In this document: positions 1-64,000 of the stretch, piece after piece
Layout: the number at the start of each line of letters is the position of its first letter
Numbering within the stretch: the stretch's first letter is position 1
NCBI RefSeq assembly: GCF_027111295.1
Contig: NZ_CP114287.1
Coordinates: forward strand, 4,092,001 to 4,156,000
DNA: 64,000 nucleotides
Reading direction: 5' to 3'
Source of the DNA: Flavobacterium gelatinilyticum
GTDB taxonomy: Bacteria; Bacteroidota; Bacteroidia; Flavobacteriales; Flavobacteriaceae
Notes under the pieces: model-generated
What the model was told of the DNA's origin: nothing
Databases searched by the model: none
Seen by the model: only the letters and a program-made list of their open reading frames with translations
Program-made: the position numbers and the translations under genes

Positions 1-2
1 GA

Positions 3-1052
3 GATAAAATCACTGCCGATGTTGAGGTATTTGTTGCGGGTTTTGAAGTTTTAAAGCCTTATGCACACTCAATTGCAGTTGGAATTGTAGTTGTGGTTCT
101 TACTTTTTTCTCTTTGGTTTTAGGAGAATTACTTCCAAAACGTATCGGATTAAATTATCCTGAATCGATTGCCAAAATGGTAGCAATGCCAATGAAAGTT
201 ATTTCGATCATTACAGCGCCTTTTATCTGGTTATTGACTTCTTCGACAGATTTTTTACTGAACATTTTTCAGATAAAGCCGACTGCTGACGGAAAAGTGA
301 CCGAAGAAGAAATTAAAGCCATTATCAAAGAAGGAACAGAAGTTGGAGAAGTTCAGGAAATTGAGCAGGATATCGTGGAGCGTGTTTTTCATATTGGAGA
401 CAGAAAAGTAAGTTCTTTAATGACACACCGAAAGTCTGTAGACATGCTGCCGCTAAATGCAGATAAAACAAAAATTAAAGAATTGGTTGTTCAGGACCTG
501 CACGGCGTTTATCCGGTTTACAATGATAATTACGATGATATTGTTGGGGTTGTAACCCTAAAAAATATTTTTGCGCATATAGAAAATGACAATTTTGATT
601 TGTCTTCAATCATGTCAGATGCGCCTTATTTAATGGAACAGACTACGGCTTATAAAGCTTTGGAAAATTTCAAAAAAACAGGTATTCATTACGCTTTGGT
701 TTCAGACGAATACGGTGTTTTTCAGGGAATGATTACTTTGAATGACATTCTGGAAGCTTTGGTAGGTGATGCTGCTGAGTTTTATAAAGATGAATTTCAG
801 CTTGTAGAAAGAGAAGACGGTTCATGGCTTGTTGACGGACATTATTCGTTACACGATTTCTTAACTTATTTTGAACTGGACGAATTAACAAACGATTACG
901 AAGTAAACACCGTAAGCGGAATGATTATGACCGAACTTTCGCATATCCCAAAAGAAGGCGAAAAATTAGTTTGGCAAAAATTTGTTCTTGAAGTTGTCGA
1001 TATGGATGGCGTTAAGATTGATAAAGTTTTAGTAAAAGCTTTAAAAGAGTAG
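3..1052 (+). CDS. CNNM/CorC-type (HlyC family) membrane transporter, 5' end outside window
   Basis: The reading frame is open to the left edge, so the real start lies upstream and the GTG at 93 is only an internal codon. The visible part begins in the DUF21 membrane domain (hydrophobic stretch followed by GELLPKR, a family hallmark near the last membrane segment). Two CBS domains follow (around 95-225 counted from base 93), then a C-terminal CorC_HlyC domain. Family members are linked to Mg2+/Co2+ transport or resistance. The gliding protein GldE is a paralogue, but nothing visible here ties this gene to gliding. The substrate is unproven. Confidence 0.88.
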   Translation, partial: DKITADVEVFVAGFEVLKPYAHSIAVGIVVVVLTFFSLVLGELLPKRIGLNYPESIAKMVAMPMKVISIITAPFIWLLTSSTDFLLNIFQIKPTADGKVTEEEIKAIIKEGTEVGEVQEIEQDIVERVFHIGDRKVSSLMTHRKSVDMLPLNADKTKIKELVVQDLHGVYPVYNDNYDDIVGVVTLKNIFAHIENDNFDLSSIMSDAPYLMEQTTAYKALENFKKTGIHYALVSDEYGVFQGMITLNDILEALVGDAAEFYKDEFQLVEREDGSWLVDGHYSLHDFLTYFELDELTNDYEVNTVSGMIMTELSHIPKEGEKLVWQKFVLEVVDMDGVKIDKVLVKALKE

Positions 1053-1062
1053 AGAGAATTTT

Positions 1063-1125
1063 GTTTCATGTTTAAAGTTTCAAGTTATTGCGTTGTGCAG
1101 ACTTGGAACCTGAAACCTGAAACTT
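1063..1125. repeat. GTTTCA-type intergenic inverted repeat
   Basis: The gap before obg holds several copies of GTTTCA/TGAAAC arranged as an imperfect inverted repeat: one arm at 1063-1086, the opposite arm at about 1108-1125. A related element lies at 50864-50909 before another plus-strand gene. It has no T-tract and is not a good terminator. It looks like a small dispersed intergenic repeat. Confidence 0.5.
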
Positions 1126-1142
1126 TTAGATAAAAAAAAACA

Positions 1143-2144
1143 ATGACAGAAGGAAATTTTGTAGATTACGTTAAGATATATGTTTCATCCGGAAAAGGAG
1201 GAAAAGGTTCTACGCATTTACATAGAGAGAAATTTATTGAAAAAGGCGGTCCGGACGGAGGAGATGGAGGTCGCGGCGGACATGTGTATCTAGTGGGGAA
1301 TAAAGGACTCTGGACATTATTTCATTTAAAATTTGCCCGTCACGTAAAAGCGGGACACGGAGGTGACGGAGGTTCTGACAGAAGTACCGGTGCTGATGGA
1401 GAAGATAAAATTATCGAAGTGCCTCTAGGAACTGTTGTAAAAGACAAAGAAACCGGAGAAACACTTTTTGAAGTTACAGAACACGGAGAAAAAAAGATTC
1501 TGGCAAAAGGAGGAAAGGGAGGTTTAGGAAACTGGCATTTTAGAAGTTCGACAAACCAAACGCCTCGTTATGCACAGCCAGGTCTTCCTGGACTTGAAAT
1601 GGATGTGATTCTGGAACTTAAAGTTCTGGCAGATGTTGGACTCGTTGGTTTCCCGAATGCCGGAAAATCTACTTTATTGTCTGTATTAACATCAGCAAAA
1701 CCAAAAATTGCCGATTATCCGTTTACGACTTTAAAACCAAATTTAGGAATCGTAGCATACAGGGATTTCCAGTCTTTTGTAATTGCGGATATTCCTGGAA
1801 TTATTGAAGGTGCAGCCGAAGGGAAAGGTCTTGGACATTATTTCCTTCGCCATATTGAGCGTAACTCAACTTTGTTGTTTTTAATTCCTGTTGATACAGC
1901 TGATATTAAAGGAGAATACGATATTTTAGTTAATGAATTAACGAAATACAATCCGGAAATGCTGGATAAAGAGCGTCTGGTTGTTATTTCAAAATGCGAT
2001 ATGCTTGATGACGAATTAAAAGCAGAACTAAAAGCGGAGCTTGACGTAAGTTTTAAAGATGTTCCGTATATGTTTATTTCGTCTGTTGCCCAGCAAGGCC
2101 TGACAGATTTGAAAGACAGACTTTGGAAAATGCTTAATGAGTAA
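1143..2144 (+). CDS. obg: GTPase Obg/CgtA
   Basis: Obg is an essential GTPase that associates with the large ribosomal subunit and links ribosome assembly to the stringent response. The glycine-rich Obg fold fills about residues 8-165 (GKGGKGS and GGDGGRGG repeats). The G domain follows with P-loop GFPNAGKST, switch I TT motif, DIPGIIEGA and, for guanine specificity, SKCD, a variant of NKxD. At 333 residues it has the short form without a long C-terminal domain, usual for Bacteroidetes. It is followed by a strong terminator at 2165. Confidence 0.96.
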
Positions 2145-2164
2145 AATTATTTGCTTTAAAATAT

Positions 2165-2197
2165 AAAACCCGACAATAACAAATTGTCGGGTTTTTT
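2165..2197 (+). terminator. Rho-independent terminator after obg
   Basis: A 12-13 bp stem (AAACCCGACAAT / ATTGTCGGGTTT) with a five-base loop is followed by six T. The minus strand also shows a short T run, so it may serve the convergent barrel gene as well. The stem shares AAACCCGACAA with the terminator at 5266. Confidence 0.9.
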
Positions 2198-2256
2198 ACT
2201 TTTTGCGCGAAAAAACAAAAAGTAACGGATTTACTTTTTAACTAAAATCCTAAAAA

Positions 2257-2787
2257 TTATAATCCAAAGTTTTTAGAAACTCCAATGCTTATTGATTTTC
2301 CAAAATTGAATCCGAAATTCTCTTTTCTTGGGGTAAAGTCCCCTTTCTGATTGTCATAATTTATTCCCCCGATAGAAAAGTTTAGACCAAATCCGTTTTT
2401 CATGTTAATAAACAAAGCAGGAGTAAAGCTGGCATACATTCCTTTTGCATTATCATATGAATCGTTTTGGTAACCTGCGCCTAAATCTCCGTATACAGAA
2501 AATAAATCAGATAAAGGAACGGCATAACGTACAAAACCGCCAATTTTGTAAGTGTCAGTTTTCTCGTATCCGCTAAGTTTCTCGCTTCTGATCGCAGCAT
2601 CAGCTCCGATAGTCCATCTGTCAGCAAACTGATACCCTACTTTTGGAGAGAACTCAAATGTTTCAAATTTAGAATCTCCTGTTTTTTCCAAAGAGTATCC
2701 AACATTACCACCTACTAAAAGTGAATTTTTTTGTGCGCTTGCAATTGTTGAAATAAGGATTGCAGCTGCAAATAATAATTTTTTCAT
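2257..2787 (-). CDS. outer-membrane beta-barrel protein (small porin-like)
   Basis: A small exported protein of 176 residues. The ATG at 2787 is preferred over the in-frame ATG at 2817, because it puts the signal peptide (MKKLLFAAAILISTIASAQ) at the N-terminus and because a -7 promoter element overlaps the upstream start. The mature part is made of alternating polar/hydrophobic strands with many Gly and aromatic residues and ends in FGL, as expected for an 8-stranded barrel of the OmpX/OmpW-like type. The function cannot be read from the sequence. It stands alone, convergent with obg. Confidence 0.8.
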   Translation of the reverse strand: MKKLLFAAAILISTIASAQKNSLLVGGNVGYSLEKTGDSKFETFEFSPKVGYQFADRWTIGADAAIRSEKLSGYEKTDTYKIGGFVRYAVPLSDLFSVYGDLGAGYQNDSYDNAKGMYASFTPALFINMKNGFGLNFSIGGINYDNQKGDFTPRKENFGFNFGKSISIGVSKNFGL

Positions 2788-2810
2788 GCTTATTTTTATT
2801 TTTAATTCTG

Positions 2811-2818
2811 CAAACATA
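2811..2818 (-). promoter_or_regulatory. -7 element TATGTTTG for the barrel gene
   Basis: On the minus strand the sequence reads TATGTTTG, an exact match to the Bacteroidetes TAnnTTTG -7 box, 23 bases before the ATG at 2787. No clear TTTG -33 box is seen at the right distance. Confidence 0.55.
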
Positions 2819-3100
2819 AAACAAATTAAATTGTAAGAAAAAGTCTTTTATTTTATTTTTTAAAAGAAAGTATATTTTTACAAATAAGATTGTGGTTTGA
2901 TTTTTAAATTTGGGAAAGGAAAAGCTTTTATTTGTTTTAGCTGCTTTTTCCTGATGTTTTTAAGATTTTATCTGCGATAACAATAAATTGAGAAATTCGC
3001 AAAATCAGCAATCTATTGGTTTATTATGTTTTGTTTTTGAATGGATAGACTGTTTTTTTTGCGAAAATGAGTTATATTCGCAGAACTTAAATAAAATAAC
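2819..3100. other. intergenic region between divergent genes
   Basis: About 280 AT-rich bases separate the barrel gene from the peptidase gene. A TATATTCG, one base off the -7 consensus, lies at 3073-3080, 20 bases before the peptidase ATG. No small ORF, RNA gene or repeat is apparent in the rest. Confidence 0.5.
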
Positions 3101-5245
3101 ATGAAAAAAATAGTTTTATTCTTGACTATGTGTCTCATGGCTTTTCCTGTAAGGGCTGATGAGGGAATGTGGTTCCTGATGTTTATCGAAAGATTAAATC
3201 ACAGGGATATGCAAAAAATGGGCTTACAATTAACAGCCGAAGAAATTTACAGTATTAACAATCATAGTTTAAAAGATGCGATTGTACAGTTTAATGGAGG
3301 CTGTACAGCTGAAATCGTTTCTAAAAACGGTTTGGTGTTAACCAATCACCATTGTGGTTATAATGCGATTGCAGAACTTTCGACTGCAGAGAAAAATTAT
3401 CTGAAAGATGGTTTTTGGGCAAAAGAAAAAAGTGCCGAAATGAAACCTAAATCTTTATACGTTCGTTTCTTTGTTCGTATGGATGATGTTTCTAAAAGAA
3501 TTTTATCAAAAGTAAATGATGCAATGACTGAAACTGAAAGAAATAAAATCATTCAGCAGGAAATTGCTTTGATCGAAAAAGAAAACAGCGAAAATGGAAA
3601 ATACACTGTTTCTGTTCGTCCTTTCTTTCAGGGAAATGAATATTACTATTTCGTTTACCAGGATTACACAGACGTTCGTTTAGTAGGAACACCGCCGGAA
3701 AGCGTTGGTAAATTTGGAGGAGATACAGATAACTGGGAATGGCCTCGCCAGACAGGAGATTTCTCTATGTTTAGAGTATATGCTGATAAAGACGGAAATC
3801 CAGCCGCTTACTCTAAAGACAATGTGCCTTTAAAACCAAAGCATTATTTGCCGGTAAGTTTAAAAGGGGTAAAAGAAAATGATTTTGCAATGATTTTAGG
3901 ATATCCGGGAAGAACAAACCGCTGGATGCCGGCAGGAGGAATTGAGCAGAATATTAAATTTGCTTATCCTGCATGGGTTGAAGGTGCTAAAACCGGAATG
4001 GATGTAATGAAAAAGTATATGGATAAAGATGCTACTGTTCGTTTACAGTACGCTTCTAAATATGCTTCGACTGCAAATTACTGGAAAAACCGTCAGGGTA
4101 TGATTGATGCTTTAACAAAAGCAGGAACAGTAGATACAAAAGCAGAGCAGGAAGATAAATTCTATGAGTGGGCAAGTAAACCGGCTAATAAAGAGAAATA
4201 CGAAAACGTAATTCCAACTATTAACGATTATTACAGAGAAACAAACTTAAAAGCGCGTCATGATAATTATTTAATGCAGCTTTTACGTACTTCAAGCTAC
4301 GCAACAGGTCCTGCTAATTTAGGAAATGCATTAATCGCATATTTCAATGAAAATGATGCTAAAAAAGCAGAAATGCTTCCTAAGATCAATTCAATGATCG
4401 AAAGTATTTACGGTGAATTCTATGAGCCGTTAGAAAAAGATATTTTAATTGCACAGTTAAACTTATATGCTGCAAAAGCTTCTGAATATGGTTTAGCAAC
4501 TCAAATTGCAGCTATGAAAGCGGCTAACAATGGTGATTTTACATCAGATGTTAATAAAGGTGCTGAAATGAGTTATTTTTCATCTAAAGAAAAAATTCAG
4601 GCATTTATGGCTAATCCAAAACCATTGGCAATTGTACATGATCCTTTGTATATTATTTCTAATGATTTATTGACTAAATACCGTACTAAAACAGACGATC
4701 AGTCAAAAGCAGATGATGGTTTTGCCATTGCTTACCGTAAATTAGTTGAAGGTTTAAGAGAATCAAAATTAAACGCAATTAAATATCCGGATGCCAACTC
4801 TACTTTAAGATTAACTTACGGAAAAGTACGCGCTTTACCTGCTGATCCTCGCAACGATGCTGCGATCAATAACTATACTACTATGGAAAGCATGGTGAAA
4901 AAGTATAAAGCAGGAGATCAGGAATTTGATTTGCCGTCTCGTTTATTAGAGTTGAACAAGAAAAAAGATTACGGACAATATGCTGATAAAGCAGGATATA
5001 TGCCGGTAAACTTTTTAACTGATAACGATATTACAGGAGGAAATTCTGGTTCACCGGTTCTTAATGGAAAAGGAGAATTAGTAGGAATTGCTTTTGATGG
5101 AAATATCGAAGCTATGGCCGGAGATGTTATTTTCGATTCTAATTTACAAAGAACTATTAACGTTGATATTCGTTATGTACTTTGGATTATCGATAAATAC
5201 GCGGGAGCTAAAAACATTATTGATGAATTGACGATTGTGAAATAA
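3101..5245 (+). CDS. S46 family dipeptidyl-peptidase, DPP7-like
   Basis: A serine peptidase that removes dipeptides from oligopeptide N-termini, probably periplasmic. A signal peptide ends near residue 19 (FPVRA-DEG). The trypsin-like catalytic residues can be placed at His84 (TNHHCGY), Asp220 (QTGDFSM) and Ser649 (GGNSGSP). The residue 18 after the serine is Gly667 (AFDGN). In characterised S46 enzymes Gly here goes with DPP7 (hydrophobic/broad P1) and Arg with DPP11 (Asp/Glu P1), so DPP7 type is inferred. The length of 714 residues fits the family. It is monocistronic, with a strong terminator at 5266. Confidence 0.93.
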   Translation: MKKIVLFLTMCLMAFPVRADEGMWFLMFIERLNHRDMQKMGLQLTAEEIYSINNHSLKDAIVQFNGGCTAEIVSKNGLVLTNHHCGYNAIAELSTAEKNYLKDGFWAKEKSAEMKPKSLYVRFFVRMDDVSKRILSKVNDAMTETERNKIIQQEIALIEKENSENGKYTVSVRPFFQGNEYYYFVYQDYTDVRLVGTPPESVGKFGGDTDNWEWPRQTGDFSMFRVYADKDGNPAAYSKDNVPLKPKHYLPVSLKGVKENDFAMILGYPGRTNRWMPAGGIEQNIKFAYPAWVEGAKTGMDVMKKYMDKDATVRLQYASKYASTANYWKNRQGMIDALTKAGTVDTKAEQEDKFYEWASKPANKEKYENVIPTINDYYRETNLKARHDNYLMQLLRTSSYATGPANLGNALIAYFNENDAKKAEMLPKINSMIESIYGEFYEPLEKDILIAQLNLYAAKASEYGLATQIAAMKAANNGDFTSDVNKGAEMSYFSSKEKIQAFMANPKPLAIVHDPLYIISNDLLTKYRTKTDDQSKADDGFAIAYRKLVEGLRESKLNAIKYPDANSTLRLTYGKVRALPADPRNDAAINNYTTMESMVKKYKAGDQEFDLPSRLLELNKKKDYGQYADKAGYMPVNFLTDNDITGGNSGSPVLNGKGELVGIAFDGNIEAMAGDVIFDSNLQRTINVDIRYVLWIIDKYAGAKNIIDELTIVK

Positions 5246-5265
5246 TCTCAATTTTTTATAAAATT

Positions 5266-5300
5266 AAACCCGACAAGTCCTGGAACTTGTCGGGTTTTTT
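5266..5300 (+). terminator. Rho-independent terminator after the S46 peptidase
   Basis: A 13 bp perfect stem (5266-5278 with 5285-5297) and a six-base loop are followed by T-rich sequence. The stem core AAACCCGACAA is identical to that of the terminator at 2165, while the loop differs. Confidence 0.9.
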
Positions 5301-5447
5301 ATTTTTTTCCGTCGCGAATTCACGTGTTTTTTCCATACGATTCCTGTGATGGTAAACTCTAAAGTAATTCAGGAATAATTTTGATAAGTCCGTAAATTAC
5401 TTCGTCAGTTCGCTGTCGCTTGGGTTGCGGTGGCATCTTTTTAAATT
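5301..5447. other. intergenic region with a GC-richer stretch
   Basis: Between the terminator and the stop codon of the macroglobulin gene lie about 150 bases. The stretch 5398-5436 (CGTCAGTTCGCTGTCGC and following) is clearly richer in G and C than its surroundings and encodes nothing obvious. No terminator for the minus-strand gene is evident. Confidence 0.4.
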
Positions 5448-8400
5448 TTAATCAACCGTAACTCTGATTCCTTTTGTGTGGCTTGCAAATTCCGGAGCGT
5501 ACATGCTTTGAATCGTTGTGATTCCGTTTGAGAATTCACCGCTGTTGTTTACACGAATGTCGTATTCGAGGATATAAGTTCCTTTTTTTATTCGATCAAA
5601 GAAGAAATGTGTTGCAGCATCTTTTGTACTCATATAATATCCTAATCCATCTTTGTATTTATATTCCGAAAGAACATTTACAGGTTCAAAACAAGAAGCC
5701 CGCATATCTTTTAAATGAATATATTCTACATCTTCTCTGGCGGTAATAATTAAACGGACAGTAACTAAATCCCCTGTTTTTAAATGATTTTTAGCCGTAA
5801 TTTTTTCCAATTGATTTCCTTCTAAAGTGTTTTTCTTTAAATACAATTCTTTGGAAAGATTTAACCCTGAACCCGAATCATTTTTTATTTTTTCCAAATC
5901 TTCAAAATACTGCCAGTACACACCGCCATAACCCGGAACTTTAGATTTGTTTTCAATTTTTATCGAAGCCATTTCTTTTTTGATTTCATCGGCTTTCCAA
6001 TTTAGTTTGATGTAACCGGTTTCAGCTTCTTTTTCGTTTTCGGATAATTTTTTGGTCATGATTTTTTCATCTCCCAATTTTATAATTGTATTATCTTTTA
6101 TAGAAAGCCAGCCGGTTCCCTGCATCAATAAGGCATAAACGGCCTCTGTGGTTGATTTTGTGGTAGGCCAGTTTTTGGTTTGTTTATTTTTTAATAACCA
6201 GACTTTCATTGCATCTACAGATTTTGTGTCGTTATTTATTTCGGCGAAAGCCTCAATTAGTAAAGCCTGAGTTTCTATAGGCGCCTGATACCAATACCAT
6301 CCGGCTTTGTTGGCAATCCAGTACATTCCCCAGTCTTCGTTGTTCGAAGAAGTTTCTTTTAAACTCTCAAGAATTTTTTTCGCACTGTCTTTTTCTCCAA
6401 AACGGTTTAAAGTCAATGCAGCCAGTCCTTTTTCATAGATAGAATAGTTGAGCCAGTCTTTTTTAGCCGTTTCAAGATATAGTTTCGTCGCTTTTTTTAG
6501 TGTATCAGAAAGCGGATATTTCTCTAAATAAAAACTTCTGGTATATAAATAATGAAGATCAGAATACGGATTGAACCAAATGAGCTTTTCTGATGCTTTT
6601 AAATCTCTGGTTCTTGCTTGATGATATTCTAAAAATTTACGGTCTATAAAGGGTATTCCGGTTTTAGCAATTTCTTCAATTTTGGAATTATTAGTGTTTT
6701 TGCTGAGTCTTTCCAAATGTCCTAAACCAGCCAGAATATGTCTGGTAATATATTCGCTTTCGTCGCTTCCGTCAAACCAGCTAAATCCGCCTGAAGGTTT
6801 TTGCTTTTGTTTTAATTTTTCAAAAATACTTTCCTGTGAAGATTTCATTTTTTCTAAATCAAATAAAAGAGATAGGTTCTTTTTCTTTTCGTCTTCATTT
6901 TGTGCATCCTGAATCCACGGAGTTTCGGCGAGAATAAGTGATTTTAGCTCTTCGTTTTCTTCAAGTTTAGAAGCTGGTTTTCCTTTTTTTCTCCACTCTT
7001 CAAAAACAGCTGCAATTTTAGGATTATTTGAAATGATTTCAGTAGCCAAAGCATTCGCATAAAATCTTGCAAAAGTCTGTTCGGCACATTCATGCTCGTA
7101 TTCCATTAAATAAGGAAGTGACTGAATTGCCAGCCAGGTTGGGTTAGATGTATATTCAAAAGTAAACAGATGGTTTCTTAAAGTTGTCGACGTATTGTTT
7201 TTTAAGTTCTCAAACGTATATTCTTTCGCTGAATTCTCACGAACCCAAACCGGAATACTTTCTGTTACGAGCATAGTATTGGTTAGAACAGGAATTATAC
7301 TTTCTTCTCCATCCGAAAAATTACCAGCTTTGGCTGCGATTTTATACTGAACGCCTTGTAAACCTTCGGGAATTGTGATTTTCCAGTTTGCGATTGTATT
7401 TCCGTACGCCGGAATTGTAAAGTTTTTAATATTTTGTGCGTTGAGCATTTTTGCATCAATTGGTTCCATAGTTACGGCATCAAAAAACTGCAGACTGGCG
7501 ATTCCGGTTTTTGCTTCAGCGGTAACATTTGAGATCTTGGCACTTATTACAATGGTATCTTTTTCTCTTAGGAAACGCGGTAAATTCGGCATAACCATTA
7601 TTTCTTTTTGGGTAATTACGCTTTTCTCCAGATAACCTGAAACAGCATCTTTATTATGCGCCAGTAAACGAAGTTTCCATGCAGTCAAGGATTCGGGAGA
7701 AGTAAAGTTGAAACTTACTTTTCCTTTAGCATCGGTTCTTAAATCAGGAAAAAAGAACGCGGTTTCAGAAAGGTTTTTTCTGGCTTTAACCTGGTTTAGT
7801 TCCTCGAGGGCATTTTTGGTTGTGATGATGATTACGCCATTTGATGCTTTTGATCCGTAAGAAGCTAAGAGGTTTTTATCTTTTACCACAGAGATGTCTA
7901 GTATGTCTTGTGTTTTTAGACTTTTAAAATCAGTTTGAGAGATTATTTTGCCGTCAAGAATAAATAAAGGAGAAGAGTCTCCTATATCGGCGGCACCTCT
8001 AATTTGAATTCCCGAGGCCATTCCGCTAACCATTTCTGCCATAGAGCTACTGCTGAAAACACCTTCGTCTTCTTCTCCTTCTTCTATCACCTGCGATTTT
8101 ATTGCAACTACTGATGCGGTCATAGATTTTTTTTTCTGTGTTCCGTAAGCTGTAACAACAACTTCTTGTAATTTACTTGTGTTTTCGATTAAGCTGATGT
8201 CAATTGTTTTTTTATTACCTACTTTGACAGACTCAGTGTCAAAAGCTAAGTATGAAAATATAAGTTCTTCTTTTGGAGCAGCTTCAATTTCATAATAACC
8301 GTCAAAATCACTGCTTGTCATTCTTTGAGTTCCTTTAACGGTAATTGAAACCCCTGGAAGACCTTCATTATTTTGATCTGTAATAATTCCCGAAATCATT

Positions 8401-11400
8401 TTGGCATTTGCCGGTTTTGGGATTTTCTTATTCAGCTGTTTTTGATATTCCTGCTGCTGTTTATAAGAATTACTTGTTGTATTGAAATTGAATCCAAACC
8501 AGATTAATTTAAGCGCTTCATCTTTCAATATAATACGATTCGAACGTTTGTTTAAATTTTGAAACGGAATGTACAGTTTTTGTGAGCCAAGCATAGATTT
8601 AGTATTAACCTGCATGCTGTACGAGTCATTGATGTTTAGTAAATTCCAGTTCTGTTTGGTAAATTGATCCAAAGAGCTGTCGTACATAGATGCCAGAATT
8701 TCAGCTTCATTTTTTGTTCCTGAAGCATTTAGTTTAAATGACCAGTTTTCTTTAATTCCGGGTTCCAGTTTGTTTCTAAAAGTTTGTACATCGAATTTTA
8801 ATTCTGGAGTTTCTGATTTTAGAAATACATATAAATTGCTGTTGAATTTTTCGTTTTCAAAAACAGATTCAAAATTGAATGTAAGAGCATTTTGAAATTC
8901 TTTTTGAATAGGAATCTTAACCATAGTTTCATTGTTTTTCAAATGATAAGTTTCTTCTGAAAAAACATTGTTGTCAAAGCTTCCTGTGGCTGTTATGTAA
9001 AGTTCGGGAATAACGGAGGTTATTTTTAACTGAACAAAACCGTCTTTTTTTGGATCTGTATTGATTTGCGAAACAGTAAAAAGTTTATCGGTGTCAAATT
9101 TGTCTCTGCTTTGTTTGATGGTAACATTTGAAATGTCTTCTATTAAATTGTCATAACTGTCTTTTGCAGAAAAAACAATCTTGTAGTTTCCGGATTTATA
9201 ATCTGAAATAAAATCGAGAGGAAGGATTTTGTCTTTCTCTGTATCGATATTTTTAGAATAAACGAGTGTTTCTTTTATTTCCTCTTTTGGATTTTCGTTG
9301 TTTTCAAAAGGAAATAATTGTTCGAAGTCCTCTTTTGTGATGTCTTCAAAATCCGGTTTGTTGAAAATTCTGGTTTTAAATTTTGTTGATGACGGATTTA
9401 CAAAATAGATTTTCAGTTCTCCTTTTGCAGCTAAAAATTCATCGTTTAAATTGGTACTGTGAAGCTTTATTACGTTTTTATTTTTTGTTTCAATCTGAGT
9501 ATCAACAGCTGCTTCTAAGTCAAGATTATGATAGCCTGCTTTTAGAATTGTTTCCGCGTCATGTGTTTCACCGTTTATATCGGTAACTGAAACTTCAATT
9601 TCATAATTGAAAACAGGAAGGTTTTCTTTTATACTGTTTTTAGAAGGAAGAGCCGTAAAATCAATTGTAAATTTCCCCGAAGAATCGGTTGTAGTTTCTC
9701 CCTCAGCTATGGTTTCACGTTCTTCATAAGCATAAAAACGTCTTGAATAATTGGTAAAACGAGTTATTGAGTAGGTTACTTTTGCATTAGAAATACTGCT
9801 TCCTGCAAAAGCCTTAGCGCTTCCTTTTATTTTAACGGACTGGTTGATCTGATAATTTCCTTTCTTAGCATCAAATACAACTTCAAATTTAGGACGTTTG
9901 TATTCTTCAACCTTAAAAGCAATATGTGAATTTTCAAAATCAATATTTTCCCAAAAAGAATCTTTCTTTTTATTCTTATTATAATTTTTACTGTTTTTAT
10001 TAGTATTGGGTTCTTCGGCATTTAAGGTAAAGCGGCCTGTAAGTCCGTTGTTAGGAAGCATAAAATCGCCTGAAAATGATCCGAATTCATTTGTAGTTAC
10101 ATCAAATTCTGTAAAATCGTTTCCTTTTGCGTCATCAACGATAATTGTGAAAGTAGTATTGGGAACTACTTTTTTTGTTGCTTTATTTTTAAGAACAGCA
10201 ATTCCTTTGTAATAAACTTTTTGACCGGGACGATAAATAGCACGGTCAAGATATAACTCAACTTTTAGATTTGATAACTTTTCATCTTCCTCATATTTGT
10301 ATCTGCCATTGTACGGGATATAGCCTTTTTGAACAGAAAGAGTGTCATTCTCAGTTGTTATGAGAATAGGATCATTTCTGTAGTTTTCTTTTTTGTTAGT
10401 ATAAAGAGCAGTGCCGTTTTTGTTTGTTTTAATTTTAAAAACGTCATTTTTAATTACAGCATTTTCTACAGGTTTTCCGGTTTTTCGATCCACAACCTGA
10501 TAGCTTTCTCCTTTACTGCTTTGACTTGCCAGTGCAGTAAGGTTAGAAACAGTCATGGTTTCAAATGTATAAGTCTTTTTTTCTTCTGTATCTGAATCAC
10601 TTTCAAAACAAACTAAGTAGGATCCCTTTTTTAATTGAGGGAGCAGCACCTCGGTTGAATATTCAAAAAAGTCCTTTTTATCTTTAAGTACGTATAATTT
10701 TGCAGCCGAGGGTTGTACTTTTTGAATAATATCATTTCTGAGACTGTCTTTTTTTCTGCCGTATTTTTCTAATTCTAAAAGTTGTTTGTTTGCAATTTTA
10801 AAGAAAGAAATTTTTAAATGGGCAGCATTTTTATGTCTTATTAAAGCTCTCGTATTTTCCTGTTCATAAGTATATTTTTGAAGCTCGGCACGAAGTGATT
10901 TATAAAGTATATTTTCTTTTTTTTGATAGGCTAATCTGTAAGCATTTGATCTAACGCCGCTGTTCAGAATGCTGTCCAGTAAACTAATCGCTTTTATGTT
11001 ATAATCTGGATGTAATTCTTTTGAAGCATTTTGAGTGTAAAAAACTGCTTTTTCAAACTGTATTTTTTGAGTTAATGAAAGATCACTATTCTTTTTTTGC
11101 AGAGTATTCAGCGCATGGATGTAATCTTCGTTTACAACGAGCAGGTATTTTTTGCAGAATTCAATTCGGTTCCAAAGATTTTCTAAATCAGGATTGTTCT
11201 TTTCCTGTTTTTGATATAATTGAAGAACAGTTTTGATTCTCTCATTTGTTAGTAATCCAAAATCAGCATTTATAAAATCATTAGATTCTCCTAGCAGAAC
11301 TTTTTTATATTCATTATAATCATTTTTTTGAAAAGTATATATGTCAATTCTGCTTGTACAAATACTGATATTTTCTTTTACAATAAAGTCAAAGAGATTT

Positions 11401-11942
11401 TGCTTTTTGAATTTTTCTAAAACAGGATAGTCAAAAATCAATTCATATTTTGTTAAAGGAGTATTTTTTAAGATATTTTCATTCTCCAGACTTTGCTTTA
11501 AAATGGCAGTAATCTGATTAGTTAAATTCTTTTCGGTCCAGGTTAGGAAATTATCATCAATAGTTTCAAGGTTGGTGCGCTGCCTTATTTTATATTCATT
11601 TAAGCTGAAATAATCATTTAGACATTTAGCATAAACTACATTTAAAATAGCTTTTGAAGGAATAGATGCTTGATCTTTAATCGATTTGAGGTTGTCGATA
11701 ATCTTAGCCTGTGCATTTTCTTCGAGAGTCTGGATGTATTTTGACTGAAAGAAAAAGCATTTTATCATTTGTACTTCATCTTTTTCTAAAACAGCTTTTT
11801 TGTAGATTTTCTCCACTATTTCATTTGCTGATTTTATTTTGCCTTCGTTTTCAAAAGTCATAACGTTCTTCCAGTTTCTATCATTTTGCTGCGCAAATGC
11901 AATTGTAGAAAGGAATAGAAAAGCAAGTAATATTTTTTTCAT
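5448..11942 (-). CDS. alpha-2-macroglobulin family protein with internal SusC-like CarboxypepD_reg/plug cassette
   Basis: An exported protein of 2164 residues; bacterial relatives trap attacking proteases. The signal peptide is MKKILLAFLFLSTIAFAQ and there is no lipobox. A helical N-terminal part runs to about 480. An MG2 domain (YRPGQKVYYKG, about 560-640) and further macroglobulin domains follow. Residues about 1182-1376 are foreign to the family: a carboxypeptidase-regulatory-like domain (GIITDQNNEGLPGVSI), the SusC linker EVVVTAYG (about 1259) and a TonB-receptor plug (LFILDGK ... GVIIITTK). The A2M domain resumes (FFPDLRTDAKGKVSFNF), then the thioester motif CAEQ at 1619-1622 and C-terminal domains. 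No barrel follows the plug, so this is not a TonB receptor. The cassette sits just before the A2M domain, where the bait region would be expected. Confidence 0.92.
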   Translation of the reverse strand: MKKILLAFLFLSTIAFAQQNDRNWKNVMTFENEGKIKSANEIVEKIYKKAVLEKDEVQMIKCFFFQSKYIQTLEENAQAKIIDNLKSIKDQASIPSKAILNVVYAKCLNDYFSLNEYKIRQRTNLETIDDNFLTWTEKNLTNQITAILKQSLENENILKNTPLTKYELIFDYPVLEKFKKQNLFDFIVKENISICTSRIDIYTFQKNDYNEYKKVLLGESNDFINADFGLLTNERIKTVLQLYQKQEKNNPDLENLWNRIEFCKKYLLVVNEDYIHALNTLQKKNSDLSLTQKIQFEKAVFYTQNASKELHPDYNIKAISLLDSILNSGVRSNAYRLAYQKKENILYKSLRAELQKYTYEQENTRALIRHKNAAHLKISFFKIANKQLLELEKYGRKKDSLRNDIIQKVQPSAAKLYVLKDKKDFFEYSTEVLLPQLKKGSYLVCFESDSDTEEKKTYTFETMTVSNLTALASQSSKGESYQVVDRKTGKPVENAVIKNDVFKIKTNKNGTALYTNKKENYRNDPILITTENDTLSVQKGYIPYNGRYKYEEDEKLSNLKVELYLDRAIYRPGQKVYYKGIAVLKNKATKKVVPNTTFTIIVDDAKGNDFTEFDVTTNEFGSFSGDFMLPNNGLTGRFTLNAEEPNTNKNSKNYNKNKKKDSFWENIDFENSHIAFKVEEYKRPKFEVVFDAKKGNYQINQSVKIKGSAKAFAGSSISNAKVTYSITRFTNYSRRFYAYEERETIAEGETTTDSSGKFTIDFTALPSKNSIKENLPVFNYEIEVSVTDINGETHDAETILKAGYHNLDLEAAVDTQIETKNKNVIKLHSTNLNDEFLAAKGELKIYFVNPSSTKFKTRIFNKPDFEDITKEDFEQLFPFENNENPKEEIKETLVYSKNIDTEKDKILPLDFISDYKSGNYKIVFSAKDSYDNLIEDISNVTIKQSRDKFDTDKLFTVSQINTDPKKDGFVQLKITSVIPELYITATGSFDNNVFSEETYHLKNNETMVKIPIQKEFQNALTFNFESVFENEKFNSNLYVFLKSETPELKFDVQTFRNKLEPGIKENWSFKLNASGTKNEAEILASMYDSSLDQFTKQNWNLLNINDSYSMQVNTKSMLGSQKLYIPFQNLNKRSNRIILKDEALKLIWFGFNFNTTSNSYKQQQEYQKQLNKKIPKPANAKMISGIITDQNNEGLPGVSITVKGTQRMTSSDFDGYYEIEAAPKEELIFSYLAFDTESVKVGNKKTIDISLIENTSKLQEVVVTAYGTQKKKSMTASVVAIKSQVIEEGEEDEGVFSSSSMAEMVSGMASGIQIRGAADIGDSSPLFILDGKIISQTDFKSLKTQDILDISVVKDKNLLASYGSKASNGVIIITTKNALEELNQVKARKNLSETAFFFPDLRTDAKGKVSFNFTSPESLTAWKLRLLAHNKDAVSGYLEKSVITQKEIMVMPNLPRFLREKDTIVISAKISNVTAEAKTGIASLQFFDAVTMEPIDAKMLNAQNIKNFTIPAYGNTIANWKITIPEGLQGVQYKIAAKAGNFSDGEESIIPVLTNTMLVTESIPVWVRENSAKEYTFENLKNNTSTTLRNHLFTFEYTSNPTWLAIQSLPYLMEYEHECAEQTFARFYANALATEIISNNPKIAAVFEEWRKKGKPASKLEENEELKSLILAETPWIQDAQNEDEKKKNLSLLFDLEKMKSSQESIFEKLKQKQKPSGGFSWFDGSDESEYITRHILAGLGHLERLSKNTNNSKIEEIAKTGIPFIDRKFLEYHQARTRDLKASEKLIWFNPYSDLHYLYTRSFYLEKYPLSDTLKKATKLYLETAKKDWLNYSIYEKGLAALTLNRFGEKDSAKKILESLKETSSNNEDWGMYWIANKAGWYWYQAPIETQALLIEAFAEINNDTKSVDAMKVWLLKNKQTKNWPTTKSTTEAVYALLMQGTGWLSIKDNTIIKLGDEKIMTKKLSENEKEAETGYIKLNWKADEIKKEMASIKIENKSKVPGYGGVYWQYFEDLEKIKNDSGSGLNLSKELYLKKNTLEGNQLEKITAKNHLKTGDLVTVRLIITAREDVEYIHLKDMRASCFEPVNVLSEYKYKDGLGYYMSTKDAATHFFFDRIKKGTYILEYDIRVNNSGEFSNGITTIQSMYAPEFASHTKGIRVTVD

Positions 11943-12057
11943 AAAGTAGTTTTAGAATATAGAGGACTTTTAGAAGATAAAGGTTGGGAAGATTAAAAAT
12001 AATTTTCGTACAAAGTAGTAATTTATCAGTAAATGCAATAAGAGATTTTATATTTCT

Positions 12058-12065
12058 TATTTTTG
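12058..12065 (+). promoter_or_regulatory. -7 element TATTTTTG, four bases before the TPR gene
   Basis: An exact TAnnTTTG match ends at 12065 and the ATG begins at 12070, so the predicted transcription start falls on or next to the start codon (leaderless mRNA). No good -33 box is visible. Confidence 0.45.
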
Positions 12066-12069
12066 AAGC

Positions 12070-12759
12070 ATGAAAAAACTGCTCATCATTCTGTTAATTC
12101 TCCCAATATATGGCTGGGCTCAGACTAATTTTGAAAAGGCAGAAAAATTGTTTCATTCTAAGAAGTACAATGAAGCAGAAGTTCTTTTTGAAGGAATTTT
12201 AAAAAGCAGTCCATCTGATATAAAAACACTGGAATATTTGGGTGAAATAGCAGGGCATCAAAAATCCTGGGTAAAAGGAGCGGCATATTTTAAAAAACTA
12301 AAAACATTAAAACCCAATACAGCAGATTATTTCTTTAAATATGGAGGCTGTCTGGCTATGAGGGCGGTAGAAGTAAACCGGTTAAAAGCTTTTACTATGG
12401 TAGGAGACATGAAAGAGGCTTTTGAAAAAGCAATTGAACTAAATCCGAAGCATGTTCAGGCAAGATGGGCTTTAATCGAAATATATTTGCAACTGCCCGG
12501 CATTTTGGGAGGCAGTGAATCCAAAGCTATTGCATATTCTAATGAACTGGCTCAGTTTTCGCCTGTTGATGGGTATTTATCTAGAGGCAGGATCGAAGAT
12601 TATTTTAAAAGATACAATCTGGCCGAGAAAAATTATAGGAAAGCACATGAAATTGGCAATTCAAAAGTAACATTTCAAAAATTATATAATTTATATTTGA
12701 ACAAATTAAAAGACCCTAAAAAAGCAGGGGAATTAAAACAAAAATTCGAATCATCATAA
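12070..12759 (+). CDS. exported tetratricopeptide-repeat protein
   Basis: A protein of 229 residues with a signal peptide (MKKLLIILLILPIYGWAQ). The rest is built of helical TPR-like repeats: FEKAEKLFHSKKYNEAEVLF, an A-x-x-Y-F-x-K-L repeat near 75, an AFEKAIELNPKHVQARWALI repeat near 115-135, and a final NLAEKNYRKAHEIG repeat. TPRs usually mediate protein contacts, and no enzymatic motif is visible. It is divergent from the macroglobulin gene and upstream of the Mur ligase (64-base gap). Confidence 0.8.
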   Translation: MKKLLIILLILPIYGWAQTNFEKAEKLFHSKKYNEAEVLFEGILKSSPSDIKTLEYLGEIAGHQKSWVKGAAYFKKLKTLKPNTADYFFKYGGCLAMRAVEVNRLKAFTMVGDMKEAFEKAIELNPKHVQARWALIEIYLQLPGILGGSESKAIAYSNELAQFSPVDGYLSRGRIEDYFKRYNLAEKNYRKAHEIGNSKVTFQKLYNLYLNKLKDPKKAGELKQKFESS

Positions 12760-12823
12760 CTCAATTGCAATAGTACGTTTGACAGTCTATTTTGATTGGG
12801 ATTTTTATAAAAATGGATTTTAA

Positions 12824-14179
12824 ATGAAAACACATTTTATCGCTATTGGCGGCAGCGCGATGCACAATTTGGCATTGGCATTACATAATAAAGGATATCA
12901 GGTTACAGGAAGCGACGATGCTATTTTTGAACCTTCAAAATCAAGACTGGAGAAAAAAGGAATTCTTCCTGCAGAGATGGGATGGTTTCCTGAGAAAATA
13001 ACTTCGGATATTGATGCCATTATTTTAGGCATGCACGCAAAAGCTGATAACCCTGAATTATTGAAAGCACAGGAATTAGGATTGAAAATTTATTCGTATC
13101 CTGAATTTTTATACGAGCAGTCTAAAAATAAAACGCGTGTGGTAATTGGAGGTTCACACGGTAAAACAACCATTACTTCAATGATTTTGCATGTAATGCA
13201 CTATCATAATATTGCGGTAGATTATATGGTAGGGGCACAGTTGGAAGGTTTTGACACGATGGTGCATCTTACGGAAGAAAATGATTTTATGGTTCTGGAA
13301 GGCGATGAATATTTGTCATCTCCAATAGACCGTCGTCCAAAGTTTCATTTATACCAGCCAAATATTGCTTTAATTTCAGGAATTGCATGGGATCACATTA
13401 ATGTTTTTCCAACGTATGAGAATTATGTAGAGCAGTTTGAGATCTTTATAGAAAAAATTACCAACGGTGGTATTTTGGTTTATAACGAAAATGATTCTGA
13501 AGTGAAACGTGTTTCAGAAGCTGCAGCAAATCCAATTCGTAAACTGCCTTACCATACTCCGGAATATTCTGTAAATGATGGCGTGACTTTATTAAAAACT
13601 CCGGAAGGCGATATGCCAATCGAAGTTTTTGGCGCGCATAATTTAAATAACCTTGCCGGAGCAAAATGGATCTGCCAGAATATGGGAGTTGACGAAGCTG
13701 ATTTTTACGAAGCTATTGCCAGTTTTAAAGGTGCCTCTAAACGTCTTGAAAAAATAGCAGAAGGAAAAGGAAAAGTTGCCTATAAAGATTTTGCACACTC
13801 ACCAAGTAAAGTTGCCGCAACGACTAAAGCAGTTAAAGAACAATACCCGGATAGAACTTTAGTTGCCTGTCTGGAATTACACACCTACAGCAGTTTAAAT
13901 GCCGAATTTTTAAAAGAATACGAAGGTGCTTTAGAATATGCCGATACAGCAGTTGTATTTTATTCTCCGGATGCTGTAAAAATTAAACAGCTTGAAGAAG
14001 TGACTTACGAGCAGATTGCAAAAGCTTTTAATCGCGAAGATTTAGTAATTTATACCAATCCAGCTGAGTTTAAAGAATATTTATTCAATTTAAATCTGGA
14101 TAATTCTGCCCTTTTATTAATGAGTTCAGGAAATTACGGAGGTTTGAATTTTGATGAAGTAAAAGGTTTAATAGAGTAA
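12824..14179 (+). CDS. mpl: Mur ligase family protein, probably UDP-MurNAc:tripeptide ligase Mpl
   Basis: A cytoplasmic ATP-dependent ligase of 451 residues. It has an N-terminal Rossmann-like domain (HFIAIGGSAMHNLA), the ATP loop GGSHGKTTITS (about 109-119), a central domain with the WDHINVF motif and a C-terminal domain with SPSKVAATTKAV. Mpl attaches murein tripeptide to UDP-MurNAc during peptidoglycan recycling. The distinction from MurC rests on this gene lying outside a dcw cluster and on the overall sequence style, so the exact substrate is an inference. A terminator follows. Confidence 0.78.
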   Translation: MKTHFIAIGGSAMHNLALALHNKGYQVTGSDDAIFEPSKSRLEKKGILPAEMGWFPEKITSDIDAIILGMHAKADNPELLKAQELGLKIYSYPEFLYEQSKNKTRVVIGGSHGKTTITSMILHVMHYHNIAVDYMVGAQLEGFDTMVHLTEENDFMVLEGDEYLSSPIDRRPKFHLYQPNIALISGIAWDHINVFPTYENYVEQFEIFIEKITNGGILVYNENDSEVKRVSEAAANPIRKLPYHTPEYSVNDGVTLLKTPEGDMPIEVFGAHNLNNLAGAKWICQNMGVDEADFYEAIASFKGASKRLEKIAEGKGKVAYKDFAHSPSKVAATTKAVKEQYPDRTLVACLELHTYSSLNAEFLKEYEGALEYADTAVVFYSPDAVKIKQLEEVTYEQIAKAFNREDLVIYTNPAEFKEYLFNLNLDNSALLLMSSGNYGGLNFDEVKGLIE

Positions 14180-14204
14180 TTAATCAATTAGAAAATTTTA
14201 TAAG

Positions 14205-14238
14205 GTGCCAATTGTTATGCAGTTGGCACTTTTTTTTT
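14205..14238 (+). terminator. Rho-independent terminator after the Mur ligase
   Basis: GTGCCAA (14205-14211) pairs with TTGGCAC (14223-14229), leaving an 11-base loop, and a run of nine T follows. It lies between convergent genes. Confidence 0.82.
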
Positions 14239-14247
14239 ATCTATTTC

Positions 14248-14877
14248 CTAGTTTGAGATTTCTTCTCCAAATTTATAATGTCCCGCGATTTTGTACTTAA
14301 ATAAACAATCTTCTAAAACTTGCCCGCGGCCAACATTATGAACGATTAAATTTCTCTTTCCATCTTTGGATTTTTTGTTGGTTACAATTCCAATATGAGG
14401 CAATTTTTCATTAATAAGCCAGGTTACGATTTCTCCGGTTTTATAATCTTTCGGATTTTTTGTAACAGATAGTTTTGAACCTTTTCTTTCAAAAAATGTT
14501 TCAAGGTTTGGTACTCTTCGATGATCAATATTGGTATCGGTTTTGGTTAGTCCCCATTTTTTAGGATAAACAGCGAAATTTTCAAGCATATCTTCATGAA
14601 CTTCCTGCTGTAAGTCTATATTTAATTTGCGGTAAGAACGAATTATAACATCTGTACATACCCCTTTATTTTTAGGCACATCTCCGTTTGGATATTGTAT
14701 GCTGAAATAAGCAGGATCATAATCGATAGAAGGATCGATTATTGAGATTGAGGCTTGAGAAAGTTTTTCTGAAAAAGTATCTGCGATTGAATCGTTGCCG
14801 TTTAAGAAAGTATTTGTTTCTTTTTGATGGCATGAAATAAAATTAACAAAAACTAGAAGAAGCGTTAGTTTTTTCAT
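14248..14877 (-). CDS. DUF1287 family lipoprotein
   Basis: The ATG at 14877 is chosen because it begins directly with the lipoprotein signal peptide (MKKLTLLLVFVNFISC, lipobox cysteine at 16); the longer in-frame start adds 15 residues before it. The mature part carries the DUF1287 hallmarks YPNGDVPKNKGVCTDVIIR, HRRVPNLETFF, TGEIVTW and LPHIGIVTNKK, with Cys and His placed as in NlpC/P60-like amidase folds. E. coli YijF is a family member of unknown role. A peptidoglycan-related activity is conceivable but not shown. Confidence 0.85.
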   Translation of the reverse strand: MKKLTLLLVFVNFISCHQKETNTFLNGNDSIADTFSEKLSQASISIIDPSIDYDPAYFSIQYPNGDVPKNKGVCTDVIIRSYRKLNIDLQQEVHEDMLENFAVYPKKWGLTKTDTNIDHRRVPNLETFFERKGSKLSVTKNPKDYKTGEIVTWLINEKLPHIGIVTNKKSKDGKRNLIVHNVGRGQVLEDCLFKYKIAGHYKFGEEISN

Positions 14878-14983
14878 TGTGAATAGTTTACGTTGCAAAG
14901 TAAGGGAATTTGAAATGAACAAAAGTTTTTGAATGATTTTTCTTTCTTTTTAATTTATATTCGCTCCTTGAAAATTTTATTTT

Positions 14984-15673
14984 ATGGAACCAACTTACTT
15001 TGCTATAAAACACTGGGCTGATGATGACAAACCTCGTGAAAAATTAATGCAGAAGGGGAAAGAAGCATTAAGTAATGCCGAATTGATTGCGATTTTGATT
15101 GGATCCGGAAGCCGAAAAGAATCTGCTGTTGATTTAAGTAAACGCATTTTGGCCAGCGTTGAGAATTTAAATGCTTTGGGAAAAATGACGCTTACTCAGT
15201 TAATGAAGTTTAAAGGAGTAGGGGCAGCTAAGGCTGTAACGATCATTGCTGCTTTAGAATTAGGAAGACGGCAAAGATCAGAAGATGTGCTGAAACTTAA
15301 AAAAATAACATCAAGCAAAAATGTTTTTGAAATTATGCAGCCTGTTATAGGAGAACTGCCCCATGAAGAATTTTGGGTGCTTTTTCTGAATAATTCGAAT
15401 AAGATAATTTCTAAATCGCAATTAAGCAAAGGAGGTATATCGGCAACTGTTGTTGATGTAAGGCTGGTTTTTAAAATGGCTCTCGAAATTGGTGCTACAG
15501 CCTTGATTTTGTGCCATAATCATCCATCAGGTTCATTGATTCCAAGTGAAGGTGATAAGGAGATTACAAAAAAGATGAAAATTGCAGGAAATAGTTTAGA
15601 TGTTAAAATTTTAGATCATATCATCATTACTGAAACAAAATATTATAGTTTTGTAGATGAAGGAATATTTTAA
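14984..15673 (+). CDS. radC: RadC family JAB-domain protein
   Basis: A 229-residue protein with an N-terminal helix-hairpin-helix region (LMKFKGVGAAKA, about 70-81) and a C-terminal JAB/MPN domain carrying the metal-binding motif HNHPSG with downstream Ser and Asp (about 178-191). Originally named for DNA repair, but the family's true role remains unclear. The start is 20 bases after a TATATTCG box (14956-14963). It is only three bases from the next gene, so radC, the HAD gene and the following exported protein probably form one transcript. Confidence 0.92.
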   Translation: MEPTYFAIKHWADDDKPREKLMQKGKEALSNAELIAILIGSGSRKESAVDLSKRILASVENLNALGKMTLTQLMKFKGVGAAKAVTIIAALELGRRQRSEDVLKLKKITSSKNVFEIMQPVIGELPHEEFWVLFLNNSNKIISKSQLSKGGISATVVDVRLVFKMALEIGATALILCHNHPSGSLIPSEGDKEITKKMKIAGNSLDVKILDHIIITETKYYSFVDEGIF

Positions 15674-15676
15674 TCT

Positions 15677-16363
15677 ATGAATACCAATATAACCGACATC
15701 TTTTTTGATTTAGATCATACGCTATGGGATTTCGATAAAAACTCTGAAATGGCTTTTGACCGAATCTTTAAAAGTAAATATGCCGAAATTAAAACAGAGG
15801 ATTTTATCAAAGAATATCTGCCGATTAATCAGGAATGCTGGCGATTGTATCAGAATGATTTAATCACTCATGAAGAATTACGTTATAACCGTTTGAAGCT
15901 TTCTTTTAATGCATTGAATTATGTGATTTCAGATGAAAATATTCTTCAGATTGCCAATGATTATATAGAATTCCTGACAGATAATAATTACTTGTTTGAC
16001 GGAGCTATCGAAGTATTGGAATATCTTAAACCGAAATACAGACTGCATATTATAACCAATGGTTTTGCTAATGTTCAGGACAAAAAAATAGCAAATGCTG
16101 CTCTGGGAGGTTATTTTACCACAATTACAAATTCGGAACTGGCTGGTGTAAAAAAGCCAAATAGTATTATCTTTGATTATGCTGTTAATCTGGCTCAGTC
16201 CTCAAAAGAAAACAGTATTATGATTGGTGATGATTTCGAAGCTGATATTAATGGTGCATTAAATGCCGGTTTAGATGCCATCTTTTTTAATATTAGAAAT
16301 ATTGATACGCCTAAAGATTTTAAACAAATTAACCATTTATTAGAACTAAAAAAATATCTATAG
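15677..16363 (+). CDS. yjjG: YjjG-type HAD hydrolase (noncanonical pyrimidine nucleotidase)
   Basis: A 228-residue soluble HAD phosphatase with motif I FFDLDHTLWDFD (catalytic Asp pair), motif II IITNG, motif III Lys in GVKKPNS and motif IV MIGDDFEADINGA. The TLWDF sequence and length match YjjG, which dephosphorylates pyrimidine nucleotides including damaged or halogenated ones. The substrate is inferred from similarity. It is tightly packed between radC and the next gene (gaps of three and two bases). Confidence 0.85.
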   Translation: MNTNITDIFFDLDHTLWDFDKNSEMAFDRIFKSKYAEIKTEDFIKEYLPINQECWRLYQNDLITHEELRYNRLKLSFNALNYVISDENILQIANDYIEFLTDNNYLFDGAIEVLEYLKPKYRLHIITNGFANVQDKKIANAALGGYFTTITNSELAGVKKPNSIIFDYAVNLAQSSKENSIMIGDDFEADINGALNAGLDAIFFNIRNIDTPKDFKQINHLLELKKYL

Positions 16364-16365
16364 CT

Positions 16366-17118
16366 ATGAAAATAAAAGTTTTATTGACTTTTCTATTGTG
16401 TTCGGTTGTTGGATTTTCACAATCAATAAACGACTACAAAGGTGTTATTATACCTTTGAAATATGAATTTATGAAATCAGATAACCAGTACAGACTGGCA
16501 ACATTAACGAAACAGAACTTGCAGAAAGCAGGATTTGAGGCTTATTATATAAACGAAACACTTCCTGCCGGTTTTGGCGACAGATGTGATTTGTTATACA
16601 TCGATGTAAAAAGAGATAATGGATTTTTGGTAACTAAGCTTTACGTTGAGTTTAAAGATTGTTACGGAAAAGTAGTCTACACATCTGAGATAGGGAAAAG
16701 CAGGGAAAAAGAATATGAAGTGGCGTATAAAGAAAGTTTAGACAATGCTTTTGTCTCTGTCATTGGCCAGCATTACAAGTACAACGGAAAAACTATTGCT
16801 GCATCAAGAGAGACTGCGGCTGCAACAACTCCTGCTGTTTCAAATACTCCTACTCCTGTCACTGCAACAGTTGCAGCTCCGACTGTAAATCTTTCAGATC
16901 CTAATTTGTTATATGCACAGCCAACAGAAAACGGATATCAATTGATTGATAAAACGCCAAAAGTTGTAATGAAACTTTTAAAAACATCTCGTCCTGATTC
17001 TTTTATAGCTATTAAAGAAGGAATTCAGGGATCTTTAAATGCCAAGGATAATCAATGGTATTTTGAGTATTACCAAAATGACAAACTAATTTCTGAAAAA
17101 GTTTCAGTTAAGTTTTAG
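16366..17118 (+). CDS. exported protein of unknown function
   Basis: I do not recognise a named family. The protein has 250 residues with a signal peptide (LLCSVVGFSQ). A folded N-terminal part (about 20-140) contains two Cys that could form a disulfide. A low-complexity Ala/Thr/Pro/Val linker (about 145-175) follows, then a small C-terminal domain ending in EKVSVKF. It is likely periplasmic or attached to the outer membrane. It is translationally close to the HAD gene. The stop codon lies inside a heptamer tandem repeat (17113-17140). Confidence 0.75.
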   Translation: MKIKVLLTFLLCSVVGFSQSINDYKGVIIPLKYEFMKSDNQYRLATLTKQNLQKAGFEAYYINETLPAGFGDRCDLLYIDVKRDNGFLVTKLYVEFKDCYGKVVYTSEIGKSREKEYEVAYKESLDNAFVSVIGQHYKYNGKTIAASRETAAATTPAVSNTPTPVTATVAAPTVNLSDPNLLYAQPTENGYQLIDKTPKVVMKLLKTSRPDSFIAIKEGIQGSLNAKDNQWYFEYYQNDKLISEKVSVKF

Positions 17119-17140
17119 ATTTTAGATTTTAGATTTTAGA
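17113..17140. repeat. tandem heptamer repeat (TTTTAGA)x4
   Basis: Four perfect copies of TTTTAGA run from 17113 to 17140, and the stop codon of the preceding gene lies in the first copy. It is short and could vary in copy number by slippage. Confidence 0.8.
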
Positions 17141-17196
17141 TTAAGAAGGTTAAGAACCTCTATTTCTATTTAAAACAATAAAATAAATAAGGAAGT

Positions 17197-18474
17197 TTAA
17201 TATCCATATTTATCTTTCCAGCGGTTCTTTAAGAATTCACGGGTACTGTTCTCTCTCGAGTTGTTTCCTGGATTGTAAAGAACCGTTTCTTTTACGGCAT
17301 CCGGAAGAAATTCCTGCTCGGCAAAATTATTGGCATAGTCATGCGAATATTTGTAATCTTCGCCATAACCTAATTCTTTCATAAGTTTTGTAGGAGCATT
17401 TCGCAGATGAATAGGAACAGGCAAATCTCCGGTTTGTTTTACTAATTGCTGCGCACTGCCTATGGCTAAATAAGAAGCATTGCTTTTTGGCGAAGTTGCC
17501 AGATAAATGGCGCATTGGCTTAAAATAATGCGGCTTTCAGGATAACCAATAGTGGTAACAGCCTGAAAAGTATTGTTTGCCATTATAAGAGCAGTAGGAT
17601 TGGCGTTGCCAATATCTTCACTGGAAAGGATCAGCATCCTGCGGGCGATAAATTTTACATCTTCGCCTCCTTCAATCATTCTGGCAAGCCAGTAAACAGC
17701 TCCATTAGGATCACTGCCTCGTATAGATTTTATAAAAGCAGAAACAATGTCATAATGCTGTTCTCCTGTTTTATCATACAAAACAGTATTTTGCTGTACA
17801 AGTTCCAGTACGCGGTCATTGGTAATGGTTACAGTGTCGCCGGCAGAAGCATTAATTACAAGTTCAAATACATTTAGCAGTTTTCTTCCATCGCCTCCTG
17901 AGATCCTGAGTAAAGCTTCAGTTTCTTTTAAATTGATTTTTTTAGAAGCAAGGTAACTGTCAACTTTCATAGCACGGTATAAAAGTGCCTCGAGATCAGC
18001 TTTTGTAAAGGCATTTAGTATGTAAACCTGGCAGCGGGATAATAATGCGGGAATTACTTCAAAACTGGGATTCTCGGTTGTGGCGCCAATAAGTGTAATC
18101 CATCCTTTTTCTACTGCTGCCAAAAGTGAATCTTGTTGTGATTTGCTAAAACGATGAATCTCGTCAATAAATAGTATAGGATTTTTGGCAGTAAATAAAC
18201 CACCGCTTTGTTTTGCTTTGTCGATTACTTCGCGAATATCTTTCACACCTGAATTAATGGCGCTTAAAACATAAAACGGACGTTTGGATTCCTGAGCAAT
18301 AATTTGTGCCAAAGTAGTTTTTCCGGTTCCGGGCGGGCCCCAAAAAATTAAGGAGGGAATTATTCCTTTTGAAATTTGTTGTGTCAATGATCCATTTGGT
18401 CCAACCAAATGATGCTGACTAACATAATCTTCTAATTTCTGTGGGCGGATTCGTTCTGCTAAAGGTGCTTCCAT
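17197..18474 (-). CDS. rarA: replication-associated recombination protein A (RarA/MgsA AAA+ ATPase)
   Basis: A 425-residue AAA+ ATPase related to clamp loaders, which acts at stalled replication forks. Walker A is GPPGTGKTT (about 46-54), Walker B is FIDEIHRF, sensor 1 is GATTENP, and the MgsA C-terminal tetramerisation region includes [15 protein letters not shown] and the [12 protein letters not shown] segment. N-terminal [16 protein letters not shown] is the family start signature, which supports the chosen ATG. Convergent with the unknown exported gene. Confidence 0.95.
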
Positions 18475-18632
18475 TTTGTAAAATTACTATTTTCAGTTTT
18501 TATTGAAGAAATTTTAAGGGCTTTTAACCTTTTTTTGCTGATTATAATTTTTTTGACCAAACTGACAAAATATCAGTACGAAGTTATTGGAAAGTTTTTT
18601 GATGTGAACCTTAAAAATCAAAATTTCTAAAA

Positions 18633-19397
18633 ATGAATGATAACCAATTTAAGTTTTCAACTTCGGTTGTGGGATTGCCTATTCTTTTTGTTTTATTACT
18701 TTGGATAGTGTATTGGGTTCAGATTCGGTTTGACTTTGATTTTTATCAGAACGGAATTTATCCCCGAGACCTTTCAGGTTTACAGGGCATTGTGTTTAGT
18801 CCTTTTATACATGAAAATTTAGATCATTTATATAACAATTCCCTGCCGCTTTTAATACTTCTGGCCGCAATGCCCTATTTTTATCCAAAGCAGACTTTTG
18901 GTGTTATTGTTTATGGAATATTGTTTTCCGGATTCATAACATGGTTAATTGGCCGTACAAATTTTCATATTGGTGCCAGCGGATTAATTTATGTTTTGGT
19001 TAGTTTTATTTTTTTTAAAGGCCTGCAGACTAAGTATTATAGATTAGTCGCCTTGTCTCTAGCGGTTATTCTAATTTATGGCGGAATGATATGGTACATT
19101 TTTCCAGATGTAGATCAGTCTATTTCGTGGGAAGGACATCTTGGCGGACTGATCAGCGGCTTTGTTTTAACCCAATATTATAAAACCCCGGAATATTCAA
19201 AACCTTTAATTTATGACTGGCAGTTTCCTGATTTTGATCCACAATCAGATCCTTTTATGAAACACTTTGATGAAAACGGAAACTTTGTTAATACTAAACC
19301 AGAAGAGGAAGTTGAAGAAGGAAATGATTATTTTACTTCAAACTATCCCGTTCGGTATATTGTAACTAAGACAGAATCAGAAGATAAAGAGGATTAG
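18633..19397 (+). CDS. rhomboid family intramembrane serine protease
   Basis: A 254-residue multi-pass membrane protein. Hydrophobic segments start at about 12, 70, 89, 117, 137 and 172. The catalytic dyad is visible as Ser116 in GASG and His169 in EGHLGG, and HENLDHLYNNS (about 60-70) corresponds to the conserved HxxxxHxxxN region. A soluble acidic C-terminal tail (about 190-254) is exposed. The protein is expected to cleave membrane-anchored substrates; none is suggested by neighbours. Confidence 0.9.
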   Translation: MNDNQFKFSTSVVGLPILFVLLLWIVYWVQIRFDFDFYQNGIYPRDLSGLQGIVFSPFIHENLDHLYNNSLPLLILLAAMPYFYPKQTFGVIVYGILFSGFITWLIGRTNFHIGASGLIYVLVSFIFFKGLQTKYYRLVALSLAVILIYGGMIWYIFPDVDQSISWEGHLGGLISGFVLTQYYKTPEYSKPLIYDWQFPDFDPQSDPFMKHFDENGNFVNTKPEEEVEEGNDYFTSNYPVRYIVTKTESEDKED

Positions 19398-19421
19398 AGA
19401 TGGTGTTTTTAGATTAAAAGA

Positions 19422-19429
19422 TTAAATTT
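19422..19429 (+). promoter_or_regulatory. -7 element TAAATTTG
   Basis: An exact TAnnTTTG match lies 30 bases before the ATG at 19460. No clear -33 box is found. Confidence 0.5.
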
Positions 19430-19459
19430 GTTGTCATCAACCCATTTAATTATTGTATC

Positions 19460-19960
19460 ATGAAAACATTTACTTATTTAATTTTATTGGGGTTTGTTTC
19501 TTTTAATGCTAATGTTTTGGCTCAATGTGAAATTAAAAACAAAATTCAGGCCGATGGGAGTATGGTATATTTTTTTGATCCGGCTGTCTTTTATACTACC
19601 AAATCAAAATCTTTAAAAATTAATATTCTTACAGATAAGGAACATTATTTTATAGCATTGCAACCAACACCTTTTCCAAATAGAAAAGAGGGTAAAAAGA
19701 TCAAAGACGATTTAATAATAATTCTCGCAGATAACAATACTTATACTTTGTCACATTATGATACGGAATATCGTAACAACGATTCGATAATGCAGGTTTT
19801 GTATTTAATGGACAAGAAAGATGTTGAAGCTTTTTCTAATTACGAAGCCAAGACTGCCAGAATAAATATGCAGGGAACCGAGTTTGTGAGGGATTACAAT
19901 TTTAAACTGCGCAAAGGGGCAATTATGGAACAATTAAAATGTTTTCGTAAAGAAGAGTAG
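19460..19960 (+). CDS. exported protein of unknown function
   Basis: A 166-residue protein with a signal peptide (LILLGFVSFNANVLAQ). The mature part, mixed alpha/beta in character, includes an NKIQADGSMVYFFDPAVFY segment and a Cys near each end that might form a disulfide. I do not recognise a family. It has its own predicted promoter, and the convergent DUF2490 gene ends only seven bases away. Confidence 0.7.
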   Translation: MKTFTYLILLGFVSFNANVLAQCEIKNKIQADGSMVYFFDPAVFYTTKSKSLKINILTDKEHYFIALQPTPFPNRKEGKKIKDDLIIILADNNTYTLSHYDTEYRNNDSIMQVLYLMDKKDVEAFSNYEAKTARINMQGTEFVRDYNFKLRKGAIMEQLKCFRKEE

Positions 19961-19966
19961 GTGGTC

Positions 19967-20770
19967 TTAATCTTCTTCCTGATGTTTGTTGTGGATGTTG
20001 TCCACTATTTTCTTTTTGATGTTTCGCAGAAGATTGTTGAAACTGATATTTAATGAAGCGGCATTCATTATTTGATTTCCCTGATTTCTTGGCAGGTATT
20101 CATTGGCATAAGTTAATTCGATCTGAATATTATCCGTCAGTAAATAACCGGCGCCAATGTTAAACCGATTTCTGTCAAAGAAGCTTTCTCCGGTAACTTT
20201 TGTGCCTGATTTTAAATAAATTTCATCTGATGCGACACCATAAATAACACCTTCTCTTAAAACTTTGCTGTTTATGGGCTGGATGTATTTTATCTGCTGA
20301 CGGTATCTAAAAACATTTTCATAATCACCATCCTGATTTCGCATATGACGAAATTCAGCCCTGCTCCGTGTGCTTAAAGTATAGCCGGTTTTATGGAAAT
20401 AATAGATTCCCTGTAAGGCAAACCGCCACTCCGGCGATTCAAACTGTCCGATCTCCGGAACATCCTTGTTGCTGTAATAAGCTGTAAAAGCTGACAATTT
20501 CCATCTTGGAGAAAAGTAATGATGAACCCATCCTCGTACAGATCGTTGAATAGTTTTTTCGAATAAATTAGAAGAAGTTTCGGTACTGCTGTGAGTCGTT
20601 CCAAGATCTATTTCTGTTGACCATTTTTTACTTATAGACTGATTGAACTGAATTTCATTCCAAAATTGGCCATAAGTAGTATGTTGTCCGTAGCTATTTG
20701 TAATGTTAAACAATACAAATAAGCTGCAGACTAAATTAAATAATGATTTTAGAATAGATTTTGAAAGCAT
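19967..20770 (-). CDS. DUF2490 domain-containing outer-membrane protein
   Basis: A 267-residue protein with a signal peptide (SLFVLFNITNSYGQ) and a DUF2490 beta-rich body: FWNEIQFNQSISKKWSTEID near the start, repeated amphipathic strands, GWVHHYFSPRWKLSAFTAYY, then SRAEFRHM. These proteins are thought to form outer-membrane barrels of unknown role. The C-terminus carries a charged tail (NIKKKIVDNIHNKHQEED), unusual for a barrel, which normally ends with an aromatic strand. It lies 54 bases after rlmB and may share its transcript. Confidence 0.8.
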   Translation of the reverse strand: MLSKSILKSLFNLVCSLFVLFNITNSYGQHTTYGQFWNEIQFNQSISKKWSTEIDLGTTHSSTETSSNLFEKTIQRSVRGWVHHYFSPRWKLSAFTAYYSNKDVPEIGQFESPEWRFALQGIYYFHKTGYTLSTRSRAEFRHMRNQDGDYENVFRYRQQIKYIQPINSKVLREGVIYGVASDEIYLKSGTKVTGESFFDRNRFNIGAGYLLTDNIQIELTYANEYLPRNQGNQIMNAASLNISFNNLLRNIKKKIVDNIHNKHQEED

Positions 20771-20824
20771 TAATTAATAGTATTAATTACTGATTCTAAT
20801 TCAAATTCCAGCCAATGTTTTTTT

Positions 20825-21559
20825 TTATTTTCTCTGACGAACGGCTTCGTATAAAAATGCCCCGCAGGCAACAGAAACGTTTAGTGATCCTATTGAGCCA
20901 AACATTGGTAATTTTGCTTTTTCATCAACAATTTTAAGAACCGAAGGATTGATTCCTCTGTCTTCAGAACCCATGATAATTGCTAATGGTTCATTTAATG
21001 ATATATCGTAAATATTCTGATCTGTTTTTTCGGTAGCAGCTACTGTTTTTATGCCAGATCCCTGAAGATAAAAAATAGCATCTTTAATATGTTCAACTTT
21101 GCAGATAGGAACATTAAAAACAGCCCCGGCAGAAGTTTTAACAGTATCACCATTTACAGGTGCTGATCCTGCTTTTTGAACTATAATTCCGTTTACACCA
21201 GTACATTCGGCAGTTCTAATAATAGCGCCAAAATTACGCGCATCAGAAATCTGATCTAATATTAAAAACAAAGGTTTAGATCCGGATTCAACAGTTGATT
21301 CAACCAGATGTTCCAGCTCAATAAACCCAATTGGAGAAATGGTTGCAACCGCCCCTTGGTGATTGTTTGGAGTTAGTCGGTTTAGCTTTTCAACCGGTAC
21401 GTATGAGAAATTAATGTTGGCACGTTTCATTACCTTCATCAAATCCTTCATTAACTCTCCGGAGATATCTTTCTGAATAAATACTTTGTCAACTTCTTTA
21501 CCAGCCTGAATAGCTTCTATAATGGCTCTTATGCCGAATATTTGGTGTTCTTTTTCCAT
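20825..21559 (-). CDS. rlmB: 23S rRNA (guanosine-2'-O)-methyltransferase RlmB (TrmH/SpoU family)
   Basis: A cytoplasmic SPOUT methyltransferase predicted to modify G2251 of 23S rRNA. The ATG at 21559 (MEKEHQIFG) gives the usual 244-residue length. An in-frame GTG at 21598 would add 13 residues but lies upstream of the predicted promoter and in terminator sequence. An N-terminal substrate-binding domain is followed by the SPOUT motifs NFGAIIRTAE, IIMGSEDRGI and LNVSVACGAFLY. A TATATTTG box sits four bases before the ATG. Confidence 0.93.
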   Translation of the reverse strand: MEKEHQIFGIRAIIEAIQAGKEVDKVFIQKDISGELMKDLMKVMKRANINFSYVPVEKLNRLTPNNHQGAVATISPIGFIELEHLVESTVESGSKPLFLILDQISDARNFGAIIRTAECTGVNGIIVQKAGSAPVNGDTVKTSAGAVFNVPICKVEHIKDAIFYLQGSGIKTVAATEKTDQNIYDISLNEPLAIIMGSEDRGINPSVLKIVDEKAKLPMFGSIGSLNVSVACGAFLYEAVRQRK

Positions 21560-21563
21560 GGAA

Positions 21564-21571
21564 CAAATATA
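21564..21571 (-). promoter_or_regulatory. -7 element TATATTTG, four bases before rlmB
   Basis: On the minus strand TATATTTG matches TAnnTTTG exactly, and four bases (TTCC) separate it from the ATG at 21559. This predicts a transcription start at the start codon. Confidence 0.5.
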
Positions 21572-21586
21572 GGTATTATGTTTATA

Positions 21587-21619
21587 TAAAAAAACCACTC
21601 TGAATTAACAGAGTGGTTT
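21587..21619 (-). terminator. Rho-independent terminator after susD
   Basis: Read on the minus strand, an 11 bp stem (AAACCACTCTG / CAGAGTGGTTT) with a six-base loop runs into a T-tract. It separates the susCD pair from rlmB. Confidence 0.88.
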
Positions 21620-21643
21620 AGTGTATTTATACTTGAGATTAAA

Positions 21644-23095
21644 TTAGAATTTATCCCAGAATAATTTTGTAGTTAACAAATCTCCACCAATTGCATCAGA
21701 AGCTGCTTTCCAGTTAGAGTTGTTTGCTTGCTGCTCAAGAACAGGGTAAGCCATTCTTACAGGAACTTTTCCCCCAGCATTGTTGATAGCTGTCGGAGGA
21801 GCCAATAGAACAGGGAAGTCTAATCTTCTCCAGAAATTCCAAGAAGTTAACGCTTGGTTAAACATCGCTACCCAAGCTTGCTCTCCAATTGATTTTTTCC
21901 AGTTTGTAGCATCATATGGATTAGCTGCAAGATAAGTTGCAGCTTCTGCTGCTGTACCGCCCCATTCTAAGATAGAAGCAGTAACCGCTGTGTTATATGA
22001 TGCAACAGCTGCACCCGTATTCCAACGAGCATTAGCCTCAGCAACGTAAAAAGCAACTTCTGTATAGTTTAAAATAACACCAGGAGTTGTAGGAGTGTAA
22101 GCGAACTCTCCAATGTGAGAGAATTCTACGAACTCACCACCTTGACCAATTGTCTGTCCTATGTAGCCTTTTCCAGGTACTTCGTCATAGTAATGGCTGA
22201 TTCTAGGATCATTCGATGCTAGCATATAATCAATTAATGTTTTACCTGCTATAAAGTCTTCTCTACCACTAGCTTCCAAATTTTCATACAATGGATTGTA
22301 GTTTGGAGAAGCTTCTAAGTATTGTAATTGGCAATTATCCGAAGGAGAGGTCATTACTCCTGCAGCAATAGCAGAAAGAGCAGTTGTTTGTGCTAAAGTG
22401 GGATTTGAATCAGCTATTCCAATCGCAAGCTTCAGTTTTAATGAGTTAGCAAATGTAATCCATTTTGCAATAGCTCCGCGGTAAAATTTATCACCAGAAT
22501 CAAAAGTTGCAAAGCCAACGGAAGAAGTGTCTAAATTAGCTAAATCAGTGTTTATTCTTTTAATCAGATCTTCATAAATAGTTGCTCCATCATCATATGC
22601 TGGCAGAGGAAATACAGTAAGGTTTGCTGCCTGCGTATATGGAACATTACCAAATGTGTCAACTAAACGCTGATAAGTAAAAACCTGTAGAATATCAATT
22701 ATAGCTAGCTGATTTTGTTTGTTTTTTGGCCATCCTAGTTCTTCAGTTGCCGTTGGTTCGTAAGCACTGATGATTTCTTTAGCTCTACTAAGATTGTTTA
22801 TAACATTTACGTAGTTGATTGAGTAAATTTGATTAGAAACATTTCTATTTGTAAAGTCGTAATTACTTTCATTGACATAAGTTGTTTCCTGCCAATATTG
22901 CATTGTTAATCTGAAATTGTTTTCATTTACACTCGGGGTATTTGCATAATCACTCATCTCCTTTTGTGCATAAGTAATTAACGATCCTGGTACAGTGGTG
23001 TATGCGCTGTTTGGATCTGTGTTTACATCCTCATTAACACACGCTGTCATAGACAGACCAATTGTTAATATTGCTATGATTTTTTTCATCTTCAT
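21644..23095 (-). CDS. SusD/RagB-like nutrient-binding outer-membrane lipoprotein
   Basis: A 483-residue surface lipoprotein with signal peptide and lipobox (IGLSMTAC, Cys19). The body is of the SusD-like group 2 type: NTDPNSAYTTVPGSLITYAQ near the start, LQVFTYQRLVDTFGNVPYTQA at about 135-155 and helical repeats after it. SusD proteins form a lid on the SusC channel and capture the ligand. It lies five bases after susC, so they form one transcript. The group 2 type and the lack of glycosidase neighbours leave the ligand (sugar, peptide or other) open. Confidence 0.93.
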   Translation of the reverse strand: MKMKKIIAILTIGLSMTACVNEDVNTDPNSAYTTVPGSLITYAQKEMSDYANTPSVNENNFRLTMQYWQETTYVNESNYDFTNRNVSNQIYSINYVNVINNLSRAKEIISAYEPTATEELGWPKNKQNQLAIIDILQVFTYQRLVDTFGNVPYTQAANLTVFPLPAYDDGATIYEDLIKRINTDLANLDTSSVGFATFDSGDKFYRGAIAKWITFANSLKLKLAIGIADSNPTLAQTTALSAIAAGVMTSPSDNCQLQYLEASPNYNPLYENLEASGREDFIAGKTLIDYMLASNDPRISHYYDEVPGKGYIGQTIGQGGEFVEFSHIGEFAYTPTTPGVILNYTEVAFYVAEANARWNTGAAVASYNTAVTASILEWGGTAAEAATYLAANPYDATNWKKSIGEQAWVAMFNQALTSWNFWRRLDFPVLLAPPTAINNAGGKVPVRMAYPVLEQQANNSNWKAASDAIGGDLLTTKLFWDKF

Positions 23096-23100
23096 TTTTT

Positions 23101-26100
23101 TTAAAAATTAACTTTGACATTAAAAGAAATATTTCTAGTTGTCGGCATAGGTCCAGACTGGTATCCTTGAGTGTTACCTGAAGATAATCCAGCTTCCGGA
23201 TCTGCATAAGGAAGGTCTTTGTCTATGATCCATAGGTTGTTACCTATTACACTAAATGAAGCACCTTTTATAGAAGTTCCTAATATGCTTGAAGGTAAGT
23301 TGTAAGTTAATACTACCTCTCTTAATTTTACAAATCCTGCATCGTAAACAAACGCAGCAGCAGGTGGATCTGTACCTAAAACTTGGCTAGATTGAGATCT
23401 GTCTAATCTTGTTGTGTTTGTTACATATTGTGGCTGACCATTTGTTGGCGTGTAAGCAGGATTTGCCATTACACCTTTTAAAATTTCACCACCACCAGTA
23501 GCTAATGTGTTTCTAATAGGGTTTCCTAAGTCGTTAGTTCCAACTGAGTTAGCGTAAATACCTGTTCCGTATCCATAGTATTGGTCAAGAGAGAAAACGC
23601 TTCCTCCTTTTTTAACGTCAATTAAGAAACTGAAAGAGATGTTTTTGTAAGAGAATTTATTATTAATACCCCCTGTCCAGTCAGCTTGGTATGTACCAAG
23701 TTTATTGTCGGTAGTAGTAGATACTAAGTAAGCGCCATTTTCTCCAATAATTCTGTTTCCGGCATCATCTAATACGTAAGTTGTTCCCCAGATCTGACCA
23801 TAATCTTGATTAAGAGGAGCGTTTATACTCACACCGCCTTGTAGAGAATTGATATTTATGTTCTCGATACCAGGAGCTAATTCTGTAACTTTTGTATTAG
23901 GATTAGACCAGTTCACGTTAATGTCCCAAGCAAAGTTTGCAGTTTTGATAGGTGTAGCATTAAGAGTAACCTCAAATCCTTTTGTAGTTAAAGTACCTGC
24001 ATTTACAGTATTGAAATTTGATCCTGTAGAAGTTGAAACCGGTAATGGTAGGATTTGATCGTAGGCTTTATTTTGAAACCAAGCGACATCAAATCCTAGT
24101 CTGTTATTAGCAAATTGCATATTCAAACCTAATTCAACATTGTCTAATTGCTGTGGTTTTAAATGTGCATTTTTAGCAGTAGTATTGAACGAATAAGATG
24201 GAGTTTCAAATGGGTTACGAGCAGTATAAGTATTTAATAATTGATTAGGATCAGTGTCAGAACCTACCTGAGCATAAGCTGCTCTGAATTTACCAAAATT
24301 AATAAATTCAACATCTTTTAACCAGTTTGAGAAAACAACACTTCCAGATATTGCAGAATACCAATAAGCATTATTGTCAGCTGGTAAAGCAGAAGATTCG
24401 TCTCTTCGAACAGAGCCTTCAAGATAATACGTTCCTTTGTACCCTAATGTTGCCTGACCAAATAAACCAAGAACTTCTTTTCTTGTGTCTATAATTCTAG
24501 GCAAAGCTGGAGAAGATAATGAGTTTGAAAGAGTGTATAATCCAGGAATGTATAATCCTCCAGATGTCATTTGCTGATTAATATATCTGCTTTGTACGTT
24601 ATAGTTGGTACCAAGAACAACGTTAAGGTTTAAATCTTCAGTTAAGTCTTTCTTGTACGTTGCCAAGAAATCGTAGTTTTGTTCACTAATGTCGTATATG
24701 TCTAATGCATAACCAGATGGCTGGGCAGGAAGATTTTGACCGTTAGAGTTTGATCCAAGAGTAGCAGGAACTGATCCTTGTGCAATTCTGTCTTCAGTTC
24801 TCATGGTAAAACCGTCTGTACCCATTCTACCTGTAAAACTAAGTTCTTTAGAGACATCATATGTTAAGCTTGCATTGGCTGCAAATCTTTTTCTGCTGTC
24901 ATTGTTATAGTTTTCGTATCTCTGGAAATAAGGGTTGTCCCAGTAGGCTGGAGCAATATCTGCAGCGCTTTTCATATTCCAAGAATAGTTTTGCTGTTTT
25001 GCAAAATAGAAGTCTCTTTGCTCTTTGATGTCAACGTTGTTGGCCCACCATTGTCTGAAACCGGCTATCTGGTTACCACCGTATCCAGTTGTATTTCTGT
25101 TACGAGTGTTTTGAGCTACATAAGTTGCGTTGAATGTAGAGCTTAATTTATCGTTAAATTTGTAAGTTGCGGCAGCATTGAAGTTATTCTTGCTTAATAA
25201 TGAATTAGGAAGAATGTCGCTGCTTGTAGTGTTTGCATAAGTTAATCTGTAAGTTGCTTTATCAGTACCTCCACTTAAAGAGATATTGTTTACAGTTGAT
25301 GTTGCGGTTTCAAAAAATTCAATAGGACCATTTTTAGCAGCTACCCATGGAGTTGCTTGTCCAAACGTTGGAGAACCTGGAACAAAAGCGTCATATTGGT
25401 AAACTAAAGATCCATCGTACTTAGGTCCGTAGGAAGCATCATCTCCAGTTCTTGCTCTTGGCTGTCCATTGTAAGTTGAAAATCTTTGTCCGAAATATCC
25501 TTGTCCATATTCAGTCTGATATTTTGCAAAAGTGTCTTTGTCAACAGTAGACATAGTGTAAGAAGATGAAAATTCTACAGCCATGTCATTTCTTGCTTTT
25601 CCTTTTTTAGTTGTAATGATGATCGCACCATTTTGCGCTCTTGATCCGTAAAGAGCTGTTGCAGCAGCACCTTTTAATACGTTGATCTCAGCGATGTTAT
25701 TTGGGTTGATATCAGAAGCTGCGTTACCGTAGTCATAACCACCTCTACCGCTTTTTTGATCAGCACTGTTTACGTTGTTGTTAAGAATTGGCACACCGTC
25801 CACAACAAATAAAGCCTGGTTATCTCCTAAAAGAGATTTGAAACCTCTAAGAACTACGTTTGTAGATCCTCCAAAGTTAGTACCATTTGTAACATTAAGA
25901 CCAGCAACTTTTCCTGATAAGTTGTTTACGAAGTTTCCTGTAGGAACAGTTGAAACTTGTTCTGCTGATACTGACTGAGCAGAGTAACCAAGAGATTTTT
26001 TCTCTCTTTTAATACCTAAAGCTGTTGTTACTACAACTGCTTCAAGTTCATTTGCGTCAGCACCTAATTTTACATTGATTGGTGATGAACCTGCTGCTAC

Positions 26101-26346
26101 TTCCTGAGTTTTCATTCCGATGTAGCTAAATACCAAAACTTGGCTTGGAGATGCTTTGATAGAGAATTTACCATCAAAATCAGTTTGTGTTCCAGATTTT
26201 GTTCCTTTGATCAATACACTAACACCTGGAAGAGGCATACCTGTATTGTCAGAAACTGTTCCTGAAACAGCTCTTTCTTGCGCGAAAGTTAATTGCGCCA
26301 CTAATGCTAAAAACAGCACTAGGAATCCATTGAACTTTAGTTTCAT
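23101..26346 (-). CDS. SusC/RagA family TonB-linked outer-membrane receptor
   Basis: A 1081-residue TonB-dependent transporter. The signal peptide ends LTFAQ; a CarboxypepD_reg-like domain (SGTVSDNTGMPLPGVSVLIKG) occupies about 28-105, the EAVVVTTALG linker is near 105, the plug follows with VVDGVPI and ALYGSRAQNGAIIITTKKG (to about 250), and the 22-strand barrel runs to the terminal NISFNVKVNF. It pairs with the adjacent SusD. No sigma/anti-sigma pair or degradative enzyme is nearby, so induction and ligand cannot be read from context. Confidence 0.96.
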   Translation of the reverse strand: MKLKFNGFLVLFLALVAQLTFAQERAVSGTVSDNTGMPLPGVSVLIKGTKSGTQTDFDGKFSIKASPSQVLVFSYIGMKTQEVAAGSSPINVKLGADANELEAVVVTTALGIKREKKSLGYSAQSVSAEQVSTVPTGNFVNNLSGKVAGLNVTNGTNFGGSTNVVLRGFKSLLGDNQALFVVDGVPILNNNVNSADQKSGRGGYDYGNAASDINPNNIAEINVLKGAAATALYGSRAQNGAIIITTKKGKARNDMAVEFSSSYTMSTVDKDTFAKYQTEYGQGYFGQRFSTYNGQPRARTGDDASYGPKYDGSLVYQYDAFVPGSPTFGQATPWVAAKNGPIEFFETATSTVNNISLSGGTDKATYRLTYANTTSSDILPNSLLSKNNFNAAATYKFNDKLSSTFNATYVAQNTRNRNTTGYGGNQIAGFRQWWANNVDIKEQRDFYFAKQQNYSWNMKSAADIAPAYWDNPYFQRYENYNNDSRKRFAANASLTYDVSKELSFTGRMGTDGFTMRTEDRIAQGSVPATLGSNSNGQNLPAQPSGYALDIYDISEQNYDFLATYKKDLTEDLNLNVVLGTNYNVQSRYINQQMTSGGLYIPGLYTLSNSLSSPALPRIIDTRKEVLGLFGQATLGYKGTYYLEGSVRRDESSALPADNNAYWYSAISGSVVFSNWLKDVEFINFGKFRAAYAQVGSDTDPNQLLNTYTARNPFETPSYSFNTTAKNAHLKPQQLDNVELGLNMQFANNRLGFDVAWFQNKAYDQILPLPVSTSTGSNFNTVNAGTLTTKGFEVTLNATPIKTANFAWDINVNWSNPNTKVTELAPGIENININSLQGGVSINAPLNQDYGQIWGTTYVLDDAGNRIIGENGAYLVSTTTDNKLGTYQADWTGGINNKFSYKNISFSFLIDVKKGGSVFSLDQYYGYGTGIYANSVGTNDLGNPIRNTLATGGGEILKGVMANPAYTPTNGQPQYVTNTTRLDRSQSSQVLGTDPPAAAFVYDAGFVKLREVVLTYNLPSSILGTSIKGASFSVIGNNLWIIDKDLPYADPEAGLSSGNTQGYQSGPMPTTRNISFNVKVNF

Positions 26347-26430
26347 TTTTAAATATTTTGAATTAGTTTCGCAAAACTCTTAATAATTTGTTAACTTTCC
26401 TAATAAATAAAAATCTTTTTTTGGTAAACT

Positions 26431-28134
26431 TTAAAATTTAACATTATAACATATGTTTACGATAGTGTTATATAATTGTATTTCTTGTTGATTTTCGACT
26501 CCATTGGTGAGAATAATTCGCAAAAATCCGCTTTTTGTTTGTATTCCTGTACCAATGCCAATTCCTATTAATTTCTTAATTTTTTGGGGATTTGAAATAT
26601 TCGTGAGGTCTTGATATATAGCGTAATCCGCCACTGTATGTGCATATACGCTCTTTGAAAAGAGATATCGGTATTCTGTAAGAATTGATGATGAATAATT
26701 AGCTTGTAGACTGTTCTCTAAAAAACCGCGAATAGAGTTTATGCCACCAAACCTAAATAATTCGTTTGAAATATAATTTTTGCTCTTCAGGTAAAAGTTT
26801 TGAGAAGTTATATTGATGAAATTTTTATCATTTAACTCAAAATTGTATGCTGCATTTAGATTAATATTAAATTGATTGCTTGTTCCGGCTGTATTGATGT
26901 CGTTGTTTGTTTTTCGTTTTCCAAATCCTACAAGGAAATTTAGATAAGCTTTTCTTGAAAAAAAAGAGTTTTCGCTATCGTTTTTTTTATAATCTAAGCT
27001 AAGAGTTGTAAAAGTGTTTTTAAAGTCGCTGAGTGCTGAATTGTTTATGTTTTGGATGTCGCTGGATTCAGTTGACTGATGTCCGATATAGATTTTGGAA
27101 TTGTAATTTAAGTAATAACCAAGATCAATTGCAGTTTTTGTATTTTGAAAAGTGCTGTCTTGTTTAAAAATGTTTAGTTGTGCTTTAACTCCTAATGAAG
27201 ACTGGAATATGTAAGGCAGTTCAATTTTTGTATTAAAAGTGGTCTGCTGGTTTCCATCGTTTTTCCAGTACAATGAAAATTGCTCTCCGCTATGCAGTAT
27301 ATTCTGAAGCGTGATGTCAAGATAACCATTTAATCTGATTTTATCTTTGTCGTTATTTGAAAAACCGATATAACCGTCGAAGTTGTTGTTTTTTCTTTTT
27401 TCGACATAAGTATATATTTTAGTTGAATCTTTTGTTAGTAATATTTCCGGGTATTTTGTCTGGCTTACAAATTCAAAATTGTTTATGTCGTCGTAAAGTT
27501 GTTTGACGATATTCTGGTTGAATGTTTTATTTAGGTATTTTTTGTTAAGTTGTTTTAGGTGTGATTTTGGGAAAAAATCACTTTTTGACTCATTCGTGTA
27601 ATTGAGGATAATGGAATTTAAGTTTCGTTTTTTTTCGGATTTAAAATTTAAGTCGGCATAAATTATTGAATTCTTTCTTTGAATGTTTTCTAGTTTTATT
27701 TTGCTTAGGGTGAAACCTCTGTTTTCTGCTTCGGTTATTCTTTTCGCTAAGAAGGTTTCTATTTCGTCATAAGGTATAATCAGGCTGTCATTTTTGAATT
27801 TTTCAGAATTAGGAAAAGAATTATTTCTACCTATATATATATGTATTTTTGTTATTCTGTTTTTTAGGTTAATAATCGTGCGATATGTAGAGTCATTTAT
27901 TTTTAAAGTTTGGGTTATTTCATGATCTAAAAAACCTTTTTTGGATAGTTTTTCTGAAGTATTTTTGATCTCGTTTGTTAGAGATTTTATGTTGGGATGA
28001 ATTTGAAGATAATTTAATGAGTCTATGATTTTATTTTCAATTTCACTTGATCCGCTGATATTCAAATAAAAAGATTGTGTATAGCCTGAAAAGCTTATAA
28101 GTAAAAAAAATAATGACTGAAAAAACTTTTTCAA
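26431..28134 (-). CDS. Omp85-superfamily outer-membrane protein with POTRA-like N-terminus
   Basis: A 567-residue exported protein with a signal peptide ending SGYTQ. About residues 20-240 look like POTRA repeats (mixed alpha/beta segments such as LKQLNKKYLNKTFNQNIVKQ). The rest is beta-strand-rich and includes RFGGINSIRGF (about 465), the Omp85/TpsB RGF motif that reaches into the barrel, and ends in the aromatic strand NICYNVKF. It is shorter than BamA. It could be a TamA-like or TpsB-like translocase or assembly factor. It lies 84 bases upstream of susC on the same strand. Confidence 0.82.
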   Translation of the reverse strand: MKKFFQSLFFLLISFSGYTQSFYLNISGSSEIENKIIDSLNYLQIHPNIKSLTNEIKNTSEKLSKKGFLDHEITQTLKINDSTYRTIINLKNRITKIHIYIGRNNSFPNSEKFKNDSLIIPYDEIETFLAKRITEAENRGFTLSKIKLENIQRKNSIIYADLNFKSEKKRNLNSIILNYTNESKSDFFPKSHLKQLNKKYLNKTFNQNIVKQLYDDINNFEFVSQTKYPEILLTKDSTKIYTYVEKRKNNNFDGYIGFSNNDKDKIRLNGYLDITLQNILHSGEQFSLYWKNDGNQQTTFNTKIELPYIFQSSLGVKAQLNIFKQDSTFQNTKTAIDLGYYLNYNSKIYIGHQSTESSDIQNINNSALSDFKNTFTTLSLDYKKNDSENSFFSRKAYLNFLVGFGKRKTNNDINTAGTSNQFNINLNAAYNFELNDKNFINITSQNFYLKSKNYISNELFRFGGINSIRGFLENSLQANYSSSILTEYRYLFSKSVYAHTVADYAIYQDLTNISNPQKIKKLIGIGIGTGIQTKSGFLRIILTNGVENQQEIQLYNTIVNICYNVKF

Positions 28135-28236
28135 GGGTAGAGGGTTTTGTGGTAATTAAATGAATTGCAAATATCTAATGTTTGTTTCTAAAAACATACA
28201 TGATAAATAATGTTGTTGAAAATTAATAGATTAACG

Positions 28237-28267
28237 TTTGTATAGTGAAATTTATTTTATACATTTG
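28237..28267 (+). promoter_or_regulatory. promoter of the rpsL-rpsG-fusA-rpsJ operon
   Basis: TTTG at 28237-28240 and TACATTTG at 28260-28267 are separated by 19 bases, matching both boxes of the Bacteroidetes consensus. The predicted leader of about 48 bases holds a short CCCG/CGGG hairpin (28272-28286) and an AT palindrome (28290-28304). Confidence 0.8.
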
Positions 28268-28319
28268 CAACCCCGTAAAAAGCGGGAATTTAATATCATA
28301 TTAATTTTTAGTATTAATT

Positions 28320-28703
28320 ATGCCAACAATTCAACAATTAGTAAGAACAGGAAGAACTCAGATCACTAAGAAGAGTAAATCGGTTGCTTTAGATTCTTGT
28401 CCTCAAAGAAGAGGGGTTTGTACGCGTGTTTACACTACTACACCAAAAAAACCAAACTCTGCAATGCGTAAAGTTGCGCGTGTACGTTTGACAAATGGTA
28501 ATGAGGTGAATGCTTACATCCCTGGAGAAGGACACAATCTACAAGAGCACTCGATAGTATTAGTGAGAGGCGGAAGGGTAAAAGATTTACCAGGTGTTAG
28601 ATATCATATCGTTCGTGGAGCGCTTGACACATCAGGTGTTGCAGGAAGAACGCAAAGAAGATCTAAGTACGGTGCTAAACGCCCAAAAGAAGCAAAAAAG
28701 TAA
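28320..28703 (+). CDS. rpsL: 30S ribosomal protein S12
   Basis: S12, 127 residues, lies at the decoding centre. [11 protein letters not shown] and [13 protein letters not shown] are intact. Lys43 and Lys88, whose replacement gives streptomycin resistance in other bacteria, are the wild-type residues. First gene of the str-type operon, followed after 24 bases by rpsG. Confidence 0.98.
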
Positions 28704-28727
28704 TTTAAAAACTTTTAAGAAAAAGAC

Positions 28728-29204
28728 ATGAGAAAAAGAGCGGCAAAGAAAAGACCACTTTTACCGGATCCTAGGTTTAACGACCAATTAGTAACACGTT
28801 TTGTGAATAACTTAATGTGGGATGGTAAGAAATCTACAGCTTTTAAAGTATTTTATGATGCTATTGATATCATTGAAACTAAAAAGCAAAATGATGAAAA
28901 AACTTCATTAGAAATTTGGAAAGATGCTTTAACAAACGTTATGCCTCACGTAGAAGTACGTAGCCGTAGAGTAGGTGGAGCTACATTTCAAATCCCAATG
29001 CAGATTCGTCCGGACAGAAAAATTTCTATGGCTATGAAGTGGTTAATACTTTATGCTAGAAGAAGAAACGAAAAATCTATGGCACAACGTTTAGCATCAG
29101 AGTGTTTAGCTGCTGCTAAAGAAGAAGGTGCTGCGGTTAAGAAAAGAATGGATACTCACAAAATGGCAGAGGCTAATAAAGCATTCTCTCACTTTAGATT
29201 TTAA
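28728..29204 (+). CDS. rpsG: 30S ribosomal protein S7
   Basis: S7, 158 residues, a primary 16S rRNA binder of the 30S head. [10 protein letters not shown] and [14 protein letters not shown] are characteristic. Eleven bases separate it from fusA. In E. coli S7 represses its own operon; no such structure is evident in the short gap here. Confidence 0.98.
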
Positions 29205-29215
29205 TTCGTAAAGAA

Positions 29216-31372
29216 ATGGCTAGAGATTTAAAATATACAAGAAATATCGGGATTGCTGCTCACATTGATGCTGGTAAAACAACAACTACTGAGCGTATTC
29301 TTTTTTATACTGGAAAATCACACAAAATTGGTGAGGTGCACGATGGTGCTGCTACAATGGACTGGATGGCGCAAGAGCAAGAAAGAGGTATTACAATTAC
29401 TTCTGCTGCTACAACTTGTACCTGGAACTTTCCAACTGAGCAAGGAAAAGTTATTCCTCAATCATTACCTTACCACTTTAATATTATTGATACTCCTGGA
29501 CACGTTGACTTTACTGTAGAGGTAAATCGTTCTTTACGTGTACTTGATGGTTTGGTTTTCTTATTTAGTGCTGTTGATGGTGTTGAGCCTCAGTCAGAAA
29601 CTAACTGGAGACTTGCTGATCAATATAGAGTTCCTCGTATGGGATTCGTAAACAAAATGGACCGTCAAGGTGCTAACTTTTTAGCTGTATGCGGACAGGT
29701 TAAAGATATGTTGAAATCGAACGCGGTTGCAATTACTTTGCCTATTGGTGATGAAGCAGATTTTAAAGGTATTGTTGACTTAGTGAAAAATCAAGCTATT
29801 GTATGGCATGATGAAACTCAAGGAGCTACTTTTGATATTGTTGATATCCCGGCTGATATGGTTGATGATGTGAAGCATTATCGTTCTATTCTTATCGAAG
29901 AGATTGCAACTTATGATGAAAATCTTTTAGATAAGTATATGGAGGATGAGAACTCTATTACTGAAGAAGAAATCAATAACGCTTTAAGAGCGGCTACTAT
30001 TGATATGGCGATCATTCCAATGCTTGCTGGTTCTTCTTTCAAAAATAAAGGGGTTCAATTTATGTTAGATGCTGTTTGTAAGTATTTACCATCTCCATTA
30101 GATAAAGAAGGTATTGAAGGAATTCATCCTGATGATGCTGATTTGTTAGAAGAAGATCAAAAGAAAATCTTACGTAGACCAGATGTAAAAGAGCCGTTCG
30201 CAGCTTTAGCATTTAAAATTGCTACTGACCCATTCGTAGGTCGTTTAGCTTTCTTCCGTGCTTATTCTGGACGTTTAGATGCTGGTTCTTATGTTTTAAA
30301 TACTCGTTCTGGTAATAAAGAGAGAATCTCTCGTATCTACCAAATGCACGCAAACAAACAAAATCCAATCGAATTTATTGAGGCTGGAGATATTGGGGCT
30401 GCTGTAGGATTTAAGGATATTAAAACTGGAGATACACTTTCTGATGAGAAGAATCCAATTATCTTGGAATCTATGAAATTCCCAGATCCTGTAATTGGTA
30501 TCGCTATTGAGCCAAAAACTAAAGCTGACGTTGATAAAATGGGTATGGCTTTAGCAAAATTAGCTGAAGAGGATCCAACATTTACAGTTAGAACTGATGA
30601 GGCTTCTGGTCAAACAATTATCTCGGGTATGGGTGAGCTTCACTTAGATATCTTAGTTGATCGTATGAAACGTGAATTTAAAGTAGAGGTAAATCAAGGT
30701 GAGCCTCAGGTTGAATATAAAGAAGCGTTTACAAGATCTGCTCAACATAGAGAAACTTACAAAAAACAATCTGGAGGTCGTGGTAAATTCGGTGATATCG
30801 TATTTAGAATCGAGCCTGCTGATGAAGTTGATGGAAAAGTTCCTGTTGGATTACAGTTTGTGAATGAAGTAAAAGGAGGTAACGTTCCTAAAGAGTATGT
30901 TCCTGCGGTTGAAAAAGGTTTCCGTGAAGCTATGAAAACTGGGCCTTTAGCTGGATATGCTGTTGATAGTTTAAAGGTTACTTTATTGGATGGATCTTTC
31001 CACCCTGTGGATTCTGATGCTCTTTCTTTTGAATTAGCGGCGAGAATGGGTTATAAAGAGTCTGGTAAAGCTGCTGGAGCTGTTATCTTAGAGCCAATCA
31101 TGAAAATCGAAGTTATTACTCCAGAAGAAAACATGGGTGATATCGTAGGTGACTTGAACCGTCGTAGAGGTCAGGTTAATGATATGGGTGATAGAAACGG
31201 AGCGAAAACTATTAAAGCAGATGTGCCGTTAGCTGAGATGTTTGGTTATGTTACTACATTAAGAACATTATCATCTGGTAGAGCAACATCTACAATGGAG
31301 TTTTCTCATTATGCAGAAACACCTTCTAACATTTCAGAAGAGGTAATCAAAAAAGCAAAAGGTAACGCTTAA
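29216..31372 (+). CDS. fusA: elongation factor G
   Basis: The translocase GTPase of translation, 718 residues. G motifs: [12 protein letters not shown] (P-loop, about 16-27), [17 protein letters not shown] and NKMDRQG. Domain II and III-V follow with GMGELHLDI and the domain IV loop RGKFGDIVF. The length and motifs are those of canonical EF-G rather than a tetracycline-resistance or EF-G2 paralogue. It sits between rpsG and rpsJ. Confidence 0.98.
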
Positions 31373-31383
31373 TTTTAAGGAAA

Positions 31384-31689
31384 ATGAGTCAAAAAATCAG
31401 AATAAAACTAAAATCTTACGATCACATGTTGGTAGATAAATCTGCTGAAAAGATCGTAAAAACAGTAAAAACTACTGGAGCGGTTGTAACAGGTCCAATC
31501 CCGTTGCCAACTCACAAAAAACTTTTCACTGTATTGCGTTCTCCGCATGTTAATAAAAAAGCGAGAGAGCAATTTGAAGTAATGTCATACAAGAGATTGA
31601 TTGATATTTATTCATCTTCATCTAAAACTATTGATGCTTTAATGAAACTTGAATTGCCAAGTGGAGTTGAAGTAGAGATTAAAGTATAA
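31384..31689 (+). CDS. rpsJ: 30S ribosomal protein S10
   Basis: S10, 101 residues ([30 protein letters not shown]). It also joins antitermination complexes through NusB in bacteria. Here it is the last gene of the str operon: a terminator follows at once, and rplC starts 400 bases later from its own promoter, unlike the E. coli S10 operon where rpsJ is first. Confidence 0.97.
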
Positions 31690-31709
31690 TTTTATTATAT
31701 TTTTTATAT

Positions 31710-31742
31710 AAAAAGCGAGTCAGAAATGTCTCGCTTTTTTTT
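31710..31742 (+). terminator. Rho-independent terminator between rpsJ and rplC
   Basis: A stem of AAAAAGCGAG with CTCGCTTTTT and a ten-base loop runs into nine or more T. It separates the str-type operon from the rplC operon. Confidence 0.88.
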
Positions 31743-31992
31743 GTTTCTAAATTGAGGTTTTTTGTGTGATTTTAAGAGGTTTTAAGTTTGATGTTTTTTT
31801 TGTAAATTTTTGGGAAACCCTTTGTTTTAAAGCTATTGGCGTGGTTTTTATTGTTTTTGTGTTGGTAAATTGTTAAGAATAGGTCGGTTGCAAATGGATA
31901 AAAGAGTTTGGAAAATTGTATTAGAAAAAGTTGTTTTTGATGCTGGTTTGAAGCTTGGATTTTGATTATGAGCGATTTAATTTTTGTAACTG
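31743..31992. other. non-coding gap between rpsJ terminator and rplC promoter
   Basis: About 250 bases, T-rich on the plus strand. I see no ORF of credible length, no tRNA and no repeat. It is unusually long for the middle of a ribosomal superoperon. Confidence 0.5.
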
Positions 31993-32024
31993 TTTGGTAT
32001 ATTCAATTTTAATGTCTACTTTTG
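31993..32024 (+). promoter_or_regulatory. promoter of the rplC operon
   Basis: TTTG at 31993-31996 and TACTTTTG at 32017-32024 are spaced by 20 bases, an exact match to the Bacteroidetes -33/-7 consensus. The predicted start is near 32029. Confidence 0.82.
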
Positions 32025-32027
32025 CAC

Positions 32028-32067
32028 TCCCTGTTTGGAAATTTCTGTTATTTTCAAATTGAAGGGA
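32028..32067 (+). promoter_or_regulatory. stem-loop at the 5' end of the rplC operon leader
   Basis: TTTGGAAAT (32034-32042) pairs with ATTTTCAAA (32050-32058) with one G-U pair, and TCCC (32028-32031) pairs with GGGA (32064-32067) outside. It begins almost exactly at the predicted transcription start and has no T-tract, so it is a leader structure rather than a terminator. A ribosomal-protein autoregulation site is possible. Confidence 0.5.
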
Positions 32068-32093
32068 ATTTTAGTAATTAATAATTAATATTT

Positions 32094-32711
32094 ATGTCTG
32101 GGTTAATTGGTAAAAAAATCGGCATGACTAGTATTTTCGACGAAAACGGGAAAAACATTCCTTGTACAGTAATCGAAGCTGGACCATGTGTTGTTACCCA
32201 AGTCAGAACCAACGAGGTTGACGGGTATGAAGCGTTGCAACTTGGTTTCGATGACAAAAACGAGAAACATTCCACTAAAGCTGCTTTAGGGCACTTTAAA
32301 AAAGCTGGAACTGTTGCTAAGAAAAAAGTCGTTGAATTTCAAGATTTTGCAACTGAACAAAAATTAGGAGATCTTATCGATGTTTCTATTTTTGAAGAAG
32401 GAGAGTTTGTAGATGTACAAGGTGTTTCTAAAGGTAAAGGTTTTCAGGGTGTTGTTAAACGTCACGGTTTTGGTGGGGTTGGACAAGCTACTCATGGTCA
32501 GCACAACCGTTTAAGAGCGCCAGGTTCTGTAGGAGCTTCTTCTTATCCATCTAGAGTATTCAAAGGAATGCGTATGGCTGGAAGAATGGGAGGAGATAAT
32601 GTAAAAGTTCAAAACCTTAGAGTTTTAAAAGTAGTTGCTGAAAAGAATCTACTTGTTGTTAAAGGGTGTATTCCTGGTCACAAAAACTCTTACGTAATCA
32701 TTCAGAAGTAA
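32094..32711 (+). CDS. rplC: 50S ribosomal protein L3
   Basis: L3, 205 residues ([41 protein letters not shown]), near the peptidyl-transferase centre. First gene of its own transcription unit. Its stop overlaps the rplD start as TAATG at 32709-32713, which suggests translational coupling. Confidence 0.98.
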
Positions 32712-33340
32712 TGGAAGTAAAAGTATTAGATTTCAACGGAAAAGATACTGGTAGAAAAGTTCAACTTTCTGATTCAGTATTCGCAATTGAGCCAAACAAT
32801 CACGCAGTATATCTTGATGTTAAGCAATATCTTGCTAATCAAAGACAAGGTACTCACAAAGCTAAAGAAAGAGCTGAAGTAACTGGAAGTACGCGTAAGA
32901 TTAAAAAACAAAAAGGTACGGGTACGGCTCGTGCGGGAAGTGTTAAAAATCCTTTATTTAAAGGAGGAGGAACAGTTTTCGGGCCAAGACCAAGAAGTTA
33001 TTCATTTAAATTGAATAAAAACTTAAAAAGATTGGCTAGAAAATCAGCTTTCTCAATCAAAGCAAAAGAGTCGAACATTATCGTTCTTGAAGACTTTAAT
33101 TTTGAAGCGCCAAACACTAAAAATTTCATTAACGTTTTGAAAGCTTTAGGGTTAGAAAATAAAAAATCTCTATTTGTATTGGGTGAGTCAAATAAAAATG
33201 TATATTTGTCGTCACGTAATTTAAAGGCTTCTAATGTCGTAACTAGCTCGGAATTAAGCACTTACGCAATATTAAACACTAATAATTTAGTGCTTTTGGA
33301 GGGTTCTTTAGAGTTAATTGAAGAAAATTTAAGTAAATAA
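32711..33340 (+). CDS. rplD: 50S ribosomal protein L4
   Basis: L4, 209 residues. The ATG at 32711 is chosen because it overlaps the rplC stop and gives the normal N-terminus ([14 protein letters not shown]); the frame is open 45 bases further upstream inside rplC. The loop reaching into the exit tunnel includes [13 protein letters not shown] and [13 protein letters not shown]. In E. coli L4 represses the S10 operon. Confidence 0.97.
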
Positions 33341-33347
33341 TAGGAGT

Positions 33348-33638
33348 ATGAGTATCATAATTAGACCTATAGTAACTGAAAAAGTAACCAAAGAAAGTGA
33401 AGTTCTTAACCGCTTCGGGTTCGTTGTTGACAAAAAAGCAAACAAAGTTCAAATTAAGAAAGCTGTTGAGGCTGCTTATGGAGTAACTATTGTTTCTGTT
33501 AACACAATGAATGTGAGACCAGACAGATCTACTAAATACACTAAAAGTGGTTTAATCAGTGGAAAGACAAATGCAATTAAAAAAGCAATTGTTCAAGTAC
33601 AAGAAGGAGAAACAATTGATTTTTACAACAATATCTAA
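33348..33638 (+). CDS. rplW: 50S ribosomal protein L23
   Basis: L23, 96 residues (IIRPIVTEKVT, YGVTIVSVNTMNVRP). It sits at the tunnel exit and docks trigger factor and SRP. Seven bases after rplD. Confidence 0.97.
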   Translation: MSIIIRPIVTEKVTKESEVLNRFGFVVDKKANKVQIKKAVEAAYGVTIVSVNTMNVRPDRSTKYTKSGLISGKTNAIKKAIVQVQEGETIDFYNNI

Positions 33639-33647
33639 GATAGAAAA

Positions 33648-34472
33648 ATGTCAGTAAGAAAATTAAAACCTATTACCCCGGGTCAGCGATTTAGAGTTGT
33701 GAATGGTTATGACGCTATTACAACTGATAAGCCGGAACGCTCTTTGATAGCGCCGATAAAAAACTCAGGAGGTAGAAATAGTCAAGGAAAGATGACCATG
33801 CGTTATACGGGTGGTGGTCACAAGCAGAGATATCGTATTATTGATTTCAAAAGAACTAAAGATGGAATTCCAGCTACAGTGAAATCAATCGAATACGATC
33901 CAAATCGAACTGCGTTTATCGCTTTGTTAGCTTATGCTGATGGAGAGAAAACTTATATTATCGCTCAAAACGGATTGAAAGTTGGTCAGAAATTAGTTTC
34001 TGGACCAGAATCTCAACCAGAGATTGGTAATACTTTACCTTTAAGCAGAATTCCTCTTGGAACTGTTATATCTTGTATTGAGTTACGTCCAGGACAAGGA
34101 GCTGTTATTGCTCGTTCAGCTGGAACTTTTGCTCAGTTAATGGCAAGAGACGGGAAATATGCTACAATTAAAATGCCATCTGGAGAAACAAGATTAATCT
34201 TGTTAACTTGTTCGGCTACAATTGGAGCTGTTTCTAACTCTGACCACCAATTAGTTGTATCTGGAAAAGCAGGTAGAACAAGATGGTTAGGAAGAAGACC
34301 TAGAACTAGACCAGTAGCGATGAACCCAGTTGATCACCCTATGGGAGGTGGTGAAGGACGTTCTTCTGGAGGGCACCCACGTTCAAGAAACGGATTGCCA
34401 GCTAAAGGTTACAGAACTCGTTCTAAGAAAAACCCGAGTAACAAGTATATCGTAGAACGTAGAAAGAAATAA
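33648..34472 (+). CDS. rplB: 50S ribosomal protein L2
   Basis: L2, 274 residues, needed for subunit joining and the peptidyl-transferase centre. [15 protein letters not shown], the SH3-like barrel and the C-terminal [18 protein letters not shown] segment with the conserved histidine are all present. Confidence 0.98.
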
Positions 34473-34478
34473 TAAGAT

Positions 34479-34757
34479 ATGGCACGTTCATTAAAAAAAG
34501 GACCTTTCGTTCATTATAAATTAGACAAGAAAGTTCAAGAAAACGTAGAAAGTGGTAAGAATAGTGTAGTTAAGACTTGGTCTAGAGCTTCTATGATTAC
34601 TCCGGATTTCGTTGGACAGACTATCGCAGTTCATAACGGTCGTCAATTTGTACCAGTTTACGTAACAGAAAACATGGTAGGTCACAAATTAGGAGAGTTT
34701 TCACCAACTAGATCTTTTAGAGGTCATGCTGGAGCAAAAAATAAAGGTAAAAAATAA
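34479..34757 (+). CDS. rpsS: 30S ribosomal protein S19
   Basis: S19, 92 residues ([45 protein letters not shown]), in the 30S head with S13. Six bases after rplB. Confidence 0.98.
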
Positions 34758-34765
34758 AAGAAGCA

Positions 34766-35179
34766 ATGGGAGTTCGTAAAAGAGAAACAGCAGATGCGAG
34801 AAAAGAGGCTAATAAGTCTATCGCTTTCGCAAAATTGAATAACTGCCCTACTTCACCTAGAAAAATGCGCTTAGTAGCGGACTTGGTAAGAGGTCAGAAG
34901 GTAGAAAGAGCACTTAACATTTTAAGATTCAGTTCTAAAGAAGCTTCAAGAAAATTAGAAAAACTATTATTATCTGCAATCAATAACTGGGAGCAAAAAA
35001 ATAGTGAAGGTAATTTAGAAGAAGCTGGATTATTTGTTAAAGAGATCAGAGTAGATGGTGGAATGATGTTAAAAAGACTTCGTCCAGCTCCACAAGGTCG
35101 TGCACACAGAATAAGAAAACGTTCTAATCACGTAACAATCGTGCTTGGAGCTATCAATAACACACAAAGCAATTCTTAA
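34766..35179 (+). CDS. rplV: 50S ribosomal protein L22
   Basis: L22, 137 residues, with the family signature [18 protein letters not shown] and a beta-hairpin containing [16 protein letters not shown] that lines the exit tunnel. It has an N-terminal extension ([17 protein letters not shown]) relative to E. coli, common in Bacteroidetes. Confidence 0.97.
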
Positions 35180-35184
35180 GCAGC

Positions 35185-35943
35185 ATGGGACAAAAGACAA
35201 ATCCAATTGGAAATAGACTTGGTATCATCAGAGGATGGGACTCAAACTGGTATGGTGGAAATGATTACGGCGATAAATTAGCTGAGGATCACAAAATCAG
35301 AAAGTATATCCACGCTCGTTTATCAAAAGCTAGTGTATCTAAAGTAATCATCGAGAGAACTTTAAAGCTTGTAACCGTTACTATCACTACTGCTAGACCT
35401 GGTATTATTATCGGAAAAGGCGGACAAGAGGTAGACAAGTTAAAAGAGGAACTTAAGAAAGTTACTGATAAAGAGGTTCAAATTAACATCTTTGAAATTA
35501 AAAGACCTGAGTTAGATGCTTATCTTGTGGCGACAAGCATCGCTCGTCAAATCGAAAGCCGTATTTCTTACAGACGTGCAATCAAAATGGCTATTGCTGC
35601 TTCTATGCGTATGAACGCTGAAGGTATCAAAGTTTTGATTTCTGGTCGTTTGAATGGAGCTGAGATGGCACGTTCTGAAGGTTTCAAAGAAGGTAGAATT
35701 CCTCTATCAACTTTCAGAGCTGATATTGATTATGCTTTGGCTGAAGCTCACACTACTTACGGTAGAATGGGTATCAAAGTATGGATCATGAAAGGTGAAG
35801 TTTATGGAAAGAGAGATCTTTCTCCACTTGCTGGAATGGATAAAAAACAATCTGGTACTGGCGGTGGTAAAGGTGGAGATGCCCCTAGAGGTAAATCTAA
35901 CTTTAATAAAGGTGGAAAACCAGACGCTCGTAAAAGAAAGTAA
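35185..35943 (+). CDS. rpsC: 30S ribosomal protein S3
   Basis: S3, 252 residues, at the mRNA entry channel with helicase activity. [14 protein letters not shown] starts it, the KH domain holds the [10 protein letters not shown] motif, and [13 protein letters not shown] lies in the C-terminal domain. A Gly/Lys-rich tail ([19 protein letters not shown]) extends it, typical of the phylum. Confidence 0.98.
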
Positions 35944-35962
35944 ATTTTTAAACTAAAGAAAA

Positions 35963-36388
35963 ATGTTACAGCCTAAAAGAACAAAATACCGTAAGGTACA
36001 AAAAGGTAGAATGAAGGGTAACTCTCAAAGAGGGCATGAACTTTCAAATGGAATGTTTGGTATTAAATCTGTGCATGAAGATGGAATGTTCTTAACTTCA
36101 CGTCAAATCGAAGCTGCGCGTATCGCTGCAACTCGTTACATGAAGAGAGAAGGACAATTGTGGATTAAAATTTTTCCAGACAAACCTATCACTAAGAAAC
36201 CTCTTGAAGTACGTATGGGTAAAGGTAAAGGAGCAGTTGAATATTGGGCTGCTGTTGTTAAACCAGGAAGAATTATGTTTGAAGTTGGAGGGGTTCCATT
36301 GTCAGTTGCAAAAGAGGCTTTACGTCTTGCAGCTCAAAAACTTCCAGTAAAAACTAAGTTCGTCGTTGCTAGAGATTTCGAAGCATAA
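35963..36388 (+). CDS. rplP: 50S ribosomal protein L16
   Basis: L16, 141 residues, at the A-site side of the large subunit ([63 protein letters not shown]). Twenty bases after rpsC. Confidence 0.98.
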
Positions 36389-36400
36389 TTTATATTTATT

Positions 36401-36592
36401 ATGAAACAATCAGAAATAAAAGATCTTTCTGCAGCGGAGTTGCAAGAAAAGCTTAGTCAAACTAAGAAAGTATATGCTGACCTAAAAATGGCTCACGCTA
36501 TTTCTCCAATTGCTAACCCACTTCAAATTAGAAGCGTTAGAAGAACAGTTGCTAGATTAGCTACAGAGTTAACTAAAAGAGAGTTACAATAA
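36401..36592 (+). CDS. rpmC: 50S ribosomal protein L29
   Basis: L29, 63 residues, a two-helix protein by the tunnel exit (MKQSEIKDLSAAELQEKL, PLQIRSVRRTVARLATEL). Confidence 0.97.
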   Translation: MKQSEIKDLSAAELQEKLSQTKKVYADLKMAHAISPIANPLQIRSVRRTVARLATELTKRELQ

Positions 36593-36609
36593 TTGTATTC
36601 TGCTGAAAG

Positions 36610-36870
36610 ATGGAAGAAAAAAGAAATTTAAGAAAAGAAAGAATAGGTGTTGTTACTTCAAATAAGATGGATAAATCTATCGTTATTTCAGAAGTAAGAA
36701 AAGTAAAACACCCATTATACGGTAAGTTCGTGTTAAAAACTAAGAAATATGTTGCACACGACGAAACAAACGACTGTAACATTGGAGATACTGTAAGAAT
36801 TAGCGAAACGCGTCCTTTAAGTAAAACAAAATGTTGGAGATTAGTTGAAATCTTAGAAAGAGCTAAATAA
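36610..36870 (+). CDS. rpsQ: 30S ribosomal protein S17
   Basis: S17, 86 residues ([37 protein letters not shown]), a primary 16S binder with an OB fold. Two bases before rplN. Confidence 0.97.
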
Positions 36871-36872
36871 TT

Positions 36873-37241
36873 ATGGTACAACAAGAATCAAGACTAAAAG
36901 TAGCAGATAACACGGGAGCTAAAGAAGTTTTAACTATTCGTGTTTTAGGAGGTACTAAAAGAAGATATGCCTCTGTTGGTGACAAAATTGTAGTTTCTAT
37001 CAAAGATGCAACTCCAAACGGGAACGTTAAAAAAGGAGCTGTTTCAACTGCAGTTGTTGTACGTACTAAAAAAGAAGTGAGAAGAGCTGATGGTTCTTAT
37101 ATCCGTTTCGATGACAATGCGTGTGTTCTTTTGAATGCAGCAGGAGAAATGAGAGGAACTCGTGTTTTTGGTCCGGTAGCAAGAGAACTTCGTGAAAAAC
37201 AATTCATGAAAATTGTATCATTAGCACCAGAAGTGCTTTAA
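36873..37241 (+). CDS. rplN: 50S ribosomal protein L14
   Basis: L14, 122 residues ([52 protein letters not shown]), at an intersubunit bridge and the docking place of RsfS. Confidence 0.98.
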
Positions 37242-37252
37242 TTCGTTTTAAG

Positions 37253-37567
37253 ATGATAAAGCTAAAAATAAAATCAGGAGATATCGTAAGAGTTATTGCT
37301 GGAGACCATAAAGGTGCTGAAGGTAAAGTTTTACGTGTTTACCGTGAAAAAAACAAAGCGATCGTTGAAGGTGTAAACCTGGTTTCAAAACATACTAAAC
37401 CAAGTGCTAAAAACCCTCAAGGTGGTATCGTTAAGAAAGAGGCTTCTATTCAAATTTCTAACATTGCTTTAATTGATCCTAAAACTAAGGAAACAACTAG
37501 AGTAGGTATTAGAGTAGAAGGAGATAAGAAAGTAAGATTTTCAAAAAAATCTAATCAAGTACTATAG
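37253..37567 (+). CDS. rplX: 50S ribosomal protein L24
   Basis: L24, 104 residues, an assembly initiator with a KOW motif ([20 protein letters not shown]). Two bases before rplE. Confidence 0.97.
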
Positions 37568-37569
37568 TA

Positions 37570-38121
37570 ATGGCATATACACCTAGACTAAAAGAAGAAT
37601 ATAAGAGTAGAGTAATCTCTGCTCTTAAAGAAGAGTTCGGATATACAAACGTAATGCAAGTTCCTAAACTTGAAAAAATCGTTTTGAGCCGTGGAGTTGG
37701 TGCAGCTGTATCTGATAAAAAACTTATTGACTATGCAGTTGATGAGTTAACTAAGATCACTGGACAAAAAGCAGTATCTACAATTTCTAAGAAAGACGTT
37801 GCGTCTTTCAAATTAAGAAAAGGGATGCCTATTGGAGCAAAAGTTACTTTACGTGGAGAAAGAATGTATGAGTTTTTAGATAGACTTATCACTTCTGCTT
37901 TACCACGTGTTAGAGATTTTAGTGGTATTAAAGCTACTGGTTTCGACGGAAGAGGTAACTACAATCTTGGAGTTTTAGAGCAAATCATTTTCCCAGAAAT
38001 TGATATTGACAAAGTAAACAAAATTTCAGGAATGGATATTACATTTGTTACTACTGCAAAGACAGACAAGGAAGCAAAGTCATTATTGGCTGAATTAGGA
38101 TTACCTTTTAAAAAGAATTAA
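37570..38121 (+). CDS. rplE: 50S ribosomal protein L5
   Basis: L5, 183 residues, binds 5S rRNA in the central protuberance ([52 protein letters not shown]). Three bases before rpsN. Confidence 0.98.
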
Positions 38122-38124
38122 GAC

Positions 38125-38394
38125 ATGGCTAAAGAATCAATGAAAGCCCGCGAGGTGAAAAGAGAGAAAACGGTAGCTAAGTATGCTGAAAAGAGAAAAG
38201 CTTTATTAGAAGCTGGAGACTATGAAGGTTTACAAAGATTACCAAAAAATGCTTCACCTGTTCGTTTACACAATCGTTGCAAATTAACTGGAAGACCAAG
38301 AGGTTATATCCGTCAATTCGGAATCTCTCGTGTAACTTTCCGTGAAATGGCTAACAATGGATTAATTCCAGGTGTGAAAAAAGCCAGCTGGTAA
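38125..38394 (+). CDS. rpsN: 30S ribosomal protein S14 (zinc-free type)
   Basis: S14, 89 residues, the longer form without the four-cysteine zinc site (only Cys in [20 protein letters not shown]). This and the L36 below indicate zinc-independent forms in the main operon. Confidence 0.97.
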
Positions 38395-38422
38395 TTTAAA
38401 AAGTTTATAAATTGATTAAAGG

Positions 38423-38446
38423 TTCAGGAAGCGGGTGCTTCCTGAA
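38423..38446 (+). promoter_or_regulatory. perfect stem-loop between rpsN and rpsH
   Basis: TTCAGGAAGC (38423-38432) and GCTTCCTGAA (38437-38446) form a perfect 10 bp stem closed by the tetraloop GGGT. It is flanked by A-rich sequence with no T-tract on the plus strand. The rpsN-rpsH gap of 76 bases is one of the longest in this part of the operon. It may be an RNA-processing or r-protein binding site. Confidence 0.6.
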
Positions 38447-38470
38447 AACCATAATCGCAATCAAATACAT

Positions 38471-38869
38471 ATGTATACAGATCCTATTGCAGATTATTTG
38501 ACTAGAGTTCGTAACGCTGTGGCTGCAAACCACAAAGTTGTTGAAATTCCAGCTTCTAATCTTAAAAAAGAAATAACTAAGATCTTATTTGATCAAGGTT
38601 ATATCTTAAGTTACAAATTTGAGCAGAACACAGTTCAAGGTTCTATCAAAATTGCTTTAAAGTATGATAAAGATACTAAAGAGCCTGTAATTAAAGATAT
38701 CCAAAGAATTAGTAAACCTGGTTTACGTAAGTACGCAGGTGCTGCCAAATTACCAAGAATCCTTAACGGATTAGGAATTGCTATTGTTTCTACATCAAAA
38801 GGTTTGATGACAGGAAAACAAGCTAAGCAGTTAAATGTAGGTGGTGAAGTAATTTGTTACGTATACTAA
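38471..38869 (+). CDS. rpsH: 30S ribosomal protein S8
   Basis: S8, 132 residues. The start at 38471 (MYTDPIADYLTRVRNA) is the family N-terminus; a longer frame from 38435 would run through the stem-loop and is rejected. KPGLRKYAGAAKLPRILNGLGIAIVSTSKG is characteristic in parts of the C-terminal domain. E. coli S8 represses the spc operon, which makes the stem-loop just upstream notable. Confidence 0.97.
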   Translation: MYTDPIADYLTRVRNAVAANHKVVEIPASNLKKEITKILFDQGYILSYKFEQNTVQGSIKIALKYDKDTKEPVIKDIQRISKPGLRKYAGAAKLPRILNGLGIAIVSTSKGLMTGKQAKQLNVGGEVICYVY

Positions 38870-38887
38870 TTTTAAACACTAGATAAG

Positions 38888-39430
38888 ATGTCAAGAATAG
38901 GTAAAAGCCCAATTGTAATCCCTGCTGGTGTAACTGTAGAAGTTAAAGACGGTATTATTACAGTAAAAGGAAAAAAAGGTCAACTAGTTCAGGAGTTTTC
39001 GGACGTAAATGTAACTGTTGAAGGCGATCAGGTTTTAGTAGAAAGATCGTCTGATCATAAAGACCATAGAGCAAAACACGGATTATTCAGATCTTTGATC
39101 AGTAATATGGTTGTTGGTGTATCTGAAGGTTTCACAAAAGAACTAGAATTAGTTGGAGTTGGTTATAGAGCTTCAAACCAAGGTCAAAAATTAGATTTAG
39201 CTCTTGGATATTCTCACAATATTGTTTTAGAAATTGCTCCAGAAGTAGCTTTAGAAACAATATCTGAAAAAGGTAAGAACCCAATCGTAAAATTAACATC
39301 ATTTGATAAACAACTTTTAGGACAAGTTGCTGCGAAAATCAGAGGTTTCCGTAAGCCAGAGCCATATAAAGGAAAAGGTGTTAAATTTGTGGGTGAAGTA
39401 TTAAGAAGAAAAGCAGGTAAATCAGCTTAA
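38888..39430 (+). CDS. rplF: 50S ribosomal protein L6
   Basis: L6, 180 residues, two related domains; [15 protein letters not shown] and the signature [19 protein letters not shown] near the C-terminus, by the factor-binding site. Confidence 0.98.
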
Positions 39431-39441
39431 AATATAAGATT

Positions 39442-39792
39442 ATGTCATTAACAAAATCTGAAAGAAGACAGAGAATTAAATTCAGAATTAGAAAAACAAT
39501 TAGTGGTTCTGCTGCTAAACCAAGACTATCTGTATTTAGAAGTAACAAAGAAATTTACGCTCAACTTATTGATGATGTAAATGGAGTTACTATATTAGCT
39601 GCATCTTCAAGAGAAAAAGAAATAGCAAAAGGTACTAACGTTGAAATCGCTGCTGCTGTTGGAAAACTAGTTGCAGAAAAAGCGTTAAAAGCTGGGATCG
39701 ATACCATCACTTTTGATAGAGGTGGATATTTATATCACGGTCGTATTAAATCATTAGCAGAAGGCGCAAGAGCCGCTGGACTTAAATTCTAA
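39442..39792 (+). CDS. rplR: 50S ribosomal protein L18
   Basis: L18, 116 residues, contacts 5S rRNA ([52 protein letters not shown]). Confidence 0.97.
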
Positions 39793-39798
39793 TATATT

Positions 39799-40320
39799 AT
39801 GTCTAAATACAAAAATGTAGAATTGGTAAAACCTAGTGGTCTTGAACTTAAAGATCGTCTGGTTAGTGTAAATCGTGTTACTAAAGTTACAAAAGGAGGT
39901 AGAGCTTTCGGTTTTTCTGCTATTGTAGTTGTAGGTGATGAAAATGGAGTAGTTGGTCACGGATTAGGAAAATCAAAAGACGTTTCTGAAGCAATTGCGA
40001 AAGCAGTAGAAGATGCTAAGAAAAACTTAGTGAGAATTCCTTTAAATGGCCAGTCAGTTCCTCACGAACAAAAAGGAAAATTTGGTGGTGCACGTGTATT
40101 CTTAATTCCTGCTTCTCATGGTACAGGAGTTATTGCTGGTGGAGCTGTTCGTTCAGTTCTTGAATCAGTAGGTATTCACGACGTATTATCTAAATCTCAA
40201 GGATCATCAAATCCTCATAACGTAGTTAAAGCAACTTTTGATGCTTTATTACAAATGAGAAGCGCTCATACTGTTGCAAAACAGAGAGGAGTTTCTTTAG
40301 AAAAAGTTTTTAAAGGTTAA
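39799..40320 (+). CDS. rpsE: 30S ribosomal protein S5
   Basis: S5, 173 residues, part of the mRNA entry site and decoding fidelity ([57 protein letters not shown]). Confidence 0.98.
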
Positions 40321-40331
40321 TCAAGGAAATT

Positions 40332-40514
40332 ATGGCTAAATTATTAGTAAAACAAGTAAGAAGCAAGATCAACTGTCCTCTTTCTCAAAAGAGAGGTTTA
40401 GAAGCTTTAGGTCTACGTAAATTAGGACAAGTTGTGGAGCATGAGTCAAATCCTGCTATCCTTGGGATGATAAACAAAGTTAAACACTTAGTTTCTGTAG
40501 AAGAAGCTAAATAA
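40332..40514 (+). CDS. rpmD: 50S ribosomal protein L30
   Basis: L30, 60 residues ([34 protein letters not shown]). It lies between rpsE and rplO with gaps of 11 bases. Confidence 0.97.
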
Positions 40515-40525
40515 CAAATACTGTT

Positions 40526-40978
40526 ATGAATTTAAGTAACTTACAGCCTGCTGAAGGATCAACGCACAATCAAAATAAAAGAGTAGGTAGAGGAGAAGGT
40601 TCTGGAAAAGGTGGTACTGCTGCACGTGGACACAAAGGAGCAAAATCTCGTTCTGGTTATTCTAAAAAGATTGGTTTTGAGGGTGGACAAATGCCACTTC
40701 AAAGACGTGTTCCTAAGTTCGGTTTCAAAAACATCAATCGTAAAGAATACGAAGGTGTTAATTTAGATACGCTTCAATTATTAGTAGACAATGGTGTGAT
40801 TACTGATTCTGTTTCTATGACAGATTTCGTAGCAAATCGTCTAGCTTCAAAAAATGAAATCGTTAAGATTTTAGGTAGAGGTGAATTGAAAGCAAAATTA
40901 AAAGTAACTGCCCACAAATTTACTGCTACTGCAAAAGCTGCTATTGAAGCTGCTGGTGGTGAAGCTGTAACTATATAA
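40526..40978 (+). CDS. rplO: 50S ribosomal protein L15
   Basis: L15, 150 residues, Gly-rich N-terminal extension (GRGEGSGKGGTAARGHKGAK, GGQMPLQRRVPKFGFKN). Precedes secY by 13 bases, the usual order. Confidence 0.97.
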   Translation: MNLSNLQPAEGSTHNQNKRVGRGEGSGKGGTAARGHKGAKSRSGYSKKIGFEGGQMPLQRRVPKFGFKNINRKEYEGVNLDTLQLLVDNGVITDSVSMTDFVANRLASKNEIVKILGRGELKAKLKVTAHKFTATAKAAIEAAGGEAVTI

Positions 40979-40991
40979 CTTATCTATTAAG

Positions 40992-42338
40992 ATGAAGAAA
41001 TTTATTGAATCACTAAGTAATGTTTGGAAAATCGAAGAACTGAAAAACAGAATCTTAATTACATTAGGATTGCTTTTAGTATATCGTTTTGGTGCACACG
41101 TTACGCTTCCTGGAATTGACGCAACTCAATTAACAGGTTTAGCGGGACAAACTAAAAATGGTTTAGGGTCAATCCTAGACATGTTTACTGGGGGTGCTTT
41201 CTCTAAAGCTTCAGTTTTTGCTTTAGGTATCATGCCTTATATTTCTGCATCTATTGTTGTTCAGTTAATGGGAATTGCTATTCCTTATTTGCAAAAGCTT
41301 CAAAATGATGGAGAAAGTGGTAGAAAAAAGATTAATCAAATCACTCGTTGGTTGACTATAGCTATTACACTGGTTCAAGGTCCAACTTATATCTATAATT
41401 TATACAGAACATTGCCTGGTAGTGCTTTTCTACTGGGCTTTAATTCACCTGAATTTTTGTTCTCGTCAGTTATCATCTTAGTTACAGGTACAATTTTTGC
41501 TATGTGGCTTGGTGAGAAGATTACAGATAAAGGTATTGGAAATGGAATTTCATTATTAATTATGGTTGGTATCCTGGCTCGTTTACCGCAAGCTTTTATT
41601 CAAGAGTTTACAACGAGAGTTACCAATAACAATGGAGGTCCAATGTTGTTAGTTATTGAAATTATTGTGTGGTTATTAGTTATTATTTCTTGTGTATTGC
41701 TTACTATGGCAGTACGTAGAATCCCGGTTCAATACGCTCGTCGTACAACAACTGGTGATTATGAGCAAGATTTAGCAGGTGGTAATAGACAATGGATTCC
41801 TCTTAAGCTTAATGCTTCTGGAGTTATGCCAATCATTTTTGCTCAGGCAATTATGTTTATCCCTGCAGCTGTAGCTGGACTGTCTAAGTCAGATACATCA
41901 CAATCAATTGTTGGTGCATTTAGTAATATGTTTGGTTTCTGGTATAATTTTGTTTTTGCAACTTTAATTATTGTATTTACATTCTTTTATACTGCAATCA
42001 CTGTACCTACTAACAAAATGGCTGATGATTTGAAAAGAAGCGGTGGTTTTATTCCAGGGGTTCGCCCAGGAGCAGAAACTTCTGATTTCTTAGATAAAGT
42101 GATGTCTTTAATAACTTTCCCAGGATCTTTATTCCTTGCTTTGATTGCTGTGTTCCCAGCTATTGTTGTAAGTATTATGGATGTACAACAATCTTGGGCA
42201 ATGTTTTTTGGAGGTACCTCATTAATAATTATGGTTGGGGTTGCAATAGACACTATTCAACAAATCAATTCATATTTGTTAAACAAACATTATGATGGTT
42301 TAATGAAGACTGGTAAAAATAGAAAAGCAGTAGCTTAA
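40992..42338 (+). CDS. secY: protein translocase subunit SecY
   Basis: The channel subunit of the Sec translocon, 448 residues with about ten membrane segments in the inner membrane. The N-terminal part holds PGIDATQL and the plug region, [16 protein letters not shown] lies in the third segment, and the cytosolic loop [10 protein letters not shown] and the ribosome/SecA-binding loop with GIRPG-like [14 protein letters not shown] are present. Confidence 0.98.
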
Positions 42339-42345
42339 TATATTT

Positions 42346-42561
42346 ATGGCAAAACAATCAGCAATAGAACAAGACGGATCAATTATTGAGGCATTATCAA
42401 ATGCTATGTTCCGTGTGGAGTTAGAAAATGGACATATTGTAATTGCTCATATTTCTGGAAAGATGCGAATGCATTATATCAAATTATTACCTGGTGATAA
42501 AGTGAAATTGGAAATGAGCCCTTACGACTTGTCAAAAGCAAGAATTACTTATCGATATTAA
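42346..42561 (+). CDS. infA: translation initiation factor IF-1
   Basis: IF-1, 71 residues, a single S1-like OB fold at the A site during initiation ([51 protein letters not shown]). Seven bases after secY. Confidence 0.98.
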
Positions 42562-42573
42562 AAGATATTCAGT

Positions 42574-42690
42574 ATGAAAGTTAGAGCATCAGTAAAAAAG
42601 AGAAGTGCCGAGTGCATTATCGTGCGTAGAAAAGGAAGATTGTACGTGATAAACAAAAAGAATCCTAGATTTAAACAAAGACAAGGATAA
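42574..42690 (+). CDS. rpmJ: 50S ribosomal protein L36 (zinc-free type)
   Basis: A 38-residue protein translated by hand from 42574: [18 protein letters not shown] at the start and NPRFKQRQG at the end, both L36 hallmarks. The four-ligand zinc ribbon of the classical form is lost, and only one Cys (residue 14) remains. It lies 12 bases after infA and 2 bases before rpsM, the usual place. Confidence 0.96.
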
Positions 42691-42692
42691 TT

Positions 42693-43067
42693 ATGGCAAG
42701 AATAGCAGGGGTAGATATCCCAAAAAACAAAAGAGGTGTTATAGCACTTACCTATATCTTCGGATTAGGAAAAAGTAGAGCTATTGAGATTTTAGAGAAA
42801 GCTCAAGTTAGCCAGGATAAAAAAGTTCAAGATTGGAATGATGACGAGATCGGAGCGATTCGTGATGCTGTTTCATTTTACAAAATTGAAGGAGAATTAC
42901 GTTCTGAAGTTTCTTTGAACATCAAACGTTTAATGGATATTGGTTGTTATAGAGGTATTCGTCATAGATCTGGTCTTCCATTAAGAGGTCAAAGAACTAA
43001 AAATAACTCTAGAACAAGAAAAGGAAAAAGAAAAACTGTTGCTAACAAGAAAAAAGCAACTAAATAA
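42693..43067 (+). CDS. rpsM: 30S ribosomal protein S13
   Basis: S13, 124 residues, at the top of the 30S head ([56 protein letters not shown]). Nine bases... its end is eight bases before rpsK. Confidence 0.98.
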
Positions 43068-43075
43068 TAAGTAAT

Positions 43076-43459
43076 ATGGCTAAAGCAACTGCAAAAAAAC
43101 GTAAAGTTATCGTTGAATCAACGGGTGAAGCTCATATTTCTTCGACTTTCAACAATATTATCATTTCTTTGACAAATAAGAAAGGTGAAGTTATTGCTTG
43201 GTCTTCAGCTGGTAAAATGGGTTTCAGAGGTTCTAAAAAGAACACTCCGTACGCAGCTCAAATGGCAGCAGAAGATTGCAGCAAAGTAGCTCTTGAGGCA
43301 GGACTTAAAAAAGTAAAAGTTTATGTAAAAGGACCAGGAAACGGACGTGAGTCTGCAATCCGTTCTATTCATAACGGTGGAATTGAAGTTACTGAGATCA
43401 TCGATGTTACTCCAATGCCACACAACGGATGTCGTCCTCCAAAAAGACGTAGAGTTTAA
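43076..43459 (+). CDS. rpsK: 30S ribosomal protein S11
   Basis: S11, 127 residues, on the 30S platform ([56 protein letters not shown]). Confidence 0.98.
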
Positions 43460-43482
43460 TTTTTTATTTTTATAGTATAATC

Positions 43483-43547
43483 AAGGTAGAATATAGATTA
43501 TCGGAGGATTAGACCTGAATTCATAATCTCTACCTTAAAATTTTTTT
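43483..43547 (+). promoter_or_regulatory. stem-loop upstream of rpsD, possible S4 leader
   Basis: AAGGTAGA (43483-43490) and GATTAT (43496-43501) pair with ATAATC (43523-43528) and TCTACCTT (43529-43536): a 14 bp stem with a five-base bulge and a 21-base loop containing GGAGG and CCT. AAAA and seven T follow just before the rpsD ATG at 43551. S4 is an autogenous regulator in several phyla, so an S4-binding leader or attenuator is plausible. The rpsK-rpsD gap of 91 bases is unusually long. Confidence 0.6.
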
Positions 43548-43550
43548 AAA

Positions 43551-44156
43551 ATGGCAAGATATACTGGTCCTAAAACCAAAATCGCTCGTAAATTTGGCGA
43601 AGCAATCTTCGGAGATGACAGATCTTTCGAAAAAAGAAATTACCCACCTGGACAACACGGGATGGCTAAAAAAAGAGGAAAAAAATCTGAATATGCTGTT
43701 CAGTTAATGGAAAAGCAAAAAGCTAAATATTCTTATGGAATTTTAGAAAAACAATTCAGAAATTTATTCGAAAAAGCATCAGCTACTAAAGGAGTAACGG
43801 GTGAAGTTTTATTACAATTATGTGAAGCAAGATTAGATAATGTTGTTTTTAGAATGGGAATTGCTCCATCTAGAAGAGGTGCTCGTCAAATTGTATCTCA
43901 CAGACACATTACAGTAAATGGAGAAGTTGTAAATATTCCTTCTTACCACCTTAAGCCTGGTGATAAAGTTGCAGTTCGTGAAAAATCTAAATCTTTAGAA
44001 GCTATCGAGCGTTCTTTATCAAATTCAAGTCATGTTTATGAATGGATTACTTGGAACAATGATCTTAAAGAAGGAACTTTTGTTTCTGTACCTGCGAGAC
44101 TTCAAATTCCAGAAAACATTAAAGAGCAATTAATCGTAGAGTTGTACAACAAATAA
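43551..44156 (+). CDS. rpsD: 30S ribosomal protein S4
   Basis: S4, 201 residues, a primary 16S binder at the mRNA entry channel. The N-terminal part ([40 protein letters not shown]) lacks the zinc-cysteine cluster. The S4 RNA-binding domain is at about 92-155 ([20 protein letters not shown]). Confidence 0.98.
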
Positions 44157-44177
44157 TAATTGACTTAGTCGAAATTT

Positions 44178-45170
44178 ATGGCAATATTTAATTTTCAAAA
44201 GCCCGATAAAGTTATCATGATCGATTCAACCGATTTTGAAGGTAAATTTGAATTTAGACCTTTAGAACCTGGTTACGGATTGACAGTTGGTAATGCACTT
44301 AGAAGAGTTTTGCTTTCAGCATTAGAAGGTTATGCAATTACATCTGTTCGTATCGAAGGTGTAGATCATGAGTTTTCTACTATTTCAGGTGTTGTTGAAG
44401 ATGTTACCGAAATTATCCTTAATCTAAAACAAGTACGTTTCAAACGTCAGATCGAAGATATCGATAATGAATCAGTTACTATTTCTGTTTATGGTAAAGA
44501 TCAGTTGACAGCAGGTGATTTTCAAAAATTTATCTCAGGTTTTCAAGTTTTGAATCCAGACCTTGTTATCTGTAATTTAGATTCTAAAATCAAATTGAAC
44601 TTCGATTTAACAATCGAAAAAGGTAGAGGATACGTTCCTGCTGAAGAGAACAAAAAACAGAATGCTGCAATTGGAACAATTTTTACAGATTCTATTTTTA
44701 CTCCGGTAAAAAATGTAAAATATGCAATCGAAAACTTCCGTGTTGAGCAAAAGACAGATTACGAAAAATTAGTTTTTGAGATTAAAACTGATGGATCGAT
44801 TAATCCTAAAGATGCTCTTACTGAAGCTGCTAAAGTTTTAATTCACCATTTTATGTTGTTTTCTGATGAAAGAATTACACTTGAGGCTGACGAAATTGCA
44901 CAAACAGAATCGTATGATGAAGAGTCATTGCATATGAGACAATTGCTTAAAACTAAGCTTGTTGATATGGATTTATCTGTGAGAGCATTAAATTGCTTGA
45001 AAGCGGCTGAAGTTGATACACTTGGTGATTTAGTATCTTTCAATAAAAATGACCTGATGAAATTCCGTAATTTCGGTAAAAAATCTTTAACTGAACTTGA
45101 TGAACTTGTTGCAGTTAAGAATTTAACCTTCGGAATGGATTTAGCTAAATACAAATTAGATAAAGAATAA
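44178..45170 (+). CDS. rpoA: DNA-directed RNA polymerase subunit alpha
   Basis: The alpha subunit, 330 residues. The N-terminal assembly domain holds [20 protein letters not shown] and [17 protein letters not shown]. The C-terminal domain (about 255-330) contains [20 protein letters not shown] and [16 protein letters not shown] and contacts UP elements and activators. Located between rpsD and rplQ as in most bacteria. Confidence 0.98.
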
Positions 45171-45173
45171 TTC

Positions 45174-45191
45174 AATCCGCCTCGGCGGATT
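45174..45191 (+). promoter_or_regulatory. GC-rich hairpin between rpoA and rplQ
   Basis: AATCCGC (45174-45180) and GCGGATT (45185-45191) form a 7 bp stem with the loop CTCG just after the rpoA stop. No T-tract follows, so termination is unlikely. It may be an mRNA stability or processing element. Confidence 0.5.
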
Positions 45192-45206
45192 AAATTTAAA
45201 ATAGCA

Positions 45207-45698
45207 ATGAGACACGGAAAAAAAATCAATCACTTAAGCAGACAGACTGGACATAGAAAAGCTATGCTGGCTAATATGGCTTGTTCTCTTATCGAGCACA
45301 AACGTATTAACACTACTGTTGCTAAAGCTAAAGCGCTTAAACAATTCGTTGAGCCTTTAATTACAAAATCTAAAGAAGATACGACTCATAACCGTCGTGT
45401 TGTTTTTGCTTACTTACGTAGTAAATATGCTGTAACTGATTTATTCAGGGATGTTGCTGCAAAAGTAGGTGACCGTCCAGGAGGATACACTCGTATCATT
45501 AAAGTTGGAAATCGTTTAGGAGATAATGCTGATATGGCTATGATCGAACTTGTTGATTTCAATGAACTTTACAACGGAGGTAAAAAAGAAGTTAAAAAAG
45601 CTAAAAGCCGTCGTGGTGGTAAGGCTAAAAAAGCTGAAGGAACTGCTCCTGAAGCTCCAGCTGCTGAATCTGAAACGACTACAGAAGCTTCTGAATAA
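45207..45698 (+). CDS. rplQ: 50S ribosomal protein L17
   Basis: L17, 163 residues. The core ([58 protein letters not shown]) is followed by an extension, first basic ([20 protein letters not shown]) then acidic and Ala/Thr-rich. Such tails are common in Bacteroidetes L17. Last gene of the ribosomal block. Confidence 0.97.
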
Positions 45699-45725
45699 TT
45701 ATGAAAGTGATTGTTCTATAAAATC

Positions 45726-45762
45726 AAGGATAAACTAATTTTTAGTTTATCCTTTTTTTTTG
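45726..45762 (+). terminator. Rho-independent terminator ending the ribosomal block
   Basis: AAGGATAAACTA (45726-45737) and TAGTTTATCCTT (45743-45754) form a perfect 12 bp stem with a five-base loop and a run of about ten T. Confidence 0.93.
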
Positions 45763-45835
45763 ATTTTTTGAGAGCAAAATTTAACTTATTTCAAGTTCGG
45801 GGTTTTATTTTCATGAATGAAAGTTTTAAAAAATC

Positions 45836-45866
45836 TTGGCAGGGCTCTTTTAAAGGTTTAAATTTG
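45836..45866 (+). promoter_or_regulatory. promoter of carA
   Basis: TTG at 45836-45838 and TAAATTTG at 45859-45866 are spaced by 20 bases. The predicted leader is about 67 bases; no attenuator-like structure is obvious in it. Confidence 0.75.
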
Positions 45867-45937
45867 CAAAATATCTAATTACACGTGATACTTTTAAGTT
45901 TCATAAGACAATTAAAAAAAACAATACAAATTAAATA

Positions 45938-47056
45938 ATGAAATACACTACACGACAAAGCGCCATTTTATTACTTAGCGATGGAACTATTTTTCATGGT
46001 AAATCGATTGGAATCAGCGGTAAAACATTTGGAGAGGTTTGTTTTAATACAGGAATGACGGGCTATCAGGAGATTTTTACTGATCCTTCTTACTTTGGAC
46101 AAATTATGGTTACCACTAATCCGCATATTGGAAATTATGGTATTAATGATTTAGAGGTTGAATCTGAAAGCGTTAAAATTGCTGGTTTAGTTTGTAAAAA
46201 TTTTAGTTTTAACTATTCTAGAGAAGGTGCTTCCGGTAGTTTAGAAGATTATTTCACTAAACAAAATCTAATATGCATTTCAGATGTTGATACTCGTGCG
46301 CTTGTAAGTTATATACGTGATAACGGTGCGATGAATGCAGTTATTTGTACAGACGGTACTTCAATTGAGGATTTAAAGAGAGAATTAGCGGATGTGCCTA
46401 ATATGGAAGGTTTAGAACTGGCATCAAAAGTTTCAACTAAAGAACCTTATTTTGTTGGTGATGAAAATGCTAAATATAAGATATCTGCATTAGACCTTGG
46501 TATTAAAAAGAACATTTTAAGAAATCTTGCAAAAAGAGATTGTTACATTAAAGTTTTTCCATACGATTCAACTTATGAAGATTTGACTGCTTTTAATCCA
46601 GATGGTTATTTCTTATCAAATGGGCCTGGTGATCCTGATCCGCTGTATGGGGCGATTGAAGTTGCGAAAAAGATTATAGCTGATGATAAACCTTTGTTTG
46701 GAATCTGTTTAGGGCATCAGGTAATTGCGCTTGCAAATGGTGTAAAAACATATAAAATGTTTGGAGGACACAGAGGGATAAATCATCCGGTAAAAAACCT
46801 TCTTACAGGTAAAGGAGAGATTACTTCTCAAAATCATGGCTTTGCAGTTAAGAGGGAAGCATTAGAAGGGCACCCGGAATTAGAGCTTACTCATATTCAC
46901 TTAAATGATGATACTGTAGCAGGTATGCGTATGAAAAATAAGAATTGTTTTTCAGTACAATATCATCCTGAAGCAAGCCCGGGACCTCATGATTCGTCCT
47001 ATTTGTTTGATCAGTTTGTTGAGAACATAAAACTTGCTGCCTCTAAAACGATGTAG
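45938..47056 (+). CDS. carA: carbamoyl-phosphate synthase small subunit
   Basis: The glutamine amidotransferase subunit, 372 residues, supplying ammonia for carbamoyl phosphate (arginine and pyrimidine synthesis). MTGYQEIFTDPSYFGQI marks the N-terminal domain. The class I amidotransferase domain has GICLGHQVIALA (nucleophile Cys) and the His-Glu pair in QYHPEASPGPHDS. carB is not adjacent, so the large subunit must be encoded elsewhere. Confidence 0.97.
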   Translation: MKYTTRQSAILLLSDGTIFHGKSIGISGKTFGEVCFNTGMTGYQEIFTDPSYFGQIMVTTNPHIGNYGINDLEVESESVKIAGLVCKNFSFNYSREGASGSLEDYFTKQNLICISDVDTRALVSYIRDNGAMNAVICTDGTSIEDLKRELADVPNMEGLELASKVSTKEPYFVGDENAKYKISALDLGIKKNILRNLAKRDCYIKVFPYDSTYEDLTAFNPDGYFLSNGPGDPDPLYGAIEVAKKIIADDKPLFGICLGHQVIALANGVKTYKMFGGHRGINHPVKNLLTGKGEITSQNHGFAVKREALEGHPELELTHIHLNDDTVAGMRMKNKNCFSVQYHPEASPGPHDSSYLFDQFVENIKLAASKTM

Positions 47057-47084
47057 TTAATAAATAAAGGTATTTAATAATTAA

Positions 47085-48452
<1,368 letters not shown>

Positions 48453-48473
48453 TTGTAAGTTATACTTATTGAA

Positions 48474-48510
48474 AAAAGGCCATTCGTTTTTAACGGATGG
48501 TTTTTTTTTT
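48474..48510 (+). terminator. Rho-independent terminator after eno
   Basis: CCATTCG (48480-48486) pairs with CGGATGG (48494-48500), including one T-G pair, flanked by an A-tract before and ten T after. Confidence 0.85.
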
Positions 48511-48564
48511 GGAGTTTTAACAAATTCATAGCAGTATTCTTTTTTTAATTAGTCTTAAATTGCT

Positions 48565-48572
48565 TAGATTTG
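48565..48572 (+). promoter_or_regulatory. -7 element TAGATTTG of gltA
   Basis: An exact TAnnTTTG match lies 30 bases before the gltA ATG. The -33 position is only T-rich. Confidence 0.55.
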
Positions 48573-48602
48573 ATAAATTATTATTTTATAGAATTATTTC
48601 CT

Positions 48603-49880
48603 ATGTCAAAAATAGCTACATTAGAAGTCGATGGGAAGAAGATTGAACTTCCTGTAATTACAGGAAGCGAAAATGAATCTGCTATCGATATTAACAAATT
48701 ACGAGATTTAACCGGTCTTATTACACTTGACCCGGGATATAAAAATTCTGGATCTTGTAAAAGTGAAATCACTTTCTTGGACGGAGAGTTAGGAATTTTG
48801 CGTTACAGAGGATATTCTATCGAAGATTTAGCAGAAAAAGCAAGTTTCCTTGAGGTGTCTTATCTTTTGATTTTTGGTGAATTACCTACTTCAGCAGAAT
48901 TAGAACAATTCGAAAATGGTATTAAAAAACATTCTTTGGTAAACGAAGAAATGAAAAATATCATTGATGGTTTCCCAAAAACAGCCCACCCAATGGGAGT
49001 TTTGTCTGCTTTGACAAGTGCTTTAACAGCATTCAATCCAAAGTCTGTAAATGTTGATAATGAAAAAGATGTGTATGAAGCTATTTGCAAAACAATGGCT
49101 AAATTCCTTGTAATTGCTACATGGACATACAGAAAATCAATGGGATATCCTTTAAATTATTATGATAATACACAAGGATATGTTGAGAGCTTTATGCAGT
49201 TAATGTTTAAGCTGCCTACTGGTCCATATACTGCAAATCCAGTAATTGTAAATGCTTTAGATAAATTATTCATTCTTCATGCTGATCATGAACAAAACTG
49301 TTCTACTTCAACGGTTAGAATGGTAGGTTCTTCGCATGCAGGTTTATTTGCTTCTGTTTCTGCCGGAGTTTCTGCTCTTTGGGGACCATTACACGGAGGG
49401 GCAAATCAAGCTGTACTTGAAATGCTGGAGGAAATTAATAAAGACGGAGGAGATACTGATAAATTTTTGGCAAAAGCTAAAGATAAAAATGATCCTTTCC
49501 GTTTAATGGGATTCGGACACAGAGTTTATAAAAACTTTGATCCGCGAGCAAGAATTATTAAACAAGCAGCTAAAGAGGTTTTAGAAACTTTAGGTGTTGA
49601 AGATCCGATTTTGGAAATTGCTAAAAAATTAGAATCGGCAGCTCTTGAAGATGATTACTTCAAGTCAAGAAACTTATATCCAAATGTTGACTTTTACTCT
49701 GGAATTATTTACAGAGCATTAGGAATTCCTACAGATATGTTTACTGTAATGTTTGCAATTGGAAGATTACCGGGATGGATCGCACAATGGAAAGAAATGC
49801 GTGAAAACAAAGAACCAATTGGAAGACCAAGACAAATTTATACAGGACATCCTTTACGAGAGTTTAAGTCTAATAAATAA
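48603..49880 (+). CDS. gltA: citrate synthase
   Basis: Condenses acetyl-CoA and oxaloacetate in the TCA cycle; 425 residues from the ATG at 48603 (MSKIATLEVDGKKIELP). The longer frame from 48570 begins at the promoter and is rejected. Active-site regions are HADHEQNCSTSTVR, GPLHGGANQAVLEML, GFGHRVYKNFDPRA and DFYSGIIYRALG. It is monocistronic between two terminators. Confidence 0.97.
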   Translation: MSKIATLEVDGKKIELPVITGSENESAIDINKLRDLTGLITLDPGYKNSGSCKSEITFLDGELGILRYRGYSIEDLAEKASFLEVSYLLIFGELPTSAELEQFENGIKKHSLVNEEMKNIIDGFPKTAHPMGVLSALTSALTAFNPKSVNVDNEKDVYEAICKTMAKFLVIATWTYRKSMGYPLNYYDNTQGYVESFMQLMFKLPTGPYTANPVIVNALDKLFILHADHEQNCSTSTVRMVGSSHAGLFASVSAGVSALWGPLHGGANQAVLEMLEEINKDGGDTDKFLAKAKDKNDPFRLMGFGHRVYKNFDPRARIIKQAAKEVLETLGVEDPILEIAKKLESAALEDDYFKSRNLYPNVDFYSGIIYRALGIPTDMFTVMFAIGRLPGWIAQWKEMRENKEPIGRPRQIYTGHPLREFKSNK

Positions 49881-49886
49881 AAAACG

Positions 49887-49916
49887 AAAGCTTCACTTTA
49901 CTGTGAAGCTTTTTTT
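49887..49916 (+). terminator. Rho-independent terminator after gltA
   Basis: AAAGCTTCAC (49887-49896) and GTGAAGCTTT (49903-49912) form a 10 bp stem with a six-base loop and a T-tract to 49916. Its last T is the first base of the next promoter's -7 box. Confidence 0.92.
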
Positions 49917-49923
49917 ATATTTG
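49916..49923 (+). promoter_or_regulatory. -7 element TATATTTG abutting the gltA terminator
   Basis: An exact TAnnTTTG match lies 19 bases before the ATG at 49943. Its -33 region falls within the gltA terminator stem. Confidence 0.6.
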
Positions 49924-49942
49924 CTCAAAATACAATAAAGTT

Positions 49943-50857
49943 ATGTTGCAATTAAATGTAAAGAACGAAACGTCAAGATTGCGTGCAGTAGTTTTGGGTT
50001 CGGCCGTTCATAATGGGCCAACTCCGTCAATTGATGAAGCCTATGATCCCAAATCGTTGGAACATATTAAAGCAGGGACCTATCCTGTAGAAAGAGACAT
50101 GGTTGCTGAAATGGATGCTTTTAATGCTGTTTTTCAGAAATACGATGTAAAAGTATACCGTCCTGAAATGATTGAAAATTATAATCAGATTTTCGCAAGG
50201 GATATTGGATTTGTAATTGATGATGTGTTTGTAAAGTCGAATATACTTCCTGATCGTGAGCGTGAATTGGATGCTATTCAATATGTGATTGATCAGATCG
50301 ATCCTTTAAAAATCGTTCGTCCACCAGAGGAAGTTCATATTGAAGGCGGTGATGTTATGCTTTGGAATGATCATATTTTTATAGGTACCTATAAAGGAAG
50401 TGATTATAAAGATTATATTACAGCGAGAACTAATATGTATGGTGTTAACTTTATTAAAGAACTTTTTCCAAATAAAATTGTAAAGGAATTTGATTTAGTT
50501 AAATCTAAATTAGAAGCCAGAGATAATGCACTTCATCTGGATTGTTGTTTTCAGCCTGTTGGTACGAATAAAGGAATTATTTATAAAAGAGGTTTTCGCG
50601 AAGAAGCAGATTATTTATATCTCGTAAATCTTTTTGGAAAAGAAAATCTATTTCATATTGAAAGAGAGGAAATGTATAATATGTTTTCAAATGTGTTTTC
50701 AATTGATAAAGATGTTGTAGTTTCCGAGAAAAACTTCACCCGATTAAATAACTGGCTTCGAAGCAATGGCTTTACTGTTGAAGAAATACCTTATGCTGAG
50801 ATAGCAAAACAAGAAGGGTTGTTAAGATGTTCAACGCTTCCACTAATTAGAGACTAA
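49943..50857 (+). CDS. arginine deiminase/dimethylargininase-like amidinotransferase-fold hydrolase
   Basis: A 304-residue soluble enzyme of the guanidino-modifying superfamily. Conserved residues: ARD at 85-87 (FARDIGF), EGGD at 134-137, His198 and Asp200 in LHLDCC, and the probable nucleophile Cys296 in RCSTLPL. Relatives hydrolyse or transfer the guanidino group of arginine-like substrates (DDAH, arginine deiminase, glycine amidinotransferase). The exact substrate cannot be decided. The CtlX-like gene follows after 63 bases on the same strand, suggesting joint arginine/citrulline metabolism. Confidence 0.82.
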   Translation: MLQLNVKNETSRLRAVVLGSAVHNGPTPSIDEAYDPKSLEHIKAGTYPVERDMVAEMDAFNAVFQKYDVKVYRPEMIENYNQIFARDIGFVIDDVFVKSNILPDRERELDAIQYVIDQIDPLKIVRPPEEVHIEGGDVMLWNDHIFIGTYKGSDYKDYITARTNMYGVNFIKELFPNKIVKEFDLVKSKLEARDNALHLDCCFQPVGTNKGIIYKRGFREEADYLYLVNLFGKENLFHIEREEMYNMFSNVFSIDKDVVVSEKNFTRLNNWLRSNGFTVEEIPYAEIAKQEGLLRCSTLPLIRD

Positions 50858-50863
50858 AAAATA

Positions 50864-50909
50864 GTTTCAGGTTTCATGTTGTGTCAATTTGAAACATTAA
50901 ACTTGAAAC
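50864..50909. repeat. GTTTCA-type intergenic inverted repeat
   Basis: GTTTCAGGTTTCATGTT (50864-50880) faces an arm rich in TGAAAC (50889-50909). The element resembles the one at 1063-1125 in words and layout, and also ends shortly before a plus-strand start codon. Confidence 0.5.
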
Positions 50910-50920
50910 AAAAAAATATA

Positions 50921-51859
50921 ATGATGAAACAAACTACTAATGCGATCGTTATGATTCGGCCTGTTGCTTTCAGAATGAATGAACAGACTGCTGTGAACAA
51001 TTATTACCAAAAGGTTTTGGATGGATTGCTGCCAAGTACTGTAAATGCAAAAGCGCAACAGGAATTTGACGCTTTTGTTGAAAAATTAAGAGCTGTTGGT
51101 GTTGATGTAACTGTAATTGATGATAATTTGGAAACAGATACTCCGGATAGTATTTTTCCGAATAATTGGGTTTCCTTTCATGAAAATGGAGATGTCGCTC
51201 TTTATCCAATGTTTGCGGAAAACAGACGTCAGGAGCGACGCGAAGATATTTTAGACACTCTTGAAGAAAAAGGATTCGAGATTTCTAACATAATGGATTA
51301 TACTTCTGCAGAAGACGATGGTTACTTCTTGGAAGGAACAGGAAGTTTACTCTTAGATCGTGCAAACGGAAAAGCATATTGTGCCTTATCTCCGCGCGCA
51401 GATGAAGAATTGTTTATCGAGTTTTGTGAAGATTTTGATTATGCACCGGTAATTTTCGAAGCTTTTCAAACTGTTGAAGGAGAGCGTAAGCTGATTTATC
51501 ATACAAATGTAATGATGTGTTTAGGTGAAACATTTGCGGTAATTTGTGCAGATTGCATTGATGATAAGAAAGAACGTAAGATGGTTCTTGATAATCTGAA
51601 AGATGATAAAAAGGAAATTATTTTAATTACAGAGGACCAAGTAAATAATTTTGCTGGAAATATGCTGGAAGTTCGTGGTACGAATGATAAACGATATATC
51701 GTTATGAGCGCTTCGGCGCATCAAAGTCTAACTTCAAAACAAATTGAACAATTAGAAAAACATGCAGAAATTTTAAGTTCTAGTTTAGATACCATTGAAG
51801 CCTGCGGAGGCGGAAGTGCGAGATGTATGATGGCGGAAGTGTTTCTGCCACGAAATTAA
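50921..51859 (+). CDS. ctlX: CtlX-like amidinotransferase-fold hydrolase (citrulline utilisation)
   Basis: About 312 residues. The start is at 50921 or the adjoining ATG at 50924; the longer frame from 50876 runs through the repeat and is rejected. Family features are MIRPVAFRMNEQTAVNNYYQ, FPNNWVSFHENGDVALYPM, EGTGSLLLDR, HTNVMMCLGE and the C-terminal Cys in GGSARCMMAEVFLP. CtlX of Francisella is reported to hydrolyse citrulline to ornithine; assignment here is by sequence resemblance. Partner of the previous gene. Confidence 0.75.
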   Translation: MMKQTTNAIVMIRPVAFRMNEQTAVNNYYQKVLDGLLPSTVNAKAQQEFDAFVEKLRAVGVDVTVIDDNLETDTPDSIFPNNWVSFHENGDVALYPMFAENRRQERREDILDTLEEKGFEISNIMDYTSAEDDGYFLEGTGSLLLDRANGKAYCALSPRADEELFIEFCEDFDYAPVIFEAFQTVEGERKLIYHTNVMMCLGETFAVICADCIDDKKERKMVLDNLKDDKKEIILITEDQVNNFAGNMLEVRGTNDKRYIVMSASAHQSLTSKQIEQLEKHAEILSSSLDTIEACGGGSARCMMAEVFLPRN

Positions 51860-51876
51860 GGTTAGAAAATAGTAAT

Positions 51877-51914
51877 AAAAAATGGGATAAAACTTTAGTT
51901 CTATCCCATTTTTT
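51877..51914. terminator. bidirectional terminator between ctlX and marC
   Basis: AAAAAATGGGATA (51877-51889) pairs with TATCCCATTTTTT (51902-51914) around a 12-base loop. The A-tract and T-tract on both sides fit termination from either direction. Confidence 0.88.
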
Positions 51915-51934
51915 ATATTTTTAAAAGATTGAAA

Positions 51935-52564
51935 TTACATTAGATTACCTCTTATTATATTTACAATTGAACTAACGATATACTGAATTCCAATAGAAAT
52001 TACAATAAAACCAACGATTCTGGAAATTGCAACAATTCCTGACGCACCCAATATACGGGCGAGATAATGTGCACTTTTTAAAATCAGGTAAATAGCAATT
52101 CCAATTGCTAAAATTGCCAAGCATGAAATTATGATTTCTTTTATTTCATGATGTTCCTGATAAAACGCAATTAATAACGAAATTGAACCAGGACCTGCCA
52201 GCATTGGGATCGCAAGAGGTGTTAATGCAATATCATTTCTCTGCTGTGCATCAGTTTCAATTTTTTTATTGATTCCTCTCTTTTTGCTGATTTTGCCGGA
52301 TAATAATGAAAATCCTGAGTTAACGATAATAATACCGCCTGCAATTCTAAGAGCATCGATGCTTATTCCAAAAAAAGTCAACACATATTGGCCAATGAAA
52401 TAAGATACCAATAGAATAATAAATACGTTGACAGCTGTCCAGAGTGAAATTCTTGAGCGTTCTTTTTGAGAATCATGCTGTGTTAATCCAACGAAAATAG
52501 GAACTGTTCCTATTGGGTTTAGCACCGAAAAGAGTGCTGCAAATAAATAAATGAATAAATCCAT
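51935..52564 (-). CDS. MarC family integral membrane protein
   Basis: A 209-residue inner-membrane protein with six hydrophobic segments. It matches MarC/UPF0056 by LFAALFSVLNPIGTVPIFV at the N-terminus and LTPLAIPMLAGPGSISLLI in the middle, two internally related halves with conserved NP and GPG/P residues. The family was once linked to multidrug resistance without good evidence, and no transport substrate is established. It is monocistronic and divergent from the CoA-binding gene. Confidence 0.92.
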   Translation of the reverse strand: MDLFIYLFAALFSVLNPIGTVPIFVGLTQHDSQKERSRISLWTAVNVFIILLVSYFIGQYVLTFFGISIDALRIAGGIIIVNSGFSLLSGKISKKRGINKKIETDAQQRNDIALTPLAIPMLAGPGSISLLIAFYQEHHEIKEIIISCLAILAIGIAIYLILKSAHYLARILGASGIVAISRIVGFIVISIGIQYIVSSIVNIIRGNLM

Positions 52565-52688
52565 AGAGTATTGGTTTGTAAAGTAAAAGTAGGTAAATTT
52601 TAATTTGCAGATAAAAATGTGTTTATGTTTTATTTTTTACAGTCAATATTGTAGTGTAAGAGGACATTCTGTGCTGGTTCTTTTTGTC

Positions 52689-52696
52689 TACCTTTG
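52689..52696 (+). promoter_or_regulatory. -7 element TACCTTTG
   Basis: An exact TAnnTTTG match 18 bases before the ATG at 52715. It overlaps an in-frame TTG at 52694, which argues against that alternative start. Confidence 0.6.
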
Positions 52697-52714
52697 TCGA
52701 TATATTATAAAACG

Positions 52715-53080
52715 ATGAAAAATAAAAAAACTTTATTGCTGGGAGCAACTACAAAAACGGATCGTTATGCTTTTAGAGCTATTAATATGCTGACACAAAA
52801 AGGTCATACCGTAATAGCAATTGGTCAAAACACAGGAGAGGTTGCAGGAGTGAAAATACAAACAAAAGCTATTCCTTTGAAAAATATTGATACTGTAACA
52901 TTATATTTAAATCCAGCACGTCAACGCGATTACTATAATTACATTATCGAGGCTCAGCCCAAAAGAGTCATTTTTAATCCCGGAACAGAAAACCCGGAGT
53001 TATATCAATTATTAGAGTTAAATAATATTGAAGTCGAAATTGCTTGTACTTTGGTTTTGCTGGCAACCAACCAATATTAA
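52715..53080 (+). CDS. CoA-binding domain protein (YccU-like)
   Basis: A 121-residue single Rossmann-fold domain like the CoA-binding N-terminal domain of succinyl-CoA synthetase: KTLLLGATTKTDRYAFRAINML, GHTVIAIGQ, VTLYLNP, a Gly-Thr-Glu-Asn stretch (FNPGTENPE) and a final CTLVLLATNQY. Such stand-alone proteins bind CoA but have no defined reaction. It precedes recR by 148 bases. Confidence 0.87.
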   Translation: MKNKKTLLLGATTKTDRYAFRAINMLTQKGHTVIAIGQNTGEVAGVKIQTKAIPLKNIDTVTLYLNPARQRDYYNYIIEAQPKRVIFNPGTENPELYQLLELNNIEVEIACTLVLLATNQY

Positions 53081-53216
53081 TTTGCTAATCAAGAGATAAA
53101 ATACATATTGAACTGCTGCTGTTTCAGAGGATGTTTCCACGAAGTAACAGAATTAAATCTATTTAGTTAATAATTGATTTTAATTCTTTCAAAAGTATAT
53201 ATGAGATTAAAAATAG

Positions 53217-53224
53217 TACTTTTG
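53217..53224 (+). promoter_or_regulatory. -7 element TACTTTTG, four bases before recR
   Basis: An exact TAnnTTTG match ends at 53224 and the recR ATG begins at 53229, so the predicted start of transcription is at the start codon. No clear -33 box is visible. Confidence 0.5.
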
Positions 53225-53228
53225 TTTT

Positions 53229-53849
53229 ATGGAATTTTCATCAAAATTAATAGAAAAAGCAGTTAATGAAATGTCGCAATTGCCAGGTATAGGAAAACGT
53301 ACCGCTTTGCGATTAGTTCTTCATCTTCTCAGACAGCCAAAAGAACAAACAGGTTTTTTGTCACAGGCATTGCTGAAAATGCGTGAGGATATTAAATTTT
53401 GTGAAAACTGTCATAATATCTCTGATACAAAAGTCTGTGACATTTGTGCCAATACTTCCAGAAACCATCAGACTATTTGTGTGGTTGAAGATATTCGTGA
53501 TGTTATGGCAATTGAAAATACAGGTCAGTATAGAGGAATATACCATGTACTTGGAGGTAAAATTTCGCCTATTGAAGGAGTTGGTCCGGGTCAGTTAAAT
53601 ATTTCAACATTAATTCAGAAAGTGAAATCGGGAAAAGTAGATGAGATTATTTTTGCCCTGAGTTCTACTATGGAAGGAGATACCACCAATTTCTACATTT
53701 ACAAACAAATTGGCGAATCAGATATAATAATTTCGACAATTGCCCGAGGAATTGCAGTTGGAGATGAATTAGAATATGCTGATGAAGTGACACTGGGCAG
53801 AAGTATCCTGCATCGTGTTCCGTTTGAAAAAACTTTCAAAAACAATTAA
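53229..53849 (+). CDS. recR: recombination protein RecR
   Basis: RecR, 206 residues, works with RecO and RecF to load RecA at gaps. Helix-hairpin-helix ([13 protein letters not shown], about 17-29), a four-cysteine zinc finger ([16 protein letters not shown]), a Toprim domain ([18 protein letters not shown]) and the C-terminal Walker-B-like part [20 protein letters not shown] are all present. Predicted leaderless from the promoter at 53217. Confidence 0.97.
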
Positions 53850-53896
53850 TTAAGCTCCAAACGTAGAATAGATTTTCTGAAGATTAACGGAAAAGC

Positions 53897-53904
53897 TATA
53901 TTTG
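53897..53904 (+). promoter_or_regulatory. -7 element TATATTTG of the polysaccharide locus
   Basis: An exact TAnnTTTG match, 17 bases before the first gene of the locus. At the -33 position, 20 bases upstream, only TTTT (53873-53876) is found. Confidence 0.6.
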
Positions 53905-53921
53905 CCAATAAAATTAAAATA

Positions 53922-54713
53922 ATGACAAGAAACAGCTTTTATTTCCTGATATTAATTAGTTCGCTTTTAACATCTTGTATACCATTAAATGATCTCGTAT
54001 ACCTGCAGAAAAAAAATGGCAATGGAGAACAAAACAATATTGCAGCGGTAGAATCTAAGCCATATAGAATTCAGGTAAATGATGTTTTGAGTATTGATAT
54101 AAAGGCAATCGATCCTAAATTGGTGTCAATATTTAGCTCAACAGAAAAAAGTTCTGTAGCAGGGAAGTCAGAGGCATCATTATATTTTGAAGGTTTTACA
54201 GTTGATGATCATGGTAATGTCAGGATGCCAATATTAGGAGAAATCAATGTTATAGGGTACACATTAGAAGAAATTCGTACTAAAATTGAGAAACAACTGC
54301 TTGAAGAATATTTTAAAAGTGAAGCAAATATATTTGTAACCGTAAAATTGGCGGGTTTTAGATATACAATTAATGGTGAAGTTGGGAGTACTGGTACAAA
54401 AACACTATTTAAAGATAATGTAAATGTGTTAGAAGCTATTGCAAATGCCGGAGATATTACTACTGTTGGTAATAGAAAGGCAGTGACAATTATTCGTCAA
54501 ACCCCTACAGGCGTTCAAATGAATGAGATTGATTTAACAGATGTTAATGTTATGAAATCTCCTTATTATTATTTGCAGCCAAATGATTATATATATGTTA
54601 AACCTCTTCGCCAAAAAACCTGGGGTACAGGACAAACGGGGATTCAATCAATAGGAACAATTATAACTTTATTGTCACTTGCAACAACAGTGTATTTAAT
54701 TATCAAAAATTAA
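53922..54713 (+). CDS. polysaccharide biosynthesis/export lipoprotein (Wza/BexD-like)
   Basis: A 263-residue outer-membrane export component. Lipobox LLTSC with Cys19; a Poly_export domain at about 45-150 (YRIQVNDVLSIDIKA, VDDHGNVRMPILGEINVIG, TLEEIRTKIE); an SLBB-like segment (FRYTINGEVGSTGTKTLF, LEAIANAGDI, YYLQPNDYIYV); and a hydrophobic C-terminal helix (IGTIITLLSLATTVYLIIK). Wza-like proteins form the outer-membrane pore for capsule or exopolysaccharide. The Wzc-like gene follows after eight bases. Confidence 0.93.
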   Translation: MTRNSFYFLILISSLLTSCIPLNDLVYLQKKNGNGEQNNIAAVESKPYRIQVNDVLSIDIKAIDPKLVSIFSSTEKSSVAGKSEASLYFEGFTVDDHGNVRMPILGEINVIGYTLEEIRTKIEKQLLEEYFKSEANIFVTVKLAGFRYTINGEVGSTGTKTLFKDNVNVLEAIANAGDITTVGNRKAVTIIRQTPTGVQMNEIDLTDVNVMKSPYYYLQPNDYIYVKPLRQKTWGTGQTGIQSIGTIITLLSLATTVYLIIKN

Positions 54714-54721
54714 AATTAAAG

Positions 54722-57172
54722 ATGTTAGATATAAAAGATTTTTCCATTTTTGAGAATCATTCAAATTTTGATTTTAAAGGGTTTTTATTGAAAATTTTAA
54801 GCTACTGGAAATGGTTTGTAGTTAGTTTAATTATTGCTTTTACAATTGCATATCAGGTAAATATTCGAAAAGAAAAAATTTACGGGATGCAGACCATGAT
54901 TTCAATAAAAGAAGAAAGCAATCCTTTTTTTACCTCAAATACCAGTTTGGTTTTCAATTGGGGAGGAATTTCGGACCAGGTAAACGGTATTTCAACAATT
55001 TTTCAGTCAAGATCTCACAATGAGCGGGTTGTTGATAAGCTTCAGTTTTATATAGATTATTTAGAAGAGGGAAAATACAATCTGATAGACTCTTATGGAG
55101 CAGTTCCTTTTTATGTTGATATTGATAAAACAAAAGGACAATTAGTTAATACTTTAATTCGGATCAAATTTTTAAGCGAAAATGAATATCAAATTCATAT
55201 TCCCTTTGAAAGTAATTCGGTTTCGTTAATTACTTATTCAACAAATAATTATAGTAATACAGCTGTTCAGCCGGTTGCTTTTATTAAAAAGTACAAGGTT
55301 GGAGAACAGGTCGCATTGCCATTTTTAAATTGGAAACTGCAAATAACAGATAATCCAGGTTATTATAAAGGAAAAGAATACTTTGTAAGATTTAATGATT
55401 TTGATGAGACCGTTTCTCGTTATAAAGGGATTAGTGTTGACAGTGAGAAAAGTGGCGGCTCAATTTTAACATTAGGAATGCAAGGTACAAATAAAGCCCG
55501 AATGGTTGAGTATTTAAATGCAACAGTCCGAATGTTGATTAAAATTCAGCTGGATGGTAAGAATCAATTTGCAACTAATACTATCAGGTTTATAGATAGT
55601 ACTCTGGTTGCGATGGAGACACAGTTAAAGCAGACAGGTAATGAATTAAAAACTTTTTCAAAAGATAAAAATATCTTTCAGATTGAGGGAGGAGGAGCAA
55701 AGTTTTCAGATAAAATAATGGATTTTGATGTTGAAAAAGATCAAATTACAAGAAAAATTGCATATTACAACTCTCTAAAAGGTTATTTAAATAATAGTGT
55801 CGATTATTCAAGACTTCCTGCTCCTTCGGTCGCTGGTATCGAAGATCCTAATATTATTACTAATGTTTCAAAACTTATTGCACTTTCTACCCAAAGATCA
55901 GAAATGGCTTACGCGGTAAAAAGTGAAAAGATTTTCAAAGACTTTGATAATCAAATGCAGGCTGTTAAGAATGTTTTATTAGAAAATATTGGATCTGCCA
56001 AATCCTCTTTACTTTATGATTTGTCTATGATCAATGCTAAAATTGGGCAGGCAGAAAGTACAGTTAAAAGATTGCCACAAGAACAGCAGGAGCTTCTAAA
56101 AATCAAGAGAAAATACGATCTTAATGATAATATTTACACAGAATTTCTTCAGAAAAGAAATGAGGCGGAAATTGTAAAAGCATCGAACTTGTCAGATATT
56201 CACTTTATTGATCCCGCCAAAGATATTGGAGGAGGCTTAGTTGGACCCAAAACATCGGTAAATTATATTTTGGCTTTGTTTTTGGGGTTATTAATGCCGC
56301 TGATATTTGTATGTGCGATATTCTTTATCAACAATTCGATCCAAAATACTGATGACATTGCGAAATTAACCGATATTCCAATAATTGGAGTGGTTGGTTT
56401 AAATAAGGACTCTGTAAATTTGGCTGTTTTTGATAAACCTAAGTCAGCACTTTCAGAAGCTTTTAGAAGTATACGATCATCATTGCAATTCTTATATAAA
56501 AGACAGCAGCTGAACGGTTCTAAAACTTTGATGATTACTTCTTCAATCAGTGGTGAAGGAAAAACATTTTGTTCTATAAATATTGCAACTGTTTTTGCGC
56601 TAAGTGAAAAAAAGACTGTAATTGTTGGTTTGGATTTGAGAAAACCAAGACTCGCTGATGAATTTTGTCTGACACATAATCAATTAGGAGTAGTTAATTA
56701 TCTGATTAGACAGAATACTTTAGAGGAAATTACCAACTCGACACAGATAGCTAATTTAGATGTTATACTTTCGGGACCAATTCCGCCAAATCCATCAGAG
56801 TTGATTTTGGGAGATGCCATGAAAGAGTTTATAGAAGAACTTAAACAGAAGTATGATTATATTATTCTTGATACACCTCCTGTTGGATTAGTTTCAGATT
56901 CATTAGAATTAGTTCAATATGCAGATGTAACCTTGTATATTGTAAGACAGAATTATACTAAAAAAGATATGATAACGTTGCTTAATAATAGAATTAAAAG
57001 AGGTGAATTAAGTAATGCAAGTATTGTTTTCAATGGTTTTGAAAATAAAACGAAGTATGGTTCTACTTATGGTTACGGGTATGGTTATGGAGCTTATGCA
57101 AATGGGTACCATGAAGAAGATAAACCAACCAGTTTGTGGGGTGTAATTCAGAATAGATTACGAAGAAAATAA
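54722..57172 (+). CDS. Wzc-like polysaccharide co-polymerase with bacterial tyrosine kinase domain
   Basis: An 816-residue inner-membrane protein. A Wzz-type domain begins with a membrane helix near 30-48; the large periplasmic part includes coiled-coil stretches (about 290-330 and 440-480); the second membrane helix is at about 513-535. The cytoplasmic BY-kinase domain has Walker A SSISGEGKTF (about 606-615), Walker A' VIVGLDLRKPRL and Walker B YIILDTPPVGLV. The C-terminus has seven Tyr (778-796, GYGYGYGAYANGY), the autophosphorylation cluster that controls polymer length and export. Confidence 0.95.
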   Translation: MLDIKDFSIFENHSNFDFKGFLLKILSYWKWFVVSLIIAFTIAYQVNIRKEKIYGMQTMISIKEESNPFFTSNTSLVFNWGGISDQVNGISTIFQSRSHNERVVDKLQFYIDYLEEGKYNLIDSYGAVPFYVDIDKTKGQLVNTLIRIKFLSENEYQIHIPFESNSVSLITYSTNNYSNTAVQPVAFIKKYKVGEQVALPFLNWKLQITDNPGYYKGKEYFVRFNDFDETVSRYKGISVDSEKSGGSILTLGMQGTNKARMVEYLNATVRMLIKIQLDGKNQFATNTIRFIDSTLVAMETQLKQTGNELKTFSKDKNIFQIEGGGAKFSDKIMDFDVEKDQITRKIAYYNSLKGYLNNSVDYSRLPAPSVAGIEDPNIITNVSKLIALSTQRSEMAYAVKSEKIFKDFDNQMQAVKNVLLENIGSAKSSLLYDLSMINAKIGQAESTVKRLPQEQQELLKIKRKYDLNDNIYTEFLQKRNEAEIVKASNLSDIHFIDPAKDIGGGLVGPKTSVNYILALFLGLLMPLIFVCAIFFINNSIQNTDDIAKLTDIPIIGVVGLNKDSVNLAVFDKPKSALSEAFRSIRSSLQFLYKRQQLNGSKTLMITSSISGEGKTFCSINIATVFALSEKKTVIVGLDLRKPRLADEFCLTHNQLGVVNYLIRQNTLEEITNSTQIANLDVILSGPIPPNPSELILGDAMKEFIEELKQKYDYIILDTPPVGLVSDSLELVQYADVTLYIVRQNYTKKDMITLLNNRIKRGELSNASIVFNGFENKTKYGSTYGYGYGYGAYANGYHEEDKPTSLWGVIQNRLRRK

Positions 57173-57192
57173 TTTAATAAATCAAAATTTCG

Positions 57193-58164
57193 ATGCAAAA
57201 TACGATTCTAATTACAGGAGGAGCTGGTTTTATAGGTTCAAATTTGTGTGAATATTTTCTTGGTTTAGGAAATAAAGTAATTTGTTTAGATAATTTTTCG
57301 ACTGGCCACCGTCATAATTTACAAGATTTTTTAGAGAACCCAAACTTTAAATTAATTGAAGGAGATATTCGGAACATAGAAGATTGTATGTTAGCAGTTC
57401 AAGATGCTGATTATGTTTTGCATGAAGCTGCTTTAGGTTCTGTACCAAGATCGATCAATGATCCTATCACAACAAATGATGTAAATGTTTCCGGTTTTTT
57501 AAATATGTTAGTTGCTTCACGTGATGCTAAAGTAAAACGTTTCGTATATGCTGCGAGTTCATCTACTTATGGAGATTCTCAAGGGCTGCCAAAAGTAGAA
57601 GATATTATTGGAAAACCTTTGTCTCCTTATGCAATTACGAAATATGTGAATGAATTATATGCTGATATTTTTAGCAAAACTTACGGATTAGAAACAATAG
57701 GCTTGCGCTATTTTAATGTTTTTGGAAGAAAGCAGGATCCCGATGGAGCATATGCGGCGGTAATTCCAAAGTTTGTAAAGCAGCTGATGAAGCTTGAAAG
57801 TCCTGTTATTAACGGGGACGGGAACTATTCGCGTGATTTTACATATATAGACAATGTGATCCAAATGAATAAATTGGCAATAGAGGTTAATAATAAAGAA
57901 GCTCTTAATACGGTTTATAATACAGCTTATGGAGATCGAAATACCTTAAATGAATTAGTGCAATACTTGAAAAAATATTTAGCCGAATTAAATCCTGAAA
58001 TTGCTAATGTACAGATTGTTTATGGTGAGAATAGAGCAGGAGATATACCACATTCATTGGCAAGTATAGACAAGGCAAAAAAACAGCTGGGTTATAATCC
58101 TAAATATTCTTTACAAGAAGGATTGAAAGAAGCAGTAAGCTGGTATTGGAATAATTTAAAATAA
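57193..58164 (+). CDS. UDP-N-acetylhexosamine 4-epimerase (WbpP/TviC-like, extended SDR)
   Basis: A 323-residue cytoplasmic NAD-dependent epimerase. The Rossmann motif is GGAGFIG; the catalytic YxxxK is YAITK with the preceding SSS motif in AASSSTYGDS. HEAALGSVPRSI is typical of WbpP-type enzymes, which interconvert UDP-GlcNAc and UDP-GalNAc (or their uronates). Neighbouring UDP-sugar dehydrogenases fit this role. It is cotranscribed with the Wzc-like gene (20-base gap). Confidence 0.88.
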   Translation: MQNTILITGGAGFIGSNLCEYFLGLGNKVICLDNFSTGHRHNLQDFLENPNFKLIEGDIRNIEDCMLAVQDADYVLHEAALGSVPRSINDPITTNDVNVSGFLNMLVASRDAKVKRFVYAASSSTYGDSQGLPKVEDIIGKPLSPYAITKYVNELYADIFSKTYGLETIGLRYFNVFGRKQDPDGAYAAVIPKFVKQLMKLESPVINGDGNYSRDFTYIDNVIQMNKLAIEVNNKEALNTVYNTAYGDRNTLNELVQYLKKYLAELNPEIANVQIVYGENRAGDIPHSLASIDKAKKQLGYNPKYSLQEGLKEAVSWYWNNLK

Positions 58165-58184
58165 ATACAGATAATTAATAGTAA

Positions 58185-59576
58185 ATGGAAATTACAAAAA
58201 TCTGCTGCATAGGTGCCGGTTACGTAGGAGGGCCTACAATGGCTGTTATTGCACAAAAATGCCCGCATATTCAGGTTACAGTTGTGGATCTGAACGAACA
58301 AAGAATTAAAGATTGGAATGATCCAAATACTGATAATATTCCTATATACGAACCGGGTCTTTCAGAAATTGTTGCAGAAGCAAGAGGAAGAAATCTTTTT
58401 TTTTCAACCGAAGTAGAAAAAGCAATAGATGAAGCTCAGGTTATATTTATTTCGGTAAATACCCCAACGAAAACCTATGGTAAAGGAAAGGGTATGGCCG
58501 CCGATTTAAAGTACATCGAATTATGCGCGAGACAGATTGCAAAAGTTGCAAAGCAAAATAAAATTGTAGTAGAAAAATCTACTCTTCCAGTTCGAACAGC
58601 AGAAGCTATTAAAAGCATATTAGATAATACTGGAAATGGTGTTCAATTCCAGATTTTATCAAATCCTGAATTCCTGGCAGAAGGAACAGCTGTTACAGAT
58701 TTGTTAAGCCCTGATAGAATTTTAATTGGAGGCGATTCATCTTCTGAAGGAGAAAAAGCAATTAATGCATTAGTAGATGTATATGCAAATTGGGTTAGCA
58801 GAGATAAAATTCTAACGACAAATGTTTGGTCTTCGGAATTATCTAAATTGACAGCTAATGCTTTTCTCGCGCAGCGTATTTCATCTATAAATGCTATGTC
58901 AGAATTATGTGAAAAAACAGGAGCTGATGTAAATGAGGTTGCAAGAGCAATAGGAATGGACAGCCGAATAGGGCCAAAATTTTTAAAAGCTTCAGTAGGG
59001 TTTGGAGGTTCTTGTTTTCAAAAAGATATTCTGAATTTAGTTTACATTGCAAAATCTTATGGTTTAAATGAAGTTGCAGACTACTGGGAACAGGTAATTA
59101 TAATGAATGATCATCAAAAAAGAAGATTTTCTAATAAAATTGTCCAGACATTGTACAATACTGTAGCTGATAAAAAAATAACTTTTCTGGGCTGGGCATT
59201 CAAGAAAGATACAAACGATACACGAGAATCAGCTGCAATTTATGTAGCTGATGATTTGATCAATGAGCAGGCAAAAGTATCAGTTTATGATCCAAAAGTT
59301 TCAAAAAATAAAATGCTAAGTGATTTAGATTATTTGGAGACAAGATCGTCTGATGAAAATAATAAATCATTAATTGTTTCTGATGATGCATATGATGCTT
59401 GTAAAAATGCTCATGCCATTGCTGTTTTAACAGAATGGGATGAATTTACAACTTATAACTGGCAGAAAATTTATGATTCAATGCATAAGCCCGCTTTTAT
59501 TTTTGATGGCAGAAATATTCTAAATGCAAAAGAATTAGAAAAAATAGGATTTATATACAGCGGAATAGGCTCTTAG
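58185..59576 (+). CDS. ugd: UDP-glucose 6-dehydrogenase, eukaryote-like type
   Basis: A 463-residue enzyme that oxidises UDP-glucose to UDP-glucuronate in two steps. The N-terminus [17 protein letters not shown], the [17 protein letters not shown] segment and the overall length are those of the animal/plant form rather than the usual bacterial Ugd (about 390 residues). The catalytic Cys lies in [16 protein letters not shown] and the C-terminal domain holds [12 protein letters not shown]. Such forms are known in Bacteroidetes. It lies 20 bases after the epimerase gene. Confidence 0.93.
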
Positions 59577-59653
59577 TTGAATTTGTATTGAATGAATTTA
59601 ACAGGAAAGGTGTTAGGGTAAAGAGTGATGTGGAATTTATTTCAATATAATGT

Positions 59654-60124
59654 ATGAGTATGAATTGGTATGTTTTATACACAAAACCTAAATGGGAGAA
59701 AAAAGTTGCGGAGAGACTTGTTCAAATCGGGATTGAATGTTATTGTCCATTAATAACTCAAATTAAACAATGGTCTGACAGAAAGAAAAAAGTAGAAGTG
59801 CCTTTGTTTAATTCCTATGTTTTTGTTCAGTTGCCGGATTCTGACCGTAATTCTGTTTTTCAGATTGCAGGTGTTGTCAGATATTTATTTTGGCTGGGAA
59901 AACCTGCAGTTGTAAGAGATGAAGAGATTAACGTTATTAAAACGAGTTTAAAATCCCCTGATCTTGCAGAAATATCCGTTTCGTCCATTCAGGTTGGTGA
60001 TAAAATAAAATTGGAATCAGGAGCCTTTAGTAATCAAAATGCCATAGTCAAAGAATTGTCGAAAAATTATTATATATTAGTATTGGAATCTTTAGGTTGT
60101 TTGCTAAAAATAAAATATAAGTAG
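59654..60124 (+). CDS. UpxY family transcription antiterminator (NusG-like)
   Basis: A 156-residue NusG paralogue. The N-terminal NGN domain (NWYVLYTKPKWEKKVAERL, CYCPLITQIKQWSDRKKKVE, LFNSYVFVQLP) is followed by a KOW-like domain (VGDKIKLESGAFSNQNAIVK). Starts at 59654 or 59660 are both possible. UpxY proteins of Bacteroides prevent early termination in the leaders of capsule operons. Here the gene ends the first operon, right before a terminator and a new promoter for the second sugar operon. Confidence 0.93.
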   Translation: MSMNWYVLYTKPKWEKKVAERLVQIGIECYCPLITQIKQWSDRKKKVEVPLFNSYVFVQLPDSDRNSVFQIAGVVRYLFWLGKPAVVRDEEINVIKTSLKSPDLAEISVSSIQVGDKIKLESGAFSNQNAIVKELSKNYYILVLESLGCLLKIKYK

Positions 60125-60157
60125 ATTATTATAAAATAAAATTCAATAATTCAAGTT

Positions 60158-60206
60158 AAAACAGAGGATATAATTTCAATTAGTGAAATTTATTCTCTGT
60201 TTTTTT
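60158..60206 (+). terminator. long hairpin terminator after the UpxY gene
   Basis: AAAACAGAG-GATATAATTTC (60158-60177) pairs imperfectly with 60184-60204 to give a stem of roughly 19 bp with one mismatch and one bulge, followed by a T-tract. The loop is about five to six bases. Confidence 0.88.
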
Positions 60207-60299
60207 AATAAAAAAATTCCTTAATTATTGATTAATAATGTGTTGGGAATAAGTACTTTTAATAATAAGTGGTTTTTGAGAGTATTAGGGAAAACGGTA

Positions 60300-60330
60300 T
60301 TGAATAAATTGACTTAATATCTTATATTTG
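60300..60330 (+). promoter_or_regulatory. promoter of the second sugar operon
   Basis: TTG at 60300-60302 and TATATTTG at 60323-60330 are 20 bases apart, matching both boxes. The predicted start is near 60335. Confidence 0.75.
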
Positions 60331-60331
60331 C

Positions 60332-60407
60332 CGAAAATGATTTTCGTACGTCTGATCCAAAATTGGGACTCAGAAGGGCGAAGCCGTGAGTTTTTATCAC
60401 TGAATTA
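60332..60407 (+). promoter_or_regulatory. structured leader with three small hairpins, possible antitermination target
   Basis: The roughly 86-base leader holds CGAAAA/TTTTCG (60332-60346), CCAA/TTGG (60357-60366), and ACTCA ... TGAGT (60369-60393) enclosing GGC-GAA-GCC. The last is followed at once by a run of T, so it looks like a weak attenuator. It lies downstream of the UpxY gene. A direct interaction is inference. Confidence 0.45.
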
Positions 60408-60420
60408 ATAAGAGAACAAA

Positions 60421-61704
60421 TTGGAAAAAAATATTAAAATAGCAGTTATCGGACTTGGGTATGTAGGTCTGCCATTAGCCAGATTATTCGCTACAAAGTA
60501 CCCAGTTGTAGGTTTTGATATTAATGAATCACGAGTTAAAAGCTTAAATTCTGGAATTGACAGCACATTAGAAGTCGATTCCGATGTTTTAAAAGAGGTT
60601 CTTGTTAACAAAATAAATGAAGAAAGAGGTCTGTTTTGCACAGGTAAAATAGAAGATATTGCCTCTTGTAATTATTTCATCATTACAGTTCCAACTCCGG
60701 TTGATAAAAATAATCGTCCGGATTTAACTCCATTATATAAATCAAGCGAGTCAGTAGGGAAAGTATTAAAAGCAGGTGATATTGTAGTTTACGAATCTAC
60801 CGTATATCCCGGAGTTACAGAAGAGCAATGTGTTCCGGTCTTAGAAAAAATTTCCGGTTTGGTATTTAATAAAGATTTTTTTGCTGGTTATTCTCCGGAA
60901 AGAATTAATCCTGGTGATAAAGAGCATACTGTTGATAAAATTCTAAAAGTGACTTCAGGATCAACTCCGGAAATAGGCTTAAAAGTTGATGAATTATACA
61001 AATCAGTAATAACAGCAGGAACCCATCTGGCGCCTTCAATAAAAGTTGCGGAAGCAGCAAAAGTAATTGAAAATTCCCAAAGAGATATTAATATTGCTTT
61101 TGTTAATGAGCTAGCTAAGATTTTCAATCTGATGAATATAGATACACATGAAGTTCTGAGTGCAGCAGCAACAAAGTGGAATTTTCTTCCTTTTAAACCT
61201 GGTCTGGTAGGCGGACACTGCATTGGTGTAGATCCTTACTATTTAGCACAAAGAGCTCAGGAGTTTGGATATCATCCTGAAATAATTTTGGCGGGAAGAC
61301 GTTTAAATGACAGCATGGGAGAATACGTTGCTTCACAAATTGTGAAATTGATGATAAAAAAAGGTGTTTCTGTCAATGGAGCAAATCTGTTAATGTTGGG
61401 AATAACATTTAAGGAAAATTGTCCGGATGTAAGAAATACAAAAATTGTTGATGTTATAAAAGCATTAAAAGAATACGGAATAGTAGTTACAATTTATGAC
61501 CCTTTAGCAAATGTTGAAGAGGTTAAAAAAGAGTACAAACTTGAAACTATAAATTCCTTGCCAATCGAAAAGTTTGATGCTATAGTTTTAGGGGTAGCAC
61601 ATAATGAATTTTTAAAATTAAATTTTTCAGAATTGCAAAAGGAGAATAGTTTATTATATGATGTAAAGGGAGTTTTAGGTTCTATCGCTGATAACAGGCT
61701 CTAG
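60421..61704 (+). CDS. nucleotide-sugar dehydrogenase (WbpO/TviB-like UDP-HexNAc 6-dehydrogenase)
   Basis: A 427-residue enzyme of the UDP-Glc/GDP-Man dehydrogenase family. The start is a TTG at 60421; no ATG lies before the Rossmann motif (KIAVIGLGYVGLPLARLF), so a TTG start is needed. Other marks are VPTPVDKNNRPDL, YESTVYPGVTEE, SPERINPGDKEH and the catalytic Cys in GGHCIGVDPYYLA. WbpO/TviB-type enzymes oxidise UDP-GlcNAc or UDP-GalNAc to the uronic acid, which fits the WbpP-like epimerase nearby. The exact sugar is uncertain. Confidence 0.9.
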   Translation: MEKNIKIAVIGLGYVGLPLARLFATKYPVVGFDINESRVKSLNSGIDSTLEVDSDVLKEVLVNKINEERGLFCTGKIEDIASCNYFIITVPTPVDKNNRPDLTPLYKSSESVGKVLKAGDIVVYESTVYPGVTEEQCVPVLEKISGLVFNKDFFAGYSPERINPGDKEHTVDKILKVTSGSTPEIGLKVDELYKSVITAGTHLAPSIKVAEAAKVIENSQRDINIAFVNELAKIFNLMNIDTHEVLSAAATKWNFLPFKPGLVGGHCIGVDPYYLAQRAQEFGYHPEIILAGRRLNDSMGEYVASQIVKLMIKKGVSVNGANLLMLGITFKENCPDVRNTKIVDVIKALKEYGIVVTIYDPLANVEEVKKEYKLETINSLPIEKFDAIVLGVAHNEFLKLNFSELQKENSLLYDVKGVLGSIADNRL

Positions 61705-61739
61705 AAGCTTCAAAATTCCTTTTTAATTTTAATAACAAA

Positions 61740-62747
61740 ATGGATAATAATAATACAATTATACATGTAATTTTAACAGGTGGAGTTGGAAGCAGATTAT
61801 GGCCTCTTTCTCGTAAAAGCCAACCTAAACAATATTTAGAGATTTTTGAAAATAAATCCTTATTTGAAATGACTGTTGAAAGAAATAGTCATTTAGCAGA
61901 TAGAGTAATGGTGGTTGGAAATGTGGATAATCATCATTTAAGCGGTAAAGTGATGGACAAAACACAAACTGCTTATACAAATATAGTTGAAGCCACTCCG
62001 CGAAATACGGCAGCTGCTATTGCTTTTGCTGCTTTTGCATCAAATCCTGATGATATATTAATTGTAACACCTTCTGATCATATTATTGATAAAATGCAGG
62101 ATTACAATAATGCAATACAAGAAGCAGTATCTAAAGCTAAAGAAGGTTTTATTGTAACTTTTGGGATCATTCCTACCAAGCCGGAGACTGGTTATGGTTA
62201 TATCGAATCAAAAGGTGATAAAGTATTATCATTTCGCGAAAAACCAAATGAAACTACCGCCAAAGAATTTATAGCAAGAGGTAATTTTTTATGGAATAGT
62301 GGTATGTTCTGTTTCAAAGCAGGAGTCTTATTGGATGAATTAAAACAATTTCAGCCTGATGTCTATGAAAAATCAAAAGCAGTTTGGGATGTAAATAAAG
62401 ATGGTTTTCTTGATTTAGATTTGTCATTAGAAATTCCGTCAATAAGCATTGATTACGCTGTAATGGAGCGCAGTAAAAAAATTAAGGTTGTTCAGGCCAC
62501 TTTTTCATGGTCAGATTTAGGTTCTTTTGAATCTGTTTATGAATATTTGGTTACAAAGGGGCATCCTATAGACGGGAACGGAAATATGGTCATTGGGTGC
62601 GAAAACCATACAACATTCCTAGGCCTGAAAAATACAATATTTGTTCACACCGATTCGGCCAATTTAATTTTGCAAAAAGAAAATTCGCAGGATGTAAAAG
62701 ATATATATAACGAATTAGAGAAGCAAAATTCAGTTTTATTAAATTAA
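61740..62747 (+). CDS. manC: mannose-1-phosphate guanylyltransferase
   Basis: A 335-residue nucleotidyltransferase making GDP-mannose. The signature GGVGSRLWPLSRKSQPKQYL lies at the N-terminus; TPSDHII, ETGYGYIES, FREKP and FLWNSGMFCF follow. It has only the transferase domain and lacks the C-terminal mannose-6-phosphate isomerase domain of bifunctional ManC/AlgA. It lies in the second sugar operon, 35 bases after the dehydrogenase and 11 before rfbB. Confidence 0.93.
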   Translation: MDNNNTIIHVILTGGVGSRLWPLSRKSQPKQYLEIFENKSLFEMTVERNSHLADRVMVVGNVDNHHLSGKVMDKTQTAYTNIVEATPRNTAAAIAFAAFASNPDDILIVTPSDHIIDKMQDYNNAIQEAVSKAKEGFIVTFGIIPTKPETGYGYIESKGDKVLSFREKPNETTAKEFIARGNFLWNSGMFCFKAGVLLDELKQFQPDVYEKSKAVWDVNKDGFLDLDLSLEIPSISIDYAVMERSKKIKVVQATFSWSDLGSFESVYEYLVTKGHPIDGNGNMVIGCENHTTFLGLKNTIFVHTDSANLILQKENSQDVKDIYNELEKQNSVLLN

Positions 62748-62758
62748 TAAAAATCTAA

Positions 62759-63805
62759 ATGAAAAAAATTCTTATAACTGGCGGTGCCGGTTTTATAGGT
62801 TCTCACGTAGTAAGACGTTTTGTTAATAAATATCCTGATTACCAAATTTTTAATTTGGATGCATTGACATATGCTGGAAATTTAGAAAATATAAAAGACA
62901 TCGAGGATAGATCTAATTATACTTTTGTCAAAGGAGATATTGTAGAAGAACAATTCATAAATGAACTTTTTGCAACTCATAAATTTGATGGGGTATTGCA
63001 TTTAGCTGCAGAATCTCATGTCGACCGATCTATTGAAGACCCGCTTGCATTTGTAAAAACAAATGTTATTGGAACAATGAATTTATTGAACGCAGCCAAA
63101 AATCAATGGAAGGAAAATTATGAAGGAAAGAGATTTTATCATATCAGCACAGATGAAGTTTATGGCTCTTTAGGTTTTGATGGACTTTTTACAGAAACAA
63201 CAGCTTATGATCCTAATTCACCATATTCAGCGTCTAAAGCTAGTTCTGATCATTTTGTAAGAGCTTATGGTGAAACTTATGGACTTCCTTATGTTTTAAC
63301 TAATTGCTCTAATAATTATGGCTCTTATCATTTTCCTGAAAAACTGATTCCTCTTTTTATCAATAACATCATTAACAATAAGCCATTGCCTGTATATGGA
63401 GATGGTAATTATACTCGTGACTGGCTTTTTGTAGAAGATCATGCAAGCGCAATCGATTTGGTTTTTCATGAAGGAAAAAATCATGAAACCTATAACATTG
63501 GTGGGTTTAATGAGTGGAAAAACATAGATCTTGTAAAACTTCTATGCAAAATAATGGACGAAAAACTAGGAAGAGAAAAAGGGACTTCAGAAGGTTTAAT
63601 TACATACGTAAAAGACAGGCCGGGTCATGATTTAAGATATGCAATTGATGCTTCTAAGATTAACAAAGAGCTGGGATGGAAACCCTCTGTAACTTTTGAA
63701 GAAGGTTTAGAAAAAACAATTAATTGGTATCTTGAAAATGAAGAATGGTTGCAGAATGTAACTTCAGGTTCTTATAAAGATTACTATAAAAAACAATATT
63801 CATAA
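62759..63805 (+). CDS. rfbB: dTDP-glucose 4,6-dehydratase
   Basis: A 348-residue extended SDR enzyme that makes dTDP-4-keto-6-deoxyglucose, the precursor of rhamnose and other deoxysugars. [14 protein letters not shown] binds [27 protein letters not shown] (Thr-Asp-Glu catalytic set), YSASKA (YxxxK) and [18 protein letters not shown] are all typical. rfbA, C and D are not in the window. Confidence 0.96.
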
Positions 63806-63846
63806 ATACAATTTAAGAAAATATAATTTTTTGATATTAAATTTAA

Positions 63847-64000
63847 ATGAAAAAAATAACATACATCCTTGTTCTGTTTATTACTTTGTTTTCATATTCT
63901 GTAAAGGCACAAGACATACTTAAATCAAAAGATTTAAGTGTAGTGAAAGTAGATTATTTATCTGATGATGATTTGGCAAAAATAAGTGCACAGCTTAAAA
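63847..64000 (+). CDS. exported protein, 3' part outside window, possibly a large SLBB/polysaccharide export protein
   Basis: The frame starts at 63847 and is open to the window end (51 codons). A signal peptide (ITLFSYSVKA, cut before QD) is followed by ILKSKDLSVVKVDYLSDDDL. This start resembles large SLBB-containing capsule export proteins of Flavobacterium, and the context supports it, but the diagnostic domains are outside the window. Confidence 0.6.
   Translation, partial: MKKITYILVLFITLFSYSVKAQDILKSKDLSVVKVDYLSDDDLAKISAQLK

Follow-up and report, generated by a model that had tools for sequence, protein, structure and literature searches.

A SusC-type receptor module at the bait position of a Flavobacterium alpha-2-macroglobulin

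The open reading frame at 5448-11942 on the minus strand of the window (the whole stretch of DNA analysed, 64,000 nucleotides) has as its predicted product a thioester-type alpha-2-macroglobulin (A2M) of a Flavobacterium, and its bait position is occupied by the N-terminal module of a TonB-dependent receptor of the SusC type, a placement supported by anchor motifs on both sides and by structural alignment. The best explanation of the whole, to which we give about even chances, takes the protein for a soluble type I A2M of the periplasm that would use this receptor module as bait. The module is best read as a bait kept variable by recombination, and it may act as a SusC decoy. A published description of an A2M-SusC fusion was not found in titles and abstract beginnings of open-licence PubMed Central articles, a scope that leaves absence unproven. 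The features of the gene are as follows.

5448..11942, minus strand: whole A2M gene, 2164 residues (open reading frame and Pfam)
11892..11942, minus strand: signal-peptide-like stretch without lipobox, residues 1-17 (sequence, by eye)
7863..11615, minus strand: segment swapped between Flavobacterium species, about residues 110-1360 (limits approximate, transferred from identity profiles obtained in other species)
9993..10256, minus strand: MG2 domain, residues 563-650 (Pfam)
8667..8687, minus strand: MYDSSLD anchor motif preceding the bait, residues 1086-1092 (sequence)
8169..8396, minus strand: SusC-type NTE (CarboxypepD_reg-like domain), residues 1183-1258 (Pfam, NCBIfam, model)
8154..8171, minus strand: Ton-box-like LQEVVV, residues 1258-1263 (sequence, comparison with the BT1763 Ton box)
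7980..8165, minus strand: predicted disordered stretch, residues 1260-1321 (pLDDT <50)
7815..7979, minus strand: plug core ending in GVIIITTK, residues 1322-1376 (NCBIfam, model)
7509..7763, minus strand: A2M domain (PF00207), residues 1394-1478 (Pfam)
7077..7088, minus strand: thioester motif CAEQ, residues 1619-1622 (motif search)
5490..5867, minus strand: bMG10 domain, residues 2026-2151 (Pfam)

The frame is single and uninterrupted over 2164 amino acids, the MG2, A2M and bMG10 domains each exceed the Pfam cut-off, and structure comparison revealed the thioester domain fold to match those of C3, SaA2M and ECAM. The domain order given in the earlier note (macroglobulin, SusC N-terminal module, A2M, CAEQ) was borne out by Pfam, NCBIfam and the nearest solved structure, and the intact thioester it had described was found at residue 1619. 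Two homologue searches other than the first (120 of 551 and 120 of 7980 matches listed) had queries that included the insert and give no unbiased count of architecture. CxEQ was present in 120/120 Flavobacterium homologues listed in the first search; among the matches listed, 115 of 120 were longer than 1990 residues, and the NTE was present in 55 of these 115. The worry that assembly had split a frame between two genes was checked against these data, and a chimera or two split genes are ruled out by the open frame and the many full-length homologues with the same domain order.

In its MG domains, bait position, CxEQ thioester domain and overall fold, the protein resembles the type I bacterial A2Ms of E. 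coli (ECAM/YfhM) and Salmonella (SaA2M). It differs from them in the SusC module at the bait, the lack of a lipobox, the absence of pbpC among the neighbouring open reading frames examined and the swapping of its front block between species.

Residues 1182-1376 form a SusC N-terminal module consisting of the NTE, a Ton-box-like segment (LQEVVV) and the plug's C-terminal core. The NTE (PF13715) was identified by Pfam, with a CarbopepD_reg_2 match at residues 1183-1263 (E 6.5e-17), and by structure comparison. Positions 2-220 of the 981 in the SusC/RagA profile TIGR04056 match residues 1182-1392 (2.8e-52; 178 bits, below the curated cut-off of 368), the SusC signature TIGR04057 matches residues 1346-1376 (8.4e-9; 35 bits, below the curated cut-off of 46), and the nearest solved structure by sequence is the SusC homologue 8aa4 (3.1e-22). 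The Ton box of BT1763, used for comparison with LQEVVV, is given as VDEVVV in an excerpt of PMC7782687. As the earlier note had stated, no barrel follows the plug: the SusC profile match stops at position 220 of 981, the A2M domain comes next, and a 22-stranded outer-membrane barrel was not found in the protein.

The AlphaFold model of the insert shows two small folded domains and a disordered linker at residues 1260-1321 (pLDDT <50), which holds most of the Ton box and the N-terminal half of the plug; the C-terminal core is the only part of the plug predicted to fold. The Plug family PF07715 was not among the Pfam matches of the protein at E up to 1 and is listed for many of its orthologues. 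Among the Foldseek matches listed for the insert model, the plug core matched no SusC plug, so that its identity rests on sequence. The description of the insert as a CarboxypepD_reg domain, linker and plug held for the NTE, the Ton-box-like segment and the plug end. The insert resembles the N-terminal part of a SusC/RagA transporter in sequence, predicted NTE fold, Ton-box-like segment and signature, and differs from such a transporter in lacking a barrel, in its reduced and predicted disordered N-terminal plug half and in being embedded in an A2M.

A further match of the insert model is to chain E of the BAM complex of F. johnsoniae (9n2d), and the BamP family gave a weak match (1.3e-4, far under the family cut-off). 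These matches are consistent with the NTE or plug core binding a periplasmic partner other than TonB, such as an assembly or signalling factor, and bringing the trap there, as are the barrel-less SusC pieces elsewhere in the same genome. Many orthologues lack the NTE, many lack the plug core, and the locus offers no partner gene in an operon arrangement with the A2M gene, all of which argue against such docking; we consider it quite improbable.

Placement of the insert at about the bait region was confirmed by the anchor motifs and by the alignment of the protein model with SaA2M and C3, which starts directly after the insert (at C3 residue 744); the model of residues 1041-2164 is of moderate quality (pLDDT 69, pTM 0.54). 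Pfam matched the A2M bait region domain in 65/109 fragments immediately upstream of the A2M domain. An exposed disordered region thus lies ahead of the A2M domain, its position given by anchors and alignment and its disorder as predicted, and the modelled disordered stretch at 1260-1321 is likely to be the bait proper. A protease reaching the periplasm would cut there or in the linker before the NTE, the cut would free the bait-bearing MG domain and expose the CAEQ thioester, and the protease would then be trapped covalently.

The anaphylatoxin domain of complement C3/C5 is located at the bait-equivalent site, and the present protein likewise carries a small folded domain at this site of a thioester protein. 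The two domains are unrelated; that of C3 is cut off as a signal, whereas no sign of such release was seen here.

A2Ms with and without the insert were searched for across Bacteroidota, as the earlier note had proposed, the wider sample being the 108 best-ranked matches besides the own genome. Both kinds were found. A SusC label was absent from 31/63 type A baits, which implies that the module is dispensable for an A2M. At E<0.01, the SusC N-module profile matched 25/63 type A bait windows vs 1/219 N-side windows, 0/173 C-side windows and 0/630 shuffles. Throughout Bacteroidota, SusC N-terminal sequence recurs at the bait site, and it does so in no fewer than two A2M lineages distant from each other; the full module is present in the orthologue (L139) of F. 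johnsoniae, a tractable and non-pathogenic species, and also in a distant lineage (L092, L095, L105 and L096, the last being Hymenobacter aquaticus). A single lineage-specific accident is ruled out by this recurrence. A quick tree gave at least 11 changes between labelled and unlabelled bait, and a SusC element was labelled in 8/14 type A proteins without CxEQ, a persistence that counts against the bait reading. NTE-only and plug-only baits both occur, and in some baits the SusC content is a Ton box alone or short scrambled motifs, the patterns for which were picked after inspection of those baits and are descriptive only. Across relatives, the insert is not one fixed cassette.

The distribution of matches along SusC bears on a neutral origin, in which a bait that tolerates almost any insert would receive functionless pieces of the abundant SusC genes by illegitimate recombination. 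Such capture, which we regard as unlikely, fits the abundance of SusC genes in the own genome, where 39 signature matches exceed the cut-off, and the highly variable lengths and contents of A2M baits. Against it, all matches at E<0.01 lay in the N-terminal part of SusC (235 of 1017 profile positions, about 23%): this part was matched by 38/135 bait segments (40 matches) and the barrel by 0. Barrel matches numbered 2 at E<0.1 vs 0.6 expected, and 3 at E<1 vs 7 expected from shuffles. The 135-bait set holds six genomes twice (L059/L211, L074/L213, L082/L214, L061/L215, L067/L217, L080/L220), and 26 of its baits come from a 30-locus addition, in which no bait was obtained from L224, L227 or L238, and the fragment L234 was left out. 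Constraints on the folding of barrel pieces could also account for the missing barrel. Within the NTE class, per-column counts revealed the Ton-box and NTE positions to be well conserved, which again speaks against neutrality.

The Ton box could alternatively serve for docking, with the bait binding the C-terminal domain of TonB and anchoring the soluble A2M to the TonB complex of the inner membrane; the A2M would be held beside active receptors and set free upon a bait cut. Type A proteins show 19 strict Ton-box patterns in 12,915 bait residues vs 1 in 114,540 other residues, and in 12/63 type A baits a Ton box occurs without NTE or plug. Such a tether could also replace a lipid anchor, in line with SusC features in 35/72 proteins without lipobox vs 2/26 with one (Fisher p 1.4e-4, kinship ignored; the two, L048 and L073, are both doubtful calls), and 5/6 f2-family type A proteins without CxEQ retain the Ton box. 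By the loose pattern, however, it occurs in just 54/120 Flavobacterium homologues listed in the first search and is missing from 23/110 NTE+plug proteins in the third search, and both plug pieces and NTEs are found without it. Since the Ton box is missing from roughly half of the Flavobacterium proteins, TonB docking as a shared function is weakened, and we judge it rather unlikely. A contact with a SusC/TonB partner, as suggested earlier, may exist, but contact with TonB cannot be the function common to these proteins: among 61 Flavobacterium homologues that have the plug and lack the NTE, a Ton box is present in 3 by the loose pattern and in 1 by the strict one, and some baits consist of the NTE or the plug alone. 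For a sensor coupling protease attack to the receptor system, nothing specific was found. Of the three earlier ideas, that of a new bait fares best, favoured by recurrence at the same site, hypervariability and recombination. The interpretation as a whole is partly supported.

Comparison of Flavobacterium species shows that the front of the protein, bait included, is swapped among them. NTE presence requires at least 16 changes on a tree of the C-terminal part vs 2 on a tree of the N-terminal part, counted on 68/80 entries after short or missing frames and L175, L183 and L184 (no anchor) were dropped; with shortened frames included, the alternative count is 21 changes on 78/80 entries. The thioester half tracks the neighbouring genes more closely than the front and bait do. 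Silent donor copies of the front block are ruled out: five front-block queries detected none outside the gene in the Flavobacterium locus flanks (up to 10 kb), and a second copy was not found in the own genome. In 18 pairs, dN/dS was 0.11-0.82 for the bait and 0.04-0.11 for the C part. Since bait values never exceed 1, they do not demonstrate positive selection; their being relaxed relative to the C part is also in keeping with neutral capture. For the preferred reading of the module as a variable bait, swapping of front and bait would diversify the triggers of the trap.

Plant NLR proteins carry integrated decoys, in which a domain of a likely target is repeatedly built into a defence protein. 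The present case is similar by analogy only, in that a receptor-homologous domain was integrated repeatedly, in two A2M lineages; an attacker of the SusC N-terminus is hypothetical here. We propose that SusC-like baits may be favoured as such decoys because they mimic the periplasm-exposed SusC N-terminus, so that a receptor-attacking protease would trip the trap; taken by itself, this is the least certain step and a tentative one. Decidedly tentative is also the broader account, in which soluble A2Ms of Bacteroidota would repeatedly, in at least two lineages, have built receptor pieces (NTE, Ton box, plug motifs, sometimes shuffled) into the bait as decoys against proteases attacking receptors, and in Flavobacterium the recognition half and bait would be swapped in the form of alternative alleles, with the thioester half descending more vertically, as in an arms race. 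A bait drawn from the receptor N-terminus only and swapped between species hints at a specific threat, namely proteases that gain access to TonB-dependent receptors or attack them, and bears on what bacterial A2Ms defend against.

Next to the A2M gene lie a convergent S46 peptidase gene, found in 67 of 80 Flavobacterium loci, and the divergent genes for a TPR protein (58 of 80) and mpl (77 of 80). None of these neighbours is co-directional, by which a partner operon is ruled out. Elsewhere in the genome, barrel-less SusC pieces occur in a vWA protein (NTE and signature), in a neighbour of an ECF sigma factor and in an M56 peptidase. The A2M bait itself shows the SusC N-terminal module to be a portable periplasmic part.

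The alpha-2-macroglobulin (A2M, a thioester protease trap) of the window was located as follows:

5448-11942, minus strand, A2M open reading frame of 2164 residues

Pfam revealed MG2, CarbopepD_reg_2, A2M and bMG10 domains, and NCBIfam matched residues 1182-1392 to positions 2-220 of the 981-position SusC/RagA profile, and residues 1346-1376 to the SusC signature, both below the cut-off. PDB sequence matches of this insert, a SusC N-terminal module, were SusC homologues and RagA. The coordinates and domain order of the earlier note, which had described a SusC-type cassette inside the A2M, are correct. The N-terminus, judged by eye, is signal-peptide-like without a lipobox, and the closest relatives are Flavobacterium proteins. 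The A2M gene and an S46 peptidase gene (window positions 3101-5245) are arranged tail to tail, and 67 of 80 Flavobacterium loci have such a peptidase gene near the A2M gene. A second A2M of the genome, of another type (G000:C1:2859205-2859471; loci L002 and L114), has a lipobox-like start and CVEQ. The sole Rfam match in the window above the gathering score was the S4-Flavobacteria ribosomal protein leader (43496-43528).

Across the A2M set, the sequence from a YDASLD-like motif to the ETAFF-like beginning of the A2M domain is variable, and in the window protein it houses the insert. The Pfam A2M bait region domain was matched by 65 of 109 fragments cut just upstream of the A2M domain. A model of residues 1041-2164 (62 sequences, mean pLDDT 69, pTM 0.54) had Salmonella A2M (SaA2M; 4u48) as top Foldseek match, followed by other thioester proteins. 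Structural alignment with VIA-align paired the model from position 352 (protein residue 1392) with SaA2M 959 (rmsd 10.0 Å) and from position 350 with C3 744 (rmsd 8.9 Å), limits that are approximate because the rmsd is high and the stretch of low confidence. For ECAM after elastase cleavage, bait residues 923-942 are reported as unseen (PMC4498604). The motif-bounded variable segment, the bait-domain matches, the start of the alignments and the ECAM bait therefore place the insert, within this approximate limit, at the bait site (the segment meant for protease cleavage), as had been presumed from the sequence.

In a separate model of residues 1176-1395, the NTE and the plug core were confidently predicted and residues 1260-1321, spanning most of the Ton box and the N-terminal half of the plug, were disordered. 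The best PDB match was the NTE of a SusC (9hfj; 75 columns, rmsd 0.8 Å); no SusC plug was among the 50 matches listed in this structure search. The SusC NTE is reported to correspond to Pfam 13715 and the Ton box of BT1763 to VDEVVV (residues 81-86), Ton-box mutants having a growth defect on levan (PMC7782687). Because of its position, predicted disorder and variability, and the conserved thioester, the SusC module is probably the bait.

The phylum sample comprised 296 genomes, 132 with an A2M match; the 108 top-ranked rows were fetched and, with two loci of the own genome, made a set of 110. Of these loci, 109 matched a profile for the region of the A2M domain; the 63 scoring over 90 bits are termed type A, to which the window protein belongs. 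With simple motif patterns and profile thresholds, the type A baits were labelled none (31), Ton box only (12), NTE (5), NTE and Ton box (4), all three elements (4), plug (3), NTE and plug (2) or Ton box and plug (2); on a quick-search tree, the state switched between labelled and unlabelled at least 11 times. A profile combining 15 N-modules of SusC type, taken from the own genome and the window, matched 25 of the 63 bait windows of type A at E < 0.01, versus 1/219 N-side windows, 0/173 C-side windows and 0/630 shuffles. It also matched 6/46 A2Ms of other types, four of which (L092, L095, L105 and L096, the last from Hymenobacter aquaticus) belong to a distant lineage and carry the full module; Aegicerativicinus, Lutibacter and Polaribacter have a related full module. 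A full-length profile of 20 own-genome SusCs, run on 135 baits at E < 0.01, gave 40 matches to the N-part in 38 baits and none to the barrel. Barrel matches numbered two at E < 0.1 (0.6 expected from shuffles) and three at E < 1 (7 expected). This limitation to the receptor's N-terminal part, together with the recurrence, suggests that SusC-like baits imitate what proteases encounter in the periplasm.

Within Flavobacterium, the comparison used the best 80 of 284 loci, all of them named; 68 could be divided into an N part, a bait and a C part. On quick-search trees of these 68 loci, NTE presence changed a minimum of 16 times for the C part versus 2 for the N part, although the bait is not in the N part; on the tree of the neighbour genes mpl and radC (63 rows) it changed 17 times. 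Correlation with the mpl/radC distances was strongest for the C part (Spearman 0.68), ahead of the N part (0.44) and the bait (0.24), and C-terminal data rejected a single clade of the 28 NTE-less proteins (AU p 8.3e-7). For seven chosen NTE-discordant sister pairs, dS in N was at least twice that in C in 6, and was not computable for the seventh; high dS values are close to saturation. F. hydatis and F. sp. KMS share 97% identity in C (dS 0.24), 60% in N (dS 1.22) and 41% in the bait. Pairs of the same NTE class showed no such jump in L140/L142, L131/L135, L198/L199 and L167/L171; it was present in L146/L149, L183/L184, L145/L163 and L138/L143, and exchange therefore occurs within classes too. 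Identity profiles of seven pairs place one exchange limit around codon 110-120 and the other close to the plug-core end, most clearly in L172/L176 and L166/L167; L145/L181 diverge mainly from the bait onward. The dN/dS values, 0.11-0.82 in the bait and 0.04-0.11 in C, indicate relaxed constraint on the bait and do not show positive selection.

The strict Ton-box pattern occurred 19 times in 12,915 bait residues of type A versus once in 114,540 residues elsewhere. In family f2, a Ton-box pattern was found in 15 of 27 baits, with 23 matches in 31,587 residues outside the bait of the same fragments, and several f2 baits bear plug-like pieces (for example L-x-G-x-V-x-G-V or IRG) in variable order. 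A tether to TonB via the bait would account for these Ton boxes but leaves unexplained the Ton-box-less baits, which by a loose pattern make up 66 of 120 Flavobacterium homologues among the matches listed. By a simple pattern and uncorrected for kinship, SusC features were found in 35/72 proteins without a lipobox-like start versus 2/26 with one.

All six family f2 type A proteins in the sample lack the thioester motif CxEQ, and SAEQ replaces CAEQ in two Flavobacterium type A proteins. Most of these proteins (L076, L078, L059, L061, L067, L074, L080 and L082) nevertheless retain bait elements of SusC type. The presence of SusC elements in 8 of 14 proteins without CxEQ speaks against covalent trapping as their only use; the thioester-less A2M MagD of P. 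aeruginosa is reported to still trap a protease (PMC5764988).

Other barrel-less SusC pieces were found in the same genome. A vWA-type protein (PF12450, VWA; L111:2-1624, minus strand, about 4.576 Mb) opens with an NTE, Ton-box-like and plug-signature module and is a second barrel-less SusC fusion. Adjoining its gene are:

L111:1679-2665, minus strand, 329-residue frame without a Pfam match
L111:2644-3192, minus strand, ECF sigma factor

The 329-residue frame looks like an anti-sigma factor and has a plug-core-like C-terminus (TIGR04057, 1.5e-6, below the cut-off). A similar C-terminal stretch (TIGR04057, 2.7e-5, below the cut-off) was detected in an M56/BlaR1-type peptidase (L113:1086-2678, about 0.29 Mb).
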